Positions 1 through 64,000 of a stretch of 64,000 nt of DNA are shown piece by piece. The stretch spans positions 124,001 through 188,000 of the forward strand of contig NZ_WJBU01000002.1 in NCBI RefSeq assembly GCF_009646335.1. Direction: 5' to 3'. A program made the position numbers and the translations under genes. The first letter of the stretch is position 1. The number at the start of each line of letters is the position of its first letter. The stretch comes from Caenimonas koreensis DSM 17982 (GTDB taxonomy: Bacteria; Pseudomonadota; Gammaproteobacteria; Burkholderiales; Burkholderiaceae_C). The notes under the pieces are model-generated. The model searched no databases and was not told where the DNA came from. It saw only the letters and a program-made list of their open reading frames with translations.

Positions 1-62
1 GTCGGTTTAGGGCCATGCTGTCAGTCGCTCGAAAGCAATGATGGATCGCATTGCGTCTTTGC

Positions 63-84
63 GTTACCTAGTCTGTTTGGTAAC
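63..84. promoter_or_regulatory. 6-bp inverted repeat just upstream of the first gene
   Basis: GTTACC (63-68) and GGTAAC (79-84) form a perfect inverted repeat with a 10-nt spacer. It sits immediately before the AAAGGA ribosome-binding sequence of the gene starting at 100. It could be an operator or a small leader hairpin. At this length it could also be chance. Confidence 0.25.
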
Positions 85-99
85 CAAAGGAACACAGCA

Positions 100-1353
100 A
101 TGCCCTGGATCAATCCCCCGCCTGTCAGATACACCGACGCCCCGCAACGGCCTGTGCCGCCTCCCGAAGCCGCCGTGGTTGCGCGATTCGCCCGTGACCT
201 GACGTTGGCCAAGGCAAGCGATCGTTATCAGGTCGCGAAAATGCAGATGCGCGACAACCTGCGGGCAAGTGATCCGGCCTGGCGACCTGGCGCTGAGGAT
301 GTGTTCCTGGAACGACAAGCGGCGTCCATCGTCATCGACGGCATGGAGCGAGACCCTGAATATGGCCAATCGCGAGCGCTGCTTGTCAAACTTCGAGAAG
401 CAATGCTTGCGCCTTTGATCCCCATCAGCCAAGACGCAACCGTGGACGGAGGAATCATGCATGCGTTGAGTGCCGAACGCAGCCGTCGGTCCGGTGCGGT
501 CCTGCAACATCCTTTGTACCTGGAGATGGAGCAGCAGCTAGCCGCCAATCAAACTAGCGGCTTTGCGACCGCGGGCCTTGTGGCCATACATCAAGTTTCA
601 CTTATCGTCATTCGATTGATGCAATGCGAGCGACAAAGCGAGGCAGAGATCAATGCCATGAGGGCGATGGAAACCGTGGCGAGAGCGCGGATTGGTGACA
701 TTGCCGAGCAGAGCCAGTCGCAACCGTCGGCGCAGCCATCCGATGGCGTTGGCGCGAGCCCATCACGGCAATCCGGATTGCGGCACGCATTCGATCAGAT
801 ACTCGCGGCCGCGCTTACCCACCCCGGCATGCAGCAAGTAAAGGCCAACTTGAGTCGCGTCCATCCTGAATGGAGCCCCGCTGAGGTTGCCGAAAGCGCC
901 GAGTGGTGTGAAAGGTTCCACCTCCTCGATGAGTTCAAAAAAAAGGTCGACAACGGCCGCATCGATCCGGATGTTTTCGCTGATCTCGAGGGTTCGGTCC
1001 TGTTGCAGATCAACTGGACTACGGCCGGTAGTGCCAGCAACCAATTCGCGCAGACGTGCCAGTTGTCGAGGAACTTCGAGCAGCGCTATCAGCGCGCACG
1101 CGAAGAGCTGCTACAACTGGCACCGGCAACCCGCTCATTTCTCAGCGCCCAGCCGACGGTGACGCGCGCAGAAGCGGCGGCTGCTGTGGTCGACTCGGTT
1201 GTTCTTGACCTGTGTACCCAAATGCGAAGGGAAGCTCAAGGCGATGCCGTGCGCGTGGCCGCGACAGCCAGGTTCATGCTCACGATCGAAGTGAAGTACC
1301 CGCACCTTGTGAACCGCCTGCGAGAGCCCTTGCCTGAAGACCCGCGGCCCTGA
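100..1353 (+). CDS. Orphan hypothetical protein, helical, 417 aa
   Basis: I do not recognise this protein. It starts at ATG 100 behind AAAGGAACAC. There is no signal peptide and no membrane segment. The N-terminus is proline-rich, and the rest is charged and looks alpha-helical. A low-complexity Ser/Gln/Pro stretch at about residues 207-228 seems to join two helical halves. An A8 run at 937-944 lies in frame, unusual in such GC-rich DNA. It has no co-directional partner: the next gene converges on it. Its general character (cytosolic, helical, proline-rich start, no known domain) resembles the 838-aa orphan at 41.2 kb, but I could not establish homology by eye. It could be lineage-specific or horizontally acquired. 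Confidence 0.75.
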   Translation: MPWINPPPVRYTDAPQRPVPPPEAAVVARFARDLTLAKASDRYQVAKMQMRDNLRASDPAWRPGAEDVFLERQAASIVIDGMERDPEYGQSRALLVKLREAMLAPLIPISQDATVDGGIMHALSAERSRRSGAVLQHPLYLEMEQQLAANQTSGFATAGLVAIHQVSLIVIRLMQCERQSEAEINAMRAMETVARARIGDIAEQSQSQPSAQPSDGVGASPSRQSGLRHAFDQILAAALTHPGMQQVKANLSRVHPEWSPAEVAESAEWCERFHLLDEFKKKVDNGRIDPDVFADLEGSVLLQINWTTAGSASNQFAQTCQLSRNFEQRYQRAREELLQLAPATRSFLSAQPTVTRAEAAAAVVDSVVLDLCTQMRREAQGDAVRVAATARFMLTIEVKYPHLVNRLREPLPEDPRP

Positions 1354-1369
1354 AAAGCAGGACACGCTT

Positions 1370-1393
1370 GCGGCGGCGTTAACGCGCCGCCGC
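1370..1393. terminator. Hairpin between convergent genes
   Basis: GCGGCGGCG (1370-1378) pairs perfectly with CGCCGCCGC (1385-1393) around a 6-nt loop. The hairpin lies at the meeting point of the plus-strand orphan gene and the minus-strand DMT gene, whose stop codon (1379-1381) falls in the loop. No T-tract follows on either strand, so termination is an inference from position. Confidence 0.4.
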
Positions 1394-2299
1394 CCGGCTC
1401 ACCACATAGATCCCGGCCACCACCAGCACCGTTCCCGCGGCAATCCACGCGGTGAACGGCTCACCCAGCAGCACGACGCCCATCAGGATCGTCGAGAGCG
1501 GCCCGACCATGCCGATCTGCGCGGACAGCGCCGGGCCGATTCGCTCGATGGCCATCATCACCATCAGCACGGGCACGGCGGTGCAGAACACCGCATTGAA
1601 GACCGACAGCCAGATGACTTCAGGCGCAACGACGAACGCGCTCGCTATGGGCCGCAGCAGCACGAACTGCGCGATGCAACAGATGCACGCGACCGTCGTC
1701 GCCAAACCCACCAGGCGCAGTGACCCCAGCCGCTTGACGAGCTGGCCGCTGTACACCAGGTACACCGCGTACGTCATGGCGCTCGCGAACACGAGCGCCG
1801 CGCCCAGCGCTACATGGCTGCCTGCTATCGATATCTCGTGGCTGAACACCAGCACACAACCTGAATAGCTCAGCGCCATGCCAAGCACATGTGCAAGGCG
1901 CACGGGCTTGCGATACAGCACCCAGGCCAAGAGCAGCACCAGCGTCGGGTTGAGGTACAGGATCAGCCGCTCAAGCGACGCCGTGATGTACTGCAGCCCC
2001 GCAAAGTCGAGAAAGCTCGACAGGTAGTAGCCACTGAATCCCAGCCCGGCAACGCCCAGCCAGTCAGCGCGCGTGAGCGGCGCCTTGCCGCGCCCGCTCC
2101 ACCACGCCATCGCCAGGAACATCGGCAGTGCGAACAGCATGCGAAACATCAACAGCATCACCGCGTCCACGCCGTAGCGGTAGCCGAGCTTCACGATGAT
2201 CGCCTTGCCGCTGAACGCGATCGCGCCCACCAGCGCCAGGATGACGCCCGTGCCGAAATGCGGATTCGACGTCGTATTACTCAAACGCGTCAATGACAT
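1379..2299 (-). CDS. EamA/DMT-family membrane transporter
   Basis: A 306-aa polytopic membrane protein of the drug/metabolite transporter superfamily, usually an efflux permease for amino acids or other small metabolites. About ten hydrophobic segments are arranged as two EamA halves. Residues 18-35 carry the typical first helix, and conserved glycine-rich helices recur in the second half (about 160-300). Length is normal for the family. The start ATG lies 23 bp inside the end of the upstream HDAC-fold gene, so the two are probably co-transcribed and translationally coupled. Substrate cannot be told. A second DMT gene lies at 61.7 kb. Confidence 0.85.
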   Translation of the reverse strand: MSLTRLSNTTSNPHFGTGVILALVGAIAFSGKAIIVKLGYRYGVDAVMLLMFRMLFALPMFLAMAWWSGRGKAPLTRADWLGVAGLGFSGYYLSSFLDFAGLQYITASLERLILYLNPTLVLLLAWVLYRKPVRLAHVLGMALSYSGCVLVFSHEISIAGSHVALGAALVFASAMTYAVYLVYSGQLVKRLGSLRLVGLATTVACICCIAQFVLLRPIASAFVVAPEVIWLSVFNAVFCTAVPVLMVMMAIERIGPALSAQIGMVGPLSTILMGVVLLGEPFTAWIAAGTVLVVAGIYVVSRAAAR

Positions 2300-3308
2300 T
2301 GACGGCGTTCACGCCCAGCTGCGCCGCCGCATAGCCGCCTTCGAGGATGAACACTGCGGGCAAGCCCAGCCGCTTCAGGCGCTCGCCCAGGCGGCTGTAG
2401 TCAGCCGTGGAGAGCTTGAACTTCGAGATCGGGTCGCCTTCGAACGTGTCGAGGCCGAGCGAGACGACGAGTGCGTCGGCGCGATGGCGCACGATGCGTT
2501 CGCATGCCACTTCAAGCGCAGCGAACCAGCGGTCGGCCGGTGTGCCTGCTGGCATCGGCAGGTTCAGGTTGAACCCTTCACCCGCGCCATGACCGCGCTC
2601 GTCGGCATGGCCCAGGTAGAACGGATATTCCGTGAGCGGATCGCCATGCAGGCTCACGAAGAGCACGTCGGCGCGGTCGTAAAAAATCTCCTGCGTGCCA
2701 TTGCCGTGGTGGAAGTCCACATCAAGAATCGCGACGCGCTCGCAACCACCATCGCGCAATGCCTGCGCAGCAACCGCAGCGTTGTTCAGGAAGCAATAGC
2801 CGCCCATGAAGTCGGCCCCGGCATGATGGCCCGGCGGTCGCGTTGCGCAGAACACGCCACGCTCGCCTTGCCCGATCAATTGCGCGGCATGGGCAGCGGC
2901 ATCTGCGGCTTGCTTGATCACGCGCCACGTGCCCTCCACGAGCGGCGTGCCGTTGTCCATCGAATACAGCCCGAGCTTCGCGATGAAATTGACCGGCTCC
3001 ACATCGCTGCGAAGCCCGCGCACGGGCCACACTGAAGGGAAGGGTTGCACAGCGGCATTCGCAGTGTCGAGCGCGCCCCACTGTTGCCAGGCAGTTTCAA
3101 GAAATTGCAGGTAGCGCGGTGTGTGGATGCGCGCCAGCACGGCCCGGCTATCGGCAGCGGGTGTGCGCACATCGTGGCCTCGCAACGCCAGCTGTGCCTG
3201 CACGTAGTGCGCACGCGCGGGCTTTTCGAAACAGGGCACCAGTTCACCGCGATAGAACTCGCTGGCAGGCGCGTGGCCTTCATGCAAATTGCCGAAGAAC
3301 GTGATCAC
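2277..3308 (-). CDS. HDAC-fold deacetylase, acetylpolyamine amidohydrolase type
   Basis: Zinc-dependent deacetylase of the histone-deacetylase/acetylpolyamine-amidohydrolase superfamily, 343 aa. Visible motifs are the His pair in RPPGHHAG (about 157-164), the substrate-channel motif GGYCFLNNAAVAA (about 169-181), and the zinc-ligand segment DVDFHHGNGT (196-205) with Asp198 and His200. The N-terminal GELVPCFEKPARA block is typical of acetylpolyamine amidohydrolases, so removal of acetyl groups from polyamines or related amines is the best guess. I chose GTG 3308 because it begins the conserved N-terminus seven bases after the DUF3422 stop. A longer reading to 3449 would only add non-conserved residues inside that upstream gene. 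Likely operon with DUF3422 and the DMT exporter. Confidence 0.85.
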   Translation of the reverse strand: MITFFGNLHEGHAPASEFYRGELVPCFEKPARAHYVQAQLALRGHDVRTPAADSRAVLARIHTPRYLQFLETAWQQWGALDTANAAVQPFPSVWPVRGLRSDVEPVNFIAKLGLYSMDNGTPLVEGTWRVIKQAADAAAHAAQLIGQGERGVFCATRPPGHHAGADFMGGYCFLNNAAVAAQALRDGGCERVAILDVDFHHGNGTQEIFYDRADVLFVSLHGDPLTEYPFYLGHADERGHGAGEGFNLNLPMPAGTPADRWFAALEVACERIVRHRADALVVSLGLDTFEGDPISKFKLSTADYSRLGERLKRLGLPAVFILEGGYAAAQLGVNAVNVIDAFE

Positions 3309-3315
3309 GGCCGGC

Positions 3316-4599
3316 TCACTCGCCGAACACGCGGTTGTGCAGGCGTCGCATCGACCACCATGCGCCCAGCGCGACGAAAGGAATCGCCACGGCTGCAGTG
3401 GTCTCGGGGCTGAAGGGCCAGCCCACTGCATGCGCGCCCTTGGCCACATAGCTGACCAGCCCCACGATGTAGTACGTGATAGCCGCGACGGACAGGCTCT
3501 CCACCGTTGCCTGCATCTTCAGCTGCAAGCCCTGGCGCGTGTTCATGGTGGCGAGCAACGCCTGGCTGCTTTGCTGCTGCTCGATCTCCACGCGCGTGCG
3601 CAGCAAGTTGCTGATGCGCGAAACGCGTTGCGACAGCGCATCTTGCCGGCGGGTTGCCCATTCGCAGGTGGCGCGTGCGGGCGACAGGCGGCGCTCCATG
3701 AATTCACCAATCGTCTGCAAGCCGGCCAAGCGCGATTCGCCGATGTCGGCGATGCGCCTGTCCACCAGTTCGAAGTACGCAGCGCTTGCTGAAAACCGTG
3801 AGTGCGTGGCCGCGTACTGGCTCTCTACTTCGCCGGCCAGCTTCGTGAGGCGGTCGAGCAGTTGCGGCTCTTCGTGGCTGCCTGCAACGCGGATCGCGCC
3901 GGCAAGCTCGGCCAGCTCGCGTTCGGCATAGGCGAGCACGCCCGACGCCTCGCGCGCTGCGGGCAGGCCCAGCAGCGCAGCCATGCGATAGGTGTCGATC
4001 TCCACCAGCTGCTGCACCAGGCGGCCAAGCCGTCGCGGCGTGACAGAGCCCGCGAGCAGCACCATGCGTGAATAGCCGTCGGGGTGAATGGTGAAGTCGG
4101 TGTACACCTCGCCATGGCCGTCAGCCACGGTGGACGCAACAAGCGTCTCTTCCTTGAGCACATGCTTGACCAGCGACGGGTCTTCCATCGAGTTCGCGGG
4201 CAGCACCCACAGGTTCAGCGCGGCGAGGCATTCACCTGGCAGCTTCTCAAACCAGTCGCGCGGCGCCGAGTCAGCAGCAATGAGCGGCTCGCGCTCACCG
4301 AAGCCGGCCACGTCGATCGGGCGCGAGAAACTCCAGGTCACGAATTCGGTATGCATCTCCCAGCGCAGGCGCCAGCCGCCCATGTCCATGCGGATGTGCG
4401 TGCTCTTCGCGTCGGGCAGTGGCAGGTGATGGTCACGCAGCAACGCCGCAATGTGCGCGCGGCTGGCTTCGCGCTGCGCACCATCGGCGAGCATGACCAG
4501 GTGCGAGATCGCAAGCGGCCCGGCCATCGCCTCGGGTGGGCGCGCGTGGATCTCGTTGTGAAGCGCGATGCGTTGCGGATGGCTGGTGATCTGCGGCAT
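3316..4599 (-). CDS. DUF3422 family membrane-anchored protein
   Basis: 427 aa. The opening MPQITSHPQRIALHNEIHAR block and the central, helical, coiled-coil-like region are characteristic of DUF3422, a proteobacterial family of unknown function. Two hydrophobic segments near the C-terminus (about residues 355-375 and 390-410) suggest a membrane anchor with a large cytoplasmic N-terminal part. A good ribosome-binding site, GAGAGGGAAAC, precedes ATG 4599. It is the first gene of a probable three-gene operon: DUF3422, HDAC-fold enzyme, DMT exporter. No reaction can be assigned. Confidence 0.85.
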   Translation of the reverse strand: MPQITSHPQRIALHNEIHARPPEAMAGPLAISHLVMLADGAQREASRAHIAALLRDHHLPLPDAKSTHIRMDMGGWRLRWEMHTEFVTWSFSRPIDVAGFGEREPLIAADSAPRDWFEKLPGECLAALNLWVLPANSMEDPSLVKHVLKEETLVASTVADGHGEVYTDFTIHPDGYSRMVLLAGSVTPRRLGRLVQQLVEIDTYRMAALLGLPAAREASGVLAYAERELAELAGAIRVAGSHEEPQLLDRLTKLAGEVESQYAATHSRFSASAAYFELVDRRIADIGESRLAGLQTIGEFMERRLSPARATCEWATRRQDALSQRVSRISNLLRTRVEIEQQQSSQALLATMNTRQGLQLKMQATVESLSVAAITYYIVGLVSYVAKGAHAVGWPFSPETTAAVAIPFVALGAWWSMRRLHNRVFGE

Positions 4600-4652
4600 G
4601 TTTCCCTCTCAGCGCATTGTGGCGCAGCTGGGTTGATCCGGCATGCAGCCAT

Positions 4653-4710
4653 GAGAAAAGGCGCCCCCAGGCGCCTTCTCAGAAGAAAGGCGCCCGCAGG
4701 CGCCTTTTCT
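4653..4710 (-). terminator. Two tandem rho-independent terminators after tctA
   Basis: Read on the minus strand, two successive GGCGCC...GGCGCC hairpins follow the tctA stop codon. The first (4704 down to 4689) is followed by TTTCTTCT and the second (4675 down to 4660) by TTTTCTC. The two units are near copies, so the pair looks like a duplicated terminator insulating tctBA from the DUF3422 operon. Confidence 0.8.
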
Positions 4711-4731
4711 TGGGGGGGTGCTGCGCGAGCG

Positions 4732-6243
4732 TCAGTCCTCGACGAAGGCTTCCTCGCGCTTGGCCTTGATCGACGGCAACGCGACGATCACCACCAGCAA
4801 CGCCGCAGCGATCAACAAGCCGGCCGACAGCGGACGCGTGACGAAAACGCTCCAGTCGCCACGCGAGAGCAGCAGCGCGCGACGCAGGTTTTCTTCCATC
4901 ATCGGCCCGAGGATGAAGCCGAGCAGCAACGGCGCCGGCTCGCAACCGAGCTTGATGAACGTGTAGCCCACCACGCCGAAGATGCCCACCATCCACACGT
5001 CGAACGTGTTGTTGTTGGTCGAGTAAACGCCGATGGCGCAGAACAGCACGATGGCAGGGAACAGCCAGCGATAAGGCACTGTGAGCAGCTTGATCCACAT
5101 GCCGATCAGCGGCAGGTTCAGGATGATCAGCATCAGGTTGCCCAGCCACATCGAGGCGATCAGGCCCCAGAACAGCTGCGGGTTGCTCGTCATCACCTGC
5201 GGGCCAGGCTGGATGTTGTGGATGGTCATGGCACCCACCATCAGCGCCATCACGGCGTTGGGTGGAATACCCAGCGTGAGCAGCGGAATGAACGACGTCT
5301 GTGCACCGGCGTTGTTGGCTGCTTCAGGCGCTGCAACGCCGCGAATGTTGCCCTTGCCGAAAGGCACTTCACCGGGCTGCAGCTTCGTCTTCTTTTCGAC
5401 TGTGTACGCAGCGAAGGCCGCCAGCAAGGCGCCGCCGCCAGGCAGGATGCCCAGTGCCGAGCCCAAGGCAGTGCCACGCAACACGGCGGGAATCATTCGC
5501 TTGAAGTCTTCCTTCGTCGGCATCAGGCCCTTGACCTTGCCGGTGAACACCTCACGGTGCTCGGACGACTTCGACAGGTTGCTGATGATTTCGCCGTAGC
5601 CAAAGACGCCCATGGCGATGGTGATGAAGCCGATGCCGTCGGTCAGTTCGGGGATGTCGAACGAGTAGCGCGCGACGCCCGAATTCACGTCGGTGCCGAT
5701 CAGGCCGAGCAGCAGGCCCAGCACGATCATGGCAATCGCCTTGATCAGCGAGCCCGACGCCAGCACCACCGCGCCGATCAGGCCCAGGATCATCAGCGAG
5801 AAGTATTCGGCAGGGCCGAACTTGAACGCGACTTCCGTCAGCGGCGCTGCGAACGCAGCGAGGATCAGCGTGCCGACGCAGCCGGCGAAGAACGAGCCAA
5901 GGCCCGCCGCTGCGAGCGCAGGGCCTGCGCGGCCCTGCCTTGCCATTTGATAGCCATCGATCACTGTGACCACTGACGATGACTCACCCGGCAAGTTCAC
6001 CAGGATGGCGGTGGTGGAGCCGCCGTACTGCGCGCCGTAATAGATGCCGGCGAGCATGATCAGCGCGGACACAGGCGGCAGTGCGTAGGTTGCAGGCAGC
6101 AGCATCGCGATGGTTGCCACCGGGCCAATGCCCGGGAGCACGCCGATCAGCGTGCCCAGCAGGCAGCCGATGAAGCAATACAGCAGGTTGATCGGTGTGA
6201 ATGCGACGCCGAAGCCGATCGCAAGGTTGGCAAAGAGATCCAT
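4732..6243 (-). CDS. tctA: Tripartite tricarboxylate transporter, large membrane subunit TctA
   Basis: The large membrane subunit (503 aa) of a TTT-family transporter, which takes up tricarboxylates and related organic acids with a periplasmic TctC-type binding protein. About twelve hydrophobic segments are visible. The two family-defining glycine/proline loops are present: GVLPGIGP (34-41) and GILPGGGALLAAF (265-277). ATG 6243 begins the conserved MDLFANLAIG start with an AAGGA site upstream; the open frame extends further but that part is not conserved. It follows tctB with a 16-bp gap. No tctC gene is in the window, so the binding partner must lie elsewhere. Substrate is unknown. Confidence 0.93.
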   Translation of the reverse strand: MDLFANLAIGFGVAFTPINLLYCFIGCLLGTLIGVLPGIGPVATIAMLLPATYALPPVSALIMLAGIYYGAQYGGSTTAILVNLPGESSSVVTVIDGYQMARQGRAGPALAAAGLGSFFAGCVGTLILAAFAAPLTEVAFKFGPAEYFSLMILGLIGAVVLASGSLIKAIAMIVLGLLLGLIGTDVNSGVARYSFDIPELTDGIGFITIAMGVFGYGEIISNLSKSSEHREVFTGKVKGLMPTKEDFKRMIPAVLRGTALGSALGILPGGGALLAAFAAYTVEKKTKLQPGEVPFGKGNIRGVAAPEAANNAGAQTSFIPLLTLGIPPNAVMALMVGAMTIHNIQPGPQVMTSNPQLFWGLIASMWLGNLMLIILNLPLIGMWIKLLTVPYRWLFPAIVLFCAIGVYSTNNNTFDVWMVGIFGVVGYTFIKLGCEPAPLLLGFILGPMMEENLRRALLLSRGDWSVFVTRPLSAGLLIAAALLVVIVALPSIKAKREEAFVED

Positions 6244-6259
6244 GAGGTGTGTCCTTCCT

Positions 6260-6748
6260 TCAGCCGGTGATGAAGGTCGGCCAGACCGGGAACTGCAGCT
6301 TGAGCAGGACGATGAACGCGAGGTAGCTGCCAATGGCCAGCACCGTGGCGAGAATCACGTTCTCTTTCCAGCTGAACTCCTCGCCGGCCAGGCTGGCCAC
6401 GAAGGTCAGCCCGTAGATGCCGACGATCATGCCCATGGCCGGCAGCTTGATGCTGGGCAGGCCGCCCAGCAGGATGCCGAACAGCAAGTTGGCCGCGATG
6501 ATGAAGCACAGGGGCTTCCAGGCCCACGCGCCGATGGGCTCGCCGTCTTCGGTTTCAACCACCAGGGCTTCGAACACGATGAAGGCACCCAACGCCGTCA
6601 GCAGGATGCCCAGCACAAGCGGGAAGTACCCGGGCCCCATGCGTGCACCTTCGCCAATGGTGTAGGTGGTTGCGCCCCACGCGAAGGCGATGCCGACCAC
6701 CATGAACATGAGGCCGGAGTAGAAGTCTTGTTGACTCTTGATCTTCAC
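6260..6748 (-). CDS. tctB: Tripartite tricarboxylate transporter, small membrane subunit TctB
   Basis: 162 aa with four hydrophobic segments, the expected size and topology for TctB, the small integral membrane subunit that accompanies TctA. The N-terminal QDFYSGLMFMVVGIAF segment and the following RMGPGYFPLVLG motif are typical. Translation starts at GTG 6748 with a clear AGGAG ribosome-binding site eight bases upstream. It is the first gene of the tctBA pair. The 147 bp upstream, towards the PilB/GspE-like gene, must hold any promoter; I see no strong -35/-10 pair there. Confidence 0.9.
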   Translation of the reverse strand: MKIKSQQDFYSGLMFMVVGIAFAWGATTYTIGEGARMGPGYFPLVLGILLTALGAFIVFEALVVETEDGEPIGAWAWKPLCFIIAANLLFGILLGGLPSIKLPAMGMIVGIYGLTFVASLAGEEFSWKENVILATVLAIGSYLAFIVLLKLQFPVWPTFITG

Positions 6749-6895
6749 GCGCTGTCTCCTCGGAAGAATATTCGTGGCGCGATTGTGGTGGCGAAAGGCC
6801 TCATCCCCGTTGTGGGTTACACCTACGCGGGTGCCGCCGGATGGCCGACCTGGCCTGCAACGACGGCCCTCCCTGGCCCTCCCGGGCCCGCCCGG

Positions 6896-8695
6896 CTATT
6901 CGAGCGGCGGGGTGGCCGTGAGGATTTCTTCGAGGGTCGTGATGCCCTCGGCCACGCGCAGCGCACCGGCCAGCCTCAGCGGGCGCATGCCATCGGCCAC
7001 CGCCTGGCGGCGCAAGGCGTCGATGCTCGGCTCGGTGTTGAGCTTTTCCTTGAACGCTTCGTTGACCGTCATCAGCTCGTACAGGCCTGTGCGGCCGAGA
7101 AAGCCCGTCATGCGGCAGTCAATGCAGCCCACGGCCTTGTACGGGCGGAAGGCGCCGGTGATCTTCCAGGGCTTGACGCTCGCGTCGAGCGCTTCGCGCG
7201 TCGCGTGTTCGTCGGGCACCTTGCACTGCTTGCACAGCGTGCGCACCAATCGCTGCGCCAGCACGCCGAGCATCGTGGCATTGATCAGGTAGGGCGGTAT
7301 GCCCAGCTCCATCAGGCGCGAGATGGCCGACGGTGCGTCGTTCGTGTGCAGCGTTGAGAACACGAGGTGGCCCGTGAGCGCGGCCTGCACCGCCATTTCG
7401 GCGGTGGCCAGGTCGCGGATTTCGCCGACCATGATGATGTCCGGGTCCTGCCGCATCAGCGCGCGCAGGCCTTCGGCGAATCCGAAGTCCAGCTGCGTCT
7501 GCACCTGCGTCTGGTTGAAAGACGGCTCGATCATTTCGATCGGGTCTTCCACGGTGCTGACGTTCACCTCTTCGGTGGCAATGCGCTTGAGCGTGGAATA
7601 GAGCGTGGTCGTCTTGCCGGCGCCTGTCGGGCCGGTCACTAGGATGATGCCGTAGGGCCGCTTGACGAGGCCTTCCCAGCGCTCGGCGTCGTGCTGCGCA
7701 AAGCCCAGTGCGTCGAGGTCTTTCACAGCCGTGTCGGGGTCGAAGATCCGCATCACCATCTTCTCGCCGAAGGCGGTGGGCAGCGTGGACAGGCGCATTT
7801 CAACTTCGTCGCCGCGCGGGTTGCGCGTCTTGATGCGGCCGTCCTGCGGGCGGCGCTTTTCAACCACGTCCATGCGACCCAGCAGCTTGATGCGCGCGAT
7901 CATGGCGTTGAGCACGCCCATGGGCATCTGGTAGACCGGATGCAGCACACCGTCGATGCGAAAGCGGATCACGCCCTGCTCGCGCCGGGGCTCCAGGTGG
8001 ATGTCGCTGGCGCGCTGGTCGAACGCGTAGGTCCATAACCAGTCCACCACCTGCACGACGCCCTGGTCGTTGGCATCGAGCGTCTTTTTGTTGCCCAACT
8101 CGACGAGCTGTTCGAACGTGGCGCCGCTGGAGCTGGCGCCGGCCTTCTGGGCATTGCGCACCGACTTGGCGAGCGCGAAGAATTCAGCGGTATAGCGATG
8201 GATGTCCTGCGGATTGGCAACAACGCGGCGCACCGAGCGGCGAGACTGCCGCTCGACTTCACTCACCCAATCGACGAGGAATGGCTCGGCCGTGGCCACG
8301 ACAACTTCCGATGGCGTGACTTGCACCGGCAGCACGTGGTGGCGCTCGGCGTAGGCCGCGCTCATCGAGTCGGCCACCTTGCCCACATCGACCTTCAGCG
8401 GATCGATGCGCAGGTAGACCAGCCCCGCCTTGCCTGCGATGTACTGCGTGAGCATCTCGATGTCGAGCGACTTGCCGTCGCTGGCCCGCGCCATGGCTAC
8501 GGCCGCCAGCCGCACGAGTGGCTGCTGCGAGCTTTCTGCCTGCGAGCAGCGGGCGATGGTGCGCTTGGCTTCTTCGCCGGTGATGACGTTGTCCATCGCC
8601 AGCCACTCGACCACCGTGCGCCAGTCCAGCGGGCCCTGGAATGCGGGCGGATGCATGGCTTTGCCAGCAGTCTTGGGTCGGGCAACAGTGCTCAT
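6896..8695 (-). CDS. Solitary GspE/PilB/PulE-family secretion ATPase
   Basis: A 599-aa hexameric ATPase of the type II secretion/type IV pilus assembly class. An N-terminal MshEN-like region (about 20-170) precedes the catalytic core: Walker A GPTGAGKTTT (355-364), Walker B DPDIIMVGEIRD (417-428), a His-box around STLHTND (447-453), and a zinc-binding Cys pair set (C488, C491, C524, C527). The protein appears full length and active. No pilin, platform protein or secretin gene is nearby, so its machine is unknown; it may be a paralogue serving a distant pilus locus or a role with its neighbour, the spermidine-synthase-like protein. Its start lies in a 14-bp tandem triplication (see the repeat at 8692-8723). 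Confidence 0.9.
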   Translation of the reverse strand: MSTVARPKTAGKAMHPPAFQGPLDWRTVVEWLAMDNVITGEEAKRTIARCSQAESSQQPLVRLAAVAMARASDGKSLDIEMLTQYIAGKAGLVYLRIDPLKVDVGKVADSMSAAYAERHHVLPVQVTPSEVVVATAEPFLVDWVSEVERQSRRSVRRVVANPQDIHRYTAEFFALAKSVRNAQKAGASSSGATFEQLVELGNKKTLDANDQGVVQVVDWLWTYAFDQRASDIHLEPRREQGVIRFRIDGVLHPVYQMPMGVLNAMIARIKLLGRMDVVEKRRPQDGRIKTRNPRGDEVEMRLSTLPTAFGEKMVMRIFDPDTAVKDLDALGFAQHDAERWEGLVKRPYGIILVTGPTGAGKTTTLYSTLKRIATEEVNVSTVEDPIEMIEPSFNQTQVQTQLDFGFAEGLRALMRQDPDIIMVGEIRDLATAEMAVQAALTGHLVFSTLHTNDAPSAISRLMELGIPPYLINATMLGVLAQRLVRTLCKQCKVPDEHATREALDASVKPWKITGAFRPYKAVGCIDCRMTGFLGRTGLYELMTVNEAFKEKLNTEPSIDALRRQAVADGMRPLRLAGALRVAEGITTLEEILTATPPLE

Positions 8696-8723
8696 CGGGC
8701 GGTGCTCATCGGACAGTGCTCAT
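8692..8723 (-). repeat. Triplicated start site with two 5-codon upstream ORFs
   Basis: On the minus strand the sequence ATGAGCAC recurs at 8723, 8709 and 8695, spaced exactly 14 nt. The last copy is the start of the secretion ATPase. The first two encode MSTVR-stop (8723-8706) and MSTAR-stop (8709-8692). Each ends in CGATGA, so its TGA overlaps the ATG of the next unit by two bases. The result is a chain of two mini-ORFs feeding the real start, and a slippage-prone tandem array. It may modulate translation; this is inference. Confidence 0.6.
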
Positions 8724-8745
8724 GGAGCTCAGGTTTTTCATGCGT

Positions 8746-9513
8746 TCAGTCAGCAGGCTTGAAGACGCGCAACCACTTGCGTGCGGGCAGGCCCCATCGA
8801 GTTTCGATGGTTTCCGCGCGCTCGGCAAGCGCGGCCCGCGTGGGATGTTGTGGCGTGCGCAAGGCGAGCACCACGGTGTTGCCCTCGCGAGTGGGCCGGA
8901 ACGACCACACGGCGTCTTCGCCGAAGGCCGACTGGATCTTGGCCAGGCTCTGCGCATAGCTGGATGAGCGGCCGAACAGGTTGACCGTCATCACGCCTTC
9001 ATCGGTGAGCAGGTTGCGGCAGTCGGCATAGAAAGCCTGGCTGTCGAGCACCGGCGCCGCAGCTTCGTGGTCGTACAGGTCTACCTGAAGCGCATCGATC
9101 TGGCCGTGCCAGTGATCGTGGGCGACGACCTCGGCAGCATCGCCGATCACGACCGACAGGCGGGCATCATCGGCAGGCAGCTTGAACCACAGGCGGCACG
9201 CGGCCACGACTTGCGGGTTGAGCTCGATGGCCGTTGTCTTCATGCGCAGCTTGCGCCAGCAGAATTTGGTGAGCGACGCAGCGCCCAGGCCCAGCTGCAT
9301 GGCGTGCCGCTTGCTCACCGATGTGGGCTCGACGAACAGCAGCCAGCCCATCATCCGCTGCACGTAGTCCAGGTCGATGTCGAACGGCTGGTCGATGAGC
9401 ATGGAGCCTTGCACCCATTCCGTGCCCAGGTGGAGATAGCGCACATCTCCCTGGTCGGAGAAATTGACTTCGGGCAGCGCGAGCTGGGGTTTGGAGGTAG
9501 GGGGCTTCTTCAC
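8746..9513 (-). CDS. Spermidine/spermine synthase-family protein
   Basis: 255 aa with a Rossmann-type methyltransferase/aminopropyltransferase fold. The glycine motif MQLGLGAASLTKFC (about 92-105) is followed by the acidic strand TAIELNPQVV, then the QVDLYDH segment and VMTVNLFG. This matches the spermidine-synthase-like family widespread in Proteobacteria. The canonical aminopropyltransferase active-site Asp-Ser/Gly-Thr-Asp motif is replaced, here reading VDLYDHEAA, so real spermidine synthase activity is doubtful. It ends 22 bp before the first mini-ORF of the secretion ATPase and probably shares its transcript. The TatD gene lies just upstream on the same strand. Confidence 0.8.
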   Translation of the reverse strand: MKKPPTSKPQLALPEVNFSDQGDVRYLHLGTEWVQGSMLIDQPFDIDLDYVQRMMGWLLFVEPTSVSKRHAMQLGLGAASLTKFCWRKLRMKTTAIELNPQVVAACRLWFKLPADDARLSVVIGDAAEVVAHDHWHGQIDALQVDLYDHEAAAPVLDSQAFYADCRNLLTDEGVMTVNLFGRSSSYAQSLAKIQSAFGEDAVWSFRPTREGNTVVLALRTPQHPTRAALAERAETIETRWGLPARKWLRVFKPAD

Positions 9514-9525
9514 TGTGGCCCATTA

Positions 9526-10359
9526 TCAGAGAGGCGCGTGAGGCAGGAGCGCCGCAAGCCTGGGCAGTGCGTCGACCGCGTTGCGCCGCGTGGCTCGCGC
9601 GAGCACATCGGGCGACACGCCTCGCAACTGCGCCATCACAGCGCCGATGCGCGGCAGGTCGCCCGGCTCGTTGCGCCCTTGCGGCTGGCCGTTTGCGCGT
9701 TCTTGCGCCGTGCGGTAGAGCCAGTGCGGCGGAATGTCCGGCGAATCGGTTTCGAGCACGAACGCCGTGTCGGGCAGCGACTGCGCCAGGCGGCGGATCT
9801 GCAGTGATCGCTCGTAGGTGAGCGTGCCGCCAAAGCCCAGCTTGAAGCCCATGTCCACGAACTCCTGCGCCTGCTGGTCGCTGCCATTGAATGCGTGGGC
9901 GATGCCCCGCACAGGAAGCTTGCGCAGGTGCTTGAGCAGCTGGTCGGCAGAGCGGCGCACGTGCAGGATCACGGGCAGGCCGTATTTGCGGGCGAGCACG
10001 AGCTGCGCGCGATAGAAGTGCTCCTGCCGCGCGATGTCCAGGCCGGGCACGAACAGGTCGAGCCCGATCTCGCCCACGGCCACAAGCCGCTCATCGGCCT
10101 GCGCCGCTTGCAGCGCCTGATCGAGCAGATCCAGGTCTTCATCGCGCGCGCGCTGCGTCGCCAGCGGGTGGATGCCCAGGGCGTAACTGTCGCCATGTTG
10201 ATGGGCCAGCTCGCGCACCGCGGCAAAGTTGCCGGCCTCCACCGCTGGCAGCACGCAATGCACCACGCCGGCGGCCCTTGCACGCTCGCGCACTTCGTCG
10301 CGGTCGGCATCGAATTCGCCAGCGTCCAGGTGGCAATGTGTATCAATCCATGGAGGCAT
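9526..10359 (-). CDS. TatD-family metal-dependent DNase
   Basis: 277 aa. The metal-binding DTHCHLD motif (5-11) opens the protein. Further conserved blocks are VGEIGLDLF, the HVRRSADQ and AHAFNGSDQQ histidine segments, and the LETDSPDIPP motif near the C-terminus. This is the amidohydrolase-fold TatD/YcfH family, known to act as metal-dependent 3'-5' exonucleases and D-tyrosyl-tRNA-like hydrolases in some members. ATG 10359 is preferred because it starts directly with the conserved MPPWIDTHCHLD; nine more in-frame residues upstream are not conserved. It diverges from the membrane-anchored protease gene with a 92-bp gap. Confidence 0.92.
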   Translation of the reverse strand: MPPWIDTHCHLDAGEFDADRDEVRERARAAGVVHCVLPAVEAGNFAAVRELAHQHGDSYALGIHPLATQRARDEDLDLLDQALQAAQADERLVAVGEIGLDLFVPGLDIARQEHFYRAQLVLARKYGLPVILHVRRSADQLLKHLRKLPVRGIAHAFNGSDQQAQEFVDMGFKLGFGGTLTYERSLQIRRLAQSLPDTAFVLETDSPDIPPHWLYRTAQERANGQPQGRNEPGDLPRIGAVMAQLRGVSPDVLARATRRNAVDALPRLAALLPHAPL

Positions 10360-10451
10360 CCGCGGATCATGCCGCAGCCCGCGCAAGCCCCAAGCCGTGC
10401 ATCGCGCGGCGAACCGTGATACCGTGTGTTTTCGTTTTCACAGGTGAACGA

Positions 10452-11510
10452 ATGCGCAGGCCAGCCCTCTACAGTTCTAGCCGCACGGGCCGCACGACGC
10501 CCGCTGGGTCGAGGGCAACTCTGGCCGACGCGGGCGCTGCTGCGCAGGCCACCGATGAGCTGGCATCCGATGAGCTGATTCGTGCTGCGCCACAACGCTT
10601 GCTCCTTGGCCGCTTCGCCTCACGCTTTCGCTTGTCGAGCCAGCAACTGATGTGGGCCGCGATCGTCCTGCTGGCCATCCTGCTGGCGATCAGCGCCGCG
10701 CTGCAGGTGCGGTCCTCACAGCGGCGCCTCACGCAAGACGACATCGACGCTGCCGTGCTCAAGACGATGGAGACGAACGTCATGCCGTCGGAGTACGCCA
10801 AGGCCTACGAGAACATTCGCCCCTCGGTTGTGCGCGTGATCAGCTACGTGAAGAAAAGCCGCCTGAAGGACGAAGGCGACAAGCACGCCAGCAACACGGA
10901 CAAGGGCGCCAGGCCCAAGCCGCTCGGCCGTGCCAAGCCCGCTGAGGGCAGCGGCAAAGACGACGAAGAGGTCGAGCACGGCGTGGGCACGGGCGTGGTC
11001 ATCATCGACAAGGGCGTGATCCTCACCAACCTGCACGTTGTCTCGGGCGCCGACCGGATCAAGGTCGTGTTCTTCGACGGGCTGGAAGCAGAAGCCACCG
11101 TGACAGGCGCGCAGCCCGAGAACGATCTTGCCGTGCTGCAGGCCAGCAAGATTCCCGACGACATGATCGCGGCAACCATGCGCTCGACGAGCGACCTGGC
11201 GCCCGGCGACAAGGTGCTCGCGGTGGGCTTTCCGTTCGGCATCGGGCCTTCTGCATCTGCCGGCGTGGTGTCGGGCCTCAAGCGCGTCTTCCGCTCGCCG
11301 GAAGGCAAGCAGGAGATGAAGAACCTGATCCAGTTCGATGCGGCTGCCAATCCCGGCAATTCAGGCGGCCCGCTCGTGACGATGGACGGCGAAGTTGTCG
11401 GCATCGTCACTGCCATCCTCAACCCGACATCCGCACGAACCTTTATCGGCATCGGCTTTGCCGTGCCCATCGAAAACGCTGCCACCGCAGCAGGCCTGCC
11501 ACCGTTCTAG
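10452..11510 (+). CDS. Membrane-anchored trypsin-like serine protease (Do/DegP clan, no PDZ)
   Basis: 352 aa. A cytoplasmic N-terminal region of about 65 residues is followed by one hydrophobic anchor (67-84) and a periplasmic S1C-type protease domain. The catalytic triad is readable: His195 in LTNLHVV, Asp225 in PENDLAVL, and Ser304 in NPGNSGGPL. A charged Lys/Asp/Glu-rich insert (about 135-173) separates anchor from protease. No PDZ domain follows, so it is shorter than DegP or DegS. ATG 10452 gives this topology; the open frame upstream runs through the TatD promoter side and is not plausible. The MoxR gene starts 14 bp downstream, suggesting co-transcription with the Bat-type cluster. Likely envelope quality control. 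Confidence 0.85.
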   Translation: MRRPALYSSSRTGRTTPAGSRATLADAGAAAQATDELASDELIRAAPQRLLLGRFASRFRLSSQQLMWAAIVLLAILLAISAALQVRSSQRRLTQDDIDAAVLKTMETNVMPSEYAKAYENIRPSVVRVISYVKKSRLKDEGDKHASNTDKGARPKPLGRAKPAEGSGKDDEEVEHGVGTGVVIIDKGVILTNLHVVSGADRIKVVFFDGLEAEATVTGAQPENDLAVLQASKIPDDMIAATMRSTSDLAPGDKVLAVGFPFGIGPSASAGVVSGLKRVFRSPEGKQEMKNLIQFDAAANPGNSGGPLVTMDGEVVGIVTAILNPTSARTFIGIGFAVPIENAATAAGLPPF

Positions 11511-11524
11511 AAAGACATAGCCGC

Positions 11525-12532
11525 ATGAGTGCCACCACCCGCCAGGACACCGACACCGCGCAACTGATGGAGCAGATCCTGTATGAGGTCAAGCGCGTGG
11601 TGGTCGGGCAAGACAGGTTTCTTGAACGCGTGATGGTGGGCATGCTCGCAGGCGGCCACCTGCTGGTCGAAGGCGTGCCGGGCCTGGCGAAAACACTCAC
11701 AGTGAAGACACTTGCGAACACGATGCGTGGGCAATTCAAGCGCATCCAGTTCACGCCTGACCTGGTGCCGGCTGACCTTGTCGGCACGCGCATCTACAAC
11801 CAGAAGACGGGTGAGTTCAGCACATCGCTCGGCCCGGTGTTCACCAACTTGCTGCTCGCCGACGAAATCAACCGCGCGCCCGCCAAAGTGCAGAGCGCGC
11901 TGCTGGAAGTGATGCAGGAGCGGCAGGTGACGATTGCCGGCGAGACGCACAAAGTGCCCAGCCCGTTTCTTGTGATGGCGACGCAGAACCCGATCGAGAC
12001 AGAAGGCACGTATCCGTTGCCCGAAGCGCAGGTCGATCGCTTCATGATGAAGGTGCTGGTGGACTACCCGACGGACGAAGAAGAATTCGTGATCGTCGAG
12101 CGCGTGACAGGCCCGGCAGTGACAGTGAGCGAAGTGGCGACTACTGAACAGCTCGCCTCGCTGCAGCAGGAATGCCGGCGCGTGTATGTGGATCCGTCGC
12201 TCGTGCAATACGCAGTGAAGCTGGTGTCGGCGACGCGCACACCCGAGAAGCATGGGTTGAAAGACATCGCACCGTACATCACGTTTGGTGCAAGCCCGCG
12301 CGCGACGATCAATCTTGTGGAAGGCGCCAGGGCGATGGCGATGCTGCGCGGCCGCACGTACGCGCTGCCCGAGGACATGACGGACCTTGTGCCCGATGTG
12401 CTGCGCCACCGGGTGGTGTTGTCGTACGAGGCGCTGTCGGAAGGCCTGTCTGCCGACGCGCTCATCGCAAAAATCATGGCGAAGATTGCGCCGCCGGCCA
12501 AGCCGCTCGAACATGAAAAACTGGCTGCGTAA
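11525..12532 (+). CDS. MoxR-family AAA+ ATPase
   Basis: 335 aa. Walker A lies in EGVPGLAKT (49-57) and Walker B in LLLADEIN (108-115), followed by the sensor segment MATQNPIETEGTYPLPEAQ, which is diagnostic of MoxR AAA+ proteins. MoxR ATPases act as chaperone-like partners of VWA-domain proteins. Here the gene is followed by a DUF58 protein and a VWA membrane protein, the classic trio. The stop codon TAA (12530-12532) is immediately followed by a GC-rich repeat element, see 12536-12644. Confidence 0.93.
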   Translation: MSATTRQDTDTAQLMEQILYEVKRVVVGQDRFLERVMVGMLAGGHLLVEGVPGLAKTLTVKTLANTMRGQFKRIQFTPDLVPADLVGTRIYNQKTGEFSTSLGPVFTNLLLADEINRAPAKVQSALLEVMQERQVTIAGETHKVPSPFLVMATQNPIETEGTYPLPEAQVDRFMMKVLVDYPTDEEEFVIVERVTGPAVTVSEVATTEQLASLQQECRRVYVDPSLVQYAVKLVSATRTPEKHGLKDIAPYITFGASPRATINLVEGARAMAMLRGRTYALPEDMTDLVPDVLRHRVVLSYEALSEGLSADALIAKIMAKIAPPAKPLEHEKLAA

Positions 12533-12535
12533 ACT

Positions 12536-12644
12536 AGCCCCCCCCCGAAGCGCCTCCGGCGCCTCCCCCCCAGGGGGGCGCCACCTGCGGCCCGGCGAAG
12601 CCGGTTCCGCGGTGGCCCCGCGAGGGGAGGGCGCCGCGCAGGCC
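12536..12644. repeat. GC-rich two-hairpin repeat between moxR and the DUF58 gene
   Basis: A run of nine Cs (12538-12546) leads into two strong hairpins. The first is a GGCGCC/CCCCCC arm facing GGGGGG/GCGCC (about 12560-12582). The second is CCGGC-GAA-GCCGG (12591-12603). The phrase of an AGCGCCTCCGGCGCCT block followed by a GCCCGGCGAAGCCGG block is one I associate with dispersed intergenic repeats of Comamonadaceae; copy number cannot be checked here. It stays open in the DUF58 frame and so adds a spurious or real N-terminal extension. Confidence 0.6.
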
Positions 12645-13595
12645 GTGAGTGGGCACGAGAACGCGGAGCACATCTTGCGGCGGCTGGAATGGACGGTGAT
12701 CCGGCGGCTCGATGGCTTGTTGCAGGGGGACTACCGCACGTTGATGCGCGGCGCGGGGCTCGACCTGGCTGACTTGCGCGAATACCAGCACCACGACGAC
12801 GTGCGCCATATCGACTGGAACGTGACGGCGCGGCTGCAAGTGCCGCATGTTCGCGTGTACACCGAAGACCGCGAGATGGCAGCGTGGTTCCTTCTGGACC
12901 TGAGTCCGTCGGTCGATTTCGGCTCGGGCGAACTGCGCAAGCGGCATGTCTCGGCAGAGTTCACGGCGGTGCTCGCGCGCCTGCTCACGCGTCACGGCAA
13001 TCGCGTGGGCGCCATGCTGTACGGATCGGGCGTCGACAGCGTGATTCCGGCGCGCGGCGGCAGGCGCCACGTGCTGCATCTGCTGCACAGCATGCAGCAG
13101 CCAGATGCACAACAGCCTGCGTCGCAGGCAGACGCAGGCGTCACGCGCCTGCAGGATTTGTTGAAGTCGGCCGCGAGCCTGATCAAGCGCCGCTCGACGG
13201 TTTTCGTTGTCTCCGACTTCATCAGCGAGCCAGGGTGGGAGCATCCGCTGGGCCTGCTCGCGCAGCGGCACGAGGTAGTGGCCGTGCGTGTGGTCGATCC
13301 GCTGGAGCTTGATCTGCCGGACCTGGGCTTGCTCACCATCCGCGACAGTGAAACGGGCGAGCAACTGCTCGTCGATACGCACGACGCGGGTTTTCGAAAA
13401 CGGTTCGCTCGCATCGCTGCGCAGCGCGAAGCTGAGTTGCGTGAGAGTTTTGTCAAGGCGGGTGTCGACGCCCTCGAGTTGTCGACCGACGGCGACCTGG
13501 TCGAAGCCGTGATGCGGTTCACCGACATGCGCAAGCGCCGCGTGCGCATGGCAGCAGGCGGCGGGCTGCCTGCCCACTTGCGGCGAGCGGCGTGA
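12645..13595 (+). CDS. DUF58 domain-containing protein
   Basis: 316 aa from GTG 12645. The family hallmark is the basic, tryptophan-containing segment DDVRHIDWNVTARLQVPHVR (about residues 47-66), followed by a VWA-like fold beginning FLLDLSPSVDFGSG. DUF58 proteins accompany MoxR ATPases. The start is uncertain: an in-frame ATG at 12513 overlaps the end of moxR and would read straight through the GC-rich repeat, adding 44 low-complexity residues. GTG 12645 lies just before the conserved HENAEHILRRLEW block. It ends 14 bp before the VWA gene. Confidence 0.85.
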   Translation: MSGHENAEHILRRLEWTVIRRLDGLLQGDYRTLMRGAGLDLADLREYQHHDDVRHIDWNVTARLQVPHVRVYTEDREMAAWFLLDLSPSVDFGSGELRKRHVSAEFTAVLARLLTRHGNRVGAMLYGSGVDSVIPARGGRRHVLHLLHSMQQPDAQQPASQADAGVTRLQDLLKSAASLIKRRSTVFVVSDFISEPGWEHPLGLLAQRHEVVAVRVVDPLELDLPDLGLLTIRDSETGEQLLVDTHDAGFRKRFARIAAQREAELRESFVKAGVDALELSTDGDLVEAVMRFTDMRKRRVRMAAGGGLPAHLRRAA

Positions 13596-13609
13596 GAGGA
13601 TAGGCGTCG

Positions 13610-14650
13610 ATGAATTTCCTCTGGCCCCAAAACCTCTGGCTGCTCGTAGCGTTGCCACTGCTGGTGCTGCTGTACCTGTGGCTGATGAAGCGCAAGCGCA
13701 AGACAGCGTTGCGTTACGCGTCGCTCTCCATCGTCAAGGAAGCGATGGGCGCGAGCCAGTCGTTCAAGCGGCACATTCCGCCGCTGCTCTTCCTGCTTGC
13801 CATTGCAGCCATGCTGCTGGCAGCCGCGCGCCCCGTAGCGGTGGTCACGTTGCCGTCGAACCAGCAGACGATCATTCTGGCGATGGATGTGTCGGGCAGC
13901 ATGCGTGCCACGGACGTGCAGCCCAACCGGCTTGTTGCTGCGCAGAACGCGGCCAAGGCCTTCATTGCTGAACTGCCCCGCCATGTGAAGGTGGGCATCG
14001 TTGCGTTTGCCGGGTCCGCGCAGGTGGCGCAATTGCCAACCGTCAATCGCGAAGATCTCGTGACTGCGATTGACCGGTTCCAGCTGCAGCGCGCCACGGC
14101 AACGGGCAACGCCATCGTGATCTCGCTCGCGACGCTGTTCCCCGATGCGGGGATTGACCTTCAGTCGATGCAGGGCGGGCGTGACCGGCAGCGCGGTTTC
14201 TCGCTCGACGCCGAGAAGAAGGAAAAGAAGGAGTTCACGCCCGTGGCGCCCGGCTCGTACACGTCTGCCGCGATCATCATGTTGACTGACGGCCAGCGCA
14301 CCACAGGTGTCGACCCGCTCGAAGCGGCCAAGATTGCCGCTGAGCGCGGTGTGCGTGTGTACACCGTCGGCATTGGCACGGTGGATGGCGAGACCATCGG
14401 TTTCGAGGGTTGGTCGATGCGGGTGCGACTCGATGAGGAAACGCTCAAGGCCATTGCGCAAAAGACGTCTGCCGAGTACTACTACGCGGGGACTGCGGGT
14501 GACTTGAAGAAGGTCTACGAAACTTTGAGTTCGCGGCTGACGGTGGAGAAGAAGGAGACTGAGGTGTCGGCCTTGCTGGCGATGGCGGCTGCTGTGCTGG
14601 CGCTGCTGTCTGCGGGGTTGTCGCTGCTTTGGTTTAACCGGATTCTTTGA
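13610..14650 (+). CDS. VWA domain membrane protein, BatA type
   Basis: 346 aa. Two N-terminal membrane segments (about 8-26 and 57-74) are followed by a periplasmic von Willebrand A domain with the MIDAS motif DVSGS (93-97), a downstream threonine and the MLTDGQ segment. A final membrane helix lies at about 317-340. This is the BatA arrangement of the aerotolerance-type operon. A BatB, BatD or DUF4381 gene would normally be expected beside it, but none follows: the next 747 bp hold only repeat elements. Function is probably protein complex handling in the envelope, powered by MoxR. Confidence 0.9.
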   Translation: MNFLWPQNLWLLVALPLLVLLYLWLMKRKRKTALRYASLSIVKEAMGASQSFKRHIPPLLFLLAIAAMLLAAARPVAVVTLPSNQQTIILAMDVSGSMRATDVQPNRLVAAQNAAKAFIAELPRHVKVGIVAFAGSAQVAQLPTVNREDLVTAIDRFQLQRATATGNAIVISLATLFPDAGIDLQSMQGGRDRQRGFSLDAEKKEKKEFTPVAPGSYTSAAIIMLTDGQRTTGVDPLEAAKIAAERGVRVYTVGIGTVDGETIGFEGWSMRVRLDEETLKAIAQKTSAEYYYAGTAGDLKKVYETLSSRLTVEKKETEVSALLAMAAAVLALLSAGLSLLWFNRIL

Positions 14651-14692
14651 GGGCGCTTGCTTGTTCAGGGCGCTTGTTTGTTCGGGGCGCTC
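14651..14692 (+). repeat. Short direct repeats flanking hairpin element A
   Basis: Right after the VWA stop codon, GGGCGCTTGCTTGTTCA is followed by GGGCGCTTGTTTGTTCG and then a partial GGGCGCT, giving a 17-bp tandem repeat. A degenerate inverted set (units ending GAGCGCCCC) lies beyond element B at about 15355-15390. So the inverted symmetry of this gap extends past the two 245-bp elements. Confidence 0.6.
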
Positions 14693-14933
14693 GCGGCAGG
14701 TGGACTCTGGCGGGGCCTCATGCTTTTGTGGTTTGCGCTAGTCGCGCAAACGTCGCTTCAAGAATTGCCTCGAAGCCGGCGCAAAAGAACTCCCTGCGAG
14801 TTTGCAAGCAAACTCTCCGGTCAAACAGCTTTTGCGAGCTAGATGACGTGTCGCGCTAAAGCGCGATCCGGCTTCGAGCCAATTCTTGAAGCCACAAAAG
14901 AAATCGGCCCCACCAGAGTCCACCTGCCGCGAG
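14690..14933. repeat. Multi-hairpin palindromic element, copy A
   Basis: A 244-bp element bounded by a perfect 21-bp terminal inverted repeat beginning CTCGCGGCAGGTGGACTC. Inside, a 25-bp arm (14755-14779) pairs with 14868-14892 with a single mismatch. These arms enclose an 88-nt core (14780-14867) holding smaller hairpins: TCGCGC/GCGCGA, GAGTTTGC/GCAAACTC and CGCAAAAG/CTTTTGCG. A further GTTTGCGC/GCGCAAAC hairpin lies outside the arms. No ORF inside is credible. It sits in the gap between two convergent genes. Copy B is inverted relative to this one. Confidence 0.85.
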
Positions 14934-15094
14934 TTCACCAACTGGGGGTGGTGACAAAGTCTCGGCTCGCTTCGCATTGCCTGGAATGAGGCGCTGTGCG
15001 CTAGAGCGAGATGGTGTTTGCGGCCAATTGTTGGGCGCAGTAGCGGGCAAAACACGCAGCGGTCGGTATCTCGTTGATCAACCACCGCTGTTGG
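14934..15094. other. Spacer between the two palindromic elements
   Basis: 161 bp with no gene. Its ends resemble each other in inverted orientation: CCAACTGGGGGTGGTGA near 14938-14954 and TCAACCACCGCTGTTGG at 15078-15094. The inverted duplication therefore reaches into the spacer. Nothing else is recognisable. Confidence 0.5.
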
Positions 15095-15339
15095 CTCGTG
15101 GCAGGCGGACTCTGGCGCGGCCGACTTTTGTGAGCGGCTTTGAAATTTGTCTTCAGGCCGGATCGCGCTTTAGCGCGACTCAATGACTAGCTCGCAAAAG
15201 CTGTTTGACCGGAGAGTTTGCTTGCAAACTCGCAGGGAGTTCTTTTGCGCCGGCTTGAAGACAAATTTCAAAGCGAAGTTTGCGCGACAAGCGCAAACCG
15301 TCACAGCAGGAGGCCGCGCCAGAGTCCACCTGCCGCGAG
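15095..15339. repeat. Multi-hairpin palindromic element, copy B (inverted)
   Basis: 245 bp, same plan as copy A but inverted. Arms 15137-15161 and 15250-15274 pair over 25 bp with one G-T wobble. The 88-nt core (15162-15249) is almost identical to copy A read on the other strand. The arms differ from those of copy A at eight of 25 positions, and at six of these both arms changed so that pairing is kept. The outer GTTTGCGC/GCGCAAAC hairpin and terminal repeats, here slightly imperfect on the left, are also present. No protein is predicted. Confidence 0.85.
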
Positions 15340-15397
15340 CTGCCCTGACCAGACAGAGCGCCCCGGAACAAAGAGAGCGCCCCGAACAACAAACAGC

Positions 15398-16090
15398 CTA
15401 CTCAAACAACCCGCTGTTCAACCGCAACACCCGGTCACACCGCGCAGCCAGCAAACTGTCATGCGTGACCAGGATGAACGCGGTGCCCCTGTCACGGGCA
15501 AGCCGCAACATCATCTCGAACACGACATCAGCCGTGCTTCGATCGAGATTGCCAGTGGGCTCGTCGGCCATCACGCAGGCCGGGTCCGTCACCAGCGCAC
15601 GCGCAATCGCGACGCGTTGACGCTCGCCACCCGACAACTCCGCCGGGCGATGCCTCACTCGCTCGGTGAGCCCGACCGACGCCAACGTCTTCGTCGCAGC
15701 CTCGATACATTGCTCGGGCGAATCACGACGGATGCGCAGCGGCATGCCAACGTTGTCGAGCGCGCTGAACTCCGGCAGCAAATGATGGAACTGGTACACA
15801 AAGCCCAGGTGCTTGTTGCGCAAGCGCCCCTGCGCCGCTGCATCGAGCTTGCTGAACTGCTGGCCCATCAACTCGACACTGCCGCTCGTCGGCGCATCAA
15901 GGCCGCCGAGCAAATGCAGCAGCGTGCTCTTGCCGGAACCTGAAGCGCCAACAATCGCCACGGTTTCACCCCGGCGCACCTCGAGGTCGATGCCCTTGAG
16001 CACCTCGACATCGAGCCCGCCTTCGGAAAAGCGCTTGGTGATACCGGTGCATTTGAGGACGATATCGCCGCGCGTGGTGACGCTATTCAT
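15398..16090 (-). CDS. lolD: Lipoprotein-releasing ABC transporter ATPase LolD
   Basis: 230-aa ABC ATPase of the Lol/MacB class. It has Walker [10 protein letters not shown] (48-56), the QFHHLLPEF segment characteristic of LolD, the signature [15 protein letters not shown], and Walker B with ADEPTGNLD. LolD powers release of lipoproteins from the inner membrane to LolA. The gene overlaps the end of the lolC-type permease by 8 bp, so the two are translated together. It ends against the palindromic element gap, converging with the Bat-type cluster. Confidence 0.95.
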
Positions 16091-17336
16091 AACGCAGGGC
16101 CTCCGCGGGGTTCACGCGGCTCGCGCGCCAGCTGGGGTACAGCGTGGCAAGGAATGCCAGCACCAGAGAAATGACCGCAATGGGAACGATGTCGGCCTGC
16201 TGCGGGTCGCTTGGCATGCGGCTGATCAGGTAAATGTCGCGCGGCAGGAAGCTGGCGTTCAACGCATGTTCGAGCGCCGGCACGATCACGTCAATGTTCA
16301 CTGCGATGCCAAGCCCGAGCAGCAGCCCGACCAACGTGCCGATCACGCCCACCAGCGCACCCTGCACAACAAAAATGCCCATGATGCTCGCGGGGCTTGC
16401 GCCCAGCGTGCGCAGGATGGCGATGTCGGCGCGTTTGTCCTGCACTGTCATCACCAGCGTACTCACCAGGTTGAATGCGGCCACCGCGACGATGAGGGTG
16501 AGGATGATGAACATCATTCGCTTTTCAAGCTGCACCGCGGCAAACCAGGTGCGGTTCTGGCGCGTCCAGTCGCGCACGACGACGGCGCCGCTCAACGTCT
16601 GCGTGAGTTCACCCGCCACGTCGCGCGCCTTGTTCAGGTCTTTGAGCTTCAGGCGGATGCCCGTCGGGCCTTCGAGCCGGAAGATGCGCGCTGCATCGTC
16701 CTGGTGGAGCATCACCAGGCCGCTGTCGTATTCGAAATGACCCGAATCGAACGTGCCGACCACCGTCATCTGCTTGAGCCGCGGCACGACGCCAGCAGGC
16801 GTGACTTGCCCGCTGGGCGCGATCAGCGTCACGGGGTCGCCTTCGCGCACACCGAGGGCCCGCGCCAGCTCCGCGCCCATCACCACACCGAACTCGCCGG
16901 ACTTCAGCCTGTCGAGCACGGGCTGCATGGTCCGCGCCAGGTCAGTCACTTCGCCTTCCTTGGCGGGGTCGATGCCGCGTACGACGGCGCCGCGCATGTC
17001 TTCGCCACGCGCGAGCAATGCCTGCGCAGAGATGAACGGCGCAGCGCCAGTCACTTCAGGGTTGCGGCGCGCCTCGGCCATCGTGCGGTTCGCGTCTTCG
17101 AGCATGCCGCCGCCGGGGCCGAACACTTCGATGTGTGACACGACGCTGAGCATGCGGTCACGCACTTCCTTCTGGAAGCCGTTCATGACCGACAACACAA
17201 TGATCAGCGCCGCCACGCCCAGCGCAATGCCCAGCATGGAGACGCCAGAGATGAAGGAGATGAACCCGTTGCGGCGGGTGGCACGCCCCGCGCGCGTGTA
17301 GCGCCAGCCAAGGACGAGTTCGTAGGGGATTCGCAT
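16083..17336 (-). CDS. lolC: Lipoprotein-releasing ABC permease, LolC/LolE family
   Basis: 417 aa with the LolC/E plan: one N-terminal membrane helix (about 25-50), a large periplasmic MacB-like domain, and three C-terminal helices (about 270-400). The opening [13 protein letters not shown] and the following [20 protein letters not shown] are family hallmarks. Only one permease is present beside lolD, as in LolF-type systems of many Beta- and Gammaproteobacteria, where a homodimer replaces LolC plus LolE. ATG 17336 starts at the conserved block; the longer open frame runs into the divergent gene, which begins only 11 bp away. Confidence 0.92.
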
Positions 17337-17347
17337 CGGCTGAGATT

Positions 17348-18340
17348 GTGGCATCCCCGACAATACGCCTCGTGTCGGACAGTGCCCCCTTGTTGATCCC
17401 CTTTGCGTCGGCGCTGGCCGAAGGTTGCCGCGCGGCATTGCGCGAGCTGGCTTTGCCGAACCTGGAAAAGCTGCTCGCCCGCCTGCAGCCGGGTGAAATT
17501 GCTGCGGGTGAACCGGAAAGCCTCTCGATGCCGCACGAGCGCTTGCTGGCGCGCGTAGCGGGTATTGATGCAGCAGACGGCTGCCTGCCCCTCGCCGCGC
17601 TGGGCGAAGCGCTTGCCGGCCACGAAACAGGCCGCGCCGCCTTCGCGTGGATCACGCCGTGCCACTGGCGTGTTGCCCGCGACCACATCGCGATGGTGAA
17701 CCCGGACGAAATGAACCTGTCGCAGGCCGAATCCATGGCTGTGCTGGACGCCGTGCGGCCCTACTTTGAAGAAGACGGCATGCACATCACTTACCAGTCT
17801 CCGCTGCGCTGGCTGGCACGCGGCGACATCTTTGCCGGTCTGGCGACAGCGTCGCTCGACCGTGTTGCAGGCAAAACAATCGATACCTGGATGCCGCGCG
17901 CAGCGAATGCCGCGCCGCTGCGGCGCTTGCAACAGGAAGCGCAGATGCTGCTCTACACCCACGCGGTAAGCGACGCGCGGCAGGCGAGCGGTCTTGCGCC
18001 AGTCAATTCTTTCTGGGTGAGCGGGGCGGGCGCATTGCCCGCTTCGTTCGATGCGTCTGCAGTTGCCAGATGGAACGTGGACGAACGCCTGCGCACCTCG
18101 GCATTGAACGAAGACTGGCCCGCCTGGGCAGCTGCCTGGGGCGACATCGATTCGACTGCGTGCGCGCAGTTGCTCGCCGCACTCGATGCCGGGCGTGAAG
18201 TGACTTTGGCGCTTTGCGGTGAGCGCGGCGCACAAACCTGGCGGCCGCGTGAACGCGGCGGCTACCTGAACAACCTGGGCGCGCGCATGGCGCGTCTTGT
18301 GGGTCGCAAGCAAGTGAGCGCGACCCTGGAAGCACTATGA
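17348..18340 (+). CDS. Conserved protein upstream of recJ (phosphoglycerate mutase-like label)
   Basis: 330 aa, no signal peptide. I recognise it only as a conserved betaproteobacterial protein commonly found directly upstream of recJ and sometimes labelled phosphoglycerate mutase. I see no catalytic motif that proves that label. Notable conserved-looking segments are ITPCHWRVARDHIAMVNPDE (about 99-118) and WRPRERGGYLNNLGARMARL near the end. The start could be GTG 17348 or GTG 17372; neither has a good ribosome-binding site. Its last four bases overlap recJ (ATGA), so it is translationally coupled to it. A role connected to RecJ is an inference from that context only. Confidence 0.7.
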   Translation: MASPTIRLVSDSAPLLIPFASALAEGCRAALRELALPNLEKLLARLQPGEIAAGEPESLSMPHERLLARVAGIDAADGCLPLAALGEALAGHETGRAAFAWITPCHWRVARDHIAMVNPDEMNLSQAESMAVLDAVRPYFEEDGMHITYQSPLRWLARGDIFAGLATASLDRVAGKTIDTWMPRAANAAPLRRLQQEAQMLLYTHAVSDARQASGLAPVNSFWVSGAGALPASFDASAVARWNVDERLRTSALNEDWPAWAAAWGDIDSTACAQLLAALDAGREVTLALCGERGAQTWRPRERGGYLNNLGARMARLVGRKQVSATLEAL

Positions 18341-20049
18341 AAATCATCCCGCGGGATATACCGCCTCGCGCCGCCTGGACTCTTGAACAAGGCGGCATCC
18401 ACCCGCTGCTGGCGCGGCTGTACGCCGCCCGTGGCGTGATCGGCATGGACGAGCTCGACGACGGCCTGGGCAAGCTGCTGCCGCCTTCAGGCCTCAAAGG
18501 CATCGCGGATGCTGCCGTGCTGCTGGCCGACGCGATTGCCAAGCAGCAAAAGATGGTGATCGTGGCCGACTACGACTGCGATGGCGCTACCGCCTGTGCC
18601 GTTGCACTGCGCGGCTTGCGGCTGCTGGGCGCGCGGCACGTTGACTACCTCGTGCCGGACCGCGTGGCGGACGGCTACGGCCTCACCCCGCCAATCTCGC
18701 AGCGCGTGAAAGCAATGGGCGCGGACATCCTCATCACCGTGGACAACGGCATTGCCAGCGTCGAAGGCGTAGAGACAGCCAACGCGCTGGGCCTGAAAGT
18801 GCTCGTGACCGATCACCACCTGCCCGCTGCCCAATTGCCCGATGCGGCGGTGATCGTCAACCCGAACCAGCCGGGCTGCACGTTCGAGAGCAAGTCGATC
18901 GCGGGTGTGGGCGTGATGTTCTACGTGCTGCTTGCCGTGCGCGCCGAAATGCGTGCGCGCGGCGTGTTCACCGCTGGCCAGCCTGAGCCCAAGCTCGACA
19001 AGTTGTTGCCGCTCGTGGCGCTCGGCACGGTGGCCGATGTGGTGAAGCTCGATGCCAACAACCGCCGCCTGGTGGCGCAAGGCCTGAAGCGCATTCGCGC
19101 GGGCGTGTTGCCGGTGGGCCTGGCGAGCCTCTTCGCCGCTGCAGTGCGCAAACCAGAAGTGGCGACGACATTCGACTTCGGCTTCTCGCTCGGACCGCGC
19201 ATCAACGCTGCCGGGCGCCTTGCCGACATGACGCTGGGCATCGAATGCCTCGTCACCGACGATGCTGCGCGCGCTGATGAACTTGCGAAGCAGCTCGACG
19301 GCATCAATCGCGAGCGCCGCGAGATCGAAGGTGGCATGCGCGAGCAGGCGATGGAGATCGTCGATTCGATGTTCGACGAAAGCGAAGAGCCGCCGCCGGC
19401 CATCTGCGTGTTCGACCCTGACTTTCATGAGGGCGTGGTGGGCATCGTCGCGGGCCGCATCAAGGACAAACTGCATCGCCCCACATTTGTGTTCGCATCG
19501 AGCCAGGCGGTGGGCAAGGAGCATGTGCTCAAAGGCTCGGGCCGGTCCATTCCCGGCTTTCATTTGCGTGACGCACTCGACCTCGTCGCCAAGCGCCACC
19601 CCGGTGTGCTGCTGCGATTCGGCGGTCATGCCATGGCGGCGGGCTGCACGATTGAAGAGGAGCATCTCGACACGTTCGAGAACGCGCTCTCCCAGGTCGC
19701 GCAGGAGTGGCTCGATGCGGCAACGCTGCTGCGCAGGCTGCACACCGACGGCCCGCTTGCGCCCGAATACCGCCGCGCCGATATGGCCGACACGCTCCAG
19801 CATGTGGTGTGGGGCCAGGGCTTCGCGCCGCCGGTGTTCAGCGAAGAGGTAGAGGTCGTGTCGCAGCGGCTGGTCGGCGAGAAGCACTTGCAGCTCAAAC
19901 TCAAGCACCAGGGCCAGCCGGTCGATGGCATCTGGTTCGGCCGCACCGAGCCGCTTCCTTCACGCGTCACGCTGGCCTTCCGGCTGGAGACGGACGAGTG
20001 GCAAGGCGTGCGGCGGGTGCGCTTCCTGGTGGAAGGCGCGGAGTATTAG
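18337..20049 (+). CDS. recJ: Single-stranded-DNA-specific exonuclease RecJ
   Basis: 570 aa, a 5'-3' single-strand DNA exonuclease of the DHH superfamily used in recombination and repair. Readable motifs are ADYDCDG (77-83), the DHH triad (159-161), the glycine segment GPRINAAGRL, and in the DHHA1 domain HEGVVGIVAGR (364-374), KGSGRSIPGFHLRDAL (about 399-414) and GGHAMAAG (429-436). An OB-like domain follows to the end. Length is normal. It starts in a 4-bp overlap with the upstream gene and ends 19 bp before the ornithine-cyclodeaminase-family gene. Confidence 0.97.
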   Translation: MKIIPRDIPPRAAWTLEQGGIHPLLARLYAARGVIGMDELDDGLGKLLPPSGLKGIADAAVLLADAIAKQQKMVIVADYDCDGATACAVALRGLRLLGARHVDYLVPDRVADGYGLTPPISQRVKAMGADILITVDNGIASVEGVETANALGLKVLVTDHHLPAAQLPDAAVIVNPNQPGCTFESKSIAGVGVMFYVLLAVRAEMRARGVFTAGQPEPKLDKLLPLVALGTVADVVKLDANNRRLVAQGLKRIRAGVLPVGLASLFAAAVRKPEVATTFDFGFSLGPRINAAGRLADMTLGIECLVTDDAARADELAKQLDGINRERREIEGGMREQAMEIVDSMFDESEEPPPAICVFDPDFHEGVVGIVAGRIKDKLHRPTFVFASSQAVGKEHVLKGSGRSIPGFHLRDALDLVAKRHPGVLLRFGGHAMAAGCTIEEEHLDTFENALSQVAQEWLDAATLLRRLHTDGPLAPEYRRADMADTLQHVVWGQGFAPPVFSEEVEVVSQRLVGEKHLQLKLKHQGQPVDGIWFGRTEPLPSRVTLAFRLETDEWQGVRRVRFLVEGAEY

Positions 20050-20068
20050 GCAATGAAACGTTCAGGCA

Positions 20069-20962
20069 ATGACACCCGCTGAGACCGCACAACGATTGCC
20101 ATACGCACGCCTTGCAGCGGAGATCCGCACGCTGCTCGCCGACGATTCCGTTCACGTGCCCGAGCGCATCGTGCAGCCTTTGCCCGGCGGCGGCAGCCTG
20201 TTCGTGATGCCCGCGCATGACAGCCGCATCGCGATGACGAAGCTGATTACGTTCACGCCTTCGAACGCCGGCACGGGTCGCCCGACCATTCAGGGCGACG
20301 TGGTGGTCTTTGATATCGCCACGGGTGAGCGGCGTCTGGTGCTCGATGGCCCTACGGTCACGGCAAGGCGTACAGCAGCGGTCTCATTGCTCGCAGCGCA
20401 GTTGCTCGCGCCGAACACAGAAGGGCCGCTGCTGATCGTCGGCGCAGGCGCGCAGGGCCGCGCGCATCTGGAGGCATTCGTTGACGGGTTGGGCGTGCGT
20501 GAAGTGATGATCGCGTCGCGCAGCGAAACAAGCGCCAACGCGCTGGCAGATCACGCGCGTGGGCTCGGGCTGAAGTCTTGCGTCGTGGCTGATCCAGGCG
20601 CTGCGCTTGCGCAGTGCCCGCTGATCGTGACCTGTACGCCTGCGAATGCCGTTGTGCTGCGAGGCACGCCACGCGATGATGCGTTCATTGCAGCAGTCGG
20701 CGCCTTCACGCCCGGCATGGTGGAGCTCGATCCGGCGCTGTGCCGCCACTGCGCAGAACACGGGCTCGTCGTGGTGGACACGCCCGAGGCGATCCACGAA
20801 GCGGGCGACTTGCTGCAGGCGGGGCTGGATGTGTCCGCGTTCGCAACGCTGCGCCGCGTGTTGATGGACGCACCGGCTGCAAACCGCAGGCCGGTGCTGT
20901 TCAAGAGTTGCGGCTGGGCGGGCTGGGACCTGGCTGCCGCGCGGCTGGCGATCAGCGCATGA
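20069..20962 (+). CDS. Ornithine cyclodeaminase/delta1-pyrroline-2-carboxylate reductase family
   Basis: 297 aa of the ornithine cyclodeaminase/mu-crystallin family. Typical segments are AMTKLITFTPSN (about 53-64), TIQGDVVVFD, the substrate-site TARRTAAVS (about 98-106), and the Rossmann motif VGAGAQGRAHLEAF (about 124-137). Members near this length in Burkholderiales often reduce delta1-pyrroline-2-carboxylate or delta1-piperideine-2-carboxylate with NAD(P)H, in hydroxyproline or D-amino acid catabolism. That reaction is more likely here than true ornithine cyclodeamination, but specificity cannot be proved. It is the third gene of the recJ transcription unit and converges with dcd. Confidence 0.85.
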   Translation: MTPAETAQRLPYARLAAEIRTLLADDSVHVPERIVQPLPGGGSLFVMPAHDSRIAMTKLITFTPSNAGTGRPTIQGDVVVFDIATGERRLVLDGPTVTARRTAAVSLLAAQLLAPNTEGPLLIVGAGAQGRAHLEAFVDGLGVREVMIASRSETSANALADHARGLGLKSCVVADPGAALAQCPLIVTCTPANAVVLRGTPRDDAFIAAVGAFTPGMVELDPALCRHCAEHGLVVVDTPEAIHEAGDLLQAGLDVSAFATLRRVLMDAPAANRRPVLFKSCGWAGWDLAAARLAISA

Positions 20963-20977
20963 ACGCGCTGAGGTGAG

Positions 20978-21544
20978 TCACGCCTTCGGCAGCGTCACGC
21001 CCTTTTGCCCCTGGTACTTCCCGCCGCGGTCCTTGTAGCTCGTCTCGCAGACTTCGTCGCTCTCGAAGAACAGCACTTGCGCGCAGCCTTCGCCTGCATA
21101 AATCTTGGCGGGCAGCGGCGTGGTGTTGGAAAACTCCAGCGTCACATAGCCTTCCCACTCGGGCTCGAACGGGGTGACGTTCACGATGATTCCGCAGCGC
21201 GCATACGTTGATTTGCCCAGGCATATCGTGAGCACGTTGCGCGGGATGCGGAAGTACTCGAGCGTGCGCGCGAGGGCAAAGCTGTTGGGCGGAATGATGC
21301 AGACCTCGTCGTTGAAGTCGACGAAGCTTTTCTCGTCGAAATTCTTCGGGTCCACCACCGTGCTGTGGATGTTGGTGAAGACTTTGAATTCAGGCGCGCA
21401 CCGGATGTCATAGCCATAGCTGGATGTGCCGTAGCTGATCACGCGGCGGCCTTCTACTTCACGCACCTGCTTCGGCTCGAAAGGCTCGATGAGGCCGTGC
21501 TGCTCGCACATGCGGCGAATCCATTTGTCGCTCTTGATGGTCAT
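20978..21544 (-). CDS. dcd: dCTP deaminase
   Basis: 188 aa. The whole family signature is present: [12 protein letters not shown] (about 37-48), the [20 protein letters not shown] segment (about 110-129) with its catalytic Glu in the following [12 protein letters not shown] block, and AQVLFF near the C-terminus. It deaminates dCTP to dUTP on the path to dTMP. The size matches the homotrimeric, monofunctional enzyme. It converges with the recJ unit with a 15-bp gap and begins 9 bp after the end of guanine deaminase, so the two may be co-transcribed. Confidence 0.96.
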
Positions 21545-21553
21545 GGTCGCATT

Positions 21554-22843
21554 CTAGGTGGCGCCAGCGCCTGCAATGTGCACGCGCTCGATCGCGCGGT
21601 CGTCGCCCAGCACGATCAATGAAAACAGCAACTCGTCCAGGCTGGCTGCCTGCTGCGTCTTGCGCGCGAGCAATGGTGTTGCTGTGGGGTTGATTGCGAT
21701 GAAGTCCGCCTCGCAACCCGGCTGCAGGTTGCCGACAACGCCTTCGAGCCCCAGTGCCTGCGCCGCGCCCGCGGTGTGTTGCCACCACAGGTTGCCGGGC
21801 GAGAGTGTGATGCCCGGCTTGGTCTGCCCTTCGCGGCCCACGTAGTAAGCCGCGAGCATCGTATGGAACGGGCTGAAGCTCGTTCCACCGCCCACGTCGC
21901 TGGCCAGGCCATGCTTGAAGCCGATGCGCTGTGCGCCTTCGTAGTCGAAGAAGCCGCTGCCCAGAAACAGGTTGCTGGTCGGGCTGACCGCAGCGGCCGC
22001 ACCCGTCGCACGCATCAGCTCGCGATCATGGTCGTCGAAGTGAATGCAGTGCGCATAGATGGCACGGTCGCGCAGCAGGCCGAACTGCTCGTACACCGCA
22101 AGATAGCTGCGCGCATCGGGGAACAGCTGGCGCACCCATTTCACTTCGTCGAGGTTTTCCGCGACGTGCGACTGGACCCACACATCGCCATATTGCTTGG
22201 CCAGCTCGCCCGCACCGCGCAACTGCGCCTGGCTCGACGTGGGCACGAAGCGCGGCGTGATCGCATAGCCGAGCCTGTCCACACCATGCCAGCGCCGGAT
22301 CAATGCTTCGGTGTCGATCAGCGATTGCTCCGTCGTGTCGCGCACGCCGTCGGGCGAGTGCTGGTCTTGCAGCACCTTGCCCGCGATCATCCGCAGGCCG
22401 CGGCGTTGCGACTCGCTCATGAGCGCGTTGACCGACGAAGGATGCGAGGTTGCAAAAGCCAGCGCGGTCGTCACGCCGTGCCGCTGCAACTCGTCGAGGA
22501 AGAACGTTGCCAGTTCGCGGCCATGCGCCTCATCGGCAAAGCGCGATTCGTGGGGGAAGGTGTAGTTATCCAGCCAGGGCAGCAAGCCCGCCGCTGGCGA
22601 GCCGATCACATCGACTTGCGGGAAGTGAATGTGCAGGTCGATGAAGCCCGGCGCGATGATGCGGCCGGGCAGGTGCTCAATGGTGACGCCGGCGTAGTCC
22701 GGCGCGAGCGTGGCATAGGCACCCACGGCGCGAATGACTTGCCGGCCTTGCGCGTCGGGACCCGCGACCAGCAACCCGTCTGGTTCATACAGGGCGCTGC
22801 CGTCGTCGGCAAACCTCAGGATCGCGGCACGCCAGGCTCTCAT
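21554..22843 (-). CDS. guaD: Guanine deaminase
   Basis: 429-aa amidohydrolase that converts guanine to xanthine. Zinc-binding HIHFPQ (71-76) is followed by the family's LPWLDNYTFPHESRF, SHVAENLDEV, YAHCIHFDD and DVGGGTSFSPFHTM segments, all typical of GuaD rather than other amidohydrolases. It lies 5 bp after a BMP-family purine nucleoside binding protein gene, and its product xanthine is the substrate of xdhAB at 37-41 kb. This supports a purine catabolic role. Confidence 0.94.
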   Translation of the reverse strand: MRAWRAAILRFADDGSALYEPDGLLVAGPDAQGRQVIRAVGAYATLAPDYAGVTIEHLPGRIIAPGFIDLHIHFPQVDVIGSPAAGLLPWLDNYTFPHESRFADEAHGRELATFFLDELQRHGVTTALAFATSHPSSVNALMSESQRRGLRMIAGKVLQDQHSPDGVRDTTEQSLIDTEALIRRWHGVDRLGYAITPRFVPTSSQAQLRGAGELAKQYGDVWVQSHVAENLDEVKWVRQLFPDARSYLAVYEQFGLLRDRAIYAHCIHFDDHDRELMRATGAAAAVSPTSNLFLGSGFFDYEGAQRIGFKHGLASDVGGGTSFSPFHTMLAAYYVGREGQTKPGITLSPGNLWWQHTAGAAQALGLEGVVGNLQPGCEADFIAINPTATPLLARKTQQAASLDELLFSLIVLGDDRAIERVHIAGAGAT

Positions 22844-22848
22844 GCGGG

Positions 22849-23949
22849 CTATTTTGCAATCTTTCCCACGACGCCCGCGGCCAGCCAGTTCATGGTCTGT
22901 ACCTGGTCCTCGCCCAGAACCTGGCCCTTGGCGACAACCGCCTTGCCCTCGTTGTCGTCGATCGGCCCGGCGAACGGGTGGAGCTTGCCGCTGGCAATAT
23001 CCTTCTGGCGCGCCAGCACTTCCGCCTGCACGGCTTGGGGCACTTTGGAGCCGAAGCCCTCGATACGCACCATGCCGTCTTTCACGCCGCCCCAGGTAGC
23101 GCCACTCTTCCAGGTGCCATCGAGCACGGCCTGCGTGCGGCGCTTGTAGTAGTCGCCCCAGTGGTGCGTCACGGCGCCGATCTGCGCATCGGGTGCGGCC
23201 TTGCGCATGTCCGAGTGATAGGCAATCGCCATCTTGCCGCGCTCCTGCGCAGCGGCCATCACCGCGTCCGTCGCGGTATGGAGCGTGACGACATCGGCCT
23301 CCTGGTTGAAGAGTGTCAGCGCGGCCTCACGCTCGCGCGGCGGGTCGAACCAGGCGTTCAGCCAGATGACTTTGACTTGTGCCCGCGGGTTGACCGAGCG
23401 CATGCCAAGCGTGAACGCATTGACGCCCTGCACCACTTCCGGAATCGGGAAGCCCGCCACGTAGCCGGCCACATTGGTTTTTGTCATCCGGCCGGCCAGC
23501 ACGCCGGCCAGGTAACGACCTTCGTAGTAACGGGCGTTGGCCACGGCCACGTTGGGCGCGGTTTTGTAGCCGGTGATCGACTCGAACTTCACGCCGGGGA
23601 ATTCTTTGGCCACCTTCATCGTGGGTTCCATGTAGCCGAAGCTGGGCGTGAAGATGAGCTGGTTGCCCTGCTGGGCCAGGTCGCGGATGACGCGCTCGGC
23701 GTCGGCGCCTTCGGCCACGTTTTCTACGAAAGAAGTTTTCACGCGGCCGGCAAACGCGGCTTCGACGGCCCGGCGGCCCTCGTCGTGCTGATGGATCCAG
23801 CCCGTGTCTGTGACCGGACTCACAAATACAAAAGCTTCCTTGAGCGGTAATTTTTCCGCAGTGGGGGAGGCGGGGAGTTTTGCCGTCTGGGCAAAAGCGG
23901 TGTGCAACAGGCAGGCTGCCGCGAGTGCGGCAACGAGGTTTTTATGCAT
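22849..23949 (-). CDS. BMP-family ABC transporter substrate-binding protein (periplasmic)
   Basis: 366 aa. A Sec signal peptide (about residues 1-20, cleavage after AFA) is followed by a BMP/PnrA-like domain. Blocks such as GADAERVIRDLAQQGNQLIF, TPSFGYMEP and GFPIPEVVQGVNAFTLG match the second BMP protein at 32.4 kb, so the two are paralogues. Unlike that one it has no lipobox Cys. The family binds purine nucleosides and related compounds. Its gene directly precedes guaD, suggesting it captures guanine or guanosine-type compounds. No permease or ATPase lies next to it; it may share the importer at 33.6-37.1 kb. A clear AGAGGAA site precedes ATG 23949. Confidence 0.88.
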   Translation of the reverse strand: MHKNLVAALAAACLLHTAFAQTAKLPASPTAEKLPLKEAFVFVSPVTDTGWIHQHDEGRRAVEAAFAGRVKTSFVENVAEGADAERVIRDLAQQGNQLIFTPSFGYMEPTMKVAKEFPGVKFESITGYKTAPNVAVANARYYEGRYLAGVLAGRMTKTNVAGYVAGFPIPEVVQGVNAFTLGMRSVNPRAQVKVIWLNAWFDPPREREAALTLFNQEADVVTLHTATDAVMAAAQERGKMAIAYHSDMRKAAPDAQIGAVTHHWGDYYKRRTQAVLDGTWKSGATWGGVKDGMVRIEGFGSKVPQAVQAEVLARQKDIASGKLHPFAGPIDDNEGKAVVAKGQVLGEDQVQTMNWLAAGVVGKIAK

Positions 23950-23981
23950 GGTGTTCCTCTACATGGCCCCAGAAAACAAAG

Positions 23982-24003
23982 AGCCGCTGGGGGCACAGCG
24001 GCT
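23982..24003 (-). promoter_or_regulatory. Leader hairpin upstream of the BMP-guaD unit
   Basis: AGCCGCTG (23982-23989) pairs perfectly with CAGCGGCT (23996-24003). On the minus strand the hairpin is followed by CTTTGTTTTC and lies 33 bp before the BMP start codon. It could be an attenuator-like leader structure. I did not find purine riboswitch consensus bases here. Confidence 0.3.
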
Positions 24004-24231
24004 GCGCAAATTGTATCTGCGGGCGGTGTCAATACGCCTTGCGCCACTTTTTGCTCTCACGCAACAGGGCCGCCCCCTCAGGCGTTGTCCCATTGACGAC
24101 TGGTTGCAACTATGTGGAAATGCCTGACGCGATCAACCCGGGGGGGAAAGTCGCGGTAAATTTTTTTCGCAACATACCGAGGTCGGGGCATGTCACGAGC
24201 TTCACCCCGTCCCGGCACCAGGAGCTTTTCG
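24004..24231. other. Divergent intergenic region with homopolymer tracts
   Basis: The gap between the BMP gene and the S8 protease gene contains a G7 run (24140-24146) and a T7 run (24161-24167) within 30 bp, 65-92 bp before the protease start. I see no convincing -35/-10 pair. The promoter of the protease must be here. Confidence 0.4.
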
Positions 24232-27200
24232 ATGATTCCGATTAACAGAAGTTGGCGGCTGGCGCTTGCGTCTGCTGCCGCAGTGGCATTTCTTGCCTCG
24301 TGCGGCGGCGGCGAGTCCATGACCGCTTCGGCGAGCGCTACGCCCGCTGCCGCAGCACAGCGAACCGAGGCCACGCCGCAGGCGGCGCCCCAGGTCGCAG
24401 CAGCCACCAAGACCTACCTGGTGCAATTGGCCGACAAGCCGGTCCTGGGCTACGAAGGTGGCGTGAGCGGCCTGGCCGCGACCAAGCCAGCACGCGGCAA
24501 GAAGATCGATCCAGAGTCGGCCAACGTGACCAACTACATGGCCTACCTGCAGTCGCGCCAGGACAAAGTCATGCGCGATGCCGGTGCGACCAAAAAGATT
24601 TATGGCTACGGTTATGCGTTCAACGGCTTCGCCGCGGAACTGACCGATGCGCAAGTCGAAAAGCTCTCCAGCACCAAGGGTGTGGTGGCTGTGACGCCCA
24701 ATGAAATCCGCCAGCTCGACACCGCAACCACGCCCCAGTTCCTGGGCCTGGCTGGGCCTGAAGGCTTCTGGGCAACCAAGTCCAAGGGCGAGAACGTCGT
24801 CATCGGCATGGTGGACTCGGGTATCACCCCCGGCAGCGTAAGCTTCTCCGACAAGGTCGACAAGAATGGCAACCCGGCCAAGAACGGCACGGTTGTGTAC
24901 AGCAAGCTCGTCGGCTGGAAGGGCGTTTGCCAGAGGGGTGAAGAATTCACCGCCAGCCTGTGCAACCGCAAGCTGATTGGCGCGCGCTTCTACAACGCCG
25001 GCTTCGGTGGCGATGAAGGCATCAATGCCAACTGGCCCGAAGAATTCGTGTCGCCGCGCGACTGGGGCGGCCACGGCACCCACACGGCCAGCACGGCCGG
25101 CGGCAACGCCAACGTGCGCGTGACGGGCGACGCAGCGTCGTTCGGTGCCGTCAGCGGCATCGCACCGCGCGCCCGTATCTCGGCCTACAAGGTCTGCTGG
25201 TCCGAGACCGGACTGATTGGCCAGCAAGGCGCATCTCCCGGTTGCGCAACGGTTGACTCGGTTGCTGCTATCGACCAGGCCGTGGCTGACGGCGTCGACG
25301 TGATCAACTTCTCGATCAGCGGCACGCAGACAAACTTCCGCGACCCCGTGGAAATCGCCTTCATGTTCGCCGCCGACGCTGGCATCTTCGTCGCAGCGTC
25401 CGCCGGCAACAGCGGCCCCACGACCGGCACCGTGGCTCACCCGAGCCCGTGGCTCACGACCGTGGCTGCTGGCACACACAACCGCCAGCTGATCTCCACG
25501 CTGACGCTGGGCAACTCCTCGAGCATCGTGGGTATCTCCACGGCTGCCAAGGCCGTGAAGCCGAAGCCGTTCGTTGACGGCGAGTTCTCGTCCCCGTCCG
25601 GCTCGAGCACCACGGCCTCGAAGCTGTGCTTCTCGTCGCATTGGCCCGGTGGCCCCGGCCTCGACCCCGCCAAGGTCCGCGGCAAGATCGTCCTGTGCGA
25701 TCGCGGCACCAACGACCGTGTCGACAAGAGCCTGGCCGTGCAAGAAGCTGGCGGCGTGGGCATGGTGCTGGTCAATACCAGCGCCAATACGCTCAATGCT
25801 GACTTCCACTCGGTGCCGACGGTTCACGTGGCAGACACCAACCGCGCGGCCCTGAAGGCCTATGCGGCGACTCCGGGTGCTACCGCCAGCCTGACGGCCA
25901 TGACGATCGACCTGGGTGCTGCTGCCCCGTTCACGGCGAGCTTCTCGTCGCGTGGCCCGACGCCTGCTGCCGACGGCAACATGCTCAAGCCTGACATCAT
26001 CGGCCCTGGCCAGGACATCCTGGCGTCCGTTGCTCCTCCGGGCAACAACGGTCGTTCGTTCGACATCTACAGCGGCACGTCCATGTCCAGCCCGCACATT
26101 GCAGGCCTGGCAGCGCTGATGAAGCAGCTGTACCCGAACTGGTCGCCCATGGCAATCAAGTCGGCGATGATGACCACGGCGTCGGACGTTCTTGACGGCC
26201 CGAACACCAACCCGCTGGTGATCTTCCGCCAGGGCGCAGGCCATGTGAATCCTTCGAAGATGACGAACCCGGGCCTCGTGTTCGATTCGAACTTCGACGA
26301 CTGGATCGGCTTCCTGTGCAAGAACAGCTCGCTCGGCCTTGGCTACTGCGAGTACTACGGATTCACCCCGGTGGCGGCAACCGACATGAACACGGCGTCC
26401 ATCGCTGTGGGTGCCATGGCGGGCTCGATCACGGTGACGCGCCGTGTGACGAACGTGACGAACAGCGCTGCTGTTTACACGCCGACCGTGAGCGGCATGA
26501 CAGGTATCACTGTCGATGTCCAGCCTGCTTCGTTGTCGATCGCCGCGGGCGAGACAAAGACGTTCACCGTGAAGTTCACGAGCGCCGGTGCCACCTTGAA
26601 CTCCTACGTCGGCGGCCAGCTGACGTGGACTGAGGGCGCACCGCCGAGTGCTGGTCCTCTGGCCATGTCGATTGCCGCGCACACGGTTCGCATCCCGATG
26701 GTGGTCAAGCCGGTCGCACTCGCCGCACCCACTGAGGTCTCAGGTTCGTACAACGTGAGCTACGGCTTCACCGGTACGCTGACGACTGCCGTGGACGGCC
26801 TGGTGCCAGCAGCGGTGGTTTCCACCGACATCTCGAATGGCGCTTCAGTGGACTTCAGCGTCGTCGTGCCGGCTGGCAAGACGTACGTGCGGTTCGCGCT
26901 CTTCGACGGCGATGGCTTGCCTGTTGGCACCGACATCGACCTGGAGGTGTATCGCGGCTCGACACTCGTTGGCAGCAGCGGTGGCGCGACAAGTGCTGAA
27001 GTCGTGACCCTGAAGGCGCCGACGGCTGCGACCTATACGGTCCGTGTCATCGGCTTCTCGGTGGCCGGCACGCAGAACGTCAAGATGTACAGCTGGCAGC
27101 TGGGCGGCACTGATGCAGGCAACATGACAGCCGTGGCCTCACCGGCGACGGTGGGCACGACCGGTACTGTGACGCTGACGCCCACGGGCCTGGTCAGCGG

Positions 27201-27291
27201 CACCAAGTACATGGGTGCGATCACCTACGGCGGCGCTTCGAACCTGCCTTCGCCGACGATCGTGCGCATCGACGGCATGGCACCGTCCTGA
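24232..27291 (+). CDS. S8 (subtilisin-like) serine protease, lipoprotein
   Basis: 1019 aa, an exported protease. The signal peptide ends in the lipobox LASC (Cys24). An I9-type propeptide/inhibitor domain lies at about 58-165. The S8 catalytic domain has Asp195 (MVDSG), His281 (GGHGTHTAST), the oxyanion Asn393 (AGNSGP) and Ser617 (GTSMSSPH). A PA (protease-associated) insert is seen at about 465-550. Fn3-like and beta-rich C-terminal domains (about 730-1015) follow. Architecture matches large plant- and Gammaproteobacteria-type subtilases. ATG 24232 has AGGAG eight bases upstream; the longer frame at 24190 is not needed. It stands alone and ends at a strong terminator. Confidence 0.93.
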   Translation: MIPINRSWRLALASAAAVAFLASCGGGESMTASASATPAAAAQRTEATPQAAPQVAAATKTYLVQLADKPVLGYEGGVSGLAATKPARGKKIDPESANVTNYMAYLQSRQDKVMRDAGATKKIYGYGYAFNGFAAELTDAQVEKLSSTKGVVAVTPNEIRQLDTATTPQFLGLAGPEGFWATKSKGENVVIGMVDSGITPGSVSFSDKVDKNGNPAKNGTVVYSKLVGWKGVCQRGEEFTASLCNRKLIGARFYNAGFGGDEGINANWPEEFVSPRDWGGHGTHTASTAGGNANVRVTGDAASFGAVSGIAPRARISAYKVCWSETGLIGQQGASPGCATVDSVAAIDQAVADGVDVINFSISGTQTNFRDPVEIAFMFAADAGIFVAASAGNSGPTTGTVAHPSPWLTTVAAGTHNRQLISTLTLGNSSSIVGISTAAKAVKPKPFVDGEFSSPSGSSTTASKLCFSSHWPGGPGLDPAKVRGKIVLCDRGTNDRVDKSLAVQEAGGVGMVLVNTSANTLNADFHSVPTVHVADTNRAALKAYAATPGATASLTAMTIDLGAAAPFTASFSSRGPTPAADGNMLKPDIIGPGQDILASVAPPGNNGRSFDIYSGTSMSSPHIAGLAALMKQLYPNWSPMAIKSAMMTTASDVLDGPNTNPLVIFRQGAGHVNPSKMTNPGLVFDSNFDDWIGFLCKNSSLGLGYCEYYGFTPVAATDMNTASIAVGAMAGSITVTRRVTNVTNSAAVYTPTVSGMTGITVDVQPASLSIAAGETKTFTVKFTSAGATLNSYVGGQLTWTEGAPPSAGPLAMSIAAHTVRIPMVVKPVALAAPTEVSGSYNVSYGFTGTLTTAVDGLVPAAVVSTDISNGASVDFSVVVPAGKTYVRFALFDGDGLPVGTDIDLEVYRGSTLVGSSGGATSAEVVTLKAPTAATYTVRVIGFSVAGTQNVKMYSWQLGGTDAGNMTAVASPATVGTTGTVTLTPTGLVSGTKYMGAITYGGASNLPSPTIVRIDGMAPS

Positions 27292-27328
27292 GCCTTGGGG
27301 GCCGCGCAAGCGGCTCCTCAGCACAGCA

Positions 27329-27358
27329 AAAAGCCCGGCGGTTGCCGGGCTTTTTTTT
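27329..27358. terminator. Strong, probably bidirectional rho-independent terminator
   Basis: AAGCCCGGC (27331-27339) pairs with GCCGGGCTT (27344-27352), followed by a T8 tract on the plus strand. On the minus strand the mirror image ends in TTTTT. It terminates the S8 protease gene and, from the other side, the small exported protein gene. Confidence 0.92.
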
Positions 27359-27381
27359 CGTCTGCGCTCTTTGTTTCCTGT

Positions 27382-27819
27382 TCAGTCTCTGTTGCTGGGC
27401 AAGGGCGTCTTGGCGCGGCTGATCGGGCAAAGAACAAGACCGCCGCGCTTGCTGGCGTGGTAGTCCCACATCTCGCCGTTGATCCGCAGGCGAACGCGGT
27501 AGCCGGGCACGAGCGCGTCGGTGTAATTCATGCCTTTCACGGGGCAGCCCAGCGAGCTGTCAGGCCATGTGGCGTTGTCGGCCGTCAGCAGTTCGATGGT
27601 GGCTGCCCTGGCTTTGTCTCCCAGGCGCTTCACGGCATCTTCGTGCGCAGCCGTGACGACTTGCGTCACCTCGGTAAACGCCGGGCGCGAAGCGGCCTTG
27701 GAGGGCTTGGCCGGCGTTGGCTTTGGCGCAGGAGACGGGGTGGGTGCGGGCGTCTGGGCGTGGACTGTGGTGCTGGCAGCCACGAGCGCGGCGAGCGCCA
27801 CAAGTTTGAATGAGGTCAT
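27382..27819 (-). CDS. Small exported protein with WPDSSLGCP motif
   Basis: 145 aa. A Sec signal peptide (1-21, cleavage after VHA) is followed by a proline/alanine-rich linker (about 23-45) and a compact domain. The domain contains TWPDSSLGCPVKGM (about 84-97), then PGYRVRL and a second Cys near the C-terminus (C131). This WPD-SLGCP...PGYR pattern recurs in many small secreted proteobacterial proteins of unknown function; a disulphide between the two Cys is likely. It follows the penicillin-acylase-family gene with a 60-bp gap on the same strand. Confidence 0.8.
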   Translation of the reverse strand: MTSFKLVALAALVAASTTVHAQTPAPTPSPAPKPTPAKPSKAASRPAFTEVTQVVTAAHEDAVKRLGDKARAATIELLTADNATWPDSSLGCPVKGMNYTDALVPGYRVRLRINGEMWDYHASKRGGLVLCPISRAKTPLPSNRD

Positions 27820-27879
27820 GTACTACTCAACGAAAGTGAGCTGCCGCCGGAAGACACCCCGGCTGCCGCAGCCTGCCGA

Positions 27880-30351
27880 TTATGGTGTGATCGTCAGCTC
27901 ATGCGTCCAGTTCGCGGGGTTCAGCTGCAGCGGGCGGTACTGCACCTGCGCCCACTGGTCCTTCATGTCGCGGTAGCGCGGCGAGAACACCAGGCCGCTT
28001 TGCCCCGTCTGGTAGATGAACTTCGACTGCTCCGGGTCGGCCAGGTCGTAGACGGTTCGCATGCTGGCCGCATGCCGCTCGGCAAACGGCGTCTTCGCAT
28101 CGTTGGCCCAGTACTGGCCCACGTTGACTGTCCAGGGGTCGCCCGGGGTCGCAACGGTCACGTCGAAGAACTTCGCCAGCATCGGTACATTGCCGAACGG
28201 CTTGTGGCCCGAGATGGCAATGTGGGGCGTTCCCCAACGCCATGCCGCTGGGTCCTGGCCCTGTTCGGCCGCCAGGCGGTCAAGCGCGCGAGACAGCGCG
28301 CGGGACGACTGTTCGCCGCAGCCCAGCGGTGCACACCAGAAGGCACCCGCCTGCGCGTCTTCCAGCATCACCTGCAAGCCGGCGCGAAATGTGCGCTTGC
28401 CGTAGAGCGCCTTGAACCTCGCGTCCCCCAGCTTCGGCGCAATGAGGCCGCGCGTGAGTTCATCGGCCCAGTACGCAAAGATCGCGGGCGCGGCCGCCTC
28501 AGCGCGCATCACGCCATCGAAGCCTTTGAGCTGCTCCTGCGCCCTGGCAGCGAGCGAGTGTGTGCTCACCGTTTTTTGCAACACGGGCAGCAGGCGCTGC
28601 GTTGCGGTCGACAGCGTGTCGGCCTGTACATCGCGCATCGACTGCGCCGTGTGCTTGGGCGTGGCCGCGAGCAATTTCTCGATACGGTCGAACCGCTCGG
28701 GCGTGACCCAGTCGATGCCCATGAAATCGGGCGACGACAGTGGCTGCACGCGCTGGTTGGCGGTGGCAACCCAGCCTTTGGCCTGGATCGCTTCATGGCT
28801 GACGCGCGGATTGCCTTCGGGCGTGATCCAGCCGGTCCAGTCGTATTTCGCTTCCCAGCCGGGCGCGGGGGCCAGCCCCCAGAAATCGTTGTCGGGGCCA
28901 CGCTTGGGCACCTTGCCAATAGCGCGGTAGACCGTTCGCCCGGCCGTGTCGGCCGCGACGAGGTTCTGCATGGGTGAGTGATAGGCGGCGAAGGCCGCCT
29001 CCACCTCATCGACCGTCTGCGCATAGTTGGCGGCCACGCCCGCCACGACGGTTGTGTTGTCGGCGTCGACGGCGGCCCAGCGCAATGCGAGTGCGTACTT
29101 CTTCGTGTCGAGCACTTGTTCGTAGCCGGGGTTCGCATCGCTCATCACGGGGCCGTGGCGCGTGGTGCGCACGACGAGGGTTTCGTCCGGCTGGCCCTTG
29201 ATGCGAATCGTCTCGCGGCGGCTCTTGAAGTCGGCCCAGCCGTCAGGCGTGCGGTATTGCGCCGGGTTGGCGGGGTTGATCTGCTCCAGGTACAGGTCCT
29301 GCACGTCAGGCCCGGTGTTCGTGAACCCCCAGGCGACGCCGGCGGTGCGCCCGAGCACCACCGACGGCAGGCCCGGCAACGTGGCGCCGATCACATCCAT
29401 CGGCTTGCCGCCTGCAGGTGCGGGCACCTTGATGCGCGCGAAGTACCAGATCGCTGGTGCCGACAGGCCCAGGTGCGGATCATTGGCCAGCAGCGGCTTG
29501 CCGCTTTGCGTGTGCGTGCCGGCAACCACCCAGTTGTTGGAGCCGATGCCTTCGAGATGGCCGAGGCCTTTTGTCCAGGCTTCGAGATCAGGCATGGCGG
29601 CCACGAGGGATGAGGATGGCAGGGCCTCGGGCGCGGTCGCGGTCTTGGCCTCGGGCGCGCGGTACACGCCCAGGTCGCGGTAGATCTTCGCGAAGTCGGT
29701 CGAGGTCACGGGGCTTTCGCCGGGGTAGGGCGGCATCAACTGCCACAACTGCGCGGTGTCGAGCCTTTGCAGCGCCGAGAAGCGCGCGAATTCGGTGCCC
29801 CAGTTGCCCCCCAGGTCCAGCGCCATCATCATGGCCCAGCCCACGCTGTCCTGCGGTTCCCAGCGGCCCGGTTTGACGCCCAGGATGTGGAACTCTGGCG
29901 GCAGCGCCTGCGCGCTGCTCGCATGGAATGTGTTGATGCCGTTGGCATACGCCTGCAGCAGGTCTTGCGCCTCGCGCGGCAGCTTTTCCCATTGCGACTG
30001 CGCGGCGAGCATCACACCCAACTTGCGCAGCGTGCGATCGGTCTCAAGCGTGGCGGGGCCGAATACCTCGCTCAGCTCCCCGTGCATCACACGCCGGTTG
30101 AATTCGAGTTGCCATGTCCGCTCCTGTGCGTGCACATAGCCCAGCGCGAAGTAGGCATCGCGCACCGTTTTCGCCTCGATGTGGGTCACGTCAGAGGCAT
30201 CTCGCCTGACCTGTGTGGCAGCGCCAATGTTTTCGGTGCGGATTTCTCCGTCGAGCTTGGGCTGGCTGCGCCACGCGTAGATAAAAAGTGCCAGCGCGGC
30301 CAGCAGGATGATCGCCACGACGACGCGCAGCGTGTTACGCAGGATTCTCAT
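27880..30351 (-). CDS. Penicillin acylase family protein (Ntn hydrolase)
   Basis: 823 aa. A membrane-spanning signal anchor (about 9-27) is followed by the penicillin amidase fold. The N-terminal nucleophile Ser271 is readable after Gly270 in EGIGSNNWVVAG, the site where the precursor is cleaved into alpha and beta subunits. Downstream blocks LANDPHLGLSAP, GLPSVVLGRTAGVAWGFTN and the C-terminal NVGQYW segment fit the family. Members hydrolyse amides such as beta-lactam side chains or acyl-homoserine lactones; the substrate here is unknown. ATG 30351 begins the hydrophobic anchor. It lies 40 bp after the adenosine/adenine deaminase gene on the same strand. Confidence 0.92.
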   Translation of the reverse strand: MRILRNTLRVVVAIILLAALALFIYAWRSQPKLDGEIRTENIGAATQVRRDASDVTHIEAKTVRDAYFALGYVHAQERTWQLEFNRRVMHGELSEVFGPATLETDRTLRKLGVMLAAQSQWEKLPREAQDLLQAYANGINTFHASSAQALPPEFHILGVKPGRWEPQDSVGWAMMMALDLGGNWGTEFARFSALQRLDTAQLWQLMPPYPGESPVTSTDFAKIYRDLGVYRAPEAKTATAPEALPSSSLVAAMPDLEAWTKGLGHLEGIGSNNWVVAGTHTQSGKPLLANDPHLGLSAPAIWYFARIKVPAPAGGKPMDVIGATLPGLPSVVLGRTAGVAWGFTNTGPDVQDLYLEQINPANPAQYRTPDGWADFKSRRETIRIKGQPDETLVVRTTRHGPVMSDANPGYEQVLDTKKYALALRWAAVDADNTTVVAGVAANYAQTVDEVEAAFAAYHSPMQNLVAADTAGRTVYRAIGKVPKRGPDNDFWGLAPAPGWEAKYDWTGWITPEGNPRVSHEAIQAKGWVATANQRVQPLSSPDFMGIDWVTPERFDRIEKLLAATPKHTAQSMRDVQADTLSTATQRLLPVLQKTVSTHSLAARAQEQLKGFDGVMRAEAAAPAIFAYWADELTRGLIAPKLGDARFKALYGKRTFRAGLQVMLEDAQAGAFWCAPLGCGEQSSRALSRALDRLAAEQGQDPAAWRWGTPHIAISGHKPFGNVPMLAKFFDVTVATPGDPWTVNVGQYWANDAKTPFAERHAASMRTVYDLADPEQSKFIYQTGQSGLVFSPRYRDMKDQWAQVQYRPLQLNPANWTHELTITP

Positions 30352-30391
30352 CCGTGTGTCTCCTTCGGGTCTTGCGAGTCTGGTGTGAAGC

Positions 30392-31438
30392 TCATTCGAA
30401 CGCAGTGAAAACCGCGTCGAGCATGTCCGTGTACCTGCGCTTCGTGGCGGCGTCAGTGAAGCTCGCGTCGAAGCTGTTTTTCGCGAGCTGGTACGCATGC
30501 GCTGCGGTCAGGCCCGTGGCCGCAAACGTCTGCGTGAAGTTTTCGTTCATGTAGCCGCCGAAGTACGCGGGGTCATCCGAGTTGATCGTCGCAGCGAGCC
30601 CGGCGTCGAGTAGCTCGCGGATGTTGTGGTCGGCCAGCTGCGGGAATACGCACAACTTGAGGTTTGACAACGGGCAGACGGTGAGCGCAATACGGTCTTG
30701 CGCGAGCCGCTTCATCAGCGCCGGGTCTTTGGTGGACTGCACGCCGTGGTCGATCCGCTCGACCTTCAGTACGTCGAGCGCCGTCCACACATACGCTGGC
30801 GGGCCTTCTTCGCCGGCGTGCGCCACCAGGTGCAGGCCGAGGCCACGGCACTTTTCGAAGACGCGTGCGAACTTTTCGGGAGGGTGGCCAACCTCGCTGG
30901 AGTCGAGCCCCACGCCGATGAACTTGTCGCGGTAGGGCAGCGCCTGTTGCAGCGTCTCGAGCGCATCGTCTTCGCTCAGGTGCCGCAGGAAGCACAGGAT
31001 CAGCGATGCATCGACGCCCAGCCTGGCTTTTGCCTCCACGCAGGCGCGATGCAGGCCGTTGATGACCACGCCCATGTCGACACCGCGCGCCGTATGCGTC
31101 TGCGGGTCGAAGAATATTTCGGCGTGCACCACGTTGTCGGCGGCCGCACGCTCCAGGTAGGCCCACGCCATGTCGTGGAAGTCCTGCTCGTGGAGCAGCA
31201 CGCTGGCGCCGGCGTAGTAGATGTCGAGGAACGACTGCAGGTTGCTGAAGGCGTAAGCCTGGCGCAGTTCCTCGACGCTGGAATAGGCAATGGCGACGCC
31301 GTTGCGCGCCGCCATCGCAAAGATCAGCTCGGGCTCGAGTGACCCTTCGATGTGGATGTGCAGCTCGGCCTTGGGCATGCGCCGAAGCAGCTCGGGCAGC
31401 CGCGCCGGCGCGATGCGATCGAAAACATCTTGATCCAA
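30392..31438 (-). CDS. Adenosine/adenine deaminase
   Basis: 348-aa zinc-dependent deaminase of the ADA superfamily. Zinc ligands H27 and H29 lie in ELHIHIEGSLEPELIF, the catalytic segment in HAGEEGP (207-213), the next histidine in ERIDHGVQ (H231), and the aspartates in NSDDPAYFGGY (D288, D289). The HIEGSLEPELIF and NSDDPAYFGGYMNENF forms are those of the bacterial adenine deaminase subgroup, so adenine to hypoxanthine is at least as likely as adenosine to inosine. Either fits the neighbouring purine importer, guaD and xdhAB. Confidence 0.92.
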   Translation of the reverse strand: MDQDVFDRIAPARLPELLRRMPKAELHIHIEGSLEPELIFAMAARNGVAIAYSSVEELRQAYAFSNLQSFLDIYYAGASVLLHEQDFHDMAWAYLERAAADNVVHAEIFFDPQTHTARGVDMGVVINGLHRACVEAKARLGVDASLILCFLRHLSEDDALETLQQALPYRDKFIGVGLDSSEVGHPPEKFARVFEKCRGLGLHLVAHAGEEGPPAYVWTALDVLKVERIDHGVQSTKDPALMKRLAQDRIALTVCPLSNLKLCVFPQLADHNIRELLDAGLAATINSDDPAYFGGYMNENFTQTFAATGLTAAHAYQLAKNSFDASFTDAATKRRYTDMLDAVFTAFE

Positions 31439-31458
31439 AGCTGCCCTTGCGAATGGCT

Positions 31459-32217
31459 TCAGTCGAACTTGTATTGCGGGTTCTTGCCCGGCTTCCAGTC
31501 GCTGGAGTTGTTGCCAAAAATCATGTTGTCGTTATAGCTCGACAACGTGCCGCCCGTCCTGATGAGGCCGAGTGTGTTGTGCGTGATCGAGTTGCCCTGC
31601 ATGGTCACTTCGCCTGCCGCCACACTGATGCCCGTGCCGTTGCCCCGGATGGACGAGCCGCGCAGGCTGGTGATGGCGTTCGGTGCAGCGGCACGCAGGC
31701 CGAACAGGCTGCCGGTGGACGTGACGTTCTTGATATCGACCCGCACGCCTGTTGCGCCTGAGGTGATGTCGATGCCGGCTTCGTAGCGCTGGATGTTGGA
31801 GTCTTCGATGACGACCATGCCGGCCTGCAGGATCTTCACGCCCGCCGAGTTGGCCGTCGAATTGGTGCCGTCCATATGCAGGTTGCGCAGCACGACAAGA
31901 TCAGTCGTGCCGACATTGATGATGATGCCGCTGGTGCTCGAGCTGAGCACGCTGGCCATCACGTGGCCGCCGTCAAGCGTGATGGCCTTGGTGATGGTCA
32001 CGGCACCGAAGCCAGCCGGGTCGAGCGCATTGATGATGCCGCCGACTGCCGTCTTGCTGATGGCGCCAGCGAAGGTTTTGCATGGCGCCGTGCGCGAGCA
32101 GGGGTTGGCGTCGTCGCCCACGCCCGAAATCCACGTGCGAGTCGCCTGCGCGCTGGCTGCGCCCGTGAGCAGCATGCCTGCGACCAGCAGCAGTGCCTTC
32201 ATTCGTCCAAATGCCAT
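31459..32217 (-). CDS. Secreted right-handed beta-helix repeat protein
   Basis: 252 aa. A Sec signal peptide (about 1-24, cleavage after ASA) precedes the opening RTWISGVGDDANPCSRTAPC, which is typical of a widespread family of exported parallel beta-helix proteins. Repeated rungs rich in Val, Ile, Asn and Gly (for example ITKAITLDGG, VIEDSNIQ, TMQGNSITHN) run from about residue 45 to 235. Two Cys near the N-terminus probably form a disulphide. ATG 32217 has a strong AGGAGAAG site. Function unknown; such folds often bind or cleave polysaccharides, but no catalytic residue can be named. It interrupts the purine genes. Confidence 0.85.
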   Translation of the reverse strand: MAFGRMKALLLVAGMLLTGAASAQATRTWISGVGDDANPCSRTAPCKTFAGAISKTAVGGIINALDPAGFGAVTITKAITLDGGHVMASVLSSSTSGIIINVGTTDLVVLRNLHMDGTNSTANSAGVKILQAGMVVIEDSNIQRYEAGIDITSGATGVRVDIKNVTSTGSLFGLRAAAPNAITSLRGSSIRGNGTGISVAAGEVTMQGNSITHNTLGLIRTGGTLSSYNDNMIFGNNSSDWKPGKNPQYKFD

Positions 32218-32334
32218 CGTTCTTCTCCTGGTTGATGAGTTCATGAGCGTAGCCACAAATCCTGTCTCCCGTGCGCGGGAAACCCCCACCGGGGCACTAT
32301 GCGTGCGCAGCAACGCGCAGCGCGCAAGCCCCAT

Positions 32335-32361
32335 GAAAAAACCCGGCTCCGCCGGGTCTTT
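32335..32361 (-). terminator. Rho-independent terminator after the BMP lipoprotein gene
   Basis: On the minus strand ACCCGGC-GGA-GCCGGGT is followed by a run of Ts. It lies 44 bp downstream of the BMP stop codon and ends the nucleoside transporter operon. Confidence 0.85.
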
Positions 32362-32376
32362 TCATCTAGTCAGACA

Positions 32377-32405
32377 ACTTGAAAAACGCGCAGCGTTTTT
32401 CAAGT
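32377..32405 (-). repeat. 13-bp perfect hairpin overlapping the BMP stop codon
   Basis: ACTTGAAAAACGC (32377-32389) and GCGTTTTTCAAGT (32393-32405) form a perfect stem with a 3-nt loop. The stem includes a base of the BMP stop codon. It lies between the end of the gene and the true terminator, where it could protect the mRNA 3' end. Confidence 0.6.
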
Positions 32406-33565
32406 TACTTCTTTTCACCGGGCACCTTGCCCTCAACGCCCTTGACGTAGAAGCTGATGCCGCCAAGGAACTTGTCGTCGGCGACGGCGTCCTTTGCAAG
32501 GACTTCCTTGCCGGTGTTGTCCACGATCGGGCCCTTCCAGATCGAGAAGCTGCCGTCCTTCAAGCCGGCCTTCACTTCATCAACCTTCTTCTTCGCATCT
32601 TCCGGCACATCAGCCGCGACGGAAACGAAGTCGATCGCGCCTTCCTTGACGCCCCACCAGATCTTGTCTGGCGAGGTCGTCCACTTCTTGTCGAGTGCGT
32701 CCTTCGTGGCCTTGATGTAGTAAGGCGCCCAGTTGATCACGGCAGAACCCAGGTGGGCCTTGGGGCCGTAAGAGCTCATGTCGCTATCCCAGCCAAAGGC
32801 GCGCTTGCCCATCTTCTCGGCGGTTTGCAGCACGGCCGACGAATCGGTGTTTTGCATCAGCACGTCAGCGCCGCCGTTGATCAGGGCCGTGGCCGCTTCG
32901 GTTTCCTTCGGGATGTTGAACCAGTCGCCCACCCAGACCACCTTGGTCTTGACCTTCGGGTTGACCGACTGCGCACCCATCGTGAAGCTGTTGATGTTGC
33001 GGATCACCTCAGGAATCGGGATCGAGCCCACCACGCCCAGCGTGTTGGTCTTGGTCATCTTGCCTGCGATCACGCCGGCCATGTACGCGCCTTCATAGGT
33101 GCGGCTGTCATAGGCGCGCAGGTTCTCTGCATTCTTGTAGCCGGTGGCGTGTTCGAACTTCACGTCCTTGGCGTCAGCGGCGACTTTGAGCATCGGCTCC
33201 ATGTAGCCGAACGTCGTGCCGAAGATCAGCTTGTTGCCTTGCGAGACCATGTCGCGCATCACGCGCTCGGCGTCAGCCGACTCTGGCACCTTCTCGACGA
33301 AGCTCGTGACGACCTTGTCGCCGAATTCCTTCTCGATGGCTTTGCGGCCGTTGTCATGCGCGAAGGTCCAGCCGCCGTCGCCCACCGGGCCGACGTAGGC
33401 GAAGGCGATCTTCAGCGGCTCGGGCTTGGGTGCGGCGGCGGCAGGAGCCGGTGCGGGCGCGGGTGCCGGCGGCGGCTCGCTCTTGCTGCAGCCGACAGCA
33501 GCGGCTGTCACCAGCGCGGACAGTGCCGCAACCTTGATCAGGGAACGTTTCTTCAAGTCAGTCAT
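32405..33565 (-). CDS. BMP-family ABC transporter lipoprotein (purine nucleoside binding)
   Basis: 386 aa. A lipoprotein signal (lipobox about VGC, Cys26) and an Ala/Pro linker lead into the BMP/PnrA domain beginning KIAFAYVGPVGDGGW. Conserved blocks are SADAERVMRDMVSQGNKLIF, TTFGYMEPM and GSIPIPEVIRNINSFTMGA. It is the binding component of the importer encoded just upstream (ATPase, permease, permease, then this gene), 50 bp after the second permease. An AGAAGGA site precedes ATG 33565. Family members bind purine nucleosides, and the neighbouring deaminase and oxidase genes agree. Confidence 0.92.
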   Translation of the reverse strand: MTDLKKRSLIKVAALSALVTAAAVGCSKSEPPPAPAPAPAPAAAAPKPEPLKIAFAYVGPVGDGGWTFAHDNGRKAIEKEFGDKVVTSFVEKVPESADAERVMRDMVSQGNKLIFGTTFGYMEPMLKVAADAKDVKFEHATGYKNAENLRAYDSRTYEGAYMAGVIAGKMTKTNTLGVVGSIPIPEVIRNINSFTMGAQSVNPKVKTKVVWVGDWFNIPKETEAATALINGGADVLMQNTDSSAVLQTAEKMGKRAFGWDSDMSSYGPKAHLGSAVINWAPYYIKATKDALDKKWTTSPDKIWWGVKEGAIDFVSVAADVPEDAKKKVDEVKAGLKDGSFSIWKGPIVDNTGKEVLAKDAVADDKFLGGISFYVKGVEGKVPGEKK

Positions 33566-33615
33566 GAGAGTCCTTCTAACGAGGGGGTAGCGAAGCCAGG
33601 GAGCTGAAAAAATGA

Positions 33616-34536
33616 TTATGAGCCGGGATAAAACGGTTTTCCAAGCGAAGCGGGCATGTTGACCCGTATCCAGGCGGGGTTACGCGAAATCAGTGCCAGC
33701 ACGACGATGGTGGCCACGTACGGCAGCATCGTGAGGAACTGGCTGGGCACTTCAACGCCTGCGCCTTGCAGCTGGAACTGCAGCATGGTCACGCCGCCGA
33801 ACAGGTAGGCGCCAAACAGCACGCGCGCCGGGCGCCAGGTGGCGAAAGTCGTCAGCGCCAGTGCGATCCAGCCACGGCCCGCCACCATGCCCTCGACCCA
33901 GAGCGAGGTGTAGATGATCGCCAGGTACGCGCCCGCCAGCCCGCACAGCATGCCGCCGGCCACCACGGCCATCAGCCGGATGCGCCGCACCGGGTAACCC
34001 AGCGCATGCGCCGACTCGGGTGACTCGCCCACGGAGCGCAGGACCAGGCCCGAGCGCGAGCGGTACAAAAACCAGATCAGCCACGCCGCAAACGCAATCG
34101 TGACGTACACGATGGGATGCTGGCGAAACAGCGCCGGCCCCACGAGCGGAATGTCCGACAGGAGCGGGATGGCGAAGTTCGGCCGTTCGGGCAACTTCTC
34201 CTGCACGTATTTGATGCCCGCAAAGGCCGAGAAGCCCGTGCCGAACAGGCTCAGCGCGAGCCCCGTTGCGTACTGGTTCGTGTTGAGCCAGATCACCAGC
34301 ACGCCGAAGACCGCAGCGAGCAGGGCGCCCGCACCCATGCCGGCGGCAAAGCCCAGCCAGTCGTTGCCCGTGTGGATCACGGTGGCGAAGCCCGCAATCG
34401 CGGCGCAGAGCATGAGTCCTTCCGCGCCGAGGTTGACGATGCCCGCTTTCTCGTTGATCAACAGGCCCAGCGCCGCCAGCGCCAGCACGGTGCCGCCATT
34501 GAGCGTGGCAGCCAGCAGGAGCGACCATGCGTCCAT
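33616..34536 (-). CDS. Nucleoside-type ABC transporter permease 2
   Basis: 306-aa polytopic permease of the BMP/ribose-type (BPD_transp_2) family, with about eight to nine hydrophobic segments. The family segment LINEKAGIVNLGAEGLMLCA lies at about 25-44, and a conserved SLSLFGTGFSAF-type block follows. ATG 34536 overlaps the upstream permease's TGA by one base (TGATG), which fixes the start and indicates translational coupling. It is the third gene of the importer operon. Confidence 0.92.
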   Translation of the reverse strand: MDAWSLLLAATLNGGTVLALAALGLLINEKAGIVNLGAEGLMLCAAIAGFATVIHTGNDWLGFAAGMGAGALLAAVFGVLVIWLNTNQYATGLALSLFGTGFSAFAGIKYVQEKLPERPNFAIPLLSDIPLVGPALFRQHPIVYVTIAFAAWLIWFLYRSRSGLVLRSVGESPESAHALGYPVRRIRLMAVVAGGMLCGLAGAYLAIIYTSLWVEGMVAGRGWIALALTTFATWRPARVLFGAYLFGGVTMLQFQLQGAGVEVPSQFLTMLPYVATIVVLALISRNPAWIRVNMPASLGKPFYPGS

Positions 34537-35615
34537 CAGCTGGCCTCCTTCAACCGGCGCACAGCGGTGAACCGCACGCGATAGGCAATGAGCGTGTCGC
34601 AGGCCAGCAGCGTGAACAGCAGCAGCCCCTGGAACACGCCGGTGAGTGACTTCGGCAGGCCAAGCCGCGACTGCGCCAGCTCGCCGCCGATATAGAACAT
34701 GCTCATGAGCACGGCAGAGAACACCATCCCCACCGGGTGCAGCCGCCCCACAAACGCAACGATGATCGCCGCGAAGCCGTAGCCCGCGGGCACATACGGC
34801 GTGAGCTGGCCAATGGGCCCCGCGACTTCGAGCGCGCCCGCCAGGCCCGCCGCGCCGCCCGACACCATCAGCGCTGTCCACAAGGCCCTGCGCGATGAGA
34901 AGCCCGCATAGCGAGCCGCCGCTGGCGCGAGCCCGCCGACTTGCTGCGCAAAACCCGCGCGTGTGCGAAAGAGGAACACCCACAGCGCCGCCACGCTCGC
35001 CAGCGCCACGAGCAGCCCGACACTCACGCGCGAGCCGGTCAGCAAGCGCGGAATCTGCGTGACGGCTTCAAAGGTTTTGGACTGTGGAAAGTTGTAGCCG
35101 CCCGGGTCTTTCCAGGGGCCGAACACCATGTAGAACAGCAGCTGGTCCGCCACGTACACGAGCATCAGGCTCACGAGAATTTCATTGGCGTTGAACCTGT
35201 CGCGCAGCACGGCCGTGATCGACGCCCACGCCATGCCGCCGACGATGCCTGCGAGCACGATGGCAATGACGATCCAGCGGCCCGTGTCCTTGTCGGCGAG
35301 CAGGGCCACGCCGCCCGCGAATATCGCGCCGACGACGAACTGGCCTTCCGCACCGATGTTCCACACGTTCGAGCGAAAGCACACCGCCAGGCCCAGTGCG
35401 ATGATCAACAGCGGCGTGGCCTTGACCATCAACTCGCCCAACGCATAGGGCGACTTGACCGGCTCCCAGAAGAACACCTGCAAGCCCTTGACCGGGTCTT
35501 TGCCGAGCGCCATGAACAGCAGCACACCGATGACCACCGTGAGAGCAAGTGCGAGCAGCGGGGACGCGATGCCCCACACCTTCGACGGCTGTGGCCGCGC
35601 TTCGAGCTTGATCAC
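34536..35615 (-). CDS. Nucleoside-type ABC transporter permease 1
   Basis: 359-aa permease of the same BPD_transp_2 family, with about nine to ten hydrophobic segments. The signature FRSNVWNIGAEGQFVVGAIF lies at about residue 85-104, the equivalent of the NLGAEG motif in permease 2. Translation from GTG 35615 overlaps the ATPase stop codon by four bases (GTGA), so start and coupling are clear. It forms a heterodimer with permease 2 in related systems. Confidence 0.92.
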   Translation of the reverse strand: MIKLEARPQPSKVWGIASPLLALALTVVIGVLLFMALGKDPVKGLQVFFWEPVKSPYALGELMVKATPLLIIALGLAVCFRSNVWNIGAEGQFVVGAIFAGGVALLADKDTGRWIVIAIVLAGIVGGMAWASITAVLRDRFNANEILVSLMLVYVADQLLFYMVFGPWKDPGGYNFPQSKTFEAVTQIPRLLTGSRVSVGLLVALASVAALWVFLFRTRAGFAQQVGGLAPAAARYAGFSSRRALWTALMVSGGAAGLAGALEVAGPIGQLTPYVPAGYGFAAIIVAFVGRLHPVGMVFSAVLMSMFYIGGELAQSRLGLPKSLTGVFQGLLLFTLLACDTLIAYRVRFTAVRRLKEAS

Positions 35616-37132
35616 GCGGCGGACTCCACGGGCTGCGCGTCCCACAGGCCACTCATCCACTCGCCGATCTGCGTGACGGTCGCGTCGCGACGGTCCACGG
35701 AAGGCGAAAGGCGGCCCTTGGCAATCACGTGGAGGCGGTCGCAAACCTCAAACAGTTCTTCCAGTTCTTCGCTCACCACGAGCACGGCGCAACCTTCATC
35801 GCGCAGGGCCAGCAACTCGCCGCGGATTTGCGCGGCGGCACCCACATCAACACCCCAGGTGGGTTGCGACACGATGAGCAATTTCGGGTTCGCGTCGATC
35901 TCGCGGCCCACGATGAACTTCTGCAGGTTGCCGCCCGAGAGCGACTTGGCTGCCGCATGCGGCCCGCCCGCCTTCACGTTGAATTTGGTGATGATGCTGC
36001 GCGCCTGCGCATCGAGCGCCTTGGTATCGATCCAGCCGCCCGCGCGAATGGCGTCATTGCGCGTGAGCATCAGGTTGTGGGCGAGCCCCAGCGTCGGCAC
36101 AGCGCCGCGCCCGAGGCGCTCTTCCGGCACGAAGTGCACGCCCATCGCACGGCGCGGCGCTGGCCCCATGCGCCCCACGCCCTGGCCGAATACGTTGATC
36201 GACGAGGCTGTGGCGCGCTGGTCTTCACCCGACAGCGCCAGCAGCAGCTCCTGCTGGCCGTTGCCTGAAACACCCGCAATGCCGACGACCTCACCGGCGC
36301 GCACTTCGAAGCTCACGCCATCGATATCGACGCCGAACTGGTCTTCGCGCGGCAGCTTCAGGCCATTGACCTGCAGCACCACATCGCCCGCCTTGCGGTC
36401 CTGGTGCTCCAGTGCCGGCGGCTCGGCGCCGATCATCATTTTGGAGAGCGACGCGTTGCTTTCATCCTGCGGGTTGCAAACGCCCGTGACCTTGCCGCCG
36501 CGCAGCACGGTGCATGCGTTGCACAGCTCACGAATCTCATGCAGCTTGTGGCTGATGTAGAGAATGCTGCAGCCTTCGCTGGCGAGCTTCTTCAAAACGA
36601 CGAACAGTTTTTCAACCGCCTGCGGTGTGAGCACCGACGTGGGCTCATCGAGGATCAGCAGCTTGGGGTTGGTGAGCAGCGCGCGGATGATTTCAACGCG
36701 CTGCATCTCGCCCACGGAGAGCGTGTGCACGTGGCGGCGCGGATCGATGTCGAGCCCGTATTCAGCCGCCTTGGCGGTGATGCTCTGCGTGACCTGCGCG
36801 AGCGACAAGCCCTTGTCGAGCCCGAGCCAGACGTTCTCGGCCACGGTGAGCGTGTCGAACAGGCTGAAGTGCTGGAACACCATGCTGATGCCCAGCGCCC
36901 GCGCCTCTTGCGGGTTGCGCACGTGCACGGGCTGGCCGTTCCACAGCACGCTGCCTTCGTCGGGCTTGACCGAGCCGTAGATGATCTTCATCAGCGTGGA
37001 TTTGCCCGCGCCGTTTTCGCCGAGCACCGCGTGCGTCTCGCCTGGCAAAACAGCCAGCGACACGTCGCTATTGGCAACCACCGACGGGTAGCGCTTGGTG
37101 ATGTGCGACAGCTGCAGGCGAGGCGTAGTCAT
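35612..37132 (-). CDS. Nucleoside-type ABC transporter ATPase, two fused NBDs
   Basis: 506 aa with two ABC domains, as in RbsA/BMP-type importers. The N-terminal domain is complete: Walker A GENGAGKST (38-46), signature LSVGEMQRVEI and Walker B ILDEPTSVL. The C-terminal domain has a degenerate P-loop (GVSGNGQQEL), a LSGGNLQKF signature and LIVSQPTWGVDV in place of a canonical Walker B, the usual asymmetry for this family. It is the first gene of the four-gene importer operon and diverges from xdhA across 107 bp. Confidence 0.94.
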   Translation of the reverse strand: MTTPRLQLSHITKRYPSVVANSDVSLAVLPGETHAVLGENGAGKSTLMKIIYGSVKPDEGSVLWNGQPVHVRNPQEARALGISMVFQHFSLFDTLTVAENVWLGLDKGLSLAQVTQSITAKAAEYGLDIDPRRHVHTLSVGEMQRVEIIRALLTNPKLLILDEPTSVLTPQAVEKLFVVLKKLASEGCSILYISHKLHEIRELCNACTVLRGGKVTGVCNPQDESNASLSKMMIGAEPPALEHQDRKAGDVVLQVNGLKLPREDQFGVDIDGVSFEVRAGEVVGIAGVSGNGQQELLLALSGEDQRATASSINVFGQGVGRMGPAPRRAMGVHFVPEERLGRGAVPTLGLAHNLMLTRNDAIRAGGWIDTKALDAQARSIITKFNVKAGGPHAAAKSLSGGNLQKFIVGREIDANPKLLIVSQPTWGVDVGAAAQIRGELLALRDEGCAVLVVSEELEELFEVCDRLHVIAKGRLSPSVDRRDATVTQIGEWMSGLWDAQPVESAA

Positions 37133-37239
37133 GAAAATGCCGACCCCGCCTTCACTGGCGCGCAGCAGATACCCAACATGACGAAAAGTGGCCGTTGTCT
37201 CATTTCCGTGGCTGCAATCTTGCGTGCATACTAAGTTTT
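37133..37239. promoter_or_regulatory. Divergent promoter region, importer operon/xdhAB
   Basis: 107 bp between the divergent ATPase gene and xdhA must contain both promoters. On the plus strand a -10-like CATACT (37227-37232) lies only 8 bp before the xdhA ATG, with no Shine-Dalgarno sequence in between and only a weak -35. I cannot point to an operator. Shared regulation of purine import and oxidation is an inference from the arrangement. Confidence 0.5.
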
Positions 37240-38729
<1,490 letters not shown>

Positions 38730-38733
<4 letters not shown>

Positions 38734-41003
38734 CCGCCGCCGTCGGTAAATCCCGCCCGCACGAAAGCGCGCGCGCACAGGTCGCGGGCAGCGCAACTTA
38801 CATCGACGACGTGCCCGAAGTCAGGGGCACGCTGCATGCAGCGCCGGTGCTCTCGCAAGTCGCGCATGGCATGCTGCGCGGCGTCGATGCCACCGAGGCA
38901 CTTGCGATGCCCGGCGTGCACGGCATCGTGCTGGCAGCAGATATTCCCGCCGACAAGCTCCTCGCCACCTTCGTTCACGACGAGCCTGTGCTGGCACTGG
39001 GCAGAGTCGAGCATATCGGCCAGGTCATCGCGATCATCGTGGCCGATACGGTGATGCAAGCCCGCCGCGCCGCACGCAAAGTCAAAGTAGATATTGCGCC
39101 GCTGCCTGCCATCCTCTCGCCGCGCGAGGCGCATGCAGCGCAAAGCTATGTGCTGCCGCCCGTTACCGTAAAGCGCGGCGATGCCACGGGGGCGATGCAG
39201 GCATCACGGCACGTGATCGAAGGCCAACTCGAAGTCGGCGGCCAGGAGCATTTTTATCTCGAAGGCCAGGTTGCGTATGCGCTGCCGCTTGAGCAGGGCC
39301 AGTGGCACATCTACTCCAGCACGCAGCATCCGGGGGAGGTGCAGCACTGGGTGTCGCATGCGCTGGGGCTGGAAAACAATGCTGTGACGGTTGAATGCCG
39401 GCGCATGGGTGGCGGCTTCGGCGGCAAGGAAACGCAGGCGGGCCACGTCGCGGTGTGGGCTGCGTTGGCGGCCAACAAGTTCAAGCGCGCAGTGAAGATG
39501 CGGCTCGATCGCGACGACGACTTCCTCATCACCGGCAAGCGCCATCCGTTTGCGTATGACTACACCGTGGGTTTTGACGACACAGGCCTCATCACGGCGT
39601 TGCAGCTCAGGATGTACGCCAACTGCGGCTTCTCGGCGGACTTGTCGGGGCCTGTGGCAGACCGGGCGATTTTCCATAGCGACAACGCGTATTTCCTTTC
39701 GGATGTGGAAATCGTTTCTTATCGCTGCAAGACGAATGTGCAGAGCCACACGGCCTTTCGCGGGTTCGGCGGGCCGCAGGGCGTGATCGCGATCGAGGCG
39801 ATCCTGGGCGACATCGCGCGGCACCTGGCGCTCGACTCGCTCGATGTACGCAAGCGCAACCTCTACGGCATCGATGAGCGCAACGTCACGCACTACCAGA
39901 TGAAGGTGGAGGACAACATCCTCGAGCCGCTCGTCTCGCAGCTGGAAGCAACGTCGCGCTATCGCGAACGGCGCGCAGCCATCGACCAGTGGAACGCGGA
40001 CAACCCGGTGATCAAGCGCGGCATCGCGATCACGCCGGTGAAGTTCGGCATCAGCTTCACGGCCACGCTCTTCAACCAGGCGGGCGCGCTGGTGCATGTG
40101 TACACCGACGGCAGTGTGCAGGTGAACCATGGCGGCACCGAGATGGGCCAGGGCCTGAACACCAAGATCGCGCAGGTCGTCGCCGATGAACTCGGCGTGC
40201 TCTTCGAGCGCGTGCGCTCCACCGCAGCCGACACGAGCAAAGTGCCGAATGCATCGGCCACTGCTGCGTCGAGCGGCACTGACCTCAATGGGCGCGCCGC
40301 GCAGTTTGCCGCACGCAATGTGCGCGACAACCTCGCAGCGTTCGTGGGCGGGCTCGATGGCTGCGGCGCAGGCGCGGTGAGCTTTGCAGACGGCCAGGTG
40401 AAAACACCGAAGACCACGCGCAGCTTCGACGACGTGGTCAAAGCCGCCTACGCCAACCGCATCCAGCTCTGGAGCGACGGCTTCTACCGCACGCCGAAGA
40501 TCCACTACGACAAGGTCACGCTCACGGGCCGGCCGTTCTACTATTTCGCGTATGGCGCGGCCTGCAGCGAAGTCGCCATCGACATCCTCACGGGCGAAAG
40601 CCGCGTGTTGAAGGTCGACATCCTTCACGACGTCGGCACGCCCATCAACCCGGCCATCGACATCGGCCAGATCGAAGGCGGCTTCGTGCAGGGCATGGGC
40701 TGGCTCACGACCGAGCAGCTGGTCTGGAACGACAAGGGCCTGCTCACCACGCACGCGCCAAGCACCTACAAGATTCCCGCCACGGGCGACATACCGGCCC
40801 ACTTCAAGGTTGATCTCTGGCACGAGGCCAACCGCGAAGACAACGTGGGCGGCAGCAAGGCCGTGGGCGAGCCGCCCTTCATGCTGGCCATCAGCGTGTG
40901 GGAAGCCATTCGCGAAGCGGTAGCGGCGGGCAAGGGCGTGCAAGCACCCGTCGTCATGCACGCACCGGCCACAGCGCAGAACGTTCTCGCGGCGCTGAAG
41001 TAA
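38730..41003 (+). CDS. xdhB: Xanthine dehydrogenase molybdopterin-binding subunit XdhB
   Basis: 757 aa, the molybdenum cofactor subunit that hydroxylates hypoxanthine and xanthine. Family motifs are EHFYLEGQVAYALP (about 170-183), RMGGGFGGKE (about 227-236), the TAFRGFGGPQG segment (about 341-351), HGGTEMGQGLNTK (about 466-478) and, near the C-terminus, GGSKAVGEPPFMLA with the catalytic Glu. It starts at GTG 38730 overlapping the xdhA stop (GTGA). The chaperone gene xdhC, usually next, is absent; the following gene is an unrelated orphan. Confidence 0.95.
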
Positions 41004-41150
41004 TTCCCGGCTGCTTTCACCATTCGTTCGTCTAGTGCGGTGCGGTATTGGCCCTTGTACCTGCCGTTGTATGGAACCATTCGCCTGCTGCTGGAACTGA
41101 CTCCACGCAACCCGATATTTCCGGCAAACAGTCTGGCAACGCAGAACTCC

Positions 41151-43667
41151 ATGAACATTCGACCGCACGCCCCCCCTATGCGCGATGGCCGGTACGGTGC
41201 GACCCCCCTCATCATCCGGGTCGTTCCCAACCGTCGGGTTGCCCCAACCCAAGCCCCTCAAACCCCCCAAGCCCCCCGAGTCGTGCAAAGGGCTGAACCC
41301 CTCAGCCCCGTGGAGGCGGCGCTTGCCTCAGGCGAGCTCGCTGTTGAAACACTGAGTGACTTTCAGCTGCGCGCAGCCAGCGCAGCGGCCGAGCGTCATG
41401 GCGCGAGCCCTGTGCGCGAAACCATCGAAACCGAGATTCGCCGGCGCGGCCACTACGCGTCGCCTGCAACCGTTGAAACGGTCAGCCAAAAGGCAGGGCG
41501 CGTTGCTGGCCGACTGGTCAACGCGATGACGCCGCGCTTCGTGCGCGTCGAGGCCAAGGCCCGGCAGGCGCAGCGTGAGGCAAATGCACAGGTGGGTGAA
41601 CTGCTGGCGGCAATCGCCGACACATCTGGCAGCCGCACTGCCAACCGGCTTGCGGTGCACCACCTGCTGCTGACCTTGCCCCACACAATGAAGCCGCTGA
41701 TGAGGTCGCATACGAGCACCTTCGACGCCGAGTTCCACGCCTGCCTGAAAGTTCTGCTGACCCAGATGAGCCGCGACCAGCTTGTCGCGCTCACACAAGG
41801 CTTTGACCACGCCGAGCCTGCGATATCGCCTACCGACAAAAACTTCTACGGCCCCATCCTGGATGCGTTGAGGGCTGAAAACTCAAAGCGCCTTGACGCG
41901 TCGGCCGACAGCGCCCTGCTGCCCGGTTTGATCGTGGCCGTGAAGGAGCGTGATCCAGCGAGTGTGCGAGGGATCTACGCGAACATGATAGATCGCGCAC
42001 ACCAGTTGCTGGTTGCCTGCGGGCAGGCAGACCCCAGCATCGTCGCCAGACGCGGCCTTGTTGTGGATGTGCTGGGACGCGCGATTGTTCGCGGTGAGCT
42101 TGGCGAAGAGGCCGTGCTGGCAATGATCGCGCAGTTGCCCGACGAGGAGCGCCATGCTGTTGCCGCAATCTGCAACATGGACCGCAGTGCTGAGGTCGCC
42201 TTGCCGGACGAGCCTGCGCCGGCAGTGCCTGTTACCGCACAGACGATCAAGGACGCTTTAGTCAGTGCGTTGAAAGACGCGCCGGACGGCTCGATCAGCC
42301 CTGCGCAACTGGAGGTTGCCACACGCGGTTGGGCCGAACAAGACTTCGAAACCCTTGCGGCCGACTTGCAAGCCAACCCGAGCATGGCGCAAGACCAGGC
42401 AAGCCTCGCGCAAGCATTCATGACGCTACACAGGCAGCGTATGGCCAGGGCATTTTGCGTAGCGGCAAACGGTGTCGAGACCTGCGCGGGCCAGAAGCCT
42501 CTGGATGCTCGTGCGTTGGCTGCCGCCGTGTGCGAAGCAGCCGGGCACATGCAGAACTACCAGGAGCTCAAGGGTGTTTTAGGGGCGAGCAGCGCTCTGG
42601 ATGAACTCCAGGACATTGCACTTGCCACCTATGTGTTGCGCGAAACGCTTGCGACTGCGCTTGTGCCCGCGCTTGTGCCTGGCAAGTTCCCGTTCCACGA
42701 GCCGAGCGAGCCGGACCTGCTGAAACTCGAAGCCGCGGTGAGCTGGCTGGCGCCCGAAGCGAGCGCAGCCCTCGAGGCCATCCGGATGGAACGCACGCGG
42801 CGCACTTATGGTGAATTGCGAGAGGCAGGCACACCAGCCGATTTTGTGCGGGCTATGGCGGCCATTGCCCAGCGCTGGAGTGAGGGTCTGTCAGAGCAAG
42901 ACCGCGACCGTCTGTGGGACTTGGTGTATTTTCAACTTGACTCGAAGGCAGGCGTGCTGCTTTTGGCCATGACCGAGCCGCAAAGCCAGCAGCTCGGCTT
43001 TGCCCTGCATGCGCTGGGCCTTGCAGAACGCGCCAGCCACATCGACAGCCTACGGGCGCGTGAAGCAAACCGCGCCTTTCTCAAGAAGAAAGAGAGTCCT
43101 TCTAGCGCGAAGTCAAAGAAGGCGACCCCAGCGCCTGAGCAAAAGGCCATGCGATTGCGCGCAGCGAAGGCAAGAGAGCTTGCCAAGGCTGCAAAACTCG
43201 CTGACGAGTTCCCTGTCTTTTTGAAGCAAGTCGAAGACGCAATTGCGGATCCAACAAACAGGGCCATGGCACTGGACCACGCGGTGGTTCGATCGGTCAA
43301 GATCCTTGTCAACTACCACGAACTCCTCAACGAAGGCGATGAGTTGCCAGAGGCTCTGAATGAGCAAATGAAGAAGCTTCGCGGCATGTTGATTGACATC
43401 AAGGACAACGCCGCGTGGAAGCACCGCATTGAGATGAGCTTCTTCCTGAGGCGAGCTTTGGAAAATCTGGGGTTGAACGATGATCTGGAGGCCGCGAAAC
43501 TGGATTCGTTCAGGCGCAAGTCGAAAAAGAACGTCAAACCCAACATGAATCCAGGTGGAACATTCAAAACCCGCGATGCGTTCTTGACGTCTACTGTCGT
43601 GACGCCTGAAGGCTCTCCGGTTGCCCCCGACTCATTTGCCGCCACACCACCTAGCAAAGGCATCTGA
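41151..43667 (+). CDS. Orphan hypothetical protein, large helical, about 838 aa
   Basis: I do not recognise this protein. It has no signal peptide and no membrane helix. A proline-rich basic N-terminus (about 1-45) leads into a long, strongly alpha-helical body. A Lys/Ala/Ser-rich linker at about 645-680 separates a final helical domain, and the last 50 residues look disordered. The start is uncertain: ATG 41151 is used, an in-frame GTG at 41040 would add 37 residues, and neither has a ribosome-binding site. It occupies the place where xdhC would be expected. Soluble, helical and low-complexity at both ends, it could be a secreted effector or a structural protein; nothing proves this. Confidence 0.75.
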   Translation: MNIRPHAPPMRDGRYGATPLIIRVVPNRRVAPTQAPQTPQAPRVVQRAEPLSPVEAALASGELAVETLSDFQLRAASAAAERHGASPVRETIETEIRRRGHYASPATVETVSQKAGRVAGRLVNAMTPRFVRVEAKARQAQREANAQVGELLAAIADTSGSRTANRLAVHHLLLTLPHTMKPLMRSHTSTFDAEFHACLKVLLTQMSRDQLVALTQGFDHAEPAISPTDKNFYGPILDALRAENSKRLDASADSALLPGLIVAVKERDPASVRGIYANMIDRAHQLLVACGQADPSIVARRGLVVDVLGRAIVRGELGEEAVLAMIAQLPDEERHAVAAICNMDRSAEVALPDEPAPAVPVTAQTIKDALVSALKDAPDGSISPAQLEVATRGWAEQDFETLAADLQANPSMAQDQASLAQAFMTLHRQRMARAFCVAANGVETCAGQKPLDARALAAAVCEAAGHMQNYQELKGVLGASSALDELQDIALATYVLRETLATALVPALVPGKFPFHEPSEPDLLKLEAAVSWLAPEASAALEAIRMERTRRTYGELREAGTPADFVRAMAAIAQRWSEGLSEQDRDRLWDLVYFQLDSKAGVLLLAMTEPQSQQLGFALHALGLAERASHIDSLRAREANRAFLKKKESPSSAKSKKATPAPEQKAMRLRAAKARELAKAAKLADEFPVFLKQVEDAIADPTNRAMALDHAVVRSVKILVNYHELLNEGDELPEALNEQMKKLRGMLIDIKDNAAWKHRIEMSFFLRRALENLGLNDDLEAAKLDSFRRKSKKNVKPNMNPGGTFKTRDAFLTSTVVTPEGSPVAPDSFAATPPSKGI
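41242..41277 (-). repeat. Quadruplex-forming G-tracts opposite the orphan gene start
   Basis: Five C-runs of 4, 3, 4, 6 and 6 bases (41242-41245, 41248-41250, 41254-41257, 41263-41268, 41272-41277) lie in 36 bp, giving closely spaced G-tracts with loops of 2-5 nt on the minus strand. They encode a Pro/Gln/Thr/Ala stretch near the N-terminus of the orphan protein. Confidence 0.5.
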
Positions 43668-43756
43668 CCGGTCGTCGGGGCGTTGAGAGGTCGTCCGGCG
43701 GCCGCGAATTCTTGCGGTGGCAGCAGGCGCATGCTCGCGCCCAGGGCCACCAGGCA

Positions 43757-43772
43757 TGGCATGCCAATTGCA
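43757..43772 (+). promoter_or_regulatory. Sigma-54 (RpoN) promoter
   Basis: TGGCATGCCAATTGCA matches the -24/-12 consensus TGGCAYRN4TTGCW at every specified position, with GG and GC exactly ten bases apart. Transcription would begin near 43783, about 40 bp before the PAS protein start. Sigma-54 promoters need an enhancer-binding activator; none is in the window. Confidence 0.65.
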
Positions 43773-43824
43773 CTGCATCTGCGCACTCGAAAGAAACCGT
43801 GTGGATCAGGCGAATGCATTCCCC

Positions 43825-44775
43825 ATGAAGCAGCAATCTGGCCTTGGCGACAGCGTGGCCGCTGCATTTCGGCGCGTTTTTCCCAAACGCGGTGCACGCA
43901 CGCCTGCCGGGGATAGTCCATTCTGGACTTCCGGCGTCACTTACCGGGGCTATCTGGGCGTGTCCGGCGGCGTGTCGTCCGCCTGGGTCACCGAGCACCA
44001 GTTGCGCGAGACACAGGCTTTGCTGCGCATGGCCGCCGCTGCCGGGCGGCTGGGCGCCTGGTCGGTCGAGCTGTCCGGCAATCACTGGGTCTGGTCGGAT
44101 GAAGTCAAGGCCATCCATGAAGTAGGCGACGACTTCGAACCCAACACCGAAAACGCACTCGCGTTCTACGAGCCGCACTACCAGGAGCTCGCCGTCAGCG
44201 CGTTCGAGCAGTGCGGCAAGCACGGCACGCCGTTTGATCTTGAACTGCAGATGCGCACGGCCCGCGGTCGCTCCGTGTGGATTCGCTGCATTGGCGATGC
44301 CGAAGTCGATGCAGAGGGCAACATCACGCATCTGCGCGGCGCCATCCAGGACATCACCAAGGCCCGCGAAGCGAGCGACGAGGTCAAGCGCATGGCCGAG
44401 CGCTTCACGCGCACGCTGGAGAGCCTCTCGGACGGCTTCGTGCTGCTCGACCACGACTGGTGCTTCCTGTACATGAACCCCGAGGCAGAACGCATCCTGC
44501 GGCGCAAGCGCGACGACGTGCTCGGCAAGTGCATGCTGACGCAGTTTCCGGAGACGGCATCGGGCAAGTTTCTGGAGAAGTGCCAGGACGCCATCCGCGA
44601 CGGCCACACAGTCGAATTCACCAAGTTCTACCCGCCGCTGGGCATGTGGGTCTACTTCAAGGTATGGCCCACCGAGCAGGGCCTCACGTTCTGCATTCGC
44701 GACGACACCGAGCGGATCACCGCGCGGCGCGAAGTGCTCAATCTCAAGGCACGGCTCGAAGCGCAGAAGGCCTGA
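43825..44775 (+). CDS. PAS-domain protein without output domain
   Basis: 316 aa from ATG 43825 (GTG 43801 and GTG 43717 are in-frame alternatives). An N-terminal basic stretch is followed by two PAS modules. The first (about 60-185) ends in the PAC-type segment HLRGAIQDITKAREAS. The second (about 195-300) contains SLSDGFVLLDHDWCFLYMNP and ends before a short coiled helix. No kinase, GGDEF, EAL or methyl-accepting domain follows, so it is sensory only and must act through a partner or by itself. A consensus sigma-54 promoter precedes it. The ligand is unknown. Confidence 0.8.
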   Translation: MKQQSGLGDSVAAAFRRVFPKRGARTPAGDSPFWTSGVTYRGYLGVSGGVSSAWVTEHQLRETQALLRMAAAAGRLGAWSVELSGNHWVWSDEVKAIHEVGDDFEPNTENALAFYEPHYQELAVSAFEQCGKHGTPFDLELQMRTARGRSVWIRCIGDAEVDAEGNITHLRGAIQDITKAREASDEVKRMAERFTRTLESLSDGFVLLDHDWCFLYMNPEAERILRRKRDDVLGKCMLTQFPETASGKFLEKCQDAIRDGHTVEFTKFYPPLGMWVYFKVWPTEQGLTFCIRDDTERITARREVLNLKARLEAQKA

Positions 44776-44784
44776 TCAGCGCGC

Positions 44785-44807
44785 GCCCATGCTTACGCCG
44801 CATGGGC
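44785..44807 (+). terminator. Hairpin after the PAS gene
   Basis: GCCCATGC (44785-44792) pairs perfectly with GCATGGGC (44800-44807) over a 7-nt loop, followed by ATTTCG. It starts 9 bp after the PAS stop codon. The T-tract is short, so termination strength is uncertain. Confidence 0.55.
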
Positions 44808-44898
44808 ATTTCGCCGACAGGCGCTGGCGCCAATTCTTGCTGCGCTGACGCGCCCCATGCCGACATGGCCAGCCGAGCGCCCCGGCGATAGTCAACGC

Positions 44899-45048
44899 AT
44901 GAAAGTTCTCGACCTCATCCATGTCATGTGCGCGCAGGCGTTCTACAGCTGGGCGCTACGCGAGATCAACCCCATGCACCCGGACCTGCCCCGCATCATG
45001 ATGCGCAGGCAGGAGCTGGCGGACAAGCAGCAGCGCATCTTCGCTTGA
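44899..45048 (+). CDS. Small conserved-looking protein, 49 aa
   Basis: The sequence from ATG 44899 reads as a compact helical peptide beginning MKVLDLIHVMCAQAFYSWAL and ending in RRQELADKQQRIFA. Its amino-acid make-up is protein-like, unlike the shadow frames around it, and I have the impression of similar short proteins in other Burkholderiales. An in-frame ATG at 44857 would add 14 unconvincing residues. Function unknown. It converges with the metalloprotease gene and a hairpin directly follows it. Confidence 0.55.
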   Translation: MKVLDLIHVMCAQAFYSWALREINPMHPDLPRIMMRRQELADKQQRIFA

Positions 45049-45067
45049 GCCACTGGCCGGCAGTGGC
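45049..45067. terminator. Hairpin between convergent genes
   Basis: GCCACTG (45049-45055) pairs with CAGTGGC (45061-45067) around a 5-nt loop, exactly between the stop codons of the 49-aa gene and the metalloprotease gene. There is no T-tract. Confidence 0.4.
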
Positions 45068-45069
45068 CG

Positions 45070-48000
45070 CTAGTAGTACGCCAGCCCGTGCTGCGCAAGA
45101 CCGGCGAGGTCGATGTTCGCTGCGTTGTAGCTCGTGTCTGCTGCCAGCACGCCGAGCTGGCCCTGCGTGAACAGGCCGCTGTCAAGGTAGCCCTTGAATG
45201 TCGCGAACGAAGCGGCATCCGGGTAGAACCCCACGAGGTTGTAGTAAAGCGTGTTGACCACGTCCGCGTTGGTGTGCGAGGGCAGCACGTCGATGGCGGC
45301 CTGCATCAATTGCACATAGCTCATCCCCGCATCCATCGCAGCCAGGCCGATGCCTGCATACACCGGGTTGGTGACGAACGACGAACCAAACACAGCGCCA
45401 AGAATCTTTGCAACGGCGCCCGCATTGCCATTCATGTCGAAGGCCAGGTTCTCGTCCGTGAACTGCAGTCGCTCGATGTTGGTGAGCGTGTCCGTGCCGT
45501 CCCAGCCCGACTGGTCCACCACCGATGAAGCACCCGCGCCAACCGTGTACTGCGCGCGCGGGCCTGCATACACGGCCATGTCGATACCGCCGCCGCCATC
45601 GAGCACGTCATTGCCTGGATCGCCGCGCAGCACATCGTTGCCCAGCAGCGCGTGGATCGTGTCGCCGCCAACGGTGCCCGTGAGCGTGTCGTTGCCGTTC
45701 GTGGCCTGCGCCGTTTGCGTGACAACCGCATTGATGGAGTACGAGCCCGTGCCCGCGCCGTAGTCGAACGCGCCCAGGAAATACGTCGCTGATTCGGTGG
45801 GTGAAAACAGCATGCTCGCGTTCACGCCGTCGCCGCTGTCGTCGTCCACCGCAATGGTCGCCAGGTTGCTGTCGAGCAGGTAGAGGAACGGGTCGGCCAG
45901 GCCGTTGTTGCCAGAGCCGCTCGTCAGGTCGATGCGATACACCACGCCCGCATTCAGGTCCACCGAAAACAGGTCACCGTCGCCGGCAAAGTTGATCACG
46001 CCGCCATCGCCCTGGCCGATCTGGATCTTTGGCGCGGACGACACCAGCCACGGGTGGTCGTCCTGGATGACCTGGGCAGACAACTGGTAGCCGCCCGTGC
46101 CGGTGGCGTAGTCCCACGCGGCCAGGTAATAAGTGCCGCTGATGGTCGCGGTGTAGTCGATGCGCGCGTTGCCGTTCACGCCGCCGTCGTCGTTGTAGGC
46201 GGCGAGCACCTGGCCCGGTGTGAACAGTTGCAGGTACGGATCGGCCAGGCCCGAGAACGTGCGCGTGAGATCGAACCGGTAGGTCGTTCCCGCAACGAGG
46301 TTCACCTTGAACATGTCGCCGTCGTTGGCGGAGTTGATGGTGCCCGAGGCGCTACCGAGGCCGATGCTCACCACACCGGTGGTCGCTGTCGACATCGGGT
46401 AGTCGTCCACCGGCGCAGCAAGGGTGGTGAAGTTGAATGCCGTCGTGCTGGCAATGCCTGCATGCGCGTTGCCGGCTGTGTCCACCACCGCACCTGCGTC
46501 GATGGTGACGTAGTACGCCGTGCCATAGCTCAGGTCTGCCGTGGGGTTCAGCGTCAGCGTGTTGCCACTGAACGTGACCTGCGTTGTGTCGCTGGCGACG
46601 ACAGAGCGCGCAATCGTGCCATTGCTGTTGTGGATGACGATGCTGCCCGAGCCGGCGTGCACCGGTTCGTTGAAGGTGAATGTCAGGTTGCTGGCAACCG
46701 CCACCGACGCCGCGTTATCCACCGGCGTGGTCGACTGCAGCACGGGCGCCGTCTTGTCCACCAGCGCGGCGCTCAGGGTGTAGCCACCTGTGCTGGATGC
46801 GTAGTCGGATGCGCCGAGGTAATACGTGCCGCCCACGGTGGCCGTGTAAGTGATTCGCGCGTTGTTGCTGCCCGCGCTGTCGTCGTCATACGAAACCAGC
46901 GTGGTGTCGCCATCGAACAGGCGCAGGTACGGATCGAGTGCGTTGCCTTGCGTATGCGTGAGCTCGAACGTGTAGGTGGCACCTGCCGCGAGCGTGACCT
47001 TCAGCAAATCGAGGTCGCCCGCGTAATTGATCGTGCCCGCAGTCGCCGCGCCGCCGACCGTGACGACGCCCGTGGTCGCGGTGGTCCAGGGGAAGTCGTC
47101 GGTGACGAGCGTGGCCGACAGGCTGTAGCTGCCGGTGCCCGTGCCAACGTCGAACGCGCCCAGGTAATACGTGCCGGTTGTCGTTGCGGTGTAGGCGATG
47201 CGTGAATTGAGGCCGTCGCCGCTGTCGTCGTCGAACTCCACCAGGTCGAGAGCAGGGTCGTACAACTGCAAATACGGATCGGGCAGGCCGGTGCTGTTGA
47301 GCGCAAACAGGTACGACTGCCCGGCAACGAGCGAGACCTTGAGCAAGTCGAGGTCGTCGACAAAACTGATCGAGCCCGCGACCGAGCCGCCCACCGGCAC
47401 GACGCCTGTTGTGGAGGTGTTGAACGGGTAGTCGTCCCCCGAGCGCGCGCTCAATGTGTAGGTGCCGACTGCCGAGCCGAGCCCCCTCGCGTCGAGGTAG
47501 TAGATGCCGGTGGACGATGGCGTGAACGTGATGCGCGAATTGGTGCCGTCGCCGCTGTCGTCGTCGCTCGCCACCTGCACGCTCTGCGCGTTGTAGAGAT
47601 AGAGGAACGGGTCGGTCAGTCCTGTGGAGATCAGATCGAACGTGTAGGGCACCCCGGCCGTGAGTGACACCTGGAACCAGTCCTCATCGCCCACGGTGCC
47701 GATCGTGCCGGCCGACACAGCGCCGTCGACGATCACCACGCCGCTGGTGTTGGAGGTCGATGGGTAGTCGTCAGCACCACTGGATGCAACGGTCGTGAAG
47801 TTGTAGGTGGCCGCGCCCGAGATGCCCGCGAACGGATTGCTTGCCGCGTCGCGCACAACGCCAGCGGCCATGGTGATGTAGTAACCCGTGTTGTAGGCCA
47901 GGTCCACGCCCGGGTTGATGATGACCTGGTTGCCCGAGATCGTGACTTGCGTGAGATCGGTGATGGCGATGGTGCGCGCGATCGCACCGCCCGCGGTGTT

Positions 48001-49692
48001 GTGGATTTCGATGTTGCCCACGCCCGCCTGCACGGCTTCGCTGAAGGTGAGCGCGAAGTTGCTGCTGACCGCCACGCCGATGGCGTTGTCGGCCGGTGCT
48101 GTCAGCGTGAGCGTCGGCGCTGTCGTGTCGCTGGTGGACGCCGTTGAAAAATTCAGCGTCCCCGCCGCAGAGATGCCGGCATACGCATTCCCGGACAGAT
48201 CGGTGATGGCCGTGGACGGGATGATCACGTAGTAGCCGGCGCCCGGCGTCAGGTCGAGCTGCGGATTGATCGTGATGTGGTCGCCCGAGAAGGTGACCTG
48301 CGTTGCGTCGGCGACCGCAATCGAACGCGCGAGTGTGCCGTTTGCATTGAAGATCTGGATCGAGCCGCTGCCCGCCTGCACCTGCTCGCTGAATGTGAGC
48401 ACGAGGTTTGTGCCGACGCTGACGTTGGTTGCGTTGTCGGCGGGGCTCGCGGTGGTGAGTGTGGGCGCCGTGGTGTCGCTGTTGAGCAGTTGCCCCGCGG
48501 CGCGCAGCTGGTCGGAGAACTGGAACAGCTCGACGGCAACGACCGTGTCAGTGCCACTCGCATCGACGATCTGGAATGCGCCTGTCGCGCCGTTGACGCT
48601 GATCGAATAGCTTGCGTAGGTGCCGGTGAACACGGCCGTGTCGTTGCCGCCGCCACCATTGATCGAATCGCTGCCGGCGCCGCCCGTGAGCGTGTCGTCG
48701 CCTTCGCCGCCGGCGAGCGTATCGTTGCCGCCACCGCCTTGCAGCACATTCGCGCCACCGTTGCCCGTGATGTTGTCGTTGCCACCACCGCCCACGGCGT
48801 TCTCTATCGTTGCCGTGTAGGCAATGGCGATGTTGTTCGTCATGCTGTTGGCAGACGAGTAGGTGCCCGAGATCAGGCTCAGCACCGCAGGAACAGACCA
48901 GCCACTCACGTCGAGCGTGTCGGTGCCGCCCGAGTCGAACAGCGTGAGGATCGGGTTTGCATTCAGGCTGAAGTTGTAGAGCTGCGCCGTGTTGCCCACG
49001 ACGTTGCTGTTGAAGCCGTACACCGTGTCGGTGGTGCGCGTTGTGAGCGAGACGCCATACATGGACTGGATGGCCATGATGTCGTTGAGCATCGGCGTCT
49101 GCGGGTTGTATTCGACGCTCGAGGCGCTCGTCCAGTCGGCAGAAGCGACCTCGCCCGAGCGCAGCGGGCCTGTCGGCCCGAAGTACGACATGACCGAATA
49201 CACCGTCGAGTCCTGGTAGCTCGAAGGCGTCCAGGCGCCGCCGCCGTTGTAGTCGCCCATGTGGTCCAGGCCGATGGCGTGCCCGAGCTCGTGGATGTAT
49301 GTCTCAAAGCCGTAGGAGCCCACCGCCGCACCAACGAGGTTGTTGAGGCCGCTCGTGTACGCACTGCCGAACCACACCGTGCCTTCGTCGGGCTGGTAGG
49401 CGTGTGCGTAGTCGATGCCGGTGGACGATGCGGCGATCTCGATGTTCGAGTTGGTCGCCGAGGTTTCACTGAAGGTCTGCGGGATCAGGTCGTCCCAGGT
49501 CTGCAGGGCCAGCCGGACCTGGGTTGCGGTGGTCGCGCCCACGGCGCGGAATCCGACAAGCTCGTCGCCGAATGCGCTGTAGAGGCCAGCCGTGGTGGCA
49601 GGGAAACGATAGGTGATCGTCAGGCCCACCCATTCATAGCCGCTGTCGAGCTGGTCGATGATCTGCTGGTTGGTCCAGGAAGCGAGTGCCAT
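45070..49692 (-). CDS. RTX-type M10 metalloprotease with Ig-like, PPC and DUF4214 domains
   Basis: 1540 aa. The zinc protease domain has HELGHAIGLDH (134-144) and the Met-turn SVMSY (166-170). The first RTX calcium-binding repeat block runs from about 301 to 352. Then come two Big_5 Ig-like domains (from about 408 and 518), three PPC-like repeats each opening with DD[YF]P, a third Ig-like domain (about 990-1090), two more PPC-like repeats, a second RTX block (about 1325-1365) and a C-terminal DUF4214 domain (about 1425-1540). There is no N-terminal signal peptide, as expected for type I secretion through a C-terminal signal. No type I secretion genes are in the window. Most long frames opposite it are shadows of its repeats. 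Confidence 0.92.
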   Translation of the reverse strand: MALASWTNQQIIDQLDSGYEWVGLTITYRFPATTAGLYSAFGDELVGFRAVGATTATQVRLALQTWDDLIPQTFSETSATNSNIEIAASSTGIDYAHAYQPDEGTVWFGSAYTSGLNNLVGAAVGSYGFETYIHELGHAIGLDHMGDYNGGGAWTPSSYQDSTVYSVMSYFGPTGPLRSGEVASADWTSASSVEYNPQTPMLNDIMAIQSMYGVSLTTRTTDTVYGFNSNVVGNTAQLYNFSLNANPILTLFDSGGTDTLDVSGWSVPAVLSLISGTYSSANSMTNNIAIAYTATIENAVGGGGNDNITGNGGANVLQGGGGNDTLAGGEGDDTLTGGAGSDSINGGGGNDTAVFTGTYASYSISVNGATGAFQIVDASGTDTVVAVELFQFSDQLRAAGQLLNSDTTAPTLTTASPADNATNVSVGTNLVLTFSEQVQAGSGSIQIFNANGTLARSIAVADATQVTFSGDHITINPQLDLTPGAGYYVIIPSTAITDLSGNAYAGISAAGTLNFSTASTSDTTAPTLTLTAPADNAIGVAVSSNFALTFSEAVQAGVGNIEIHNTAGGAIARTIAITDLTQVTISGNQVIINPGVDLAYNTGYYITMAAGVVRDAASNPFAGISGAATYNFTTVASSGADDYPSTSNTSGVVIVDGAVSAGTIGTVGDEDWFQVSLTAGVPYTFDLISTGLTDPFLYLYNAQSVQVASDDDSGDGTNSRITFTPSSTGIYYLDARGLGSAVGTYTLSARSGDDYPFNTSTTGVVPVGGSVAGSISFVDDLDLLKVSLVAGQSYLFALNSTGLPDPYLQLYDPALDLVEFDDDSGDGLNSRIAYTATTTGTYYLGAFDVGTGTGSYSLSATLVTDDFPWTTATTGVVTVGGAATAGTINYAGDLDLLKVTLAAGATYTFELTHTQGNALDPYLRLFDGDTTLVSYDDDSAGSNNARITYTATVGGTYYLGASDYASSTGGYTLSAALVDKTAPVLQSTTPVDNAASVAVASNLTFTFNEPVHAGSGSIVIHNSNGTIARSVVASDTTQVTFSGNTLTLNPTADLSYGTAYYVTIDAGAVVDTAGNAHAGIASTTAFNFTTLAAPVDDYPMSTATTGVVSIGLGSASGTINSANDGDMFKVNLVAGTTYRFDLTRTFSGLADPYLQLFTPGQVLAAYNDDGGVNGNARIDYTATISGTYYLAAWDYATGTGGYQLSAQVIQDDHPWLVSSAPKIQIGQGDGGVINFAGDGDLFSVDLNAGVVYRIDLTSGSGNNGLADPFLYLLDSNLATIAVDDDSGDGVNASMLFSPTESATYFLGAFDYGAGTGSYSINAVVTQTAQATNGNDTLTGTVGGDTIHALLGNDVLRGDPGNDVLDGGGGIDMAVYAGPRAQYTVGAGASSVVDQSGWDGTDTLTNIERLQFTDENLAFDMNGNAGAVAKILGAVFGSSFVTNPVYAGIGLAAMDAGMSYVQLMQAAIDVLPSHTNADVVNTLYYNLVGFYPDAASFATFKGYLDSGLFTQGQLGVLAADTSYNAANIDLAGLAQHGLAYY

Positions 49693-49865
49693 TTGCTTGT
49701 TGTCCGTTGGGAAATTCTGCGGACACTGTAGCTCAGCGGTATCGCATCACTGTAAGCGCTTGTTGGTACGACTTTCCTATACTCGCTGCGCAAACATGCC
49801 GGCCATGCATGCCATGACGAGCACAGTCACGGCCCGTGGCTGGCAATCAAATCGAGGGGGTCAAG
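49693..49865. other. Divergent intergenic region with tRNA-like fragment
   Basis: 173 bp between the metalloprotease and DUF2339 genes. GTAGCTCAGCGGTA (49728-49741) matches the D-arm consensus of tRNAs, and GGTACGACTTTCC further on (49765-49777) resembles a T-arm. Acceptor, D and anticodon stems do not pair, so it is not a functional tRNA. A -10-like TATACT lies at 49778-49783 on the plus strand without a convincing -35. Confidence 0.35.
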
Positions 49866-52718
49866 ATGGTGGTCTGGAGTGCGATCTGGGGCGCGCTGTT
49901 CGCGATGCTGGCGGGCGGGCACGACGGGGAGTGGCGCGCGATGGCGGGTGCGGTGCTGGGCGCGCTGGCGGGCCTCGCGCTGCGCGGCGCGGTGCGCAAG
50001 GAAGTCGATGCGCGCATGAAGCAGATTCGCGCCAGTGCCGTGGTTGCGAATGCGGCGGCAGCCGGTGCGGCAACTCGTGCGGTGCCGGTGGCGGCCGGGA
50101 GTGCGGTCACGGGTGCGTCCACGCCCGCACCGGCACCAGCGTCGATGCCTGCCTCCGGGCCTGCTGCACCCACCCAGGCCACACCATTGCCCGCCGCGGC
50201 CCCACGGCCCCGGCCCGCGCCCGCGCCTGCGCTGGCCAAACCCGATCCTGTCTCGGTGCTGTTCTTCAAGTTGCGCGAGTGGCTGTTCGGCGGCAACACC
50301 GTGCTGCGAATGGGCGTCGTCGTGCTGTTCGTCGGCCTGGCTTTCCTCGCCAAGTACGCCATCGACAACTCGCTGCTGCCGCCCGAATTGCGCCTGGCAG
50401 GTATTGCGGCAACGGGCATCGCCCTGTTCGTTGTGGGCCTGCGCCTGCGAAACAAGGCACCGGAGAAGCTGAGCTACGCCTTGTCGCTGCAAGGCGCAGG
50501 CGTTGCGGTGCTCTACCTCACCGTGTTTGCGGCGTTCAGGCTCTATCAGTTCCTGCCGGCAGGCGCGGCTTTCGCGGCGCTTGGCCTGATCTGCGCTTTC
50601 TCTGCCGTGATCGCGCTCGCGCAGAACGCGCAGGTGATGGCCTTCATCGGGTTCGCGGGCGGCTTTGCAGCGCCCATCCTCGTCTCCACGGGACAGGGCA
50701 ATCACGTCAGCCTGTTCAGTTACTACCTGCTGCTGGGCGTCGCCATCGCAGCCATCGCGTGGCTCAAGGCGTGGCGGCCGCTCAACCTGCTTGGTTTTTT
50801 CGCCACGTTCGGCGTGGCGACAGCATGGGGCGCGCTCAAATATCAACCTGAGAACTTCGCGACGACCGAGCCCTTCCTCATCGCGTTCTTCATCGTGTAC
50901 GTGGCTGCCAGCGTGATGTACGCCACGCGACATTCGCTGGCGGCCAAGCGTGCAGTCGATGGCACGCTGGCCTTTGGCGTGCCCATCGTCTCGTTCGGGT
51001 TGCAAGTTGCACTCGTGCGCGACATCGAATTGGGCGCGGCTTTCTCATCGCTCGCGCTCGGGGCTTTCTACCTCGCGCTGGGCTGGTGGATGGCGCGGCG
51101 CAAGGGTGGCACGCACGAAGCAAGCCGGTGGCTGGCCGAGTGCTATCTCGCGCTGGGCCTGGGCTTCGTCACGCTGGCGGTGCCACTCGCACTCGACGCA
51201 CGCTGGACTTCGGCGGTGTGGGCTGTCGAGGGCGCTGCCGTGTTCTGGATGGGGCGCAGGCAAGACAAGTGGCTCGCACGCGCCACCGGCCTTGCGCTGC
51301 AGGCGTTCGCGGCAGCGTCATTCCTGTCGGGCCTGCCGAACGGCAATGTGGCGGCGCTGCCCTTTGCGAACCCGGTGTTCCTCGGTGCGTTCATGCTTGC
51401 TGCATCGGCACTCGCGATTGCGTGGTGGACGCGTGTGTCTGCGCCAGTGAGCGAATCCGCGATGTCGCGCGCCGTGCAAAGAGCAGAGAACGCATTGGCA
51501 CCGGCCTTCTTCTGGCTCGGCTTCCTGTGGTGGCAATTCGCACTCAATGCCGAGATCGGTCGCACGGTGCCTGATCTCGCGGGCGCGGCCACGCGCGTGT
51601 TCGACTATGGCCCGCAGGTCCACCTTCGCATCATCGCGTGGGTCGCGAGCGCTTACCTGTTCTTTGCCGTGGCGAGCCGCAAGCGCCAGCCGGAGAAAGA
51701 GGGCGGATGGGCCATTGCGCTCACGCCTGCATGGTTCGTGCTGCCGGTGTTGTTTGCCGGCGCGCTGCACGGCGCATCGGAGATGAACCATGTTTTCGAA
51801 GGCGGTGGATGGATCGCATGGCCGCTGCTTCTGGCCATGCACTACCGCATGCTCTCGCAGCTCGACCGCGGCCGGCCGCAAGCCTGGTGGCCGTGGGTGC
51901 ATGCAGCAAGCGTGTGGCTGCTTGTGTACCTGGTGGGCAACTTGCTCGTGCACGCCATCGGCAAGGGATCGCTCTGGCACACCGCGTGGGCCACCGTCAT
52001 CCTGCTGGTGGCGGGCACGCTTGTGCTGCTGCTCCTCTCGCGCCGGGCGTGGTTCGGCAAGGCACAGGGCCATTGGCCGCTCGACCGCTTCCAGCGCGCT
52101 TACCTGTGGCTGGCGGCAGCGCCGGTGGCAGTGGGTGTTGCGCTCGGTGCGCTCGTTGTCGCGGTGCACTCCGATGGCAACGCAAAGCCGTTGCCCTATG
52201 TGCCGTTGCTCAACCCGACCGATCTGTCCGTCGGCATAGGCCTGGCGGCTTGCGCGCTGTGGCTGCTGCGCGTGCGGCAAAGCGCGTTGCAAGTGCCCGC
52301 CACCGCACGCGACACGCGATGGGTGTATGGCCTGCTCGCCATCGGCTTCGTCGCGCTCAACACCGTGTGGCTGCGTGTTGCGCATCACTTCTTCGGTGTG
52401 GACTGGAACGCGCACAGCATGTTCGCGTCGTTCCTCGTGCAGGCGGGCTACTCGATTCTGTGGACGCTGCTTGCATTGGCATTGATGGTGAGTGCGCACC
52501 GGCGCGGCCTGCGCAGTGCGTGGATGCTCGGCGCCGGGTTGCTGGGCATGACGGTGCTGAAACTGTTCGTGATCGACCTGTCGAATCGCGGCGGGTCCGA
52601 GCGCATCTTCGTGTTCATCGCAGTGGGTGTGATGATGCTGGTGGTCGGCTATTTCGCGCCGCTGCCGCCGCAGGCGAAAGCGCCGTTGCGGGTTGATCCA
52701 GAAGGGGCGCAAGCATGA
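49866..52718 (+). CDS. DUF2339 domain-containing large membrane protein
   Basis: 950 aa. After a short N-terminal membrane segment and a low-complexity Ala/Pro/Thr region (about 65-135), about 25 hydrophobic segments run to the C-terminus. The KLREWLFGGNTVLRMGVVVLF entry is typical of DUF2339, a family of giant polytopic inner-membrane proteins of unknown function. ATG 49866 is preferred over GTG 49836 because the AGGGGG site lies five bases upstream. The last four bases overlap the DUF3999 gene, the standard partner of this family. Confidence 0.9.
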   Translation: MVVWSAIWGALFAMLAGGHDGEWRAMAGAVLGALAGLALRGAVRKEVDARMKQIRASAVVANAAAAGAATRAVPVAAGSAVTGASTPAPAPASMPASGPAAPTQATPLPAAAPRPRPAPAPALAKPDPVSVLFFKLREWLFGGNTVLRMGVVVLFVGLAFLAKYAIDNSLLPPELRLAGIAATGIALFVVGLRLRNKAPEKLSYALSLQGAGVAVLYLTVFAAFRLYQFLPAGAAFAALGLICAFSAVIALAQNAQVMAFIGFAGGFAAPILVSTGQGNHVSLFSYYLLLGVAIAAIAWLKAWRPLNLLGFFATFGVATAWGALKYQPENFATTEPFLIAFFIVYVAASVMYATRHSLAAKRAVDGTLAFGVPIVSFGLQVALVRDIELGAAFSSLALGAFYLALGWWMARRKGGTHEASRWLAECYLALGLGFVTLAVPLALDARWTSAVWAVEGAAVFWMGRRQDKWLARATGLALQAFAAASFLSGLPNGNVAALPFANPVFLGAFMLAASALAIAWWTRVSAPVSESAMSRAVQRAENALAPAFFWLGFLWWQFALNAEIGRTVPDLAGAATRVFDYGPQVHLRIIAWVASAYLFFAVASRKRQPEKEGGWAIALTPAWFVLPVLFAGALHGASEMNHVFEGGGWIAWPLLLAMHYRMLSQLDRGRPQAWWPWVHAASVWLLVYLVGNLLVHAIGKGSLWHTAWATVILLVAGTLVLLLLSRRAWFGKAQGHWPLDRFQRAYLWLAAAPVAVGVALGALVVAVHSDGNAKPLPYVPLLNPTDLSVGIGLAACALWLLRVRQSALQVPATARDTRWVYGLLAIGFVALNTVWLRVAHHFFGVDWNAHSMFASFLVQAGYSILWTLLALALMVSAHRRGLRSAWMLGAGLLGMTVLKLFVIDLSNRGGSERIFVFIAVGVMMLVVGYFAPLPPQAKAPLRVDPEGAQA

Positions 52719-54124
52719 CGCATCCGTTGTTCCGGCTCGCCTTCGCGCTGGCTGCACTGTGCTTGGCCGGCCAGTCGCATGCGCAGTCGAATGCACAGCC
52801 GCCGCAGCCCTCGCAGTTCGCGTGGCGTGCACCGGTTGAACTGCCCGCCAATGCGAGCCTGGCGCGTGTCGCGCTGCCCGCACCTGCACTCATGCGCATG
52901 CAAAGTGCCGACGCGCGCGATGTGCGCGTGTTCAACGCGGCGGGTGAAGCCGTAGCTTTTGCAGTGATCGGTGCAGGCCCGGCGGCAGCAGCGCCTGCCG
53001 TGCGCACCGGCATGCTGCCGGCGATGCCGTTGTTCAGCGCAGCAGCGGGGGCCAACGACAGACCGCGCAAAGGTGCGGTGAAAGTGCGCATCGCGGACGC
53101 TGACCGGTCGGTGTGGGTGCAGATCGACGGCCAGCTGCCGCTCGACCCGAACGCCAGCAAGATCAACTCCGTCATCGTCGATCTGCGTGCGCAGGCGAAG
53201 CCGCTGTCGGCCATCGTCGTGCATGGCACGCTGCCGCTCAATGCGCCGGTACAAGTCAAGGCGTCCACAAGTGCGGATCTGGCGAGCTGGACTGACCTGC
53301 CCGTGCGCGGGCGCCTGTACCGGTTCGAGCCTGCGGGTGCGCCATCGAACGACACGCTTGAATTCGAGTCCGCCGCAACGCTGGAGCGCCGCTACCTGCG
53401 GCTGGACTGGGCCAGCCAGGAAGGCGTTGCTGTCACGTCAATTGAAGGCGTGATTGCGTCGGGAGTGCCGGCGCCTGAGCGCGCGCACGGCGACTTGCCG
53501 GCCGCGCGCGTGGAGAACAAGGGCCTTGAGTTTCAACTCGGCTTCGCAACACCAGTCGCCGCGCTCGCGCTTGCCACACCGCGCGCCAACACGTTGCTGC
53601 CCGTGCGCGTGCTCGCGCGCAACGAGGTGTCGCAGCCCTGGCGCGTGATCGGGCAAACGGTGGTCTATCGCGTCGGCGAGGCGGGCAAGGAAGCCACCAA
53701 CTCCGCCTTGCCGCTCAATGGGGTGAGTGCACGCTGGCTGCGCGTCGAATCGGCCAACGGTGTCGATCTGTCTGCATCACCTTTGAGTGCCACGGTGCAA
53801 TTTGATCCGGTGCAACTGGTGTTCGTTGCCACGGGCAGCCCACCCTTCGAGCTCGCGGTCGGTCGCGCTGCAACGCCTGCTGCGGCCCTGCCAGCGGGCA
53901 TGCTCGCTGGCACCTTGGGGGGCAAGCGGCTGGACGAGGTAGCGCTCGCCACGCTTGGGACGGCTGTCGTCAGCAGCCCCAGCGAAGCAAGCGGCGGTTT
54001 TCTGGATCGCCTGCGGCCAGAAGGTGTCTCGCAACGGGCCGCGCTGTTGTGGGCGGTGCTGCTTGGCGGTGTGCTGCTGCTTGGCGGGGTGGCGTGGACC
54101 TTGATGCGGCAGTTGAAGGGCTAG
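52715..54124 (+). CDS. DUF3999 domain-containing exported protein
   Basis: 469 aa. A Sec signal peptide (about 1-23, cleavage after SHA) precedes a large beta-rich periplasmic domain of the DUF3999 family, and a single membrane helix (about 440-462) ends the protein. The ATG overlaps the DUF2339 stop codon (ATGA). DUF2339 and DUF3999 genes occur together in many Proteobacteria, so the two products probably form one envelope complex; its role is unknown. It converges with the peptide importer operon with a 13-bp gap. Confidence 0.9.
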   Translation: MTHPLFRLAFALAALCLAGQSHAQSNAQPPQPSQFAWRAPVELPANASLARVALPAPALMRMQSADARDVRVFNAAGEAVAFAVIGAGPAAAAPAVRTGMLPAMPLFSAAAGANDRPRKGAVKVRIADADRSVWVQIDGQLPLDPNASKINSVIVDLRAQAKPLSAIVVHGTLPLNAPVQVKASTSADLASWTDLPVRGRLYRFEPAGAPSNDTLEFESAATLERRYLRLDWASQEGVAVTSIEGVIASGVPAPERAHGDLPAARVENKGLEFQLGFATPVAALALATPRANTLLPVRVLARNEVSQPWRVIGQTVVYRVGEAGKEATNSALPLNGVSARWLRVESANGVDLSASPLSATVQFDPVQLVFVATGSPPFELAVGRAATPAAALPAGMLAGTLGGKRLDEVALATLGTAVVSSPSEASGGFLDRLRPEGVSQRAALLWAVLLGGVLLLGGVAWTLMRQLKG

Positions 54125-54137
54125 CGCCAGCAAGACC

Positions 54138-55109
54138 TCACCGCAAGTGGCAAGCCGCCCAATGCCCGGGCGCCTTCTCTTCCAGCGCTGGCTCTTCATG
54201 ACTGCACAGCGGCAGCTGGGCAATCGGGCAGCGCGTATGAAAGCGGCATCCCGTCGGCGGCCGGATAGGACTCGGCACATCGCCTTGCAACATGATGCGC
54301 TGGCGCTTGACCGTCGGATCAGGAATAGGCACTGCCGACAGCAGCGCCTCGGTGTACGGATGCAGCGGATTCGTATACAGCTCGGTTGACGGCGCAATCT
54401 CCGCGACCTTGCCCAGGTACATCACCGCCACGCGATCGCTGAAGTGCTCGACCACGGAGAGGTCGTGTGCGATGAACATGTAGGTCAGCTGCAGCTTGTC
54501 TTGCAAGTCTTCGAGTAAGTTGATCACCTGCGCCTGCACCGATACGTCGAGCGCAGAGACGGGCTCGTCGCAGACGACGATCTTCGGATTCACTGCGAGT
54601 GCACGCGCGATACCGATGCGCTGTCGCTGCCCGCCCGAGAACTCGTGCGGATAGCGCTTCATGTGGTCGGGGCTCAGGCCCACGAGTGTCAATAACTCAG
54701 CGATGCGGTCGCGATACTCGTTCGCGTCCTTCGTCAGCTTGTGGATCGTCAAGGCCTCGCCAATGATCGTGCCCACCGTCATGCGCGGATTGAGCGACGC
54801 ATACGGGTCTTGAAAGATGATCTGCATGTCGCGCGCGAGCGAACGCAGTTCGTCCTTGCCCATGGCCGTGACGTTCTTGCCTTCGAACCACACTTCACCG
54901 GCCGTCGGCTCAATCAGGCGCAGGATGCAGCGGCCCGTCGTGCTCTTGCCGCAGCCGGATTCACCCACCACGCCCAGCGTCTCGCCTTGCGCAATGTCGA
55001 AGCTCACGCCATCGACGGCATGCACCTTGTCGACCTGGCGCTGGAACACGCCGCCCTTGATCGGGAAGTGTTTGACCAAATCCTTGACCCGCAGCAGAGG
55101 TTCAGTCAC
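54138..55109 (-). CDS. Peptide ABC transporter ATPase, OppF/DppF type
   Basis: 323 aa. Walker [10 protein letters not shown] (49-57), signature [15 protein letters not shown] and Walker [11 protein letters not shown] are intact. The C-terminal Opp-type extension with GCRFHTRCP and its Cys residues is present. It pairs with the OppD/DppD-type ATPase encoded just upstream. Translation from GTG 55109 overlaps that gene's stop codon by four bases. It is the last gene of a five-gene importer operon. Confidence 0.94.
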
Positions 55110-56089
55110 AGCCCAATCTCCTCTGCACGAATGCAAGCGGCCTTGTGGCCGGTGCTGATCGCCCGCAAGGCCGGCGTCGCGGCGCTGCACTCGGGGATGG
55201 CATGTTTGCATCGCGGCGCGAAGCGGCAGCCTTCGGGCGGATTGATCAGCTTGGGCACGCTACCGCCAATCGACTCCAGCCGCACACGGTGTGTGGCTGC
55301 GCGATCCACGCGAGGAATCGAACGGATCAGGCCCTGCGTGTACGGATGGCGCGGATTCGCAAAGAGCTCTGCAGCAGGCGCTTCTTCAACGACCTTGCCC
55401 GCATACATCACGACGACCTTCTGCGCCATTTCCGCGACGACGCCCATCGCGTGCGTGATGAGCATGATCGACATGCCCATGCGCTCTTTCAATTCATTCA
55501 GCAGCTCAAGAATCTGCGCCTGTATCGTGACGTCGAGCGCGGTGGTCGGCTCGTCGGCGATCACGAGTTTCGGGTTGCACGACAGCGCCATCGCAATCAT
55601 CACGCGCTGGCGCATGCCGCCGGAGAACTGGTGCGGATAGTCGTTCACGCGCCGCGCCGCTTGCGGAATGTGAACAAGCTTGAGCATTTCCACAGCCTGG
55701 TCCATTGCCGACTTGCGGCTGAAGCCGCCGTGGATGCGCACGCTCTCCGCGATCTGCTCACCCACGGTGTACACCGGGTTGAGCGACGTCATCGGCTCCT
55801 GGAAGATGATCGCGATTTCCTTGGAGCGCACCTTGCGCATGCCAGCCGCATCGAGCTTCACCAGGTCGCGGCCTTGCCACAGCACTTCACCGGCCACGAT
55901 CTTGCCGGGCGGCATCGGGATGAGCTTGAGCACCGTCATGGCTGTGACGGTCTTGCCGCAACCCGATTCACCGACGACGCACACCGTCTCGCCGCGCTCG
56001 ACGCTGATGTCCACGCCATCGACAGCGTGCAGCCAGCCGTCTTCGGTCTTGAAATGGGTTTTGAGGCCCTTGATTTCGAGGAGTGCCAT
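55106..56089 (-). CDS. Peptide ABC transporter ATPase, OppD/DppD type
   Basis: 327 aa. Walker A GESGCGKT (40-47), signature [15 protein letters not shown] and Walker [12 protein letters not shown] are all present, and the C-terminal [15 protein letters not shown] motif carries the three Cys residues typical of this subfamily (iron-sulphur or structural). It is coupled to the OppF-type gene by a GTGA overlap and begins 14 bp after the permease gene. Confidence 0.94.
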
Positions 56090-56103
56090 TGAGTTAGTTG
56101 GGG

Positions 56104-57057
56104 TCAGAGCACGTCTCGTGGGTCCAGTGCATCACGCAAGCCATCGCCAATGAAGTTGATGGCCAGCACCGTCAGGAAAATCGCGGCGCCGGGGAACAGC
56201 GCCCAGTACGTTGCGATGTCGAGGTATTCCTTGCTGTCGTACAAGATGCGTCCCCACGTCGGGATGTCCGGCGGAAAGCCGAGGCCCAGGAATGACAGGG
56301 TGGACTCCGCAATGATGGCGGCGGCCACGTCGATGGTGCCGGCGACGATCACTGGCCCCAGCGCATTCGGCAGGATGTGCCGCACGACTTGCCGCGTGGT
56401 GCTCGCGCCCAATGCACGCGCCGCTTCCACAAATTCTTTTTCGCGCAGTGAGAAGAACTGCGCGCGAACCAGCCGCGCCACCGGCATCCAGCGGAAGCAG
56501 CCGATCACGAACACGATCAGCAAGAACACGCCGACTTCCGGCCCGAACACGCCCTTGAGCGCATCGCGGAACAAGTAGATCAGCAGCAGCAACAGCGGCA
56601 GTTGCGGCAGCGACAGGAACAAGTCGGTGAGCCACATCAGCGCAGCGTCCACCGGGCCGCGAGAGATGCCGGCGATTGCGCCGATGGTCACGCCTACCGT
56701 GATCGCCATCGCCATCGCAGCCAGGCCTACGGCGAGTGAGATGCGCCCGCCGTACAACATGCGCGCAAAGATGTCCTGCCCGAGATCGTCCGTGCCGAAC
56801 GGGTGATTGGGCATCGGCCCTTTCAGGCGGGCAGAGAAGTCGATTTCATTGATCGCGACTTTCCACACCAGCGGCCCAAGCAGCACCAGCAGGATCATCA
56901 AGCCGAGCACGACGAGGCTGGCCACGGCCAGCTTGTGACGGCGAAAGCGCCGCCATGCGTCGGACAGCAGCGACGTGCGCTTGCGCCGGATCACTTCGCC
57001 GCCAGCGGCGAGCGGCGCCGCGCTAGCGGTAGCTGATGCGGGGGTCGAGCCAGCCAT
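56104..57057 (-). CDS. Peptide ABC transporter permease, OppC/DppC type
   Basis: 317 aa with about six hydrophobic segments: an N-terminal helix after the SDAWRRFRRHKLA lead (about 30-45), then the HPFGTDDLGQDIFARMLYGG block typical of DppC/OppC, and the EAARALGAS loop that contacts the ATPase. ATG 57057 lies 35 bp inside the end of the upstream permease gene, so coupling is tight. An in-frame ATG at 57072 is also possible. Confidence 0.92.
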   Translation of the reverse strand: MAGSTPASATASAAPLAAGGEVIRRKRTSLLSDAWRRFRRHKLAVASLVVLGLMILLVLLGPLVWKVAINEIDFSARLKGPMPNHPFGTDDLGQDIFARMLYGGRISLAVGLAAMAMAITVGVTIGAIAGISRGPVDAALMWLTDLFLSLPQLPLLLLLIYLFRDALKGVFGPEVGVFLLIVFVIGCFRWMPVARLVRAQFFSLREKEFVEAARALGASTTRQVVRHILPNALGPVIVAGTIDVAAAIIAESTLSFLGLGFPPDIPTWGRILYDSKEYLDIATYWALFPGAAIFLTVLAINFIGDGLRDALDPRDVL

Positions 57058-57982
57058 AGAGCAGATCGGCAATCAGGTTAAAAATCAGCACGAGACACGA
57101 GAACACGAACGTCACACCCATGATCACCGGTGTGTCGTTGCGCAGGATGGCGTCGATCAGCAGCGAGCCGATGCCGGGGATGCGGAAGATCTGCTCGGTG
57201 ACGATTGCACCGCCGAAGATGGCGGGCATCTGCAACGCGACGAGCGTCACCACCGGAATCAACGCATTGCGCACGACGTGCTTCATGATCACGTCCCATT
57301 CGCCCAGGCCTTTGCTGCGTGCAGTGGTCACGTGGTCGAGCCGGATCACGTCGAGCATGGCGGAGCGCACATAGCGCGTCCAGCTTGCGCCCTGGAACAG
57401 GCCTAGCACCATCACGGGCATCAGCGATTGCTTCACGTGTTCCCACCACCATTGCCAGCCTGTGGCGGAGATGTCGGCGCGGTACACGAAGGGCAGCCAG
57501 TCGAGCTTGATCGAGAACAGCAGGATCAGCAGCAGGCCGGTGAAAAAAGTCGGCAGCGAAAAGCCCACGAAAGCCAGTGCGCTGGCAATGCGGTCGAACC
57601 ACGAATAGGGCTTCATCGCCGAGTAGATGCCCACCGGCAGCGCGACGAGCAGCGCCAGGATTTGCGACGCGCCGATCACGGCGAGCGTCACGGGCACGCG
57701 TTGCAGGATCAGCTGGTCGACGTTGACGCGGCTGATGAACGAGAAGCCCCAGTCGCCCTGCAGCATGGCAAAGATCCAGCGGAAGTACCGCTGCCAGATC
57801 GGGTCGTCCAGCCCGAACTGCTTGCGCAGGTTCGCCTGCACTTCAGGCGGCACATTCGGGTTGAGCGCCATCTCGGCAAACGGATCGCCGGGCGCGAGCG
57901 CCAGCACCGTGAAGAGCACGATGCTGATGCCCAGCAGGCTGGGCAGGGCGATGAGTAACCGCCGCAGGAGGTACGAACCCAC
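57023..57982 (-). CDS. Peptide ABC transporter permease, OppB/DppB type
   Basis: 319 aa with six hydrophobic segments. The opening MGSYLLRRLLIALPSLLGIS and the APGDPF motif (about 30-35) are hallmarks of DppB/OppB, and TARSKGLGEWDVIMKHVVRN is the EAA-type loop that contacts the ATPase. Together with the OppC-type permease it forms the channel of the peptide importer. It follows the binding protein gene by 31 bp. Confidence 0.93.
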   Translation of the reverse strand: MGSYLLRRLLIALPSLLGISIVLFTVLALAPGDPFAEMALNPNVPPEVQANLRKQFGLDDPIWQRYFRWIFAMLQGDWGFSFISRVNVDQLILQRVPVTLAVIGASQILALLVALPVGIYSAMKPYSWFDRIASALAFVGFSLPTFFTGLLLILLFSIKLDWLPFVYRADISATGWQWWWEHVKQSLMPVMVLGLFQGASWTRYVRSAMLDVIRLDHVTTARSKGLGEWDVIMKHVVRNALIPVVTLVALQMPAIFGGAIVTEQIFRIPGIGSLLIDAILRNDTPVIMGVTFVFSCLVLIFNLIADLLYGWLDPRISYR

Positions 57983-58013
57983 GGCGGTCAGCTAGCGAGA
58001 ACGAACGTGAAGT

Positions 58014-59804
58014 TCAAGCTTCTCTGTACCAGTTTTGGAGCACCGAGAAGTCGAGGTCCCATCCGGACAGGGATGTCACCAGCTTCGTGTTCGCACCACG
58101 CACACGCGGGCGGCTGATCAGCGGAATGATCGCGTTGTCCTTGACGACCATGTCGTTCATGCGAATGAACAGCGCCGCGCGCTTGACCGGATCGAGCTCG
58201 GCCTCGCCTTGTGCGAAGAGCTTGTCGTATTCCTCATTGCGCCAGCGCGCGATGTTGCGGCCCTGCCATTTGTTCGCCTTGGTCGAGCACTCCTTGATGG
58301 TGTACTGGTCCATGAAGCGCTCGGGGTCAGGCTGCGTCATCGTGGTGGTGTACATCTGCATGTCGCACCAGAACTTGCCATACGTGTCGGGGTTGGCCAC
58401 GTCGGACGAGAAGAACACGGAGGCCGTGACTGACTTCAGCTCGAGATCGATACCGGCCTTCTGGCAGGCCTGCTTGATCACGGCCTGCTCCTTCTGGCGG
58501 ATGCCGTTGACGGACGTCTGGAAGACGAACTTCATCTTCTTGCCGCCCTTCTCTCGGATGCCGTCAGCGCCTTTCTTCCAGCCCGCTGCGTCAAGCAATG
58601 CACTGGCCTTGTCGATGTTGAATTCGAACTTCGTGTTGGGCGAGCGGTACTTCGCCGGGTTGTTCAGGAAGTTCGATGTGGCCACGCCGGTGCGGCCGTA
58701 GATGAACTGCTGGATCGCGTTGCGATCAGCCAGCAAGGCCATCGCTTCACGCACCTGCGGCTCGGTGAAGGCGAAGTGCTTGCTCTTGAGGCTGGAGCGC
58801 TCGCCATCGACTTCGGTCCACGGGTCCGTGAGGCTCAGTTGCATGAACTCGATGTCGCCGCTGGGGATGATGTGCGCGCGGCCCTTGCCGCCATCTTCCA
58901 TGCGCTTGAGCACTTCGTCTTCGACTTGCAGGTTCCACGCGTAGTCGTATTCACCTGTCTGCAGCACAGCGCGTGCGGCCGATGTCGCATCGCCGCCGCC
59001 CTTCATTTCGATCGAATCGAAATAAGGCCGGTTGGGCATGTGGTAGTTGTTGTTGATCTCGCCGCGCACCATGTCGCCCGGCTTGAAATCGACGAACTTG
59101 TAGGGGCCCGTGCCCACGGGCTTGAGGTTGCCCGGTGCCTCGCGCGACTTGGCGCCGGCATAGGGGCCGAACACGTGCTTGGGAATGATCATGCCTTCGG
59201 CCGCGACGAATGCCGTGGCCCAGAAGGGCGTTGCCTTGGCGAATGCCACCTTGATGGTGTGCGAATCGACTTTGGTGACGACCACGTCTTTGTAGACACC
59301 CGAAGTGACCGCGGCCGTGGCGGGGTCTTTTGCATATTCCCAGGTGAAGAGGCAGTCGTCGGCGGTGAACGGCTGGCCGTCATGCCAGGTCACGCCGCGC
59401 TTGAGCTTCCAGGTGACTGACTTGCCGTCGGCTGTGAGCCCGCCGTTCTCACGCGACGGGATTTCTGCGGCCAGGATGGGCACGAGGTTGCCATCGTTGT
59501 CCCACACAGCCAGCGGCTCGTAGAAGATGCGCGAGCCTTCCTGGTCTTTCGTGCCGTTGGCGAAGTGCGGCTGCAGCAGCGTTGCACCTTGCCACCACAA
59601 GACCTTGAGCGGCCCGCCGCCGCCACGCTTGGTCGGCTTGTAGGCCGGAGTCGGCTGCGCCTGTGCAATGCCTGCATGCATCAGCAGCATCGATGCCGTC
59701 GGGGCACTCAGGCCCACGGCCACCATTCGCTGGATGAACTCGCGGCGCGGCAGCGTACCTGTGCGGACTTCTTCGATCGACTCTCGTATTTCGTGTTCAA
59801 GCAT
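58014..59804 (-). CDS. Peptide ABC transporter substrate-binding protein, Tat signal
   Basis: 596 aa, SBP family 5 (DppA/OppA class). The N-terminal signal has a twin-arginine motif, LPRREFIQRM (about 18-28), a hydrophobic stretch and cleavage after AQA (about 49), so export through Tat, folded, is predicted. The mature protein has the family segments LVPILAAEIPSRENGGLT and VTWHDGQPFTADD. Ligand could be a peptide, opine or other small compound. It is the first gene of the importer operon (SBP, B, C, D, F). ATG 59804 is preferred: the longer frame to 59972 would reach the MFS promoter. Confidence 0.92.
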   Translation of the reverse strand: MLEHEIRESIEEVRTGTLPRREFIQRMVAVGLSAPTASMLLMHAGIAQAQPTPAYKPTKRGGGGPLKVLWWQGATLLQPHFANGTKDQEGSRIFYEPLAVWDNDGNLVPILAAEIPSRENGGLTADGKSVTWKLKRGVTWHDGQPFTADDCLFTWEYAKDPATAAVTSGVYKDVVVTKVDSHTIKVAFAKATPFWATAFVAAEGMIIPKHVFGPYAGAKSREAPGNLKPVGTGPYKFVDFKPGDMVRGEINNNYHMPNRPYFDSIEMKGGGDATSAARAVLQTGEYDYAWNLQVEDEVLKRMEDGGKGRAHIIPSGDIEFMQLSLTDPWTEVDGERSSLKSKHFAFTEPQVREAMALLADRNAIQQFIYGRTGVATSNFLNNPAKYRSPNTKFEFNIDKASALLDAAGWKKGADGIREKGGKKMKFVFQTSVNGIRQKEQAVIKQACQKAGIDLELKSVTASVFFSSDVANPDTYGKFWCDMQMYTTTMTQPDPERFMDQYTIKECSTKANKWQGRNIARWRNEEYDKLFAQGEAELDPVKRAALFIRMNDMVVKDNAIIPLISRPRVRGANTKLVTSLSGWDLDFSVLQNWYREA

Positions 59805-59974
59805 GACGTGCTCCTCGGGATGAGAACGGAAGGATGTGCGCAAGTGGCCCGCACCGATACCGTGCAAACACTGATGCACGGCCACCCGACTTTCAGGCAC
59901 TTCAGGCTTACAAGCAAAAAGCCTACCAAGCTCTCGCATAATGCGCCCCAAGAACAAATCACAAAGAGGCATTC

Positions 59975-61684
59975 ATGCTGCCCAACTTGCTCGGTACACG
60001 TAAAGGCCGCCTGGCCGCGTTTTTCCTGCTCTACGTGACCGAGGGTATTCCCCTTGGCTTCGCGGCCACTGCCATTGCGACGCAACTGCGCAGGCAAGGT
60101 GTGGGGCCGGCGGAGATCGGCGCGTTTGTCGCTTCGTTCTATCTGCCATGGGCATTCAAGTGGGCGTTCGGGCCGCTGGTGGACGTGTTTCGCTCCCAGC
60201 GCTGGGGCCACCGGCGCGCATGGATCCTCGTCACGCAGGTCATGATGGTGGCCACGCTGCTGTCGCTCATTGCCGTGCCCATGCCGGCGGGGCTGGGCAT
60301 CTTCACGGCAATCTTGCTGGTGCACAACACCTTCGGCGCCATCCAGGACGTGGCGATCGACTCGCTGGCGGTGAACACACTCAGCGAGGATGAGCGGGGC
60401 CTGGCCAACGGCCTGATGTTTGCCGGCGCGTCGGTCGGCCAGGCGGTCGGTGGCAGCGGCGTGCTGTTTCTCATGCCGTACATCGGCTTTCAGTCGAGCT
60501 TTGTGTTTGTCGCCGCGGCCATCGGGCTCGTCACTGCCTTCGTGGTGCTGCCGATGAAGGAAGTCACTGCGCAGGCCGTTGCGCTGCTGCCCGGCATGAG
60601 CCGCATGCGCACCGCCGCTGCTGAAATGAAGGTGTTCGCCGTGCAGTCGTTCCGCGCCTTCATCGGCACGCGCGGCGCGTACTCGGGTGTGTTCTTTGCA
60701 CTGCTGCCCGCAGGCGCCATGTCACTTGGCCTGGCGCTGCAATCCAACCTGGCCGTCGAGCTGGGCATGGACGACGACGAGGTGGCCATGCTCAACCTGT
60801 GGTCGTCGATCGTGTCGGCTGCGGCGATGGTGATCGGCGGCTGGATTTCGGACAAGCTCGGGCGCCGCATCACGCTGTTCTTCTATCTGGCCACGATGAG
60901 CCTGCCCGTGCTGTACCTGATGTTCGTGCTGCAGCAAGCTGGCTACGTGATGCCGCGCGCACCGGGTGGTGCGCCGATGCGCGACTTGCTCACCACGCTG
61001 TGGATTGCCACGATGGCGTACGCCGTGTTCCAGGGCCTGATGTACGGCACCCGGTCCGCCATCATGATGGACGTGACCAACCCGCGTGTGGCCGCGACGC
61101 AGTTCACTGCATACATGGCGATGATGAATCTTGCCATCTCGATGGCAGCCGGCTGGCAGGGTGTGGCGATCGAGGCGTGGGGTTACCCGACAACCTTGCT
61201 GATCGACGCCATCATTGGCCCGCTGTGTTGCCTGTTGCTGCCATACATGAAGCGGACCACGGGTGGCTTCACCGATGCATTTGCCAACAGCCGCGCCCGC
61301 AACACGGCGGTGGTGTTGGGGCTGTGCTGCCTGTCGTGGCTGCTCTACTGGCCCAACCGTGCGGCGCTGGGCAGCGGCCAGCCGATCGTCAATACGTTGT
61401 TCACGCTGGTGTTCATTGCATCCGCGCTGTTTTTGCTCGCGGGGCGCGAGGTGCAGGGCACCGAGGCGGGGCACTGGCGCGTGTTGTCGTTGTGGACGGC
61501 CCCGCTGTTGCTGGCGATGCACTTGCGCTACCAGCTCGACAAGCTCGGCAATCCCACACTGCACTCGGCCGCCGAAATGGCGATGTATCTTGTGCCGTTC
61601 ATTGGCGGCATCGTGCTGATTGGCATGTCGACGCGCAACTGGAGCGGGCCGCCGCAGTTGCGGGAAGAGGCGTTGGCGGGGTAA
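59975..61684 (+). CDS. MFS transporter, AmpG-like
   Basis: 569-aa permease with twelve or more hydrophobic segments. The opening YVTEGIPLGFAATAIATQLR and PWAFKWAFGPLVDVF match the AmpG/PAT group of the major facilitator superfamily, which includes muropeptide and acetyl-CoA-type permeases. It is longer than AmpG of enterics (about 490), with extra helices near the C-terminus. It diverges from the peptide binding protein gene across 170 bp; a CATAAT -10-like site lies at 59937-59942. Its stop codon is inside a 16-bp tandem duplication. Substrate not proven. Confidence 0.85.
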   Translation: MLPNLLGTRKGRLAAFFLLYVTEGIPLGFAATAIATQLRRQGVGPAEIGAFVASFYLPWAFKWAFGPLVDVFRSQRWGHRRAWILVTQVMMVATLLSLIAVPMPAGLGIFTAILLVHNTFGAIQDVAIDSLAVNTLSEDERGLANGLMFAGASVGQAVGGSGVLFLMPYIGFQSSFVFVAAAIGLVTAFVVLPMKEVTAQAVALLPGMSRMRTAAAEMKVFAVQSFRAFIGTRGAYSGVFFALLPAGAMSLGLALQSNLAVELGMDDDEVAMLNLWSSIVSAAAMVIGGWISDKLGRRITLFFYLATMSLPVLYLMFVLQQAGYVMPRAPGGAPMRDLLTTLWIATMAYAVFQGLMYGTRSAIMMDVTNPRVAATQFTAYMAMMNLAISMAAGWQGVAIEAWGYPTTLLIDAIIGPLCCLLLPYMKRTTGGFTDAFANSRARNTAVVLGLCCLSWLLYWPNRAALGSGQPIVNTLFTLVFIASALFLLAGREVQGTEAGHWRVLSLWTAPLLLAMHLRYQLDKLGNPTLHSAAEMAMYLVPFIGGIVLIGMSTRNWSGPPQLREEALAG

Positions 61685-61700
61685 GGCGTTGGCGGGGTGA
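61669..61700 (+). repeat. 16-bp tandem duplication over the MFS stop codon
   Basis: GGCGTTGGCGGGGTAA (61669-61684) is followed directly by GGCGTTGGCGGGGTGA (61685-61700). The first copy contains the real TAA stop and the second an in-register TGA. Confidence 0.7.
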
Positions 61701-61726
61701 GCGGGCCGGCGCGCCCGACGGCGAAG

Positions 61727-62629
61727 CTACCGCCTCGACGACACGACAATGCCGCCAACAATCATCGCGAACGCCACCGCGTGATAGACATGCGGCAACT
61801 CGGAGAGGAACGCCGCTGACATCACCGCCGCAAACAACGGCGTGAGATTCGAGAAGAACGCCGCCATGTTCGGGCCGGCGCGCTGCACGCCCAGCCCCCA
61901 GTAGCGATACGCCAGGATCGCCGGGCCGATCGCGATATAGACAAGCGCAGCCGCGAGCGGCCAGCCGATGACGATTTGCGGATCCGTCAGCGTCCATTCG
62001 CCCGCAGCGAACAAACCTGACCACGCCATGCCCATCACGATCTGCGCCATCAGGAAGGCAGCCCAGTCCTGGCGGATCGACGGCGGGTCCTTGGCGGACT
62101 GCGTGAGTAGCCAGCTGTAGAAAGCCCAGGCGAGTGAGGCCAGCAGCACGTACAGATCACCCGGCACGAGATGCACGGCAGCCAGCACGGCGAGATCTCC
62201 CCGGCTGAGCACCACCAGCACGCCCGCAATCGAGAGCAGCGCACCCAGGACTTGCCGCGTCGTGATGCGCTGGCCGAAAAAGAGCGCGCCCACACCAATC
62301 ATCCACACCGGCATGCTCGCTGCGATCAACGTCACGTTCACCGGCGTCGAAGTCTTCAGCGCCAGGTACTGCAGCGCGTTGTAGCAGCCCACGCCCAGCA
62401 GGCCGAGCAACGCAAAGCGCTTCCAGTTCGGCCAGAGTGCGCTGTCGCGCTTGAGCACCCACGCTGCGAACGGCAGCAGGAAGATGAAGGCGAGCGCCCA
62501 TCGCAAAAAATTGAGCGTGATCGGCGGCGCGATGCCCGCCATCATGCGGCCGACCACGGCGTTGCCAGCCCACAGCAGCGGCGGGATGGTGAGGTAAACA
62601 GCGGTTTGGAAAGTCAGGCGTTGGTTCAT
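61727..62629 (-). CDS. EamA/DMT-family membrane transporter
   Basis: 300 aa with ten hydrophobic segments in two EamA repeats. WAGNAVVGRMMAG (about 20-32) is the typical first-helix motif of this DMT group and YWGLGVQRAGPNMAAFFSNL (about 243-262) the second-repeat counterpart. An amino acid or metabolite exporter is probable, the substrate unknown. It is convergent with the MFS gene and divergent from the quinone oxidoreductase gene (105-bp gap). Confidence 0.88.
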   Translation of the reverse strand: MNQRLTFQTAVYLTIPPLLWAGNAVVGRMMAGIAPPITLNFLRWALAFIFLLPFAAWVLKRDSALWPNWKRFALLGLLGVGCYNALQYLALKTSTPVNVTLIAASMPVWMIGVGALFFGQRITTRQVLGALLSIAGVLVVLSRGDLAVLAAVHLVPGDLYVLLASLAWAFYSWLLTQSAKDPPSIRQDWAAFLMAQIVMGMAWSGLFAAGEWTLTDPQIVIGWPLAAALVYIAIGPAILAYRYWGLGVQRAGPNMAAFFSNLTPLFAAVMSAAFLSELPHVYHAVAFAMIVGGIVVSSRR

Positions 62630-62734
62630 TGCGAACCCGTGACTCTATCGTGTGCGGCGAAATGCACTCGCGCAGCAAGTCACGCCGATTCGTGGCAGGA
62701 TGACCGCCGTTTCATTTGCAAGAGGCAACACAGC

Positions 62735-63715
62735 ATGAAAGCCGTACAGATCAAGCAGCCCGGCGGGCCCGAACAAATGGTGTTGGTGGACGTTGAAGTC
62801 GGCGAGCCCGGCCCCGGCGAGATCCGCATCCGGCACAAGGCGGTGGGCCTGAACTTCATCGACGTGTATCACCGCACCGGCATGTATCCGCTGCCGCTGC
62901 CCGCGACGATCGGTATGGAAGCATCGGGCATTGTCGAAGCGGTGGGCGAGGGCGTCACGCACTTGAAAGCGGGTGACCGCGCAGCGTACGCCAGCCAGCC
63001 ACCGGGCAGCTACTGCGAGGCGCGCGTGATGCCCGCCAAGACGGTGTGCAAGCTGCCTGACTCGATCGACTTCGACACCGGCGCGGCCATGATGCTCAAG
63101 GGCCTTACTGCGCAATACCTGTTGAAGAAGACGCAGCCGCAAGACCGCCTGAAAGAAGGCGACTTCGTGCTGTTTCACGCAGCAGCCGGCGGCGTTGGCT
63201 TGATCGCGTGCCAATGGGCGCGTGCGATGGGCCTGCAATTGATCGGCACGGCGGGCTCGGCTGCGAAGTGCGCGCTGGCCAAGGAATACGGCGCGTCGCA
63301 TGTCATCGACTACACCAAGGAAGACTTCGTGGCGCGCGTGAAGGAGATCACCGGCGGCCGCGGCCTGAAGGTTGTCTATGACTCGGTGGGCAAAGACACC
63401 TGGGACAAATCGCTGGAGTGCCTGATGCCCTTCGGGCTGATGGCGAGCTTTGGCGCATCGTCGGGTCCGCCGGCGCCGTTTGCGCCGGGCGCCCTTGGCG
63501 CGAAGGGCTCGCTCTATGTGACGCGGCAGACGCTGTTTTCGCACATCGCCACGCGCGAGAGCACGCAGGCCATGGCCGACGACCTGTTCGATGTCGTGGG
63601 CAGCGGCAAGGTGAAGATCCGTATCGACCAGCGTTACCCACTTGCCGACGTGCAACAGGCCCACCGCGACCTCGAAGGGCGCAAGACCACCGGCTGCACG
63701 ATCCTGACTCTGTGA
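62735..63715 (+). CDS. NADPH:quinone oxidoreductase, zinc-free MDR family
   Basis: 326 aa of the quinone oxidoreductase branch of medium-chain dehydrogenases. Typical features are GLNFIDVYHRTGMYP (about 44-58), the NADPH-binding AAAGGVGLIACQWA (about 149-162), and the lack of the Cys/His zinc ligands. The family reduces quinones, with roles in detoxification. ATG 62735 has an AGAGG site nine bases upstream. Its stop overlaps the next gene's GTG by four bases, implying a transcription unit with the NUDIX gene. Confidence 0.93.
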   Translation: MKAVQIKQPGGPEQMVLVDVEVGEPGPGEIRIRHKAVGLNFIDVYHRTGMYPLPLPATIGMEASGIVEAVGEGVTHLKAGDRAAYASQPPGSYCEARVMPAKTVCKLPDSIDFDTGAAMMLKGLTAQYLLKKTQPQDRLKEGDFVLFHAAAGGVGLIACQWARAMGLQLIGTAGSAAKCALAKEYGASHVIDYTKEDFVARVKEITGGRGLKVVYDSVGKDTWDKSLECLMPFGLMASFGASSGPPAPFAPGALGAKGSLYVTRQTLFSHIATRESTQAMADDLFDVVGSGKVKIRIDQRYPLADVQQAHRDLEGRKTTGCTILTL

Positions 63716-64000
63716 GCGAGCACAGCGCGTGGCTGGACCGGTTGCGCGCCAGTGCGCAGCTGCCGCCTGCTGCGCCGCGTGTGCCTCTGTGGTGGGGCAC
63801 TGCCGTGATCGGATCGGTCGAGCCGGACTTCTTTGCGAAGGCGTTGCCGGCGCAGGCTATCGGTGTGCAGGGCTGGGTCGAGTATTCAGTGCGCGATGGC
63901 CAGGGCGGATGGGCGCTTGCCGGCGAGTTGACGAGCACGCTGGCCCTCATCGCCAATGCGCTGCGTCACTCAGGCTTCGCGCACACCTGGCGCGACGAGC
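63712..64000 (+). CDS. NUDIX/DUF4743-family protein, truncated by window edge
   Basis: Only the first 96 residues are present; the gene runs off the end of the window. It starts at GTG 63712 in the GTGA overlap with the quinone oxidoreductase gene. The visible part (LRASAQLPP, VPLWWGTAVIGSVEPDFFAK, then GGWALAGELTSTLALIANAL and HTWRDE) resembles the N-terminal DUF4743 domain that precedes a NUDIX domain in a family of Burkholderiales hydrolases. The NUDIX box itself would lie beyond the window, so the call rests on the N-terminal domain and memory of the family. Confidence 0.65.
   Translation, partial: MSEHSAWLDRLRASAQLPPAAPRVPLWWGTAVIGSVEPDFFAKALPAQAIGVQGWVEYSVRDGQGGWALAGELTSTLALIANALRHSGFAHTWRDE

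Follow-up and report, generated by a model that had tools for sequence, protein, structure and literature searches.

In the stretch of DNA analyzed here, 64,000 nucleotides from Caenimonas koreensis DSM 17982 (the window), one intergenic region holds a complete dimeric element (14690..15339), in which two multi-hairpin halves face each other across a spacer. The fold of these halves is conserved via compensatory changes, the element is a heterodimer that is copied as a whole, and throughout the family the tolerated mismatches and the loops of DNA type fall on one strand of each half, the one running from the spacer outward. We judge it somewhat better than an even bet that this dispersed chromosomal heterodimer of about 650 bp is a non-autonomous mobile element, the units of which are recognized as one-strand folded single-stranded DNA (ssDNA) by a putative trans-acting enzyme. 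No description of the element was found in the open-licence literature, where the best matches were viewed and to which subscription papers mostly do not belong, and this widespread repeat family is apparently unnamed so far.

The window element and its predicted fold

The element lies between the end of a batA-type gene at 14650 and a lolD-type gene on the minus strand (15398-16090; gene names assigned by eye). It is composed of half A (14690..14933, 244 bp), a spacer of 161 bp (14934..15094), and the inverted half A' (15095..15339, 245 bp); the dimer recurs as a unit elsewhere in the genome, and its order is common to relatives. The strand that folds (here called the F strand) would be the minus strand for half A and the plus strand for half A', in both cases leading from the spacer outward, as judged from the mismatch and loop biases described below; apart from the halves and the short repeats outside them, features are given without a strand. 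The ends of the spacer are kept among this genome's copies and its middle is variable (by eye). More short inverted repeats, TGTTCRGGGCGCTC, are found beyond the ends of the element. Two short terminal-type repeats, TGTTCRGGGCGCTY, stand on the plus strand at the outer edge of half A (14662-14675 and 14679-14692), and the same repeat is inverted, on the minus strand, outside half A' (15375..15388). The window's list of open reading frames includes frames within the repeats, and such frames may be annotated as spurious genes.

Each half has a multi-branched predicted fold, in which the outer stem (about 28 bp) is followed by a side hairpin, by the 25-bp arms, and by a core with two hairpins. 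In half A, the 28-bp terminal repeat that forms one strand of the outer stem (14690..14717) has its partner at 14906-14933, the side hairpin P5 is predicted at 14731..14751, and the 5' and 3' covarying arms, delimited by letter-by-letter comparison, are located at 14755..14779 and 14868..14892. Between the arms lies the 88-nt core (14780..14867), in which fold and alignment place helix P2, hairpin P3 (14788-14827) with its conserved flanks AACTCNCTGCG and CTCCGNTCAAACA, and hairpin P4 (14851-14866). In half A', the 28-bp terminal repeat (15312..15339) is partnered with 15095-15122, the arms delimited in the same way occupy 15137..15161 and 15250..15274, and the 88-nt core, placed by fold and core comparison, occupies 15162..15249. 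Folding as ssDNA gave z values of -12.9 for half A and -12.0 for half A', which none of 200 dinucleotide shuffles matched. On the favored strand, the apical loops of the window's halves are CTTG, TTTA, and five-base loops, with no GNA triloop among them.

A sequence-only reading of the window had described two inverted 245-bp copies of a nested palindrome at 14690-14933 and 15095-15339. Both copies are real and their coordinates are right, but the unit is larger and comprises the two copies together with the 161-bp spacer. The same reading counted eight differences between the arms of the two copies, six of them compensated, and a letter-by-letter recount confirmed this: at eight paired positions the arms differ, and at six of these both sides changed with pairing kept in both copies. 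The remaining two positions are C.C in copy 1 versus T-A in copy 2 and A-T in copy 1 versus A.C in copy 2, with 24 of 25 positions paired in each copy. The cores, which had been called nearly identical, indeed differ at only 6 of 88 positions, all of them between core positions 64 and 70, where the predicted folds have little or no pairing and which lie outside the main helices. The proposal that the folded form matters is supported, with covariation far above that of shuffles and slid controls.

Copies of the dimer in the window's genome and in relatives

The window's own assembly (4.6 Mb in 43 contigs) yielded 17 half-element matches when searched with half A, and seven dimers, the window's included, are intact at about 650 bp. 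Damaged copies comprise a dimer on contig C43 that is split by an insert, a dimer on C42 in which half A is collapsed, and a solo terminal repeat, also on C42; the model search added a more divergent dimer on C39 plus two further weak single matches. The 1.9-kb insert on C43 carries the reverse transcriptase gene of a group II intron (domains RVT_1 and GIIM), and the intron (L055 4830-6209, G000:C43) interrupts half A' of that dimer. Dimers with one collapsed half were seen at L351 (G003) and at L061 (G000:C42), which suggests hairpin decay by deletion between paired arms. The own-genome copies examined run from half A through the spacer to the inverted half A', and immediately beyond their ends stand TGTTCRGGGCGCTC or near variants of it.

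The facing arrangement is general. Across 80 collection loci, 46 of 53 neighboring model matches are oriented plus then minus (1 of the 46 being the opposite-strand shadow of a single half), and in 40 of the 46 facing pairs the inner gap measures 103 to 371 nt. When halves were compared over 43 dimers from 46 chosen loci, a set that includes three weak-match mis-pairings (L272, L274, and L275) and the intron-split L055, 76 halves could be compared within their own genome, and 74 of these had their nearest match in a different dimer and not in their own partner; the two exceptions are both halves of L280. Over the modeled part, identity to a half of another dimer is mostly 0.8-0.99, versus mostly 0.6-0.8 to the half's own partner. 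A recent local duplication, in which a half should be nearest its own partner, is rejected on these counts.

Seven near-alike copies in one relative (G019) align with sharp edges and unrelated flanks. Filled and empty versions of one site were found between rnpB and the next gene, where G035 carries a full dimer and G003 a truncated copy and where the flanks are joined over 615-684 bp, with no model match, in nine genomes (G040, G043, G024, G000, G042, G050, G031, G026, and G041). In G019 this site holds other genes and no model match, and in G005 and G002 the flanks seem to be joined, as judged by the match table. Matches to the rnpB site came from 57 genomes, and the sites read were the nine joined ones and those of G035, G003, and G019; in the remaining genomes, the flanks are far apart, lie on different contigs, or are matched on one side. 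Neither the seven aligned copies nor the rnpB site showed a clear target-site duplication. For the site that the window's element occupies, the match table gives a gap of 16 to 223 bp with no model match in seven genomes (G054, G035, G057, G042, G050, G017, and G014), and the gap of G027 contains a model match. The batA-lolD gap of G050 (L305) holds a palindrome of the Y1 type, which is described below, in place of the element. Enrichment of motifs at the foot of the halves is weak, with CGCCAC on the inner side and CGCGAG on the outer side of 16 of 87 halves each, against shuffle maxima of 9 and 11, respectively, and no foot motif is put forward as a guide sequence.

According to a simple-script gene caller, five of the ten own-genome copies lie between convergent genes, five between tandem genes, and none between divergent genes. 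Elsewhere, the 20 dimers with a called gene on both sides divide into 6 convergent, 12 tandem, and 2 divergent, and the 149 predicted gaps in those loci divide into 30, 95, and 24, respectively. A role as a transcription terminator was rejected, as these orientation counts are without strong bias.

The covariance model built from 17 aligned halves covers 139 positions with 45 pairs and has matches in 45 of 60 genomes of the window's genus and none in the other 15; the richest of the genus genomes searched has 79 matches, at least three of which are opposite-strand shadows. The exact core pattern occurs in at least 114 stretches of the named genome collection. Among the matches listed are Acidovorax, Comamonas, Rubrivivax, Hydrogenophaga, Aquabacterium, Pseudacidovorax, Xenophilus, Herminiimonas, and others, and every genus named in a title among these matches is one that we take to belong to Burkholderiales. 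In an even draw of the order (150 genomes, 92 genera), the model search found a match in 8 genomes and 7 genera, the window's own assembly included, and, as far as such searches can tell, the element is patchy or diverged outside its main family. Weak model matches to single halves in genomes of other families (G062, G102, G161, and G090), which have near-equal lengths within G062, G102, and G090, suggest diverged relatives beyond the main family.

Some copies depart from the window's architecture. Those of Acidovorax (L120, L138, L161, L171, and L175) have extra outer hairpins such as CTTTCTTTTGCTTCGCCAAAAGAAAG, which bring the full element to about 700 bp, and their outer end, TGTTSAGGGCG, is similar by eye to that of the window's genus. 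In Comamonas suwonensis, two dimers stand side by side (L165 3036-4245).

The exact core pattern had no match in viral contigs, a window half had none in phage records and none in plasmid records, and an Acidovorax dimer used as the query matched 2 of 72,556 plasmid records. A phage or plasmid origin is rejected, since mobile replicons are nearly devoid of the element, which is essentially chromosomal in the collections searched.

Conservation of the fold and the strand likely to carry it

Covariation was assessed in two alignments, one of 17 seeds aligned with plain MAFFT and one of 133 matches from the 80 collection loci that were fitted to the covariance model. Double compensatory changes occur at 33 of 45 pairs in the 17 seeds, with 94.5% of cells paired, and at all 45 pairs in the 133 sequences, with 90.3% of cells paired, the latter counts leaning towards the model to which that alignment was fitted. 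In neither alignment did any of 500 shuffles reach the observed paired cells, double-change pairs or cells, or covariation score, and the signal was lost when partners were slid; for further pair types, 102 of 500 shuffles attained the observed count in the seeds, compared with none of 500 in the 133 sequences. At three outer pairs, which begin at columns 6, 9, and 13, most of the 133 rows show no pairing. In the inner helices 92-100% of cells are paired, and in the arms 86%. The core is almost invariant in sequence, with AACTCNCTGCG and CTCCGNTCAAACA around the core hairpin among the most conserved in the 17-seed alignment. The sequence-only reading had proposed a search for further copies and for significant covariation and had named a recent local duplication as a competing account; the copies exist in the window's genome and in its relatives, the covariation far exceeds that of the controls, and the duplication does not explain the two halves.

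The strand that folds was judged from the mismatches that the arms tolerate; were the two strands of equal importance, G.T and A.C should turn up in the arms with the same frequency. Isolated arm mismatches with at least three flanking pairs were scored on the model strand in 162 sequences (the 133 matches and 29 seeds), which clustering at 80% reduced to 76 clusters; 23 of these are A.C-rich and 1 is G.T-rich (P = 3e-6). The split is 26 to 3 when two flanking pairs are required and 17 to 1 when four are required, and a looser count gives 47 to 9 clusters. In a free alignment of the arms, the model strand has 75 G.U and 203 A.C. The model-fitted alignment, counted raw, points in the opposite direction, with 143 G.U versus 86 A.C, 76 of these 143 G.U coming from one outermost, poorly aligned pair. 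An A.C on the model strand is a G.U or G.T on the reverse strand, and the excess of pyrimidine-pyrimidine mismatches becomes one of G.A and G.G there. In helix P2, mismatches are too few for a strand call.

The apical loops point to the same strand. Three hairpins were scored wherever core and stem were recognizable (P3 in 70, P4 in 84, and P5 in 66 of 100 clusters), and of the resulting 220 loops 123 are triloops; here, as in the mismatch count, the clusters share ancestry, so that independent events are fewer than the counts. G-N-A makes up 79 of the 123 triloops on the reverse, favored strand and 3 on the model strand, and GNRA or UNCG accounts for 4 of 64 tetraloops on the reverse strand, where the commonest tetraloop is CTTG. 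GNRA and UNCG tetraloops are typical of RNA, and an excess of GNA triloops is the reverse of the RNA habit. According to the accessible part of one source (PMC4686876), which cites Yoshizawa 1997, DNA mini-hairpins are extraordinarily stable when their loop is GNA or GNNA and two or more G-C pairs are present. We prefer folded ssDNA to RNA, since GNA triloops are a signature of DNA hairpins. The argument applies at the level of the family, since the window's own halves are without GNA triloops, and because of these loops we rate the ssDNA reading slightly lower and an RNA reading slightly higher. Of the options that the sequence-only reading had left side by side, a structured RNA, a cruciform, or a mobile element, the last is favored, and a symmetric cruciform is argued against by the fact that one strand shows both the tolerated mismatches and the DNA-type loops.

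It is conceivable that each half is instead a structured RNA, namely, one that acts within 3' untranslated regions or a small RNA that runs outward from the spacer, with one oriented copy for each convergent transcript. Such an RNA would account for the strong covariation and the conserved unpaired letters, for isolated mismatches that are G.U on one strand, and for the own-genome copies being placed between convergent genes in 5 of 10 cases and never between divergent ones, and a CTTG loop fits RNA as well. However, no U-run follows the window's halves, and the predominance of GNA triloops over GNRA and UNCG tetraloops runs against this idea. A search of the window with Rfam 15 gave no match at gathering scores, and a lax search gave three chance-level matches far below them; a known structured RNA family was rejected on this basis. 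Overall, we consider an RNA function unlikely.

Two further accounts bear on the same data. In an ordinary MITE, a DDE transposase would read the terminal repeats as duplex DNA and the inner hairpins would be passive. While the 28-bp terminal repeats and the sharp boundaries among copies are in line with this, we hold it to be quite improbable: it is the inner helices that are paired more consistently than the arms, the core is nearly invariant, duplex recognition gives no reason for a strand asymmetry, and no target-site duplication was seen. Alternatively, the arms could be complementary without selection if template switching during replication perfects imperfect palindromes. Double changes are common and one-sided standard pairs are rare at most pairs, as such a process allows, but the conserved unpaired letters, the strand bias of the mismatches, and the GNA loops are left unexplained. 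We find this very hard to believe as the source of the complementarity, and template switching may help to perfect the arms.

If the halves are recognized as folded ssDNA, as we favor, the preferred strand would be exposed, for example, at replication forks, would fold, and would then be cut by a putative nuclease or transposase that acts on ssDNA of that strand. With its halves inverted, the dimer presents exactly one favorably oriented half on each of its two DNA strands, as REPINs do, and the unlikeness of halves and arms would keep each half folding on itself and not into one giant palindrome with its partner. The family gives a clear signal that DNA, and not RNA, may be selected to fold on a single strand, and it raises the testable questions of which enzymes act on folded ssDNA where the repeats are not REPs and why the folded dimers are heterodimers.

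Candidate enzymes, cargo, and likeness to known systems

A Y1 match is present in 58 of 60 genomes of the genus, with one match in 54 and two in 4, and a resident transposase of the TIRYT type might mobilize the element; related enzymes act strand specifically on folded ssDNA, as stated in the available text of one report (PMC8266576). However, at the 14 loci that were read, one per genome in 14 genomes, the Y1 gene of about 230 amino acids is bordered by a palindrome of its own, AATTGGGGTCAGATTCCAATT or a slight variant, in all 14 and on both sides in 11, and the gene that follows is common to 13 of the 14. Moreover, the Y1 gene occurs also in element-free genomes, the single Y1 match of the window's own genome is not flanked by the element, and a filters-off model search of 15 Y1 loci (in 14 of the 58 genomes that have a Y1 match) reached at best 18 bits, at an odd second gene of G005. 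We therefore regard mobilization by this enzyme as a poor prospect. A linked RAYT or TnpA-like transposase, which had been suggested from the sequence, was not found in the Y1 loci and pair interiors that were read; linkage to a RAYT or TIRYT gene was rejected for the 15 Y1 loci searched. By its features, the Y1 gene of the genus looks like the TIRYT kind as far as the consulted portion of PMC6006769 describes it. At the Y1 locus of the window's genome (G000:C38:205086-205415) and its relatives (L223-L237), the neighborhood is shared and the palindrome fits the TIRYT consensus GGGG[AT][CG]A[CG] given in that portion (PMC6006769). The palindrome AATTGGGGTCAGATTCCAATT is also found inside the spacer of one element (L064).

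The interiors of ten facing pairs held no cognate enzyme, an IS110-type gene (L308) and that of the group II intron at L055 being the only transposase-type or reverse-transcriptase genes, both of which are likely insertions into dimers. At L308 (1057-2313, G019:C92), the IS110/IS116-type transposase gene lies between two dimer halves. The wide pairs inspected were L067, L106, L107, L147, L149, L280, L121, L174, and L308, with L169 (gap, 4122) left out. Genes between facing halves encode MAPEG and HicA-type proteins (L106, G019), a HEPN_RiboL-PSP protein (L107, G052), a DUF1963 protein (L147, a Comamonadaceae isolate), and, as judged by eye, a small membrane-type protein (L149, a Hydrogenophaga MAG) and a secreted-looking protein (L067, G019); they may be captured cargo or later insertions. 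An autonomous version with a transposase between its halves was rejected, as the wide pairs held cargo, the IS110-type insertion, and the intron and no cognate enzyme. L067 and L106 share about 110 bp of extra sequence inside the facing halves with a promoter-like TATAGT, and in L067 this sequence is inverted at both ends.

The cargo genes keep open, without proving it, a bolder reading, which we put forward tentatively and think rather doubtful. The family would then be a new class of single-strand mobile DNA, a cousin of REPINs and integron sites, with giant folded ends that face each other and have DNA-specific GNA loops, recognized on one strand by a putative enzyme, capable of carrying cargo, and established across Burkholderiales.

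Several known repeats invite comparison. ERIC, NEMIS/Correia, and MITE-like repeats are multicopy, intergenic, palindromic, and geneless, and they are single palindromes of about 100-160 bp. Our element is likewise multicopy, intergenic, and palindromic, with no gene inside, but it consists of two multi-hairpin units, forms a conserved heterodimer, and shows covariation across genera. In integron attC sites, structure is conserved over sequence, one folded strand is the substrate, and the repeats are in direct orientation. The element resembles them in its conserved structure, its one folded strand, and the cassette-like genes (HicA, MAPEG, HEPN, and DUF1963) in a few wide pairs, whereas its halves face each other and do not run head to tail, the comparison being one of structure, orientation, and cargo.

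Closer still are systems built around Y1 enzymes. TIRYT genes have long terminal inverted repeats that are not REPs, as far as the accessible text goes (PMC6006769), and a Y1 gene is present here too, but the repeat at this gene is AATTGGGGTCAGATTCCAATT, which is unrelated to the element. With REPINs and BIMEs, the element shares an inverted doublet as the replicating unit, an extragenic location, and a predicted fold as ssDNA or mRNA, as these are described in the part of PMC3116915 that was available. It differs in its unit, which is multi-branched and about 245 bp long, versus a short palindromic hairpin of 20-40 bp in REPs (PMC3733652, in part); in its numbers, at most some tens of dimers in one genome, versus usually more than 100 copies of REPs (PMC2817692, in part); and in that no transposase gene was flanked by the element in the loci read and no constant GTAG or CGTC tag marks the foot of its hairpin. 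Within 10 nt of the foot in 79 halves, the anchoring of which is approximate, the F strand has GTAG 2 times and CGTC 4 times on the inner side, and the other strand has CGTC 11 times on the outer and once on the inner side and GTAG 2 and 3 times, respectively; the counts of CGTC on the other strand exceed our rough expectation for chance. For its size, for want of a constant REP tag, and for want of a linked RAYT or transposase, the element is not classed as a REPIN. Still, a single REP unit is recognized strand specifically on ssDNA (PMC8266576, from the available text), and a preference for heterodimers has been noted among REPs, without explanation in the text at hand (PMC3733652). In the element, the bias of mismatches and loops to one strand bears on such processing indirectly. 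By analogy, the element may work like a giant REPIN.
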